Positions 1 to 26,384 of a stretch of DNA of 26,384 nucleotides are shown piece by piece. Both the position numbers and the translations under genes were made by a program. Position 1 is the stretch's first letter. Each line of letters starts with the position of its first letter. The notes beneath the pieces are model-generated. The model was given only the letters and a program-made list of their open reading frames with translations, had not been told where the DNA came from and made no database searches. Source of the stretch: a virus; the IMG/VR virus record IMGVR_UViG_3300034092_001398, positions 1 to 26,384 of that record, one strand, 5' to 3'.

Positions 1-21
1 GTTTTGTGTTTTGTTAGTCAT
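1..21 (-). CDS. Start of a gene cut by the left edge
   Basis: An ATG on the minus strand at 21..19 begins an open frame (M T N K T Q N) that leaves the window after seven codons. It follows a very good ribosome binding site, AAGGAGGG with a 7-base spacer, located between this ATG and the stop of the gene at 48..431. Too little is present to identify the product. It is evidently the next gene of the same minus-strand operon. Confidence 0.6.
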
Positions 22-47
22 TTAATGTCCCTCCTTTTTGGTGTGCA

Positions 48-431
48 CTACCGCCTAACCTTCTTTGCCATCGGAACGAGGATCGTCTTGTTTTTTAACT
101 CCCATTCGCCTTCTTGGAATATGCGGATCTCGCCTTGAAAAAACATCGACTCCTCGTCTTTGTCCTTGATAGTAAATGTGACTCTTGCCGCACTTTTCCC
201 GCTTTTGCTCAAAGCATTTCCTTTGCTTGAGTTGCTTTGTTTCATTAAGCCAACCATCCCAGATTGCTCGTCAATGCCAGGAAGAAATGTATCCTTCAGT
301 TTCCACCCAATCTCATCAAGCGTTTTGTTGCTCAAGAAAAACGAAAGTTTGTTTTGGCTCTTGTTTATCCTCACGTCATACTCGACTTTTTTTGTCGTCC
401 TCGTCTTCACATCAATCAACTTAAATGCCAT
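48..431 (-). CDS. Hypothetical phage protein, 127 aa
   Basis: A 127-residue protein that I do not recognise. It starts MAFKLIDVKT and has a lysine-rich, beta-type composition with no membrane segment, signal peptide or cysteine motif. The C-terminus is basic (AKKVRR). A good ribosome binding site (GAGGGAG, 4 to 5 bases before the ATG) supports the start. It lies 26 nt after the small winged-helix-like gene, in line with recT, so it probably belongs to the early recombination operon. Its sequence is more AT-rich than recT, which may reflect a different origin. A structural or DNA-binding role are both possible; nothing visible decides. Confidence 0.7.
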   Translation of the reverse strand: MAFKLIDVKTRTTKKVEYDVRINKSQNKLSFFLSNKTLDEIGWKLKDTFLPGIDEQSGMVGLMKQSNSSKGNALSKSGKSAARVTFTIKDKDEESMFFQGEIRIFQEGEWELKNKTILVPMAKKVRR

Positions 432-457
432 AGCTCTCCCTCGATGCTTTCATAAAC

Positions 458-766
458 CTACTCAGTAACCCTGTAAACATTTGCCGCAACGCCAGTCACC
501 TTGCATTGCCGCTTGCCGACGATCTCAACCTCGCCGCTTTTCACCAATTCTGCCGCTCGCTTGCGGATCGATTCGCGTAGCGTATGGTCACCCGTCGCAT
601 GCCAGGCTGCTTCGTTGGCCGTCGACTGGCCGAGCTCAACCAACGACTGAAGGAACATCCGCCGCAGCCTAGTGAGCGAGGGCTTGATATGCTCCGCCGC
701 TAGCTGACTGGTATCCGGGTCGCTGCTGCGAGCCGCGGCCCACGAGAATAAGTCTTGGCTATTCAT
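458..766 (-). CDS. Small winged-helix-like protein
   Basis: A 102-residue protein. The N-terminal part (WAAARSSDPDTSQLAAEHI) resembles the start of many small phage proteins that precede a helix-turn-helix. Residues of about 30 to 90 (LRRMFLQSLVEL, then TANEAAWHATG and LRESIRKRAAELVKSGEVEIVGKR) have the helix, helix, recognition helix and beta-wing pattern of a winged-helix domain. The start codon lies 8 nt inside the end of recT, so the two are probably translationally coupled. By position it may be a DNA-binding accessory of the recombination module. The fold is my reading of the pattern; I do not recognise a named family. Confidence 0.7.
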   Translation of the reverse strand: MNSQDLFSWAAARSSDPDTSQLAAEHIKPSLTRLRRMFLQSLVELGQSTANEAAWHATGDHTLRESIRKRAAELVKSGEVEIVGKRQCKVTGVAANVYRVTE

Positions 767-1505
767 CGCTTCCCCCGATCAGACCAGCGATGTCGATCGG
801 GTCGGCCTTGATCGGTTGCGATACGGCAAACTGCTCGTCGTCTCGCTCGAAGGCTTGCACAATCTCAGCCGAGAGCGGTATCCACTTCGAGGCTCGGCGG
901 AATACCGTCTTCTTCGCCATTTCCGCGAAGTCAGTCACCCACGGCCCGGAGTTACCAGCCCGCGACCGTTTGCGAATCGCCTCGATTTCATCGCGGCTCA
1001 TCAACTCGCATTTGATGGCACCGTTGACCAGCTTGATGTAGGCATAAGCCCCGACAATCTCACCGGCGGAAGTCGGCTTGCCTTCGTTGCGGAATGCCCA
1101 CGGCGTATGCTGTTTCACCTCGCCAAGGCTGAACTCGAACAGGTCGCCCTCGCGGATAACGTCGCAGTGAATCGAAAGGATCTTTTCCGATCGATAGGCA
1201 AGAGCGACGATGCCCTTATAGTCCAGGACCAGCGTACACTCTTTGCCATACGGGATCAGGTGAGCATGCCGGCCATCTGGCTCTAAGCCCCAGGCCGATA
1301 AGTCGAGGAGGCATCGAAAGAAACTTTCCGGCGTACACTCGGCAAGCTTCGGCACTCTGGCCAGGCAGGTCGTCGCGATCCTCGCCATACGCTCCGCCGT
1401 CATGTGCTGCGGCAACGCTCGGCCAATTTGCTCAAGCATCGACGGGGCGGCCAAGTACTCGCGAATGGAATGTTTCTTGGGTTGTTCGGTTGTAATTGCG
1501 TTCAT
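759..1505 (-). CDS. recT: RecT-family single-strand annealing recombinase
   Basis: A 248-residue RecT-family protein. RecT binds ssDNA left by a partner exonuclease and anneals it to complementary strands, in phage recombination and replication. The family signature is clear: residues of about 60 to 75 (FFRCLLDLSAWGLEPDGRHA) and about 82 to 120 (PYGKECTLVLDYKGIVALAYR, EKILSIHCDVIREGD), then EIVGAYAYIKLVNG and the C-terminal TDFAEMAKKTVFRRASKWIPLS. The length is near that of E. coli RecT. The start has a ribosome binding site, AAAGGA. It follows the methyltransferase by 9 nt. The matching nuclease is probably the PD-(D/E)XK gene at 3831..4610, separated from it here by a helicase and a methyltransferase. 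Confidence 0.95.
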   Translation of the reverse strand: MNAITTEQPKKHSIREYLAAPSMLEQIGRALPQHMTAERMARIATTCLARVPKLAECTPESFFRCLLDLSAWGLEPDGRHAHLIPYGKECTLVLDYKGIVALAYRSEKILSIHCDVIREGDLFEFSLGEVKQHTPWAFRNEGKPTSAGEIVGAYAYIKLVNGAIKCELMSRDEIEAIRKRSRAGNSGPWVTDFAEMAKKTVFRRASKWIPLSAEIVQAFERDDEQFAVSQPIKADPIDIAGLIGGSDE

Positions 1506-1514
1506 GGTTTTCCT

Positions 1515-2432
1515 TTAGTTAAAAAGACTGCTGCTCATCGACTTCTTTTCCTCATCCATCAGGAATTTTGCTGCCCACTCAAAGTAGGATTGCTTCAGCT
1601 CAACGCCGATGAACTTTCTTCCAGCTTGAAGGCTGACAACTCCTTCACTGCCGATTCCAGCAAAGGGGCTTAGAACTACGTCGCCTTCGTTCGTCCAGAG
1701 TTCCAGGCATCGCTCGATAACGTCAAGCTGAAGCGGGCAGATATGGCGATCGTCGGCTTCTTCGCGAGCCAAGCGACCGTTGAGCGTTCGGCTCTGGTTA
1801 ATGTCCATCCAGACAGGGCTGGCGTACCGCTGCCAAACGTCGATACTCAGGTCGCCTTTGTTGTCGAATGTCGATTGGTCGCCGACAAACCGATCGAACC
1901 TGCCAGCGACCGGCTTTTCATTTTCGCCGCTCTTGCGAAAGGTGCAGACGTAATCGGGGATTCCTTGGCGTGAACGGCAACTGTCTTTCGTGACTTGCTT
2001 GTGCAACAGGCCGAGAGCCTTGGTCCGTTGCATGGCCAGCACTGGGTCTTTCCATATGCAGACCTCGGAGTGGTAGACAAACCCACTAGCCTGCATTGTG
2101 CGGATGATTTCGCCTCGGAAGTCGCGGATGCCGATGTATCCGTTGTTCTGAATCGTGCTGGGCAAGTTCATGCAATGGACGCTCACCAGCCTGCCCGGTC
2201 GTATCAGCCGGAAAAGCTGGTCAGACAAAAATCGATAGTGAGTGAAAAACTCTTCGTCCGTCTCACAGTTGCCCATATCTCGCTCGCTGTCGCTGTAGAC
2301 GTACAACGAAGCAAAAGGCGGGCTGAATATCGAATAATCAATAGACTCGTCTGGTAAGCCTTTCAGCACCTCGCAGCAGTCGCCGCGAAACAAATGCCAG
2401 CTAGTCCCTTGTGTTTGATCAATTACCTGCAC
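1515..2432 (-). CDS. Beta-class DNA N4-cytosine/N6-adenine methyltransferase
   Basis: A 305-residue SAM-dependent DNA methyltransferase. The catalytic motif IV is SPPF (residues 37 to 40), after GDCCEVLKGLPDESIDYSIF. The SAM-binding motif I is near the C-terminus (SPFAGIGSEG, about 255 to 264), followed by GRKFIGVELKQSYFEWA. Motif IV before motif I defines the beta class, which holds both N4-cytosine and N6-adenine enzymes. SPPF alone does not settle which base is modified. There is no adjoining restriction endonuclease, so this is probably a solitary phage enzyme for protection against host restriction or for regulation. The start overlaps the helicase gene by 10 nt, which suggests coupled expression. 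Confidence 0.92.
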   Translation of the reverse strand: MQVIDQTQGTSWHLFRGDCCEVLKGLPDESIDYSIFSPPFASLYVYSDSERDMGNCETDEEFFTHYRFLSDQLFRLIRPGRLVSVHCMNLPSTIQNNGYIGIRDFRGEIIRTMQASGFVYHSEVCIWKDPVLAMQRTKALGLLHKQVTKDSCRSRQGIPDYVCTFRKSGENEKPVAGRFDRFVGDQSTFDNKGDLSIDVWQRYASPVWMDINQSRTLNGRLAREEADDRHICPLQLDVIERCLELWTNEGDVVLSPFAGIGSEGVVSLQAGRKFIGVELKQSYFEWAAKFLMDEEKKSMSSSLFN

Positions 2433-3820
2433 GCTTCCATCCCCTCTAAAAAACTAGGAACCTGAATTGATACCGTCGGTCGATACTTCTGCTTTAGCAT
2501 GTCGCCGTTCCACTCAATGCCATTGCTTTGAGCCATTGCTTGAGCCATGCCCGATTGCATGACGGCGTGGTCGCTCTCCTTACGTGCAACTGCCGACTCG
2601 ATAGCACTGTCGCTGTCCGCAATGACTATGTGAACCTTAACTGGCTTGGACTGACCAAATCGCCATGACCTACGCACCGCTTGATAGTAGGCTTCGAATG
2701 AGTAGCTAAGGCCGGCGAAAATCTGCGTATCACAGTGCTGGTAGTTCATACCAAAGCCGGCAATGGATGGCTTGCTGATCAGGATGCGGAATGCTCCGTC
2801 GGCAAACCCAAGAAGCTTCGATTCCTTGTCTTTGTCGTCGCCTCTTACTTCAACCGCATCTGGCAAATGAGTTACCAGCTCGTCTGCCTCGTAGTTCGTG
2901 TCGCACCATATCAGGACTGGACCGCTCGCCTCTTTTGCAAGCTCGGCAGCCCGCTTGCATCGTGCCGCATTTGTTAGGCGTTTTTCTTCGTGCATGGTCG
3001 TTGCACTTATCCCAGCTGTATTGAAAAGCATTCCAGTCGGAGCGTCGTCAATGTCTGGCGTTACATGATGACGCTCGATAACTAGATCAGGGAGAACGTA
3101 TCCTCGATCATCACCTCCGACATCAGAAGGCCGACTGATGCAGATTGCCCACTGGCTAACCCAGAGCCAGAAATCCTTTTCGGCATGTCCACGCAATCGC
3201 CATTTACTAGTATCGCCGCTGTCGTGCACGAAGTATCGGTTGAGCATGTCGACTGGCTCGCAAATCCCAAGAAACTCGGCATGGTTGCCCAGCTCCATGT
3301 GATCGTTTGGGGCCGGTGTCGCCGTGCATGCAAGCCGAAACCTAGTGCCACCGTAGCTGTCTCGCAGTAGTTTTCTGGTTACCGAGTTCATCCCCTTGAG
3401 AATCGATGACTCATCCAGTACGACGCCACAGAAAACAGACGTATCGAACTTGTGAAGCTTTTCGTAGTTGACCAAGTTGATGCCGTTCACAATTGCATCC
3501 TGACTATCCGCAACAGCGACCTTGGCTTGGATGCCAAACTTTTCGGCTTCTCGTTTGGTCTGGCTGCGAACGCCGACTGGGCAATGGACAATCACTGGTT
3601 GGCCGCAATGCTGGTGAACCAGCCTTGCCCATTCAAGTTGCTGCAGAGTCTTCCCAAGTCCGCACTCTTCGAACAAGGCAGCCCGGCCACGCTTAACTGC
3701 CCACTGGACCGCTCGTTTCTGCCAGTCAAACAGATTCTTATTTAACTTGTTGGCAGCAACATCAAATCCAAAGGCATTGACGCTGCGTCTTTTGCTTTGA
3801 ATAAACGTCTCGTAATCCAT
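2423..3820 (-). CDS. SNF2/DEAD-like helicase (phage type)
   Basis: A 465-residue superfamily 2 helicase or translocase. Visible motifs are a Q-type lead-in (LFDWQKRAVQWAV, about 30 to 42), Walker A ECGLGKT (52 to 58), motif II VVLDESSIL (DESS at 136 to 139, a DExx-box variant) and motif III TATP (166 to 169). The C-terminal RecA domain includes VLIWCDTNYEADEL, ILISKPSIAGFGMNYQ and a motif VI-like YYQAVRRSWRFGQ. The last two are close to SNF2 proteins. It probably uses ATP to move on phage DNA during replication or recombination. It lies 10 nt after the nuclease gene, with a GAGGGAG ribosome binding site, and overlaps the methyltransferase. An association with that enzyme is plausible but unproved. 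Confidence 0.92.
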   Translation of the reverse strand: MDYETFIQSKRRSVNAFGFDVAANKLNKNLFDWQKRAVQWAVKRGRAALFEECGLGKTLQQLEWARLVHQHCGQPVIVHCPVGVRSQTKREAEKFGIQAKVAVADSQDAIVNGINLVNYEKLHKFDTSVFCGVVLDESSILKGMNSVTRKLLRDSYGGTRFRLACTATPAPNDHMELGNHAEFLGICEPVDMLNRYFVHDSGDTSKWRLRGHAEKDFWLWVSQWAICISRPSDVGGDDRGYVLPDLVIERHHVTPDIDDAPTGMLFNTAGISATTMHEEKRLTNAARCKRAAELAKEASGPVLIWCDTNYEADELVTHLPDAVEVRGDDKDKESKLLGFADGAFRILISKPSIAGFGMNYQHCDTQIFAGLSYSFEAYYQAVRRSWRFGQSKPVKVHIVIADSDSAIESAVARKESDHAVMQSGMAQAMAQSNGIEWNGDMLKQKYRPTVSIQVPSFLEGMEACR

Positions 3821-3830
3821 CGCTCCCTCG

Positions 3831-4610
3831 CTAGTTAAAGTAGTATTTCGGCAGGCTCAGCACGTTCACGCCTTTGGCGTGGTCGCTCGTCCAATCGTTG
3901 TGCTCGGTGCGTGTCCGAAGCTCCTCGATCAGTTGGCAGACTTCGGCCAAGCCGGTATCGACTGCGACTGCATCCAGTTCATAACAAGCCGCGATATACG
4001 GCTCGCTGGTGGAGACGCAAGCAAAGACAAACCGAGGGCGAACGCCGTACAGAAGCTCGACAGCCTGGCTATACATCGCCGCTTGGCGGTGGTAGCCGTA
4101 GTTCGCGACAGATGACGCAAACGCTCTCGGAGAAACGTCGCTGGTGGTCTTAACGTCGAGGATCAGCGTCCGCGAGTGATGCACCAGGTCCAGCTTGCTT
4201 TTGCACGGCGTGTCGAACAAGTCGAAGGTTAGCTCAAGCTCGACATCACACTGAGAGCGGAATACCTGCTTGCACTCGCCATGATTCGTGACAGCCTCCG
4301 CCATTTTCATGCCTTGCTCCCACAATTCATAGTCGATGAGTTCTTTGCCTTGATGCTCGCAGACAATCCTTTCGTAGATCGCCTTTCCATCCTTGGTTCG
4401 CCGGTCGACTTTCGGGACGCAAGCGTACTTGTTTGGCACCGTCTCGGGCTCAAGAATCAAAGCGTGAACAAGGCTGCCAAGCTTCATTTGCGGCGTCGGC
4501 TGCCGCTCATCCAGGCCGAGAACATACCGGCGGTGGTATAGCTCTGGCGATTCCTTCAGCAGGCTCAGCATCGAGTTGCTAACTCGGGAATGATCGCTGT
4601 AGTAGTTCAT
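3831..4610 (-). CDS. PD-(D/E)XK exonuclease, RecE-like
   Basis: A 259-residue nuclease of the PD-(D/E)XK group related to the C-terminal part of RecE (exodeoxyribonuclease VIII). The N-terminus (DHSRVSNSMLSLLKESPELYHRRY) is the usual opening of this phage family. The active-site line is GSLVHA (His about 49), an acidic strand VELELTF, KSKLDLV (Asp about 141), LDVKTT (Asp152, Lys154) and YHRQAAMY (Gln about 176, Tyr180). It would resect dsDNA ends to give ssDNA for RecT. The ATG overlaps the stop of the previous gene by 4 nt (ATGA). The length suits the catalytic domain alone, without the long N-terminal part of E. coli RecE. Confidence 0.92.
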   Translation of the reverse strand: MNYYSDHSRVSNSMLSLLKESPELYHRRYVLGLDERQPTPQMKLGSLVHALILEPETVPNKYACVPKVDRRTKDGKAIYERIVCEHQGKELIDYELWEQGMKMAEAVTNHGECKQVFRSQCDVELELTFDLFDTPCKSKLDLVHHSRTLILDVKTTSDVSPRAFASSVANYGYHRQAAMYSQAVELLYGVRPRFVFACVSTSEPYIAACYELDAVAVDTGLAEVCQLIEELRTRTEHNDWTSDHAKGVNVLSLPKYYFN

Positions 4611-4813
4611 GCTGCCACCCCGATCAGGAAGCCAATCAGGCCAGCGGTGAGGCTGATCATCAGATACACCGACACAACATCGCCGCGTGTCGGTGGCGGT
4701 GCGACCTTTAGCAACTCCTCGCAGCTTTCATAGCAATCAGTCCAACCGTCTCGCCAGCCTTCTTGGTAGTCTTGATTTCGCGTCATCGATCTTTTATTCG
4801 CTAGTGCGACCAT
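4607..4813 (-). CDS. Small single-pass membrane protein, 68 aa
   Basis: A 68-residue protein with a soluble N-terminus containing two cysteines (YQEGWRDGWTDCYESC) and one C-terminal membrane segment (VYLMISLTAGLIGFLIGVAA). I chose the start at 4813 because GGGGAGG stands 7 bases before it. An internal Met ten codons later has no such site. It overlaps the genes on both sides (20 nt and 4 nt), so it is part of the early operon. One membrane span and short length allow a holin-like, superinfection or membrane-anchor role, but its early position argues against lysis. I do not recognise the family. Confidence 0.65.
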   Translation of the reverse strand: MVALANKRSMTRNQDYQEGWRDGWTDCYESCEELLKVAPPPTRGDVVSVYLMISLTAGLIGFLIGVAA

Positions 4814-4991
4814 CTTTGATCCTCCCCATTGCCTGTTGAACTTGCTTCAAAACTTCGTTTGGTACTCGGCCATGCGTTCGCTTTAGCTCGAGATACGCTC
4901 GCCTCTCGGCCTCTTCCTTTGGCAGCTTGCCATCATGTTGCTGGATCGCCGCTCGCTCGTTCCAAAGTTCCGTTAGGTCCTCGTCCGTCAT
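4794..4991 (-). CDS. Small hypothetical protein, 65 aa
   Basis: A 65-residue charged, helical protein starting MTDEDLTELWNERAAIQ, not recognised. The open frame extends further upstream, but that part is arginine- and serine-rich and antisense-like. The ATG at 4991 is preceded directly by GAAGAGG, so I take it as the start, with modest certainty. The gene overlaps the 3' end of csrA by 59 nt in another frame and the following membrane-protein gene by 20 nt. Such dense overlap suggests coupled translation with csrA. No catalytic or metal-binding residues are evident. Confidence 0.55.
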   Translation of the reverse strand: MTDEDLTELWNERAAIQQHDGKLPKEEAERRAYLELKRTHGRVPNEVLKQVQQAMGRIKDGRTSE

Positions 4992-5142
4992 CCTCTTCGG
5001 CCAACTCCTCTCGAAGAATCTTGACCGCTGGCGGTGCGGTGATACCGAGCTGCACTCGTCCGCCGCGAATCGAAACGACTCGCAGTCGTATCCCGCCACC
5101 GATCAAAATCACTTCATCTTCCTTGCGACTTAGCACTAACAT
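4933..5142 (-). CDS. csrA: CsrA/RsmA-type RNA-binding regulator
   Basis: A 69-residue CsrA protein. CsrA dimers bind GGA motifs in mRNA leaders, usually in hairpin loops, and block or sometimes aid translation. The first 47 residues match the family: MLVLSRKEDEVILIGG, then the GITAPPAVKILREEL block. Leu4 and Arg44, the main RNA-contact residues of the family, are kept. The tail after about residue 48 is acidic, then Gly/Pro-rich, and not conserved. I take the second of two adjacent ATGs (5142), which is 7 bases after AAGGAG and gives the normal MLVL start. The gene sits in the early phage operon. Possible targets in this phage are noted at the csrA, mom and terL leaders. Confidence 0.93.
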   Translation of the reverse strand: MLVLSRKEDEVILIGGGIRLRVVSIRGGRVQLGITAPPAVKILREELAEEDDGRGPNGTLERASGDPAT

Positions 5143-5184
5143 CATCGATCTCCTTATCTGGTTAATCTGCTAGAAACTTCCTGT
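5142..5184 (-). promoter_or_regulatory. csrA leader with two GGA motifs
   Basis: Upstream of the csrA start are ACAGGA (5184..5179) and the ribosome binding site AAGGAG. Both carry the GGA core that CsrA binds, and the first has the preferred ACA before it. CsrA proteins often repress their own translation in this way. The first site lies inside the last codons of the upstream gene. Autoregulation is inference. Confidence 0.35.
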
Positions 5185-5695
5185 TAGAAACTGTGATTTT
5201 CGTCGTCTTGATTTCCTCGACGGGCTTAGCCTTGGTCGTGTCCCACTCCTTCGAGTCATCTGGATGGAAAAGCTCGTAGCCTTGCTCGACCCGCTGCCGA
5301 AGGACTTCGATCTTTGCTTCGCTGCCGATTGGGTGTTGCGTTGGCGTGCCAAGTCCGCGAGGAACGAAGTCCTCGTCGTGTCCCTTTAGAAGGATGTCTC
5401 TTGCCACCGATGGATAGAGCCTCTCGGGCTTAAACGTCGGGTCGCCCTGTGCATGCAGCCAGCTGTCGTATGCTGCCGATGCAACCCAGACGTAGTTAAG
5501 CTTCTTTCGACCCTCGACGCGAAGCCAGCGTTTCTGCCGGCATTGCGTGATATAGCTGATCGCTTGCCGAGCGTCGCAATCCATGAACTTCTGAACGTCC
5601 TTGACCGTGATTCCGGCATTGCCTCGCATCTTCGCGAGTACCATGATCTTTGGATACTTGCCGATCTTTTGCATTCCGTTGACGCTGATCATCAT
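5162..5695 (-). CDS. Winged-helix-like hypothetical protein, 177 aa
   Basis: A 177-residue protein. Residues of about 12 to 75 (YPKIMVLAKMRGNAGITVKD, then a helix containing ARQAISYITQCRQKRWL and a strand pair RVEGRKKLNYVWV) fit a winged-helix domain of the kind used for DNA binding. The rest (VARDILLKGHDEDFVPRG, then a charged helix EAKIEVLRQRVEQGYEL) is not recognisable. Two ATGs stand together at 5695; a weak SD-like AGGCG precedes them. It lies 19 nt upstream of csrA in the same operon and its last codons carry the ACAGGA motif of the csrA leader. A transcription or replication accessory role is likely, but not shown. Confidence 0.7.
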   Translation of the reverse strand: MMISVNGMQKIGKYPKIMVLAKMRGNAGITVKDVQKFMDCDARQAISYITQCRQKRWLRVEGRKKLNYVWVASAAYDSWLHAQGDPTFKPERLYPSVARDILLKGHDEDFVPRGLGTPTQHPIGSEAKIEVLRQRVEQGYELFHPDDSKEWDTTKAKPVEEIKTTKITVSNRKFLAD

Positions 5696-5706
5696 GTTCG
5701 CCTGAC

Positions 5707-5841
5707 TCAGACCTTACCCCGAATCACGCGAATCGGGTACGCAAGCCATCGCCGAAAAGAGTCTGTTCCGTAATGCAGACGCCCCTTGCGGAACCACTGG
5801 AACTGCCAACGCCCACGCCACTTTTTAATCTTTGGAAACAT
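5707..5841 (-). CDS. Small basic protein, 44 aa
   Basis: A 44-residue, strongly basic and aromatic protein starting MFPKIKKWRGRWQFQWFRKG and ending RWLAYPIRVIRGKV. There is an excellent ribosome binding site, AGGAGG with a 7-base spacer, which is why I believe the gene is real. It overlaps the 3' end of the upstream gene by 17 nt and ends 11 nt before the next start. It has about a dozen Arg/Lys and six Trp/Phe, which suggests nucleic-acid binding or membrane contact. I know no family for it. Confidence 0.6.
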   Translation of the reverse strand: MFPKIKKWRGRWQFQWFRKGRLHYGTDSFRRWLAYPIRVIRGKV

Positions 5842-6007
5842 CTATGACCCTCCTGAGAATCAGTAAACCCTTTGAGTGTTCTTCGCACCTTGCCGTTGGT
5901 TCGTCTTCCCATCCCGGTTCGGCTGTCCCTGGGATCGGTTCGCAATCGTAGACGGCTTGCCTGTCGCATCCGTTACGCTCACACATCATTGGTAATGGTT
6001 CTTGCAT
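5825..6007 (-). CDS. Small Cys-containing protein, 60 aa
   Basis: About 60 residues with a possible zinc site: CERNGCDRQAVYDC followed by ARCEEH, that is Cys-x4-Cys, Cys, then Cys-x2-His. Such short Cys/His proteins are common in phage early regions. The start is uncertain. The frame opens with a TTG at 6040, ATGs occur at 6007 and 5989/5986, and none has a clear ribosome binding site; I give 6007. The end overlaps the 44-residue gene. No function can be assigned. Confidence 0.45.
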   Translation of the reverse strand: MQEPLPMMCERNGCDRQAVYDCEPIPGTAEPGWEDEPTARCEEHSKGLLILRRVIDVSKD

Positions 6008-6116
6008 TGCGTCACTAAAGCAGGCGAACAAAGGATTCAACCCAAGCCGCCGAATATCGTTTTCTTTGATGGAAGCCCAACCACGGCGGCTGGGTTAATC
6101 CAATCGTTCCACGGAC

Positions 6117-6413
6117 CTACCGACGCCTATCGTGAACGTCAACAATCCAAAAATCCTCGTTCGGCTTGAGCCGCTTCTGAAACTCGTCCAGCGTCAAATG
6201 CGACTGCTCGCCGCCATGCTGCCGAATCTCTTGCAGCATCCAACGCTCCGCGTCGTCTACGCTGCTAAACAGGTGAACGCCATCCGTGAAACCTACGGTT
6301 TCCACGTAGACGACCACGGCGACCGTGCCCGTTGGGCACATCGCTTTGCACAACGCATCAATGCGTCGTCGGTCTTGGTCTGACAATTCAATCGTAAACG
6401 TGTTACTTGCCAT
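6117..6413 (-). CDS. Hypothetical protein, 98 aa
   Basis: A 98-residue protein starting MASNTFTIELSDQDRRRIDA. The ATG at 6413 follows AAAGGA with a 6-base spacer and lies 11 nt inside the end of the upstream gene; longer readings of the frame give low-complexity Ser/Lys sequence and lack such a site. The first 20 residues look like a beta-strand followed by a helix, as in ribbon-helix-helix proteins, then a strand VAVVVYVETVGF and a C-terminal alpha/beta part (DDAERWMLQEIRQHGG, FWIVDVHDRRR). I do not recognise it. Confidence 0.6.
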   Translation of the reverse strand: MASNTFTIELSDQDRRRIDALCKAMCPTGTVAVVVYVETVGFTDGVHLFSSVDDAERWMLQEIRQHGGEQSHLTLDEFQKRLKPNEDFWIVDVHDRRR

Positions 6414-6702
6414 CTTTGTCCTTTCCAAAAAACTTTCGCATTTGAGGATCTTCTTCCATGAAAACCTGGAAGCACTCTTCAAGAGACTCGCATTTAGCGT
6501 ATGGGTCGTTTTCGTGCTGCTGTTTGATTTCATACTTAATCGAGTTGCACGCGACCTGATACCAGAACGCTTTGCGTTCGTATGACTTCGCGGCCCCTTC
6601 GTGGCCTTCTTCATCGAAAAACTTTTGCATCCTTACGTTGTAATCTCGCTCTGCTTCCATCTGCTTGAGCGATGTTTCCAAATCTTTAACGCTCTGCATC
6701 AT
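6403..6702 (-). CDS. Coiled-coil hypothetical protein, 99 aa
   Basis: A 99-residue charged protein starting MMQSVKDLETSLKQMEAERD. The N-terminal 20 to 25 residues have a heptad pattern of a short coiled coil, and the rest is helical and rich in Lys and Glu. The ATG overlaps the upstream stop (ATGA, 6699 to 6702) and GGGAAGA stands just before it, so translation is probably coupled. An upstream TTG adds only three codons. No known family. Confidence 0.6.
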   Translation of the reverse strand: MMQSVKDLETSLKQMEAERDYNVRMQKFFDEEGHEGAAKSYERKAFWYQVACNSIKYEIKQQHENDPYAKCESLEECFQVFMEEDPQMRKFFGKDKDGK

Positions 6703-6977
6703 TCTTCCCAAACGTCTTTGCCGGTTTGTTTCTGAAACTCACGATCCACTTTTGCGACTGGCCGAGACTTCGACCGTCGCGTGTAATACTTCTCGCTTCG
6801 CAACTCTTCCCAATGCTTTTGGTCTGTCACCGACCACACCGAAAACGGCGGCGGTGTTTGACCTCGCATGATCGGAAACGGCGTGCCTTCCCAATGTCCA
6901 ACCAACACCCAGAAGACGACAGGCCGTGGAACAATGGGTTGTACCGAAGTCGCGGCCAACGTTTTTTCATTTTGCAT
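6699..6977 (-). CDS. Hypothetical protein, 92 aa
   Basis: A 92-residue protein starting MQNEKTLAATSVQPIVPRP. The start at 6977 has GGAGA about 9 bases upstream; the frame continues further upstream but without a better site. The middle has a hydrophobic strand (VVFWVLVGHWEG), and the C-terminal half is basic then acidic (YYTRRSKSRPVAKVDREFQKQTGKDVWEE). Two Trp/His-rich strands suggest a small beta protein. It opens the gene run that leads to csrA. The family is unknown to me. Confidence 0.55.
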   Translation of the reverse strand: MQNEKTLAATSVQPIVPRPVVFWVLVGHWEGTPFPIMRGQTPPPFSVWSVTDQKHWEELRSEKYYTRRSKSRPVAKVDREFQKQTGKDVWEE

Positions 6978-7101
6978 AGTCTTTTCTCCGCGACTCGGTA
7001 AACCCAAGCGATCACTCCTAATTTCCAAACGGGCTTTGGCACCGTGCCGCCGCCCGCCGCAACGAGCCAGAAAAGCTTGAAAACACTCTCGCTGCGTTTA
7101 T

Positions 7102-7212
7102 GAAGTCGCCCAGGAATCGAACCTGGCTCCCAACTGCTGGTGTAAACCGTGGCGGATCGACCTCGCCTGCGTTGGGTCCGATGTTCCGGCGAGGCACCAG
7201 CCCCGCGACCTC
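7102..7212 (-). ncRNA. tRNA-like structured RNA without a D-arm
   Basis: A 111-nt element on the minus strand. Its 3' part is a perfect T-arm: CCAGG, loop TTCGATT, CCTGG (7126..7110), directly followed by GCGACTTC (7109..7102). That octamer pairs with GAGGTCGC (7212..7205) to give an 8-bp acceptor-like stem with one G-T pair. Between them, GCTGGTG (7201..7195) pairs with CACCAGC (7142..7136), and the adjacent CCTCGCC (7194..7188) pairs with GGCGAGG (7167..7161). This makes one long arm in place of anticodon and D arms, with an 18-nt bulge and a 20-nt loop. No anticodon stem-loop of normal form and no CCA are seen. It recalls the tRNA-like part of tmRNA. Alternatives are a degraded tRNA or an attachment site built on a tRNA 3' end. 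Confidence 0.5.
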
Positions 7213-7273
7213 AGTCTCAAAACCACGCCCGAACCCAATCCCTCGGACTCATCATGTGAACGGGCGGAAACTC

Positions 7274-7360
7274 CTACTTGGCCATACTGGCCAGAAGAAC
7301 AAACTCGATAATGCCAATCGGAAAGAGTGCGAACAAAAACGCCAAATCGATAACGTCCAT
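7274..7360 (-). CDS. 28-aa membrane microprotein
   Basis: A 28-codon frame starting MDVIDLAFLFALFPIGIIEF and ending LLASMAK. Nearly the whole peptide is hydrophobic, with two acidic residues at the N-terminal side and one lysine at the end, as expected of a single membrane span. AAGGA stands 8 bases before the ATG. It lies between the HTH gene and the tRNA-like RNA, on the same strand. The good ribosome binding site and the clean membrane profile support it; shortness limits confidence. It could act on host membrane proteins or be toxic. No family is known to me. Confidence 0.45.
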   Translation of the reverse strand: MDVIDLAFLFALFPIGIIEFVLLASMAK

Positions 7361-7504
7361 TCGTCTAGTCCTTGTGGTGTGCAGAGTGCGACCACTGAGC
7401 AAGAATGCTCAAGAGTCGTTCTTTAGTGATCGCAACCAGTCGCCTTCGACAGCTTCTTGATTGCGGTGGTAAATGTATCGGCTACCTAGAACAATATCAA
7501 GAGG

Positions 7505-7729
7505 TTATTTTGAATTTTTCTTTCCTGGGTTTCCTCGAGGACGTCGCTCCCTCAAATAACGATCGCACTCTGCCTTTGAAAAAAGCATATAAAGTCCAAT
7601 CCTTTTTGATGGTTTCATCAGCCCTCGTTTGACATACTGTTGTACTGTATTTTCAGACAGCCCCATGTATTTTGCAGCCTCGCGGGATGTGTAAAACACG
7701 TCGTGCTTTCCTTGAATTGTCATTTTCAT
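7505..7729 (-). CDS. Excisionase-like helix-turn-helix protein
   Basis: A 74-residue DNA-binding protein of the MerR/excisionase-like (HTH_17) type. After MKMTIQGKHDV comes FYTSREAAKYMGLSENTVQQ, then VKRGLMKPSKRIGLYMLFSK and a basic tail. The pattern 'tsrEAAkymGlsentVqqyvkrG' is the family's helix-turn-helix, and 'FSKAECDRYLRER' its closing helix. I take the ATG at 7729, which follows AGGA; the frame extends to a TTG at 7813 without a site. Such proteins serve as Xis or as repressors of early genes. No integrase is in the window, so either role is open. It faces the plus-strand operon across a 387-nt gap. Confidence 0.8.
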   Translation of the reverse strand: MKMTIQGKHDVFYTSREAAKYMGLSENTVQQYVKRGLMKPSKRIGLYMLFSKAECDRYLRERRPRGNPGKKNSK

Positions 7730-7770
7730 GGTTCCTATTGTAGCTGCGTGACGTACAATACAAAACAAAG

Positions 7771-7810
7771 AAAAGCCGTCACGGGTCGAAGATGACCGAA
7801 GAACGACGGC
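7771..7810 (-). terminator. Terminator-like hairpin upstream of the HTH gene
   Basis: On the minus strand GCCGTC (7810..7805) pairs with GACGGC (7780..7775) around a 24-nt loop that can itself pair weakly, and TTTTCTTT follows. It would stop minus-strand transcripts that come from the region of the plus-strand promoter. The long loop makes it uncertain. Confidence 0.3.
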
Positions 7811-7862
7811 CAAACAACGATGTCATCTTTTGTGTAACCTCTAGCCGGGTTTTCGAGCTGCA

Positions 7863-8018
7863 CTATCTCGACCCAGCCATCCCGCCGACCCAGTCGTATT
7901 CCGGATGGTATGCCAACTGAGGCAAATTGTCACGGTAAATAAATTCCCGAAAATTCCGTTCTCGTGTCGGTTTTTGTGTCTTTACTTGTGCTCGTTTTTC
8001 GATATAAATATAGGACAC
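7863..8018 (-). CDS. Doubtful 51-aa ORF with GTG start
   Basis: A minus-strand frame of 51 codons starting at GTG (MSYIYIEKRAQVKTQKPTRE) and ending LAYHPEYDWVGGMAGSR. The C-terminal half reads like a real protein (aromatic, balanced charge). Against it: no ribosome binding site is visible, and the start overlaps the likely -10 box of the plus-strand promoter. The frame stays open for about 30 codons upstream without a start codon. I list it because this 387-nt gap otherwise holds only the promoter and the hairpins. Confidence 0.22.
   Translation of the reverse strand: MSYIYIEKRAQVKTQKPTRERNFREFIYRDNLPQLAYHPEYDWVGGMAGSR
7981..8008 (+). promoter_or_regulatory. Putative sigma-70 promoter of the plus-strand operon
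   Basis: TTTACT (7981..7986), a 16-base spacer, and TATAAA (8003..8008) resemble -35 and -10 boxes. The region around it is the most AT-rich of the gap. Transcription would start near 8015 and give a leader of about 100 nt containing the hairpin at 8082..8103 before the first gene at 8117. Confidence 0.5.
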
Positions 8019-8081
8019 AAGCGACGGACAGGCCGCCGCGGGAAACGAAAAACGGGAGTCGGCTAACTTTACCCGCCCGCC

Positions 8082-8103
8082 GCCGGGATGGGCTCCGGCT
8101 TTT
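8082..8103 (+). repeat. Leader hairpin repeat, copy 1
   Basis: GCCGG (8082..8086), loop GATGGGCT, CCGGC (8095..8099), then TTTT. The same unit occurs at 8372..8394 with a one-base change in the loop. Each copy ends 13 to 15 nt before the ATG of a gene. By shape it is a short intrinsic terminator; by place it is a leader element. Attenuation or a protein-binding site would reconcile the two. Confidence 0.6.
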
Positions 8104-8116
8104 CAAAGGTTAATTT

Positions 8117-8347
8117 ATGAACAACTCAAGCTTTGAAGTGTCAATAAAGTTTGAAATCAATGAACACAAAGTATCGATGTCGTCCGGTTTGGATTATGAA
8201 AAATCAAGTGGATCTTCACACCGAGGTTTTGTTTTTGGCAATTGCGTCGTTGAAGTTCTCGAATCATTAAAGCCGCATTTTGAAGGCGATGAGTGGAAAA
8301 GTTTTTTGCTTAGTTTGTCGCAATTGAAAGAGAGCGAGAATCACTAA
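8117..8347 (+). CDS. Hypothetical protein, 76 aa
   Basis: A 76-residue protein, first of the plus-strand operon, starting MNNSSFEVSIKFEINEHKVS. AAAGG lies about 7 bases before the ATG. The pattern is two or three beta-strands, a Ser/Gly-rich turn (SSGSSHRG), a strand (FVFGNCVVEVLESL) and an acidic C-terminal helix. It is AT-richer than the structural genes. I do not recognise it. Being the only leftward-opposed operon, it and its neighbours are candidates for accessory or host-takeover functions. Confidence 0.65.
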   Translation: MNNSSFEVSIKFEINEHKVSMSSGLDYEKSSGSSHRGFVFGNCVVEVLESLKPHFEGDEWKSFLLSLSQLKESENH

Positions 8348-8371
8348 GTATGGCTTATCAACACGCCAGCC

Positions 8372-8394
8372 GCCGGGATTGGCTCCGGCTTTTT
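8372..8394 (+). repeat. Leader hairpin repeat, copy 2
   Basis: GCCGG (8372..8376), loop GATTGGCT, CCGGC (8385..8389), then TTTTT. It matches copy 1 at 21 of 22 positions. It lies in the 61-nt gap between the genes at 8117 and 8409, where a terminator of the first gene would also be expected. Confidence 0.6.
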
Positions 8395-8408
8395 AATGGG
8401 GACAAATC

Positions 8409-8579
8409 ATGAGCTATAGCAAAGCTTGCGAAATACTAGGATTCACCACGCCCAAAAGCTTGGAGCAAAACGCAGCCTTGGCAAAAAGTCGGCTACAAAC
8501 GATGGCTGTCGGCTGCCCGCTTCGCTACGGCGTTGCCTGCTTGGTTTTGATTCGTGCTGCGGAGCAAACCAAATCATGA
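8409..8579 (+). CDS. Small hypothetical protein, 56 aa
   Basis: A 56-residue frame starting MSYSKACEILGFTTPKSLEQ. The ATG follows GGGGA with a 7-base spacer. The start of the sequence resembles the first helices of small DNA-binding or J-like proteins (KACEILGF), then a helix, NAALAKSRLQTMAV. The end contains two cysteines in a hydrophobic stretch (GCPLRYGVACLVLIRAAEQ). Its stop overlaps the next ATG (ATGA at 8576 to 8579). This frame, not the alternative one through the same bases, fits the ribosome binding site and the overlap. The function is unknown. Confidence 0.6.
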   Translation: MSYSKACEILGFTTPKSLEQNAALAKSRLQTMAVGCPLRYGVACLVLIRAAEQTKS

Positions 8580-8770
8580 AATTAACCGAACTTATCCGCG
8601 ATCTCGAAGCCTATCTCGAGCTGGGCGACGATACCGAAGTCGAGCTGCTCGCCGAGATTTCGACCGGCAAACCAACACAGATTATCGGATTAGTTTGCCC
8701 GCAAAAGCTTGGGCAGTCCAAAGGCGATGAGCCAGCAACCGTATATATTGTCGAAGGAGCAACAGAATGA
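8576..8770 (+). CDS. Hypothetical protein, 64 aa
   Basis: A 64-residue acidic protein starting MKLTELIRDLEAYLELGDDT. The opening (MKLTELIRDLEAYLELGDDTEVELLAE, seen in two parts) is typical of small phage proteins of the type 'mtvkELIekLqelp.dtevei', which hold a helix then a beta-strand. The frame is open further upstream, but the ATG at 8576 overlaps the previous stop by 4 nt and gives the normal family opening. The end (ATVYIVEGATE) overlaps the next gene by 4 nt. No biochemical role is known. Confidence 0.75.
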   Translation: MKLTELIRDLEAYLELGDDTEVELLAEISTGKPTQIIGLVCPQKLGQSKGDEPATVYIVEGATE

Positions 8771-8952
8771 GCGACCGCATCGAACGCATTGCCAGCCGGA
8801 TCAAGACACTTGGCCAAGCCGCTAGGCTGTGGGATTGGATCGACCACCAGGACGAGCCAGAGCAACTCTGGGCCGCGATGGCCAAGGCGGCTCCCTGGTG
8901 TTTTGCTGACCCGACCAAGCCAAACAGCCTACGAACAATTCGAGGTATCTAA
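8767..8952 (+). CDS. Hypothetical protein, 61 aa
   Basis: A 61-residue protein starting MSDRIERIASRIKTLGQAAR, helical and rich in Trp (LWDWIDHQDEPEQLWAAMAK). AAGGAG with a 7-base spacer precedes the ATG, and the ATG overlaps the previous stop. The stop shares one base with the next ATG. It may be a small adaptor protein; I see no known motif. Confidence 0.7.
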   Translation: MSDRIERIASRIKTLGQAARLWDWIDHQDEPEQLWAAMAKAAPWCFADPTKPNSLRTIRGI

Positions 8953-9143
8953 TGCCACGACCACCGCACCCAACCCGGCCATTTGAGCCGTTGCCGACTC
9001 GAAACATCGGACGCATTTCGAACGAGGACTGGGAAGCCTACAAGGCGGCCGCCTACGCCTCAGGAAAAACGCTCAGCGAGTGGATCAGGGAAACGCTAAC
9101 GCGAGCGGCTAAACGGCAGGCAAAGGCTTCAGAACAGGAATAG
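8952..9143 (+). CDS. Ribbon-helix-helix-like small protein
   Basis: A 63-residue protein, last of the plus-strand operon. After a proline-rich start (MPRPPHPTRPFEPLP) comes RNIGRISNEDWEAYKAAAYA, then SGKTLSEWIRETLTRAAKRQ. A strand, helix and 'GktlSeWiRetL' second helix is the pattern of ribbon-helix-helix (CopG/Arc-like) proteins, which bind DNA as dimers and often regulate their own operon or act as antitoxins. GAGG lies 6 bases before the ATG. The last 35 nt overlap the 3' end of the minus-strand gene at 9109..9567. Confidence 0.7.
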   Translation: MPRPPHPTRPFEPLPTRNIGRISNEDWEAYKAAAYASGKTLSEWIRETLTRAAKRQAKASEQE

Positions 9144-9567
9144 CCGGCTGGTATAGGTCGCACCGACCGGGCTGGCAGACGACGATTTCGCGAAATGGCA
9201 CTTCGTCTGAGCTAAGCTTGCTTCCGTCCAGCAGGTTGATGCCAAAATACTTGGCCGGCTGGTAGGCAGTACAAAATGCCGGCTCTGTGGCTGCGGTTGG
9301 CCGAATTAGCCGCGTGCATCGATACACTTCTCGCTCCCCGTTGCAGCCACAGTCTAGCCTTCCAACCTTCTGGCCTCGGTGGACGCACGGTATCGGGGCT
9401 GAGTGCACTATCGACTTACGGGTTGTCTTTACCGTCGCTGTTGGTAGCCGTTTCTCTACGTATGGAACTGGCGATGGCAAACCTTGGCCGCAGCATTTAG
9501 TCCGACCGAAGTTGCCTGTTCGGCTTAGATAGGTTCGCTGGCAGGTCGGGCAGATTGCTTGGAACAT
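9109..9567 (-). CDS. Cys-rich zinc-ribbon protein, 152 aa
   Basis: A 152-residue protein with several metal-site motifs. It has CPTC near the N-terminus (residues 7 to 10), a CC pair about 15 residues later (TKCCGQG), CVHRGQ with LDCGCNGEREVYRC in the middle, and VVCQPGRCDLYQP near the C-terminus. The first two pairs form a zinc ribbon; the middle block looks like a second one. It is the last gene of the tail operon, starting 1 nt after the Cys-rich 538-residue protein. That suggests a virion or assembly role linked to that protein. It converges on the plus-strand operon. I do not know a named function. Confidence 0.75.
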   Translation of the reverse strand: MFQAICPTCQRTYLSRTGNFGRTKCCGQGLPSPVPYVEKRLPTATVKTTRKSIVHSAPIPCVHRGQKVGRLDCGCNGEREVYRCTRLIRPTAATEPAFCTAYQPAKYFGINLLDGSKLSSDEVPFREIVVCQPGRCDLYQPAIPVLKPLPAV

Positions 9568-9568
9568 T

Positions 9569-11185
9569 TTACACCAGCGGCAAAAGCTCGATGGTTACGG
9601 TGGTCGCTTTGCAAATGTCAAAATAGCCAGTGGTTTGGGCGTTAGCGTAGGTTGTGAGTTCGCTGAGTTTGAATGAGTCAGCTTGTCTATCAATGTTCGG
9701 CTTGCAGGTCGTCGCCCCGGCTTCCTGGCAGCCGTCCCAATTACAGCCGAAAGTGCCGTCGCTCAGCGTAGTGTCGCCAGTCGGTTGTAGGATCTTGATT
9801 CGCCGCGAATCTTGGTCGCACATATCTGGATTGTAGTTCGTCGAGTAGTCGCACTTATAAACGTTGCAACCAGGTTGTCCGTGCCCGATGCTGTCGGCAA
9901 GCCCAAGCCTCGTTATCGACTCATCTTTTAAGTAAAACTCGAAGAAGCCAGATGCGTACTCAACGTCGTCAGCCGGCGACTCAAACGTTAGCTCAACCGG
10001 ATCATACTGAATCTCGCACCAATCTACCTCGACCGTCTTTGACTGGACGGTTGTCTCATCGTCGACTGGTTTTGTTGTGCAAATCCCTTCGACAAACGGG
10101 TAGGCATACTTAACATCGGTGCAACCAGTCGCGTCGTTTTCCATACTAGGGCAAGGGTCGGTATCAACGTCGCCATTCACAATTACCGATGAAATTCCAC
10201 AAACATCGTCAAGCTCGAGCATTGCTCGGGTGATTCGTGGCTCCCCGTCGTTGTAGGTGCACGAGTCAACTTGCGTCCAAGTGTAAGTAGTTTCGGCTAC
10301 GATGTTGACCGTCCAGGCTCCTTCGTGGATCTCAAACGGGCAGCACTCAAACGCATCGCAAACATACTCAGAAAATTCTTCCAGTTCCCAGTCGATGTTG
10401 CAAATCTCAAGCGTATAGAAAAGCACCTTGCGATTGATAATATCGACGGTGACATCCGTTGCGGTGATTGTGATTTCGGCATAGACGACGGTGATCGGCG
10501 TATATCGCTGGATCAGCTTTACGCCAGTAGTCCAAATGGCTGTAGATGTGGTCGTGCTTGCCGGCGGTTCGCACTGCCCAGGGCAATCGCCAGTCTGTCC
10601 GTTCTCGTCGGCGTAGGCACAGTCTGGCTCGACGCCGCCTAGCAAATCCGGCCCAGGTGCCTCACAGTCCCAGCACGTGCAATAGAGAACCTTGCAAGTC
10701 GAGGTAGCTCCGTCGCAATCAAGAGCGTTAACAGTCTGCCACCATTCAATCGTCTCCGACTGAGTTACCGGAGTACCAACAGAAACAGCCACCGGGAAAC
10801 GAATTGTCCTTGAACAGTTTTGACCCTGAAAGGATCTTGTGTCGGGAAGCTTGACGATCTCATCGCCGGCCGTCAAAGCTGGGTCGGGATCGACGATAAC
10901 CGTGAACTGATTTCCTGGATTATTGACGGTCGCAATTGTGTAGGTGACGCTATTGATCTGAACTTGCTGGCCAGCGGTGAACGTTGTCACTCCGTCGTGA
11001 GTGATGGTCAGCGTGTCTGTCCCGCCGTTGTATGATGTTGACACGACCTCGGGCCGAATCAACAAATCGTCATAGGTGCAATTTCCGCAGTCGGTGTTGA
11101 CAGTGTACCGATAGCCTCTGATCGGCAAACTGCATGAAACGCACCCGCAGCAGTCGCAGCCAGGATTGTGCTTCTTCAATCCCAT
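9569..11185 (-). CDS. Cys-rich tail-fibre or tail-tip candidate, 538 aa
   Basis: A 538-residue beta-type protein, with Thr, Val, Asp and Tyr abundant and few helices. It contains 33 cysteines by my count, starting with CDCCGC at residues 10 to 15. Residues of about 45 to 115 (SYNGGTDTLTITHDGVTTF, QQVQINSVTYTIATV) look like an immunoglobulin or jelly-roll repeat. There is no signal peptide or membrane span. It is the largest gene after the tape measure, where phages place tail-tip and receptor-binding proteins. The cysteines could form disulfides after release or bind metal. Receptor binding is inference from position and composition. Confidence 0.6.
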   Translation of the reverse strand: MGLKKHNPGCDCCGCVSCSLPIRGYRYTVNTDCGNCTYDDLLIRPEVVSTSYNGGTDTLTITHDGVTTFTAGQQVQINSVTYTIATVNNPGNQFTVIVDPDPALTAGDEIVKLPDTRSFQGQNCSRTIRFPVAVSVGTPVTQSETIEWWQTVNALDCDGATSTCKVLYCTCWDCEAPGPDLLGGVEPDCAYADENGQTGDCPGQCEPPASTTTSTAIWTTGVKLIQRYTPITVVYAEITITATDVTVDIINRKVLFYTLEICNIDWELEEFSEYVCDAFECCPFEIHEGAWTVNIVAETTYTWTQVDSCTYNDGEPRITRAMLELDDVCGISSVIVNGDVDTDPCPSMENDATGCTDVKYAYPFVEGICTTKPVDDETTVQSKTVEVDWCEIQYDPVELTFESPADDVEYASGFFEFYLKDESITRLGLADSIGHGQPGCNVYKCDYSTNYNPDMCDQDSRRIKILQPTGDTTLSDGTFGCNWDGCQEAGATTCKPNIDRQADSFKLSELTTYANAQTTGYFDICKATTVTIELLPLV

Positions 11186-11571
11186 CAGGCACCGCAGTCT
11201 TCAAGAATGATGACCCACTTTCCGCTGCCGTACTCGCGAGCCACAAAGATATACTTGCCAGTATCGACCGATGATGACGCCACGTTGTAAACGTCGATTT
11301 CAGCGGCGTCCGCAAAGTCTTCTATCTCTTCAGCTACTCCAGGCTCGCCGGGAATATATTTGAGGGTAGCCTTGCCTTTTCCGGCTGTCGTAGTGCTTCG
11401 AGCGGTGATCGTCTCAGTTACATAGGCGATGTGGAGACGCGGAGCGGAAGGGTTGAATTTTCCTCGCATCTGCCCTTCAAGTACGAAGCCGCTTCGGCGT
11501 AGATATTTGACAACATCTAGCACCATCTTCGCAGTTGCCGGATCATACGCTCCGATCGAAACGTCTTCCAT
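11185..11571 (-). CDS. Hypothetical tail-operon protein, 128 aa
   Basis: A 128-residue protein starting MEDVSIGAYDPATAKMVLDV. It begins with a helix that includes VVKYLRRSGFVLEG and continues as a beta protein (RLHIAYVTETITARSTTTAG, YIFVAREYGSGKWVIILEDCG). GAGG lies a few bases before the ATG. It shares one base with the gene on each side. It is probably a small tail-tip or baseplate-associated component, by position only. Confidence 0.65.
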   Translation of the reverse strand: MEDVSIGAYDPATAKMVLDVVKYLRRSGFVLEGQMRGKFNPSAPRLHIAYVTETITARSTTTAGKGKATLKYIPGEPGVAEEIEDFADAAEIDVYNVASSSVDTGKYIFVAREYGSGKWVIILEDCGA

Positions 11572-11933
11572 TAGTCCTCAAACGCCTTCACAATGCACTT
11601 ACAGCTTGCGGTATTTGCTTTCATGTAAAGCGTTACGCTCGGCTCAAGGCGAAACAAAGCGAACTCGTTCGCTTCAAGCCGGCCACCGTAAACGCCTGTT
11701 GAGAAACCCCATTGCACATAATTTGTAGAGTCGATGTTTTTTAGGTAGCACCATCCTTCAGTACTCAACTCTGGAAACGTGAAAGACTCTTCCGACGTTC
11801 CGATAGTCACATAGCCAGGAGTCGGGCCGCCAGACGCGGCTTGCGTGAATTGAAGAGTACCAGTTGAGATGCTTTCGTTTAGGTTTCCGTTTGTTACTCG
11901 CAAAGATGCCGAGACTGTGATTTCGTTTGCCAT
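11571..11933 (-). CDS. Beta-sandwich virion protein candidate, 120 aa
   Basis: A 120-residue beta protein starting MANEITVSASLRVTNGNLNE. Strands alternate with Gly/Thr turns (GYVTIGTSEESFTF, YVQWGFSTGVYGGRLEANEF, PSVTLYMKANTASCKCIV). It looks like small phage decoration or tail-tip proteins that build a value-at-surface fold. The ATG comes 1 nt after the stop of the previous gene. No close family is recognised. Confidence 0.65.
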   Translation of the reverse strand: MANEITVSASLRVTNGNLNESISTGTLQFTQAASGGPTPGYVTIGTSEESFTFPELSTEGWCYLKNIDSTNYVQWGFSTGVYGGRLEANEFALFRLEPSVTLYMKANTASCKCIVKAFED

Positions 11934-11934
11934 G

Positions 11935-12765
11935 TTAAAGGAGTCCTAAGGCGTTGTAGGGAAGGCTGCCGTATCGTTGAACTTCAAGCCAGAAGGCGTT
12001 TTCTTTTTCAGTTTCTTCAGTGCCGTCTTGTTTTAGCAATACTGGACGCGTCATCGGCTCGCCAGCTTCATCGAGGGCACGTATTTTTTTGTTATCTTTT
12101 TTGATGTAATAGCCCTCGTGGCGAACTCTGGCATACCACGCTTTTGCGGGAGTTGTTCGGTAGGGATAGCGAAATTGAATTGATGCCGAGACATCCCATA
12201 TTCCGCCGTTCTGCGAAGTCGCACTGTATGCGATGAGCCGTCCTGTTCCTGGTGGGTAGCCAAGAAACGTATCTGAGTTCGTCGAATGCCGATAAGCGTG
12301 AACAGCCGACGGTGAAAATGCTAGAAACTTGCGTTGAATTGTGACGACCTGATCGGCAATGTTCATTGTCACGCCTTCTATTGCTTCATTGAGCACGGTG
12401 ACAATTGGATTCCCGTTCCAGTCCTCATCGATTGCTTGCTCGCTTTCAGCATCGCTCCAGGTGATATTTACCCCGCCGAAGTCGTTGTTTTCACCGCTGC
12501 CGCCTTGTCCGGTGTAGTTGATTGTCATCAAGTACATAATCGGCGAAACACGTTCCACGCTAGCCGATGCCGCATAAATATACGGAAAGTCGTCGCTGTA
12601 TTGCGATCCCATTGCAGGTAGCCCAGGAGCGGCGTACACCTCATACAACGAGGTCTCTGGAACTGCCTCGACGACAATCTGATAGCCGACCTCAACGCTG
12701 ACTTCGTCGGCACTTACAGAAGAAGAGAATCGCGACCACATTTTGTGAACGTCTAAAACAGCCAT
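11935..12765 (-). CDS. Tail protein after the tape measure, 276 aa
   Basis: A 276-residue protein starting MAVLDVHKMWSRFSSSVSAD, not recognised as a named family. It is mainly beta and has no membrane segment. The middle (GRLIAYSATSQNGGIWDVSA, then QFRYPYRTTPAKAWYARV) looks like the core of distal tail or tail-hub proteins. The position directly after the tape measure (1 nt gap) is where siphoviruses encode the distal tail protein, which closes the tail tube and carries the tip. The role is inferred from position. Confidence 0.65.
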   Translation of the reverse strand: MAVLDVHKMWSRFSSSVSADEVSVEVGYQIVVEAVPETSLYEVYAAPGLPAMGSQYSDDFPYIYAASASVERVSPIMYLMTINYTGQGGSGENNDFGGVNITWSDAESEQAIDEDWNGNPIVTVLNEAIEGVTMNIADQVVTIQRKFLAFSPSAVHAYRHSTNSDTFLGYPPGTGRLIAYSATSQNGGIWDVSASIQFRYPYRTTPAKAWYARVRHEGYYIKKDNKKIRALDEAGEPMTRPVLLKQDGTEETEKENAFWLEVQRYGSLPYNALGLL

Positions 12766-12766
12766 T

Positions 12767-14338
12767 TTATTTTATGATCTTAACTCCAAACTTCTTCTCT
12801 TCTTCTTTCGTTTGCTTGTGCAATTCCTCAAGCTGTTTCTTTTCAAGTTCTAGCTGTTGTTTTGTAGCTGTCCGATATGTTTTGGTGTATTCATTGAAGA
12901 CGATTACCAAGTCTTCGACTGGCTGCCTTACTCTGCCTCTTGTTAGAAGTCGAGACTCAACAGCCTGAAGGTCAGGAGTTGCATTCGCAATGATTGCTCC
13001 ACGACGATTCTCTAAAGCATCAAACATCGCGTTTACTTGGCTGCGTTGCGTTTCATTAACTGCAAACTTCAACGCGTCCTCTCTTTCTTTTTTAAGAGGA
13101 TCAACGCCTCCTGGTTTTAATTGAGCTGCTATTCCGCCGACAATGTCCTGGATGATCAAGTCGTTAATTTTAGATCTTATGTTTTGATCGTTTCCCGCGG
13201 CCCTTAGCATATCTTCGTATTCTGCAGCTTTAGGGCTGGTTGCAGATGACCTTATGCTCTGATTCAACTTTTCGAGGATTCCAGGGATCTTGTTCCACTC
13301 TGGAACATCTATTGCAGCTTTTGCTCCAGCGGATCCAGAAAAGCCAGGATCAAACTTTCTTCCGGCGGCATCTATTTCTGAAGGCGATGGCAGCCGCATG
13401 CCAGGAACCATTCCTATTCTTTCAAGAAACCTTAAAACGGAATCTTCAGCAGAACTTAGCCTTTCTCCAAGCGTCATCCAGTCACGCTTCATAAACCCGC
13501 TAAACCAGGAAAACGCGACAGCAACTTCATTAATTCCGTCGATTAAAGGCTGAAAGTCTATCCGTTGCATTTCAGATAGTGTTTCTTCTAGCCAATTCGC
13601 AAAAGCCTCTATCTGCGGTGCCAGTTCTCCGATAACCGCTGTTTGCATTCCGTCAAACGCAACGCCCATCCTTGCGATTGCGTCATTCATCGCACCGATA
13701 GCCTGTACGGTTTGTTCTGTTGCTCCTCCATGAAGCAACTTGAAAGCCTCCATCGATTCCGCAAATTGTTGACCAATCATTGCCGGAGATAGTTCGCCGC
13801 TGCTCTTTCCAAGAACCTGAGAGGCAAGAAGCGATCTCTGGTTCATGTTTGGAATGTTAGATAGGGCATTACGCAATTCTAAAAACTGGGCGATTGGAGA
13901 TTTTGACGACATGCCAGCGGCGTCCAGCCCTAACAGCGAAAACGCACCTTGTCCCTGAAAGTTTTTGCCACTGGCAATTTCAGCAACGGTAACGCGAAGT
14001 TTCCGAAGAGAAGCAATTGCCGTTTCAAAGCTTACGTTAGCTGCCTCTTCCATGGCAAATGTGAAAGCCTGGACGTCGGCTACCGTTTCGCCAAGTCCAG
14101 CAGCTACGTCTGCTATTTGATCGATTTTAGAAGCTTCTTCAATAAACGGGCTGACAAATCTTGTAGCTGTACTTACGGCACGGCTAAAAAGATCAAGGCC
14201 GTCGCGAACGCCAGAAATCGCCAGCGACCATTTTTGAAGACCACTGTTTGTAGCCATTCCGCTAACTTTGGACGCAACGGAATTAATTACGCTGCTCGCG
14301 TTGTCGATTGCGTTTATGGCTATAACAACGTCAGACAT
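12767..14338 (-). CDS. Tail tape measure protein
   Basis: A 523-residue, mostly helical protein. The first half is rich in Ala, Ser and hydrophobic residues typical of tape measure proteins (INSVASKVSGMATNSGLQKW, IDQIADVAAGLGETVADVQ, RQSLLASQVLGKSSGEL-like segments), and the end is a charged coiled coil (QQLELEKKQLEELHKQTKEE). AAAGGA lies 6 bases before the ATG, which comes 2 nt after the chaperone frame ends, the standard gene order. The tail tube is built along this protein; at about 0.15 nm per residue the tail would be near 80 nm. It is short for the family, so the tail is short too. Confidence 0.85.
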   Translation of the reverse strand: MSDVVIAINAIDNASSVINSVASKVSGMATNSGLQKWSLAISGVRDGLDLFSRAVSTATRFVSPFIEEASKIDQIADVAAGLGETVADVQAFTFAMEEAANVSFETAIASLRKLRVTVAEIASGKNFQGQGAFSLLGLDAAGMSSKSPIAQFLELRNALSNIPNMNQRSLLASQVLGKSSGELSPAMIGQQFAESMEAFKLLHGGATEQTVQAIGAMNDAIARMGVAFDGMQTAVIGELAPQIEAFANWLEETLSEMQRIDFQPLIDGINEVAVAFSWFSGFMKRDWMTLGERLSSAEDSVLRFLERIGMVPGMRLPSPSEIDAAGRKFDPGFSGSAGAKAAIDVPEWNKIPGILEKLNQSIRSSATSPKAAEYEDMLRAAGNDQNIRSKINDLIIQDIVGGIAAQLKPGGVDPLKKEREDALKFAVNETQRSQVNAMFDALENRRGAIIANATPDLQAVESRLLTRGRVRQPVEDLVIVFNEYTKTYRTATKQQLELEKKQLEELHKQTKEEEKKFGVKIIK

Positions 14339-14340
14339 CG

Positions 14341-14685
14341 CTAATCCTTTGTGATCTCGTCATTAATGATCGACTGCTCGCAGTTCAGCATAGACCACAA
14401 AGAGACAAACCAAGCAGACTGATCTAGCAGCCCGCCGGCAACTGGCAAGAATCCTTTTTCAGCATGGCTTGCCATGTTTACCGCTCTTGCTAGATAAGGA
14501 TCGACAAACTTTTTTCCGCATGTTGTCAATTGAAAATAACCGTCAATGCAGTGCTGACAGCCAATCCCATCGCACATAGGACATTCAATATCCGCCGGCG
14601 TGTTCGGTCCGATTCCGCTTTGGCACTCGTCATAGTTGCATCTTTTGCAAGTCAGCCCGTTTCGGATGAAGGCGGCGACTCTAAC
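14341..14685 (-). CDS. Frameshift extension of the tail assembly chaperone (GT)
   Basis: This is the downstream part, 114 residues, read in the -1 frame after the slip site at 14691..14685. The zero frame stops at 14652, whereas the -1 frame stays open from the slip to the stop at 14341. Expressed by frameshift, the GT protein would be 113 plus 114 residues, like lambda gpGT, where the T part contacts tail tube and tape measure. The extension carries CKRCNYDEC and then CPMCDGIGCQHC, including CxxCxGxG, the DnaJ zinc motif. The rest (ARAVNMASHAEKGFLPVAGG, ESQSAWF-like helix) is helical. A separate start at 14577 is possible but lacks support. Confidence 0.8.
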   Translation of the reverse strand, partial: VRVAAFIRNGLTCKRCNYDECQSGIGPNTPADIECPMCDGIGCQHCIDGYFQLTTCGKKFVDPYLARAVNMASHAEKGFLPVAGGLLDQSAWFVSLWSMLNCEQSIINDEITKD

Positions 14686-15023
14686 TTTTTTCGCTCTTCT
14701 GGCGTTAAGCTAGCCTCCAGTGTTGCGTCTCCAATAAGCTCCCAGCACTCACGTCGAGTTAAAAGATTTTCCGCTTCGTCAAGTGTAAAGGATAGCCCGC
14801 CCATGTTTTCCCAGCCGGCCAAAACAATTTCCAACGCGTCACGAATTAAATTAGCTTTTTCCGCGTTGCTACTTTGCTTTTGAAAGTCGCTTGCAATATC
14901 GCGAAGCTTGTCATCTTCTCGCCCGCTCAGAATTCGAAGCTTGAAGGTTGGCGGCGGTTGCTTGTCTCGGTCAGTTTTCAAGACGTAGCTATAAGTTCCG
15001 CCGCTTTCTAATTTTCTTGGCAT
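14652..15023 (-). CDS. Tail assembly chaperone, short form (G)
   Basis: A 123-residue protein starting MPRKLESGGTYSYVLKTDRD, between the tail tube and tape measure genes, as for lambda gpG. It has a beta-rich N-terminus and a helical remainder (DDKLRDIASDFQKQSSNAEK, then a helix AENLLTRRECWELIGDATLE). It would coat the tape measure until the tube is built. Codons 111 to 113 are CGA AAA AAG, which contain the A AAA AAG slip heptamer; without slipping, translation ends ten codons later. The ribosome binding site is weak. Confidence 0.8.
   Translation of the reverse strand: MPRKLESGGTYSYVLKTDRDKQPPPTFKLRILSGREDDKLRDIASDFQKQSSNAEKANLIRDALEIVLAGWENMGGLSFTLDEAENLLTRRECWELIGDATLEASLTPEERKKLESPPSSETG
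14685..14691 (-). promoter_or_regulatory. Programmed -1 frameshift site A AAA AAG
   Basis: The heptamer AAAAAAG stands in the frame X XXY YYZ, inside codons CGA AAA AAG of the chaperone gene. It is the same heptamer used in E. coli dnaX. The -1 frame is open for 115 codons downstream. An upstream SD-like AGAAGAG and a GC-rich stretch downstream could stimulate slipping. Confidence 0.8.
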
Positions 15024-15026
15024 ACG

Positions 15027-15980
15027 TTAGCTGTTATCCGTAAAGGTGATGGAAAACTCTCGGTCGTCTGTTTGTGCGTTGCGGTTGCACTGCCACTCAA
15101 GCTCGTCAGTTACTAGGCGGTTTCGGTCGCCTTCTTGAATGTTAATGATCTGGGCTTTAGGTGCCGCGAAGACAAACGACCCGTTTCCAGTAGCACTGGC
15201 TAGCCCGATCGATAGCGATGCCTCTAGCCTGGCAAGCCAGTTGGTGTAGCTTGGCCGCGTGGCAACTAGCTTTGCCTCTGGGTTGGCGGTAACCATCGGC
15301 TTGCGGTTGGTGATGAGTGCCGAGTGAAAGCCGCTGGCATCCGTGGCACATTCACGCATCATAATTTCGTTGCCGAGGTCGATGGTTGCCGTCTCATAGC
15401 AAAGAGCGATCGAGTTGAAGCTAGCCTGTACGCCAGCCGCCCGCAGTGGCATTTCAGCAGTCGGCGTTTCGAATCCAGGATAGGTCGGGTCGATGATTGC
15501 CGAGTCTGTAGGCGTCACCCAAATCCCGGTAAACGTCCACTCGATGGTAGCTCGCTTGCCAGTTGCCAAGTTGATCTTGAACGTGCCAGCAGCTCCGCGA
15601 ATCGACTTAAACATACCGTCCTGATAGCAGCCAATCGTCAGCGTCTTAACGTCGCTGCCAGGTGCTGCCGTCTTTGGGTACCATACGCCAGTATCCTTGA
15701 CCAATCCGCAAGCTGGGAAAAACGTCGTCACCCATGATGGATCGCCGGTGCCGTCCCAGCTTATGTCTGTCTTGAAGCTAGCAGTACCCTTGTACCCTCC
15801 AGGCACGCTTGCCAGATAGCCAAACGAGCCTTGCCCTTCTCGCTCCTCGAAGTCAATCTCGGGCTGGATCATGACATCGTAGGCATTGAATGCAGCCTCG
15901 CTAGCAGTCAGGGACTCAGCCGTCCCGACAGTCGCTTCGACTTTGGCGGCAAGCACTCTTTTTCGTTTTAGCAGCGTCAT
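15027..15980 (-). CDS. Major tail tube protein
   Basis: A 317-residue protein starting MTLLKRKRVLAAKVEATVGT, an opening shared by many phage major tail proteins (kR.vlaaKvEatyGTd...). A beta-sandwich follows, with GGYKGTASFKTDISWDGTG, KSIRGAAGTFKINLATGKRA and TIEWTFTGIWVTPTD. The 'kraTieWtftG' segment is typical of tail tube subunits. AAGGG lies 6 to 7 bases before the ATG. It forms stacked rings around the tape measure. The position before the chaperone pair supports the call. Confidence 0.88.
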   Translation of the reverse strand: MTLLKRKRVLAAKVEATVGTAESLTASEAAFNAYDVMIQPEIDFEEREGQGSFGYLASVPGGYKGTASFKTDISWDGTGDPSWVTTFFPACGLVKDTGVWYPKTAAPGSDVKTLTIGCYQDGMFKSIRGAAGTFKINLATGKRATIEWTFTGIWVTPTDSAIIDPTYPGFETPTAEMPLRAAGVQASFNSIALCYETATIDLGNEIMMRECATDASGFHSALITNRKPMVTANPEAKLVATRPSYTNWLARLEASLSIGLASATGNGSFVFAAPKAQIINIQEGDRNRLVTDELEWQCNRNAQTDDREFSITFTDNS

Positions 15981-15989
15981 GATTTTCCC

Positions 15990-16565
15990 TTATATCTTGC
16001 CTTCCAATTCAAGTTCAATTTTGCGAATGCGACGATCAATTTCGTATGCGAACCGTTTTTTCGTTTCTTTAACAGTCGGTGCCAGGTGATTGTTTTTAGT
16101 AAATGCTCCGTACGCAGAAGGCCCTCGCAAGAGAATAATTGGCAGCCTTTTTTTGCCGAGTCTCTTAAAGGCGTGCCCCTTGAATCTTACTAAGGACACT
16201 CCAGGTTTTGGCCCCATAAACGCATGAGGAATCAAGATTGATTTTCCGGATTTTCTTACCTTGACTTTGACGCCACCATCTTTTTGCTCTGGCTTAAAAT
16301 GCTTGATGCTATACCTGAAACCTTTTTTCAAAATGACTTCAGTTTGTGGCATTGCTGCCGTTGCCCGCTTTCCAATAATTCCTTTTTTTATTTCACGCTG
16401 AGTTAAATTCACCTCAATTGCAATTAGCTTAGCAATCTTGGACTTTGTCATTTTGGCCGTTTCATTGACGGCAACTGCTAGCTCTCTCTTTATTTTCTTT
16501 GCGTTGTTTTCTAGCAACGAAGAAAGCTTGCGGATCTTTTCTTTGTCAACCGAAATATTGATCAT
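15990..16565 (-). CDS. gpZ-like minor tail protein
   Basis: A 191-residue, strongly basic protein. The start (INISVDKEKIRKLSSLLENN, then KIKRELAVAVNETAKMTKSK) and the following IAKLIAIEVNLTQREIKKGI match the pattern of lambda gpZ and related minor tail proteins, with 'aLN.ta...rs.i.r.v...' helices. About a quarter of the residues are Lys or Arg. The ATG overlaps the stop of the upstream gene (ATGA). gpZ-type proteins work at the head-tail joint. Its codons are more AT-rich than its neighbours, with many poly-T runs on the plus strand. Confidence 0.75.
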   Translation of the reverse strand: MINISVDKEKIRKLSSLLENNAKKIKRELAVAVNETAKMTKSKIAKLIAIEVNLTQREIKKGIIGKRATAAMPQTEVILKKGFRYSIKHFKPEQKDGGVKVKVRKSGKSILIPHAFMGPKPGVSLVRFKGHAFKRLGKKRLPIILLRGPSAYGAFTKNNHLAPTVKETKKRFAYEIDRRIRKIELELEGKI

Positions 16566-17056
16566 AGTCTCGTCGCGTAGGGATCTAGTTCAGAGACTCG
16601 GTATAGCACAGTTAGCGGCAGGTTTACGCCATCAATCCCGCCGTCGGCGTTGATAAGCTCTTTCGCCTTCCATGCCGCATCGATCGCGTTGCCATCAAAG
16701 GTATGCCAGGTAGCCGCTGGGATGCAGACCGCCTTTTGAACGTCGGCCGCAAACTGCGAAACCTCTTGATCAATCGCGGTGCTGCTGTTTTCGTCGGTAA
16801 GCAAATGGCAATGAATGTTGAACGTCAGCTCACGGGCAAGCCCGACTGGGTTGCCTGGATACATTAGTTCGTCAACTTCCACCGTCTCGCCCATCGTCAA
16901 CACAATTTGCAAATGGTCTGGAGTAAAGTTGCCTAAGCGGGTCGGCCGTATAACCGATCGAACTTTGGTTTGATAGCTCGTGCTGCTAAGCATCAGTCGA
17001 AGCCGGCGATGTAGCTCGCGAGCGATTCGCTCTTCGACTGTATACGTCAGCGGCAT
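16562..17056 (-). CDS. Tail terminator or completion protein (gpU-like)
   Basis: A 164-residue alpha/beta protein starting MPLTYTVEERIARELHRRLR. A helix (VEERIARELHRRLRLML) is followed by strands (HLQIVLTMGETVEV, LARELTFNIHCHLLTDENS), a helix (EVSQFAADVQKAVC) and closing strands. This order and its place between a head-tail joining candidate and the tail tube match the tail terminator family, which caps the tube and meets the head. It starts 10 nt inside the previous gene. The family call is from order and fold pattern. Confidence 0.65.
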   Translation of the reverse strand: MPLTYTVEERIARELHRRLRLMLSSTSYQTKVRSVIRPTRLGNFTPDHLQIVLTMGETVEVDELMYPGNPVGLARELTFNIHCHLLTDENSSTAIDQEVSQFAADVQKAVCIPAATWHTFDGNAIDAAWKAKELINADGGIDGVNLPLTVLYRVSELDPYATRL

Positions 17057-17394
17057 TCGAGCACCAACATTCCTTCGTCGTGGCCAAGTAGCTTGAGGAT
17101 AGAACGCTTGCTGGCCTGCTGACCGACCCTTACGGCGAACTCTAAGGCGTCGCCGCCAAGGTTTAGCTCGTGGCTTGCAATCCCAGTTTCCGAGTTGTTG
17201 GCAACGTGGATTTCAAACACAGGCAGGACAGAATCGCCATCCTCTGGCAGTACTGCAAGCTGTTCGCGAAGAACAACCGCATTAATCGTCCTTGCCTCGC
17301 CGGCACGCGGGTAGTACGTAACCGGCTCGGCAAAGTCGTCGGCGTTGCAGAACACGCTATCGGCATCAGCCTGGATCGTGTCGTGCAGCGTCAT
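17047..17394 (-). CDS. Head-tail joining protein candidate
   Basis: A 115-residue beta protein starting MTLHDTIQADADSVFCNADD. The pattern (FAEPVTYYPRAGEARTINAV, VFEIHVANNSETGIASHEL, then GGDALEFAVRVGQQA and a final strand GMLVLECR) resembles lambda gpFII and similar joining proteins. These usually begin with a short helix, then 'F.d..Ev.Y...ga..r.i.av.d.'. It sits two bases after the 221-residue protein and overlaps the tail terminator by 10 nt. Confidence 0.7.
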   Translation of the reverse strand: MTLHDTIQADADSVFCNADDFAEPVTYYPRAGEARTINAVVLREQLAVLPEDGDSVLPVFEIHVANNSETGIASHELNLGGDALEFAVRVGQQASKRSILKLLGHDEGMLVLECR

Positions 17395-17396
17395 AA

Positions 17397-18062
17397 TTAT
17401 CGCTTCGACTCTACGCGAACGTAGTCGATCGTCACCGCGTCAATGTTGGCACTGGAGGTCTTCTGGATCTGGAAGAACGGTTGCAGGCTTCCGGTGGCTT
17501 CGCCCATGTCAAAGGTCGTCGAAGCTGCAACGCGATCGCCGTCGATGAAGAATCGGACGTCGTTCTTGCCGGCCGAAAAGTCGATGACGAACTCCTTATA
17601 GGTCGTCGCCAAAGTCTTGCCGGTTGCCTTGTCGTCCAAGTCCAAGACGTTGTCATCGGTCTCGACAACGACAGCGGTCGTCGAGGTCGCACCGACCATC
17701 TTAAACTGAGCATTGTTGGTAGTCGAGTCAGTGTCGTCAGCACGATTCGACTGCAAACCCCAAACGATCGTGGTGCCAGAGGTACAACCAGACACTTTGA
17801 CGCGAGTTTCAAAGCGTTGAATGTTGTCGATGTCGAAGCAAAGCTTGTTACCAAAGTCCAAGCAGACGTTTTGAACTTCGCCAGTCGATTCCAGCGTCAA
17901 AGCCACTTCGCCAGTTGCCGAAGGAGTCACGCTTGCGTAGGTCGGAGTTCCACTGGAGGAGGTGTCGGTCACCTTCCAGAAGCCTTCGCCAACCGTTGCG
18001 GCGTACGTTTGACCGCCGAAGAAGTCATCCTCAAAAATCGCGAAATCTCGAATACCAGCCAT
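17397..18062 (-). CDS. Beta-rich head protein, possible decoration protein
   Basis: A 221-residue protein starting MAGIRDFAIFEDDFFGGQTY. Residues of about 10 to 200 have the strand pattern of a lectin-like jelly roll (RFETRVKVSGCTSGTTIVWG, GKTLATTYKEFVIDFSAGKN, DVRFFIDGDRVAASTTFDMG). It ends AVTIDYVRVESKR, as in concanavalin/LamG-like domains. AAAGG lies upstream. It is the first gene after the terminator behind the major capsid protein, so it may be made in large amounts as a capsid decoration protein. I infer the role from position and fold. Confidence 0.65.
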   Translation of the reverse strand: MAGIRDFAIFEDDFFGGQTYAATVGEGFWKVTDTSSSGTPTYASVTPSATGEVALTLESTGEVQNVCLDFGNKLCFDIDNIQRFETRVKVSGCTSGTTIVWGLQSNRADDTDSTTNNAQFKMVGATSTTAVVVETDDNVLDLDDKATGKTLATTYKEFVIDFSAGKNDVRFFIDGDRVAASTTFDMGEATGSLQPFFQIQKTSSANIDAVTIDYVRVESKR

Positions 18063-18099
18063 TTTATTTGAACCTTTGTTGTGAGTTGTTGTGTTGCCG

Positions 18100-18129
18100 A
18101 AAAGCCCGCCGCCCAGTTAGGCAGCGGGC
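18100..18129 (-). terminator. Intrinsic terminator after the capsid gene
   Basis: On the minus strand GCCCGCTGCC (18129..18120) and GGCGGCGGGC (18113..18104) form a 10-bp stem with one G-T pair and a 6-base loop, followed by TTTT. It lies 19 nt after the stop of the capsid fusion gene. It would separate head from tail transcripts, or lower tail expression by partial termination. Confidence 0.8.
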
Positions 18130-18147
18130 AGAGAGTTAGCCGTTAGA

Positions 18148-20370
18148 TCAGGCAGAGTTGCGGAACAGGCCACGCCAATCGATGGCCTTCACGCCGAAGG
18201 TCTGGCGAACCTTGTACTTGTAGGTGTCAGTGGCGAAGTCCCACTCGCTCTCAAGAACTGGCGATTCCTCGCCGCTCAAGAAGCAAAGTTCGACGGTGTC
18301 GATCTGGGCTGGGTCGGCGGCCAAATACCAGTTGGTGGTTGAGGCACCATCAAGCTGCGGCTCAACGATCACATTGAGCGAGCGAGCACCGCCAGGGCCG
18401 TAGATGTTGGCCGTGTTGGCGTTACCAGCAGCACTTCCGCCGGCGGCAGGGTCGGCAGTCGAAGCCATCAACTGCAAGGCTTCCGCCGAGTAGTTGGCCG
18501 GCACAATCAAGAAGCGAGGCACAATGCCGAGAATGGCATCGGAGCTGATGCCCTTTTGCAGCATCATCTTTTCGAATCCAGTCGACAGCGTTGCAACCGC
18601 CGGAGCAGCAGCACTGCCCGAGGTGTTGTCGCCGGATGCGTGCGAAGAAGAGAACAAAGAGTAACCATCGCCCATGGTTGGGTTGCTGGTCAGCACCTCG
18701 TAAACCTTCTTATTCTGCATCCGCCGAGCAGCGTTGCCGTGCATGGCTGGGATGCGGCTGATGGCGTCGAGGTCATCGTTGACGACCGTTTCCCAAGACA
18801 CGGTGAACAAGGCACCGTACTTTTGAACGCTGTAAGATTCCTTCGAATCGCCGACGCTCTTCTCGGGATACTCCTTGCCTTCCGGAACCATTTCCAAGTT
18901 TGGCGATTCGCCGAACCGGATACGGTTGATGGCCTTGAAGTCCTCAACGCTCGGAGCTTGGCGAGCCCATTGCGACCAAGAGTAGATCGCTTCGTCATAA
19001 GCAGCCAGCAACGTCTTGTTGGCGGCATCGAGCAGCAGGTTGGTAAAGCTGCCGGTGGTGTGATAAGACTCGGATCGCTTGATATACCGCTCGCTGATTG
19101 AGCGGTTACCCATCGCCGCCATCGCGATTTCGCGATTGCTCATCCGCTCGACTGGGTAGCCAGCACGCGACAGAACAGCGTACGCCAAGCGGTTGAGGCT
19201 CAAGCGTGCGAAGTCGTTAGCCCCGGCAGCCGGGTTGTCAACTTTGTGCCGCTGAACTCGAGCTCCTTGATAGGAGCGAATCAGCAAGCCGTCGCGGACG
19301 GCGGCATTGAACTTGTCGTCTTCGGAAGCCGTGACCTTGATCTCGGCTCCACCGACCGTTTGGCCGATCTCTTTGGTACTCATCTTTCGAAGGATCCTTT
19401 CGCGGGCGTCTTCAACGGATAAACCGGAATCGCAAAGCTCGTCAGCGAAGGCCCGCTCAAGCTTGGCAAGTTTGCAATCCTGGATAATGGTCTTCCGCCG
19501 CTTCGCGTCCGCGGTGAGGTGTCGCTTGACTTCCTCTTCCACGTCCATCGTTTTGGCGACAGGTTCGGTGGCTTCTTCGACTGGCTTGTCTTCCATGACT
19601 TCGCGTTTCGAAGCCTCAACAGGCTCGACTGGCAGAGATGCCATTTCGTCAGATACTTCGCTCGCTTCTTCTGCGGCTTCGCTGCCCATCATTCCGGCGA
19701 CCCAAGCCAGGATCTGGTTGGGATCTTCCATGCCTTCGGGTAAGCCTTTCGCCTGCAAAGCGGCGAGCACTTGTGCATCGATCATTCGAGATGATTCCTT
19801 TCTTGCCGCTTCGAGATATGAGCGACGGACGGTTGAATAGTTGTCTGCCCCGCAAGCGACTAAGCTTGCATCCAAAGGCGTCCAACTCAGAACGATGTTT
19901 GCTGGGCCTTCGATGACGTTGCCAGCAGTTGTGCGATACGTTTCGCCGCGTTGAACAAACCGCGTCTCGAGCGGTTCGGCGGTGATCGAGAAGTCTGTGA
20001 GATGCCCTTCGGAAAGCTTTGCATAAGCTTCTTGCGAGGCTGCGTCAGATGCGAAGTAGGCATCGCCGCCGAACTCATCGCCATCGACGCTGACATTGCG
20101 AAGGCTGCCGACGACGTTGCGGATGGTGCTTTGATCGTGGCTATCGACGATCGGGAGTTGCGTGCGACCTGGACGCATTCGCATCCCGTCCATCAGCAGC
20201 ACTTCCTTGACAACCATTCCGCGATCGTCGTCATAACGAAGAACGGGCGTTTCGGTGGCAGTTACAACGCGAACCGATCGCCGAGTTGCGTCAGCGGTCG
20301 AGGCAACCACCGAGACTTCCCGCATGACGAGCGATGGAGTTTTGGCTGGCGGTAGCTTGCCCTTTCTCAT
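18148..20370 (-). CDS. Prohead protease, scaffold and major capsid fusion
   Basis: A 740-residue fusion. Residues 1 to about 190 are a prohead protease: VDSHD with the likely catalytic His78, then LTDFSITAEP with Ser128, and SWTPLDASLVACGAD, the usual closing part of the domain. Residues of about 200 to 330 are acidic, helical and low in complexity (EEASEVSDEMASLPVEPVEA, then KRRKTIIQDCKLAKLERAFA), as expected of a scaffold. The rest is a major capsid protein (AAAPAVATLSTGFEKMMLQK, VPRFLIVPANYSAEALQLMA; end TFGVKAIDWRGLF). The protease should cut itself and the scaffold away during maturation. The start overlaps the portal stop by 4 nt. Confidence 0.9.
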   Translation of the reverse strand: MRKGKLPPAKTPSLVMREVSVVASTADATRRSVRVVTATETPVLRYDDDRGMVVKEVLLMDGMRMRPGRTQLPIVDSHDQSTIRNVVGSLRNVSVDGDEFGGDAYFASDAASQEAYAKLSEGHLTDFSITAEPLETRFVQRGETYRTTAGNVIEGPANIVLSWTPLDASLVACGADNYSTVRRSYLEAARKESSRMIDAQVLAALQAKGLPEGMEDPNQILAWVAGMMGSEAAEEASEVSDEMASLPVEPVEASKREVMEDKPVEEATEPVAKTMDVEEEVKRHLTADAKRRKTIIQDCKLAKLERAFADELCDSGLSVEDARERILRKMSTKEIGQTVGGAEIKVTASEDDKFNAAVRDGLLIRSYQGARVQRHKVDNPAAGANDFARLSLNRLAYAVLSRAGYPVERMSNREIAMAAMGNRSISERYIKRSESYHTTGSFTNLLLDAANKTLLAAYDEAIYSWSQWARQAPSVEDFKAINRIRFGESPNLEMVPEGKEYPEKSVGDSKESYSVQKYGALFTVSWETVVNDDLDAISRIPAMHGNAARRMQNKKVYEVLTSNPTMGDGYSLFSSSHASGDNTSGSAAAPAVATLSTGFEKMMLQKGISSDAILGIVPRFLIVPANYSAEALQLMASTADPAAGGSAAGNANTANIYGPGGARSLNVIVEPQLDGASTTNWYLAADPAQIDTVELCFLSGEESPVLESEWDFATDTYKYKVRQTFGVKAIDWRGLFRNSA

Positions 20371-22139
20371 GCGTCCACCTCGTCCAGATTGGTTTCGATG
20401 GTTCCATCGCTTGCGTCGGCGATGAGTGCGTCGATGTTGGCTTGAGATAGACCAAGCGTTGACAGCAGCACCGACGCCTTGGTCGAGGTGATCGAGCCAT
20501 CAACTAAGCCAGATAGAACGTCTTCGATGGCCTTGCCGTTTCGCTTCCATTGCAGGCGAGACAGACCAGCCATTTCGCCCGTACCGACTGCGGCTGGCTG
20601 CTCGGCCGGCGGTGCCGTAGCTGCAATCTGCATCTCTTCAGGAGTCAGCAGCCCGAGTTGCTTGCGTAGCCGTTCTTCCTTGGCTCGCTGATAGAAGACA
20701 GCTCGATACGAGCGACCGCGGCTACCCAGTTCCGTCTGGTAGTCCGACATGAACGTCTTGATAGATTGCTCGGCTGAAGCTTGTTCCGATTGCGGATCGA
20801 CCCATTCCCACTCGGGAGTCTGCCACTCGACCGGAGCGTACTTGCGACGATCCTCTAGCAACTCAGCGGAAGTCGGAAACTCTTCCATCCCAGAGATTGC
20901 CGCAGCATCACAGAACGCATCCCAGATGGGTTGGCACATGTGATTGAGCAGATACCGCTGCCACCGACGAAAGCGGCGACGGTCTTCTAGCTGGGAGGTT
21001 CGCGAGGAAGAGTAGTTGGTTTTGCTGTAGTCACGAGCGACGATCTCATAGCTAAGCCCAGTACCAACCGCGATGCCTCGAAGCATCAGGCTGATCCACG
21101 GTTCGCTGGCCGAGTTTGGCCGGCCTGGGTTGGCCGACTCAATTGACTCGTTCGGCCGTAGCCGCATTACCATCCCGGGCTGTAGGTACTCGTAGGCGTT
21201 GCCGTCAGTGTCGACGGTGTCTTGATCGTTTGGGGCAAGCAGGCTGCCGATTGGCGTTTCACTCTTGATGGCGACTGTGAAGCACGAGGCAACAGCCGAA
21301 GCTTGCAGCTCGTTGTCAACGTATACGCCCAGGTCTCGCAGCCAAGAGAGAACTGGAGCAAACCAGCTAATCCCGCGAGTCTGTCCGATGCGGTCTCGGC
21401 GGAAGAGGTGCAGCACCTCGCTTGCGGGAATCCGCTCGGCGGTCCGGTGGACGCTGTAAATGCCGTTGGGATGGTCTGGATAGAGCCAGTAGGCAATGGG
21501 CTTGCCGAGGTCGTCCACCTCGACGCCGCGGATGATGCGGTTGCCAGTTTCGCGGCTAACGCGAGCATGATAGGTGTCCTTGTCGCCGGCGAGCCGGTCG
21601 GCTTCGATAAGCTCAAGAGCCAATGGTACTGGCCGAAGAATCCCGCGATGGGTTTTGCTCGGCGTGCGTACCAGGCGGATAAGGACTTCGCCAGCCTCGA
21701 CAATTTCACGTTGGCAAATCGACTGGATCTCATCGAACGTGTATTGCCCGTTGATGTCGCAGACTTCGCACCATTCCCGCCAGGCCTTGTCGCGAGCCTC
21801 GTTGGTGTCCTCGATGTCGTCGCCTTCGGGAGTCTCATAGGTTGACTGGGCTTTGATCCCGCAGCCAACGACGCTCGAAACGATGGTATCGACGACGCCC
21901 CAGGCATAGCTGTTGTTTCGCACCAGCTCGCGAGCCCAAGCACGCATCGAGTCGGCACCAAACGGGCCCAGCAATTCCTGGTCTGCCGATTGATTCTTCG
22001 GCTTGCGGTTGGCGGTCAGCCGGTTTGGCTCGGCTCCTTGATAGCTACGGGCAATCCGCCGAGCTTGCATCCTGCGAAGCTTGGCAGCCGGAGCAAAGAC
22101 GCCGATAAAGTTGTCGAGAACTTCGCCGATGCCAATCAT
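20367..22139 (-). CDS. Lambda-type portal protein
   Basis: A 590-residue portal of the lambda gpB family. Twelve copies form the ring at one capsid vertex through which DNA enters and leaves. Signature stretches are an N-terminal RSYQGAEPNRLTANRKPKNQ, RAWARELVRNNSYAWGVVDT with IVSSVVGCGIKAQ, LRLVRTPSKT-like strand, LALELIEADRLA, GVEVDDLGKPIAYWLYPDHP, HLFRRDRIGQTRGISWFAPV, and SYEIVARDYSKTNYSSSRTS. These are all standard for the family. The start overlaps the gpW-like gene by 4 nt (ATGA), the end overlaps the capsid fusion. The length is slightly above the usual 500 to 550. Confidence 0.95.
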   Translation of the reverse strand: MIGIGEVLDNFIGVFAPAAKLRRMQARRIARSYQGAEPNRLTANRKPKNQSADQELLGPFGADSMRAWARELVRNNSYAWGVVDTIVSSVVGCGIKAQSTYETPEGDDIEDTNEARDKAWREWCEVCDINGQYTFDEIQSICQREIVEAGEVLIRLVRTPSKTHRGILRPVPLALELIEADRLAGDKDTYHARVSRETGNRIIRGVEVDDLGKPIAYWLYPDHPNGIYSVHRTAERIPASEVLHLFRRDRIGQTRGISWFAPVLSWLRDLGVYVDNELQASAVASCFTVAIKSETPIGSLLAPNDQDTVDTDGNAYEYLQPGMVMRLRPNESIESANPGRPNSASEPWISLMLRGIAVGTGLSYEIVARDYSKTNYSSSRTSQLEDRRRFRRWQRYLLNHMCQPIWDAFCDAAAISGMEEFPTSAELLEDRRKYAPVEWQTPEWEWVDPQSEQASAEQSIKTFMSDYQTELGSRGRSYRAVFYQRAKEERLRKQLGLLTPEEMQIAATAPPAEQPAAVGTGEMAGLSRLQWKRNGKAIEDVLSGLVDGSITSTKASVLLSTLGLSQANIDALIADASDGTIETNLDEVDA

Positions 22140-22351
22140 GCGGATGGTTTTCCCATCTTGGCAAGGCGGAAAGCACCGCTGCCGTTCTCGCGTTGAACGG
22201 CAAAGAGAAGCTGATTGCGTTGCTCGAAAAGCGTGTTTAGATCGAGCTTCGTTACGCTGCGGCTGCCAATGTTGTAAGACGAAGCACCGCCGGTAAGGAG
22301 TGCTTCGATTGCCGCGTCAATCTGTGCTAGAAGATCTGCTGCCGATGCCAT
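22136..22351 (-). CDS. gpW-like head-tail connector
   Basis: A 71-residue protein starting MASAADLLAQIDAAIEALLT. It has the features of the lambda gpW group: a first helix, GGASSYNIGSRSVTKLDL (hairpin), and a second helix (TLFEQRNQLLFAVQREN). In lambda, gpW is required to complete heads for tail joining. The location just before the portal is usual. I start at the ATG at 22351; the frame is open to a TTG at 22378. No clear ribosome binding site is visible for either, so a short or leaderless transcript from the promoter-like region upstream is possible. Confidence 0.85.
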   Translation of the reverse strand: MASAADLLAQIDAAIEALLTGGASSYNIGSRSVTKLDLNTLFEQRNQLLFAVQRENGSGAFRLAKMGKPSA

Positions 22352-22380
22352 GCCATCAAGATGGCAAGCACATGTCAATT

Positions 22381-22411
22381 ACTATACAGCTATTTACAAT
22401 TGCAATTGTAA
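22381..22411 (-). promoter_or_regulatory. Promoter-like box with 18-bp perfect palindrome
   Basis: TTACAATTG followed by CAATTGTAA (22394..22411) is a perfect 18-bp inverted repeat with no spacer. It is followed on the minus strand by TATAGT (22386..22381), which resembles a -10 box. The best -35 (TTACAA) is the palindrome's own end, at a long 19-base spacing. A regulator-bound promoter in front of the connector, portal and capsid genes is possible. Confidence 0.4.
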
Positions 22412-22423
22412 CGGACGAAAAAA

Positions 22424-22663
22424 CTACGGGCCTTCTTGTGCCCAGGTGTTGCCGCAAAAGCCGCACTTGCAATATCGAACCTTGCCGTGTTTGGCGTAGA
22501 CGCGGGAATAGTTTGTTCGCGGTGGTCGATTGGCTGCACACATGGAGCAGTCCCGAGGGACGAACTCGCGAGGCTTTGGCTCGTCAATCAGACGAACGTC
22601 CGGCGTTGGCTCAAGCCGTGTCTCCATTGGGATCTGTAACCGATGTTCTCGCTTCCTCTTTGC
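22424..22663 (-). CDS. Small zinc-ribbon protein, 79 aa
   Basis: A 79-residue protein starting MAKRKREHRLQIPMETRLEP. It has DCSMCAANRPP (Cys-x2-Cys) and then RYCKCGFCGNTW (Cys-x-Cys-x2-Cys), so a zinc ribbon is likely. It is common for small Zn proteins to sit between large terminase and the connector. It starts 8 nt after the large terminase stop; an in-frame ATG at 22678 overlaps that stop and is the alternative. No function can be given beyond a possible nucleic-acid or assembly role. Confidence 0.75.
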   Translation of the reverse strand, partial: AKRKREHRLQIPMETRLEPTPDVRLIDEPKPREFVPRDCSMCAANRPPRTNYSRVYAKHGKVRYCKCGFCGNTWAQEGP

Positions 22664-22671
22664 CATTGTTT

Positions 22672-24891
22672 TCACCATCTTCGCTTGGGAATCCACCCTC
22701 CTGGACGAGAACGAAACTTGCCGTGCTGCCTTTGCTGCACTGGCTTAGGCTTTGGCTTTGGTTTGTCGCTGAGCTGTTGCGGCGATAGCTCAACCTCCGA
22801 GGGAGCAATCAGTTTGATCCCGCAAACCTCAGAACATGCGGCGGCCATGTACGTCGCGTCGAGCCAGTGGTTGTTTTCCGACTTGACGTTCCAAAACGTC
22901 TTGGCCCCTTTGCCTTCCTTGAATGAGGTAACTAGCTCTTCGGCCGCGATGTGATGAGCATAGGCTTGGTGCTTCTGGTTCCCGTCTAGCTCAAACAGCG
23001 ACAGCGAGCCACGCCGCAGCATGTTTTGTTCGTCAAACGTCGGCGTCAAATATCGTTCGTGCACCCATTGCTTCCAATAATTGGTATCAAGCTCGTATAG
23101 CCAAAGTCCTTGAGAATCCAACCTAGAAGCGTGCAGGTTGCTTCCAGCTAGCACGGAAGACGACGAGGTTTTCTTCGGGTAGTACGGGGCAAACCCTTTT
23201 GACGGGTGGAATGGCGATCGAACCTGCCGGCAAAACTCATAGGCGGCATTGGTGAACGTCCCAGAGTCAACTAGAGCGAAGTCTATCTGTCGACGCTCGC
23301 CGGCCTGGTCGATGTACTCTTTGGCCAAAATAGCGTCTCGCCATTCCAGCAAAGCACGGTAGATCATCGGTTCGCTGCCTTCATGATCCATCGATGTATC
23401 GGTACCAGTAACCTCGGCAACTCCGTAATCGATCACAGCACCGCCGGCACCATTCCACCAGGCACAGACGACCCAGTGACAACGATACTTCCCGAGGTCG
23501 ATAGCCGCGGTAATCGCTGCCGTATTCAACGGGCACATCTTTCTAGGCAGTCCGTTGACTCGGCTGGTAATGATCGCTGCGGTGAGCCCAGCTCCGACCG
23601 GGCCCGCCTCCTCCGGCGGGTCGTTGTCAATTTCTGTCGCAACCGCTTTTTCACCAAAATCGGCCACGCGGTTAAAGTACGCTTGAACGGCCGATAGTTC
23701 GATCGGTTCACCATCCGCGTGCAACCTCTTGTCGTAAGATTGTGCATTGGAGACGACGCAGCCATCTTCGATGTTGCTTTTAAGGTCTCGCCAGAATCGA
23801 AACGCTTCCCGGGCATCAGGGTCTTTCTCGGATCGGTTTTGACGCATCTCGATATATTGCTGAACCAAGTCCATGCGGTCGGGTCGCTTGACCATTTTTC
23901 GGTAGCGTCTTCCCTTCCAAGATGGCTTCAGCTTTGGGTCGGTGTACCGATAGGCGATGCACTTGCGGTTTTGGGTCGTGCACAGCATGACGCGGGAAAT
24001 GCGGACGCCGCTCGGGCCGAGCCCTGCGATGTCTTGCTCAATCACCTCCTCGTTCTTGGCAATCAGCGTATCGGATGCCGCTGCTTCTCGGTCTTCGATG
24101 TCGTCGATGATTGCGATGGTTGGTCGTTGGTCACGATAGTTGGTGCCGCGGATCGGTCCGTCAACGCCGAGCGAGGCAATGATCTGGCCTCGGCTTACTG
24201 GCTCGCTGTTCTTCGGCCAGTCTGCCGGCAACTGCCATCGTTCAACCTTCGGGAATATGAGGTGATCGGAAGCTAGCTCGATGTTCGTAAGCTGTCCACG
24301 GACTGTCTGCATGCGGGCTCGGCTGCTCCATCCGCCGACGGCTTTGAACAGTACTCCGACCTCGGGAAAGTCTGCGATCAGCAGTTCGGATTGCTGTAGC
24401 TTTTCCTTGATTCCTTTTAGCTCGTTCTGGGCTTTGCTTTGCGACTTGCCAATAACGATCGGGAATTTCGAAAGGCCGGTGATTGCCAGCCACAATGCGA
24501 CGAACAGAGCCAGGCGAGTTTTGCCTTCTCCGCGAGGCCCGGCGATCGCCTGGTCTCCGCCAAACATCGCGGCATTGATGATTGACTGAATCATGTCTGC
24601 ACGGTCAGCCGTGAACTTTTCATAGAACACGTCGGCGAAGTACGTCTCGAGGAAAAGTTGACAATCCGCCAAACAGGCCAAACGACGGTCGATGGACTGC
24701 GGGCACGGGATGGCGATGTCTCGCTCAGCCGCCCGCTTCTTCGCCATCATAATTCGCTGGCGAGTCCGCTCGTCCATCTTGGGCTTCGATGGCTGGGATT
24801 GCAATTCCACTGGCAGACGCGAGCCTAGCAAGCTCTTCAGCTCCGAGGTGCTTAGCGAAGTCAACCAGTCTTCCACGTTGTTGATGCTCAT
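22672..24891 (-). CDS. terL: Terminase large subunit
   Basis: A 739-residue DNA-packaging motor. The ATPase has Walker A GPRGEGKT (118 to 125) and Walker B TIAIIDDIED (IIDDIED 261 to 267). The nuclease part has TAAIDLGK (Asp about 465) and FALVDSG (Asp542), consistent with an RNase H-like active site. It also has motif-like RVMLCTTQNRK (about 300). The C-terminus is basic (PKPKPKPVQQRQH, RRW). The N-terminal start at 24891 lies inside the small terminase gene (overlap 167 nt) and is preceded directly by GGAGG; the alternative ATG at 24777 has no site. The start region can fold, see 24880..24905. Confidence 0.93.
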   Translation of the reverse strand: MSINNVEDWLTSLSTSELKSLLGSRLPVELQSQPSKPKMDERTRQRIMMAKKRAAERDIAIPCPQSIDRRLACLADCQLFLETYFADVFYEKFTADRADMIQSIINAAMFGGDQAIAGPRGEGKTRLALFVALWLAITGLSKFPIVIGKSQSKAQNELKGIKEKLQQSELLIADFPEVGVLFKAVGGWSSRARMQTVRGQLTNIELASDHLIFPKVERWQLPADWPKNSEPVSRGQIIASLGVDGPIRGTNYRDQRPTIAIIDDIEDREAAASDTLIAKNEEVIEQDIAGLGPSGVRISRVMLCTTQNRKCIAYRYTDPKLKPSWKGRRYRKMVKRPDRMDLVQQYIEMRQNRSEKDPDAREAFRFWRDLKSNIEDGCVVSNAQSYDKRLHADGEPIELSAVQAYFNRVADFGEKAVATEIDNDPPEEAGPVGAGLTAAIITSRVNGLPRKMCPLNTAAITAAIDLGKYRCHWVVCAWWNGAGGAVIDYGVAEVTGTDTSMDHEGSEPMIYRALLEWRDAILAKEYIDQAGERRQIDFALVDSGTFTNAAYEFCRQVRSPFHPSKGFAPYYPKKTSSSSVLAGSNLHASRLDSQGLWLYELDTNYWKQWVHERYLTPTFDEQNMLRRGSLSLFELDGNQKHQAYAHHIAAEELVTSFKEGKGAKTFWNVKSENNHWLDATYMAAACSEVCGIKLIAPSEVELSPQQLSDKPKPKPKPVQQRQHGKFRSRPGGWIPKRRW

Positions 24892-25096
24892 CCTCCTGTA
24901 TCAACCGCTCTTCTTCCAGGTTGATCTGGTCTGCGTGCAAAAGTGCTTTGGCCGCTGATGTCCTTTCTCGCGGCGAAGCTGTGCGATCTGCAACAATCAG
25001 CAACAGACTTGCAATGATCTTTTCGCGGTACTCTGCTTTGATTGGCCATCGTTCTCGCAATGCTCGCTCCATCAAACGCGTATCGCGGACACTCAT
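24725..25096 (-). CDS. terS: Terminase small subunit candidate
   Basis: A 123-residue helical protein starting MSVRDTRLMERALRERWPIK, directly before the large terminase and overlapping it by 167 nt in another frame. The sequence (YREKIIASLLLIVADRTASP, REERTSAAKALLHADQINLE-like helices) resembles the helical small subunits that bind DNA for packaging, but the resemblance is loose. The start overlaps the stop of mom (ATGA, 25096..25093). The C-terminal part, GGRADSPANYDGEEAGG-like, is likely unstructured. The call relies mainly on position. Confidence 0.7.
   Translation of the reverse strand: MSVRDTRLMERALRERWPIKAEYREKIIASLLLIVADRTASPRERTSAAKALLHADQINLEEERLIQEDEHQQRGRLVDFAKHLGAEELARLASASGIAIPAIEAQDGRADSPANYDGEEAGG
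24880..24905 (-). promoter_or_regulatory. Hairpin over terL start with ACAGGA motif
   Basis: GTTGAT (24905..24900) and ATCAAC (24885..24880) pair, with the loop ACAGGAGGATGAGC carrying the Shine-Dalgarno sequence and the ATG of terL. The loop has ACA-GGA and a second GGA next to it, close to the CsrA-preferred ACARGGAUG. The stem is only 6 bp. Confidence 0.4.
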
Positions 25097-25800
25097 TTAA
25101 TATCTAAAGCGTTACGGTCGGAATTGCACCGCCCCTTCCCGACTGGAATGCCGGGCGTGCCGCTTTCAGCACTTGTAACGCGTTTTGGGTATGGTTTGCG
25201 TAGTGGCTCGATTCGCTTTCGCATTTCGTCATCTAATGGCATTAGATAGCGGTGTTTTATCGCTGCCACTACTCTTTCGGCATTTTTGTCAACGTGCTTC
25301 TTTAGCCACGGTATTGACTGTCCGCCTTTTCCGTATCTGCTGTGCAACGTCTTTGGGTGTTCAATCTTTCCATTAACTCGGTATCCGTGCGTTGCAACTG
25401 TTCCGTCGTAAATCCAATTGGTTGCCTGATAAATGCCGCCATGATGGCCTTGTGATGAATCCGCAAACGATATCACTAACCGAATATCTGGGCATTGTTT
25501 TTTCAAAAACTTTAACGCAATCGACAAAATGCGTGATGTTGAAACAGTATGCTTTGACAATGCTACTCTCGTTAGTTCGCAAACGCCGGTGATCGGTAAT
25601 TGGAACCGTTTACCGTATTCTGGCGTTGCACCTTGGCCGAACAACACAACGCCGATAAACTTTTCACTTTCCCATGCCCCAACTTTCAATCGCTTAAACG
25701 ATGGCAAACAACCGCTGTAATGCCAATTCTTGCAGGCATACTTAGCTGCCTCATGCGTTGCCCAATCAATTCGCAAATCAGATTTGCTCACGACAATCAA
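25093..25800 (-). CDS. mom: Mom-family DNA adenine-modifying protein
   Basis: A 235-residue protein of the Mom family (GNAT-like fold). Phage Mu Mom converts adenine in phage DNA to an acetamido-type base and protects it from restriction enzymes. The family pattern is evident: CKNWHYSGCLPSFKRLKVG, EKFIGVVLFGQGATPEYG, CELTRVALSKHTVSTSRILS, LRLVISFADSSQGHHGGIYQ-like (IRLVISFADSSQGHHGGIYQ here) and TNWIYDGTVATHGYRVNGK. The start codon is a TTG (25800) or possibly GTG (25791). AGGA is close before the TTG. Both starts lie in a small hairpin and overlap the 3' end of the upstream gene. The last bases overlap the small terminase start. Confidence 0.9.
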   Translation of the reverse strand: MIVVSKSDLRIDWATHEAAKYACKNWHYSGCLPSFKRLKVGAWESEKFIGVVLFGQGATPEYGKRFQLPITGVCELTRVALSKHTVSTSRILSIALKFLKKQCPDIRLVISFADSSQGHHGGIYQATNWIYDGTVATHGYRVNGKIEHPKTLHSRYGKGGQSIPWLKKHVDKNAERVVAAIKHRYLMPLDDEMRKRIEPLRKPYPKRVTSAESGTPGIPVGKGRCNSDRNALDIK

Positions 25801-26281
25801 ATTCCTGTCGACAATGAGGACAAGTCACAATCTTGGGTTCTAGTTGGTCAAGCTGCCCTTGGTCATCTTCAGACCCAGGCTCAAAATCTGCTAGCATCGC
25901 TTCAATTTCTTCAACAGAAAAACCTGCCGCAGTCGCTAGGTCTTCATCATCTGCCAGCAAGCCGTTTAACTGGGCCGCCAGAACGTCGGAATCCCATTCA
26001 GCTAGTTCAGCTGTCCGGTTGTCTGCGATAGCGTAGGCAACAGCGTCTGACCCATTTAACTCGGTGATGACAACATCTATAGAATCCCAGCCAAGCTGCT
26101 TCGCTGCCTCAAGAGTTCCGTTGCCAGCTCTGACAATGCCATTCCTGTCGATAACGATGGGCTTTTGCTGACCAAACCTCCTCAGGCTGGCGATGATTGC
26201 CTGGATGTTTCGATCATTGTGCTTCCTCGCATTTGCTGGGTCGTTGGAAAGCTCAGAAACAGACCGCTGCTCAATCTTCAA
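25778..26281 (-). CDS. ParB-domain protein with zinc-ribbon-like tail
   Basis: A 167-residue protein. The N-terminal half is a ParB/Srx-like nuclease-type domain (VSELSNDPANARKHND, FGQQKPIVIDRNGIVRAGNG, TLEAAKQLGWDSIDVVI, AVAYAIADNRTAELAEWD). The usual GHRR box is replaced by RAGNGTLEA, as in phage versions. A middle acidic part follows, and the end is CPHCRQEFDC, a Cys-x2-Cys...Cys zinc-knuckle-like motif. The start is TTG, placed by a strong GAGGTG site. The last 23 nt overlap mom. By place it may help in DNA modification or packaging, or regulate mom as Com does in Mu; that is a guess. Confidence 0.85.
   Translation of the reverse strand: MKIEQRSVSELSNDPANARKHNDRNIQAIIASLRRFGQQKPIVIDRNGIVRAGNGTLEAAKQLGWDSIDVVITELNGSDAVAYAIADNRTAELAEWDSDVLAAQLNGLLADDEDLATAAGFSVEEIEAMLADFEPGSEDDQGQLDQLEPKIVTCPHCRQEFDCREQI
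25791..25810 (-). promoter_or_regulatory. Hairpin over the mom start codon
   Basis: CGACA (25810..25806) pairs with TGTCG (25795..25791). The 10-base loop GGAATTTGAT contains the GGA of the ribosome binding site and the TTG start of mom. It includes ACAGGA across stem and loop. The alternative GTG start is in the 3' stem. The hairpin is made from the zinc-motif codons of the upstream gene. Confidence 0.45.
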
Positions 26282-26361
26282 TGATCACCTCTCAAGTTAA
26301 TGGAAAATGGCCCCCTTACCCCCAGGCCAATTATTGCTATGAACGGACTAACTTTTTTTTG

Positions 26362-26383
26362 AAAAAGACGGCCTTTTCGCCGC
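26362..26383 (-). terminator. Terminator-like hairpin at the right edge
   Basis: On the minus strand GCGGC, loop GAAAAG, GCCGT, then C and TTTTT. The 5-bp stem has one G-T pair and is cut close to the edge of the window. It probably ends a gene lying to the right. The 78 nt between it and the ParB-domain gene hold a C-rich stretch and no other gene. Confidence 0.4.
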
Positions 26384-26384
26384 A

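Follow-up and report, generated by a model that had tools for sequence, protein, structure and literature searches.

A tRNA-like phage RNA without an anticodon arm, and a class of phage RNAs with covarying tRNA shells around unrelated interiors

Introduction

What would a phage do with an RNA that has the acceptor and T-arm of a tRNA and no anticodon arm? The question is raised by a locus in the window, by which we mean the whole stretch of DNA analysed, a linear IMG/VR record of 26,384 bases. Its phage genes (terminase, portal, head protease, RecT, helicase, Mom-like protein) lie almost all on the minus strand. An initial annotation had placed a tRNA-like RNA here, with a single long arm between acceptor stem and T-arm. 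The features of the locus are as follows.

7029..7504, minus strand: gap of 476 nt between listed open reading frames, holding the element; the flanking genes share its strand (ORF list)
7505-7813: excisionase-like HTH gene, next upstream of the element
7102..7212, minus strand: entire tRNA-like RNA body, 111 nt, 5' end at 7212 (tRNA-Sec alignment, fold z-score, chance rate)
7205..7212, minus strand: acceptor 5' strand, GAGGTCGC, 8/8 pairs with 7102-7109, one of them G-U (pair probabilities 0.94-1.0)
7191..7204, minus strand: D-arm, 5-bp stem GGGGC/GCCUC with a 4-nt UGGU loop (pair probabilities 0.99-1.0)
7178..7189, minus strand: mini-hairpin CCGGAACATCGG at the anticodon-arm site, 12 nt, CCG-GAACAU-CGG, 3 bp with a 6-nt loop (probabilities 0.97-0.98)
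7129..7176, minus strand: long extra arm, 36 nt inside its outer helix (outer-helix pair probabilities 0.98-0.99)
7176-7171 with 7134-7129, minus strand: extra-arm outer helix, CCCAAC/GUUGGG
7110..7126, minus strand: T-arm abutting the acceptor, 5/5 pairs, canonical T-loop
7102..7109, minus strand: acceptor 3' strand, GCGACTTC (sequence)

Results

A minus-strand element with a D-arm and no anticodon arm

The minimum-energy fold of the minus strand (-49.0 kcal/mol) consists of acceptor, D-arm, 3-bp hairpin, extra arm and T-arm, with probabilities of about 0.94-1.0. The 8-bp acceptor at 7102-7212 formed by GAGGTCGC and GCGACTTC, with its one G-U pair, and the perfect T-arm adjoining it, CCAGG-TTCGATT-CCTGG, were both as initially annotated. 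The anticodon arm is missing, as had also been stated; the mini-hairpin sits in its place, and its sequence holds no anticodon loop. The middle of the RNA had been drawn wrongly. A D-arm was said to be absent, yet GGGGC-UGGU-GCCUC pairs almost without exception in the predicted ensemble, and the single long arm with two nested 7-bp helices, which compete with the D-arm in the fold prediction, has a probability of 0.0 and when enforced gives -43.6 kcal/mol, 5.4 kcal/mol worse. The initial description thus stands in that the RNA is tRNA-like, has an acceptor and a T-arm and lacks an anticodon arm, and this extends to many other phages; its account of the middle does not stand. The base after the acceptor, the discriminator position, is A, and CCA is not encoded.

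The RNA was assigned to the minus strand because of the orientation of its T-loop, which reads TTCGATT on that strand only, because the T-arm plus acceptor pattern has its one match in the window there (0 in 100 shuffles), and because the fold is better there (z = -2.73, with 3/200 shuffles as good). The plus-strand fold was rejected as less unusual against shuffles (z = -1.61; 15/200 as good). Using a strict scanner (T-loop TTCRANY, 5/5 T-stem and 7/7 acceptor pairs, within 170 nt), we obtained 331 matches in 2.42 Gb simulated from the window's dinucleotide make-up, a chance expectation of 0.007 per window for both strands, or 0.002 for an acceptor of at least 8 bp. Across 864 kb of related loci, all 11 matches of the same scanner were on the gene strand and none on the opposite one, with 0 in 10 simulations. 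In 6.07 Mb of loci, both strands, there were 269 matches, a number that includes ordinary tRNAs and redundant loci, versus 0 in reversed sequence. The element is a real, tRNA-like feature of the minus strand, 7212-7102.

Comparison with known RNA families

A conventional tRNA fold had been named as the finding that would overturn the annotation; ARAGORN reported neither a tRNA nor a tmRNA in the window, and Rfam at gathering scores gave no match for the element. RF00005 had no match in the window record, and the canonical cloverleaf with a 5-bp, 7-nt anticodon arm was not found. In a permissive Rfam search of 401 bases, the sole full-length match was tRNA-Sec (26 bits, E 0.0047), below the gathering cut-off of 47. 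The element shares with tRNA-Sec (RF01852) an 8-bp acceptor plus 5-bp T-stem, a 4-nt UGGU D-loop and a long extra arm. It differs in that tRNA-Sec has a UCA anticodon and G73, whereas the window element has no anticodon arm and a discriminator A, and its extra arm is about twice as long. Of the known shapes, that of tRNA-Sec is nearest to the window element. A long acceptor branch and a Sec-like body are also seen in the allo-tRNAs, irregular tRNAs of soil metatranscriptomes, some of which lie in polycistrons and some of which are not charged by E. coli enzymes (Mukai et al. 2017, reviewed in PMC7609411). Allo-tRNAs carry anticodons, unlike the window element, and the text of that review of unusual tRNAs mentions neither phage nor virus and no anticodon-arm-less phage RNAs. 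The allo-tRNA-like polycistrons of soil whose products E. coli enzymes leave uncharged (PMC7609411) are perhaps partly the same phenomenon as the phage elements.

Other RNAs with tRNA-like parts were also compared. YrlA, a bacterial Y RNA proposed to inhibit an anticodon nuclease (PMC7790460), is likewise a non-coding RNA with a tRNA-like domain. Identity with Y RNA was rejected because no Rfam Y-RNA model matched (up to E 10 in the window search and E 1 in a further one) and because Ro60 (TROVE) is absent from the window and its relatives; it occurs in only 1 of 49 records. In that record (G074, which holds L216; 22406-23422) the Ro60/TROVE protein is encoded by a phage with a D-arm-pattern element, the only such co-occurrence among the 49. 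The likeness to the tRNA-like domain of tmRNA noted initially holds in outline, both having acceptor and T-arm and no anticodon arm. It goes no further, since the Rfam permuted tmRNA model matches just the 17-nt T-arm (9.5 bits); unlike tmRNA, the window RNA has a true D-stem and no tag reading frame, and it is only about a third as long. Identity with tmRNA was rejected on the Rfam and ARAGORN results. RNase P is known to cut tRNA-like parts within non-tRNA transcripts, and mascRNA and the mitochondrial t-elements, cut by RNase P and RNase Z, are likewise tRNA-like folds inside longer transcripts (PMC4919922). These are eukaryotic, and a processing role of the phage element is putative. Rfam 15 has no model for such elements, and in the open-access literature, where we searched, we did not find the class described. 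The phage elements are a variant of tRNA-like non-coding RNA, and the class may merit its own name.

Relatives of the window copy

The window element is 100% identical in two further contigs (L152 and L153), inside a 650-nt identical stretch; L153 belongs to the near-identical 41.8-kb contig IMGVR_UViG_3300020530_000015, which thus carries it unchanged. No diverged homologue of the window copy was found, and support from covariation comes from a second type of element, not from the window helices. That second type, named here for its GTGGGNA D-loop, is present in the same 41.8-kb contig, 11 kb from the first element:

30475-30577 of the 41.8-kb contig (= L195:2974-3076), plus strand: second-type element with a GTGGGNA loop, 103 nt, homologous to elements of L014 and L254

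A search with the UGGU-type D-arm plus a T-arm showed that other phages (L284, 111 nt; L303, 106 nt; L332, 95 nt) also have elements of this loop type whose long interiors lack an anticodon. It also returned a genuine tRNA-Sec gene whose UCA anticodon was read by eye (L377, at 1-90, and L379, near its minus-strand start), so that the window D-arm type recurs in a genuine tRNA-Sec gene. A tRNA-like gene of L369 has a probable anticodon loop by eye, and five loci (L367, L370, L372, L374 and L375) have allo-tRNA-like genes with an 8-bp acceptor, a GCGC-UGGU-GCGC D-arm, a probable UAU anticodon (by eye) and an encoded CCA. These outcomes put the window element nearest to the body of a tRNA-Sec or allo-tRNA whose anticodon arm has been lost.

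Elements may have tandem neighbours as in tRNA arrays, with a second element 2 nt downstream in L303 and 7 nt away in L180. Phages linked by their helicase carry other odd forms, including acceptor/T-arm hairpins of 55 nt and 44 nt, one of 68 nt whose anticodon stem has 3 bp, and others of 94-138 nt; some members of the class are only 42-55 nt long. By eye, a tetraloop-size hairpin replaces the anticodon arm in L155:6410-6477 (GCGA), L208:7013-7083 (UUCG) and L232:12080-12149 (CUAG). Some elements look nested (L180:336-472, and L194 near 8876-9030), with an inner T-arm or tRNA-like D-arm inside the outer interior. Two tRNAs, L238:8794-8911 and L203:1408-1543 (minus strand), combine an apparently intact anticodon arm with a very long extra arm of 50-70 nt, and may be transitional between tRNAs and the elements that lack an anticodon.

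Acceptor covariation in the second type

The exact second-type D-arm GGCGTGGTGGGNACACGC was found in 86 stretches of viral contigs. Among its 78 unique occurrences, 53 have a perfect downstream T-arm; some of the remaining 25 lie on truncated contigs, carry T-loop variants or are chance matches. This search fixes the D-stem and full T-stem pairing by construction, leaving the acceptor as the sole unselected test, for which the first T-arm was chosen regardless of acceptor (n = 53). Acceptors paired at 6/7 or better in 50/53 elements, versus 8% in controls that crossed the 5' strand of one element with the 3' strand of another, and comprised 34 different strands. In the 47 distinct shells, 97.2% of cells are paired, and there are 163 double changes versus 45.8 in shuffles; all seven acceptor pairs have changed on both sides. 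As the acceptor sequence is not conserved, it is the shape, and not one synthetase identity, that is kept.

An anticodon arm (5 bp, 7-nt loop, U33) opens 0/53 of the second-type interiors, with shuffled interiors giving 0.19. The interiors are 14-195 nt long and mostly unrelated, with a few akin to one another: L176, L236 and L245 have a common interior despite different acceptors, and its own helix is kept through a double change. There is thus a class of phage RNAs with a covarying tRNA shell around unrelated interiors. The window element has the traits of this class, namely an acceptor of 7 bp or more that directly adjoins a 5-bp T-stem, a D-arm, no anticodon arm and a place on the gene strand. 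Its putative grouping with the GTGGGNA-loop type is one of likeness, based on a similar plan and co-occurrence in one genome.

The elements stand mostly between same-strand genes of the replication/recombination region, as judged from crude ORF calls, by which many elements also overlap spurious frames on the opposite strand. When the proteins encoded within 3 kb of the elements were clustered, no shared partner emerged, only ordinary replication and recombination proteins (largest cluster, 6 loci), and next to the window element we found neither a defence gene nor a tRNA-acting partner gene. In cultured phages, there was no second-type D-arm match among the matches listed, and the window element had matches of only 19-23 nt. 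The pattern was present in 0/192 bacterial genomes of one phylum and in 1/297 of another, where repressor, replication and terminase genes mark the surroundings of the single copy as prophage-like.

Discussion

We put at about an even chance that the window element is a small non-coding RNA gene with a tRNA-Sec-like body lacking the anticodon arm, and that its product is a processed tRNA mimic, perhaps a decoy. For the class, the most likely reading is of non-decoding tRNA bodies that would be matured by host tRNA enzymes and carry a replaceable domain. Since the anticodon arm is absent, the RNA cannot decode. From what is known of tRNA biology, host RNase P would cut the phage transcript at the 5' end of the acceptor, RNase Z or exonucleases would trim the 3' end, CCA would then be added, and a stable tRNA-shaped RNA would result. 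RNase P, RNase Z, the CCA enzyme and possibly EF-Tu read the tRNA elbow and acceptor helix and, as the shape is kept and the acceptor sequence is not, these are the simplest candidates for the factors involved. More tentatively, the RNA might act in trans as a tRNA mimic, occupying host factors that act on tRNA, such as tRNA-cutting defence enzymes, which, with no anticodon loop to act on, could not cut it. The replaceable interior may either tune this mimicry or have an activity of its own. A decoy, one of the roles raised by the initial annotation, is the function we favour, if less firmly than the processing steps: the missing cutting site and, by analogy, the proposal made for YrlA (PMC7790460) suggest a decoy against tRNA-cutting enzymes. 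We regard as possible, though somewhat short of an even chance, the wider reading of a widespread, unannotated class of phage non-coding RNAs with a covarying shell of acceptor, D-arm and T-arm in which an exchangeable domain replaces the anticodon arm, and which would serve as uncuttable mimics or tRNA-scaffolded regulators against tRNA-based host defences.

The main rival, which we consider unlikely, is a cis-acting processing signal: RNase P and RNase Z would land on the fold and the polycistronic early phage mRNA would be cut there, with the RNA body a by-product and the interior free. Acceptor and T-arm are indeed common to all members, interiors are mostly unrelated, the position between same-strand replication and recombination genes would suit such a signal, and the minimal 42-55 nt forms have little room for a payload and so are better explained by it. 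A minimal RNase P substrate, however, needs no D-arm, and the D-arm is exactly kept in many phages; the interior of L176, L236 and L245 is moreover conserved and covarying across different acceptors. It is rather improbable that the element is a decaying tRNA-Sec or allo-tRNA gene acquired by a phage and now a pseudogene, although the body aligns to tRNA-Sec below the cut-off, genuine tRNA-Sec and allo-tRNA-like genes exist in phage contigs (L379, L370, L372) and the window copy lacks a diverged homologue. Its acceptor (8/8) and T-stem (5/5) are intact, its fold is better than shuffles, and class-wide acceptor pairing would not survive decay. The tRNA remnant suggested initially is possible for the window copy alone and leaves the class unexplained.

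A charged RNA of non-ribosomal or tmRNA-like use, for example one alanylated via its acceptor alone, is improbable to a greater degree. A G-U at the third acceptor pair and an A following the acceptor are the alanine determinants of AlaRS and tmRNA, and the window element has both. Against this, the class does not retain the third-pair G-U (0 G-U and 2 U-G of 47), on which ground alanine identity was rejected as a class feature; CCA is not encoded, tmRNA models match the T-arm alone and no tag-like frame was recognised. Integration leaves tRNA fragments that typically comprise T-arm and acceptor (PMC9897764), and an attachment site with the 3' part of a host tRNA gene, also proposed initially, would fit these parts and the excisionase-like gene next upstream. 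We judge it very unlikely because a tyrosine integrase was not found in the window, the 41.8-kb relative and three other related records (G000, G055, G056, G011, G031), because two different elements stand 11 kb apart in one genome, and because an attP leaves the acceptor covariation of the class unexplained; the 5' acceptor strand is also complete. Chance pairing or protein-coding sequence with no RNA function is the least credible reading: a 59-aa open frame (7018-7197, ORF list) crosses the element, but the low chance expectation and the repeated occurrence in phages, confined to the gene strand, argue against it. The priming RNA that had also been suggested found no support.

Since tRNA finders and Rfam miss these RNAs, phage tRNA counts omit a group fit for maturation and not for decoding. 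If the RNAs are made, phages would have grounds other than translation for carrying tRNA-like genes, which bears directly on tRNA-cutting defences and on the question of why phage genomes hold tRNAs. Engineers stabilise inserted RNAs with a tRNA scaffold, of which the phage RNAs would then be examples from nature. The presence of similar tRNA shells with highly variable inserts in dozens of other phages suggests a little-noticed way to exploit or obstruct the host tRNA machinery.

Other features of the window

The window helicase is only 40-44% identical to its relatives in named genomes. The Mom-like DNA modification protein (25093-25800, minus strand; phrog_1384, E 1.5e-59) is adjoined by a ParB-like frame, recognised by eye, at 25778-26281. 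A phage-encoded CsrA homologue lies at 4933-5145 on the minus strand (PF02599, E 1.8e-19).
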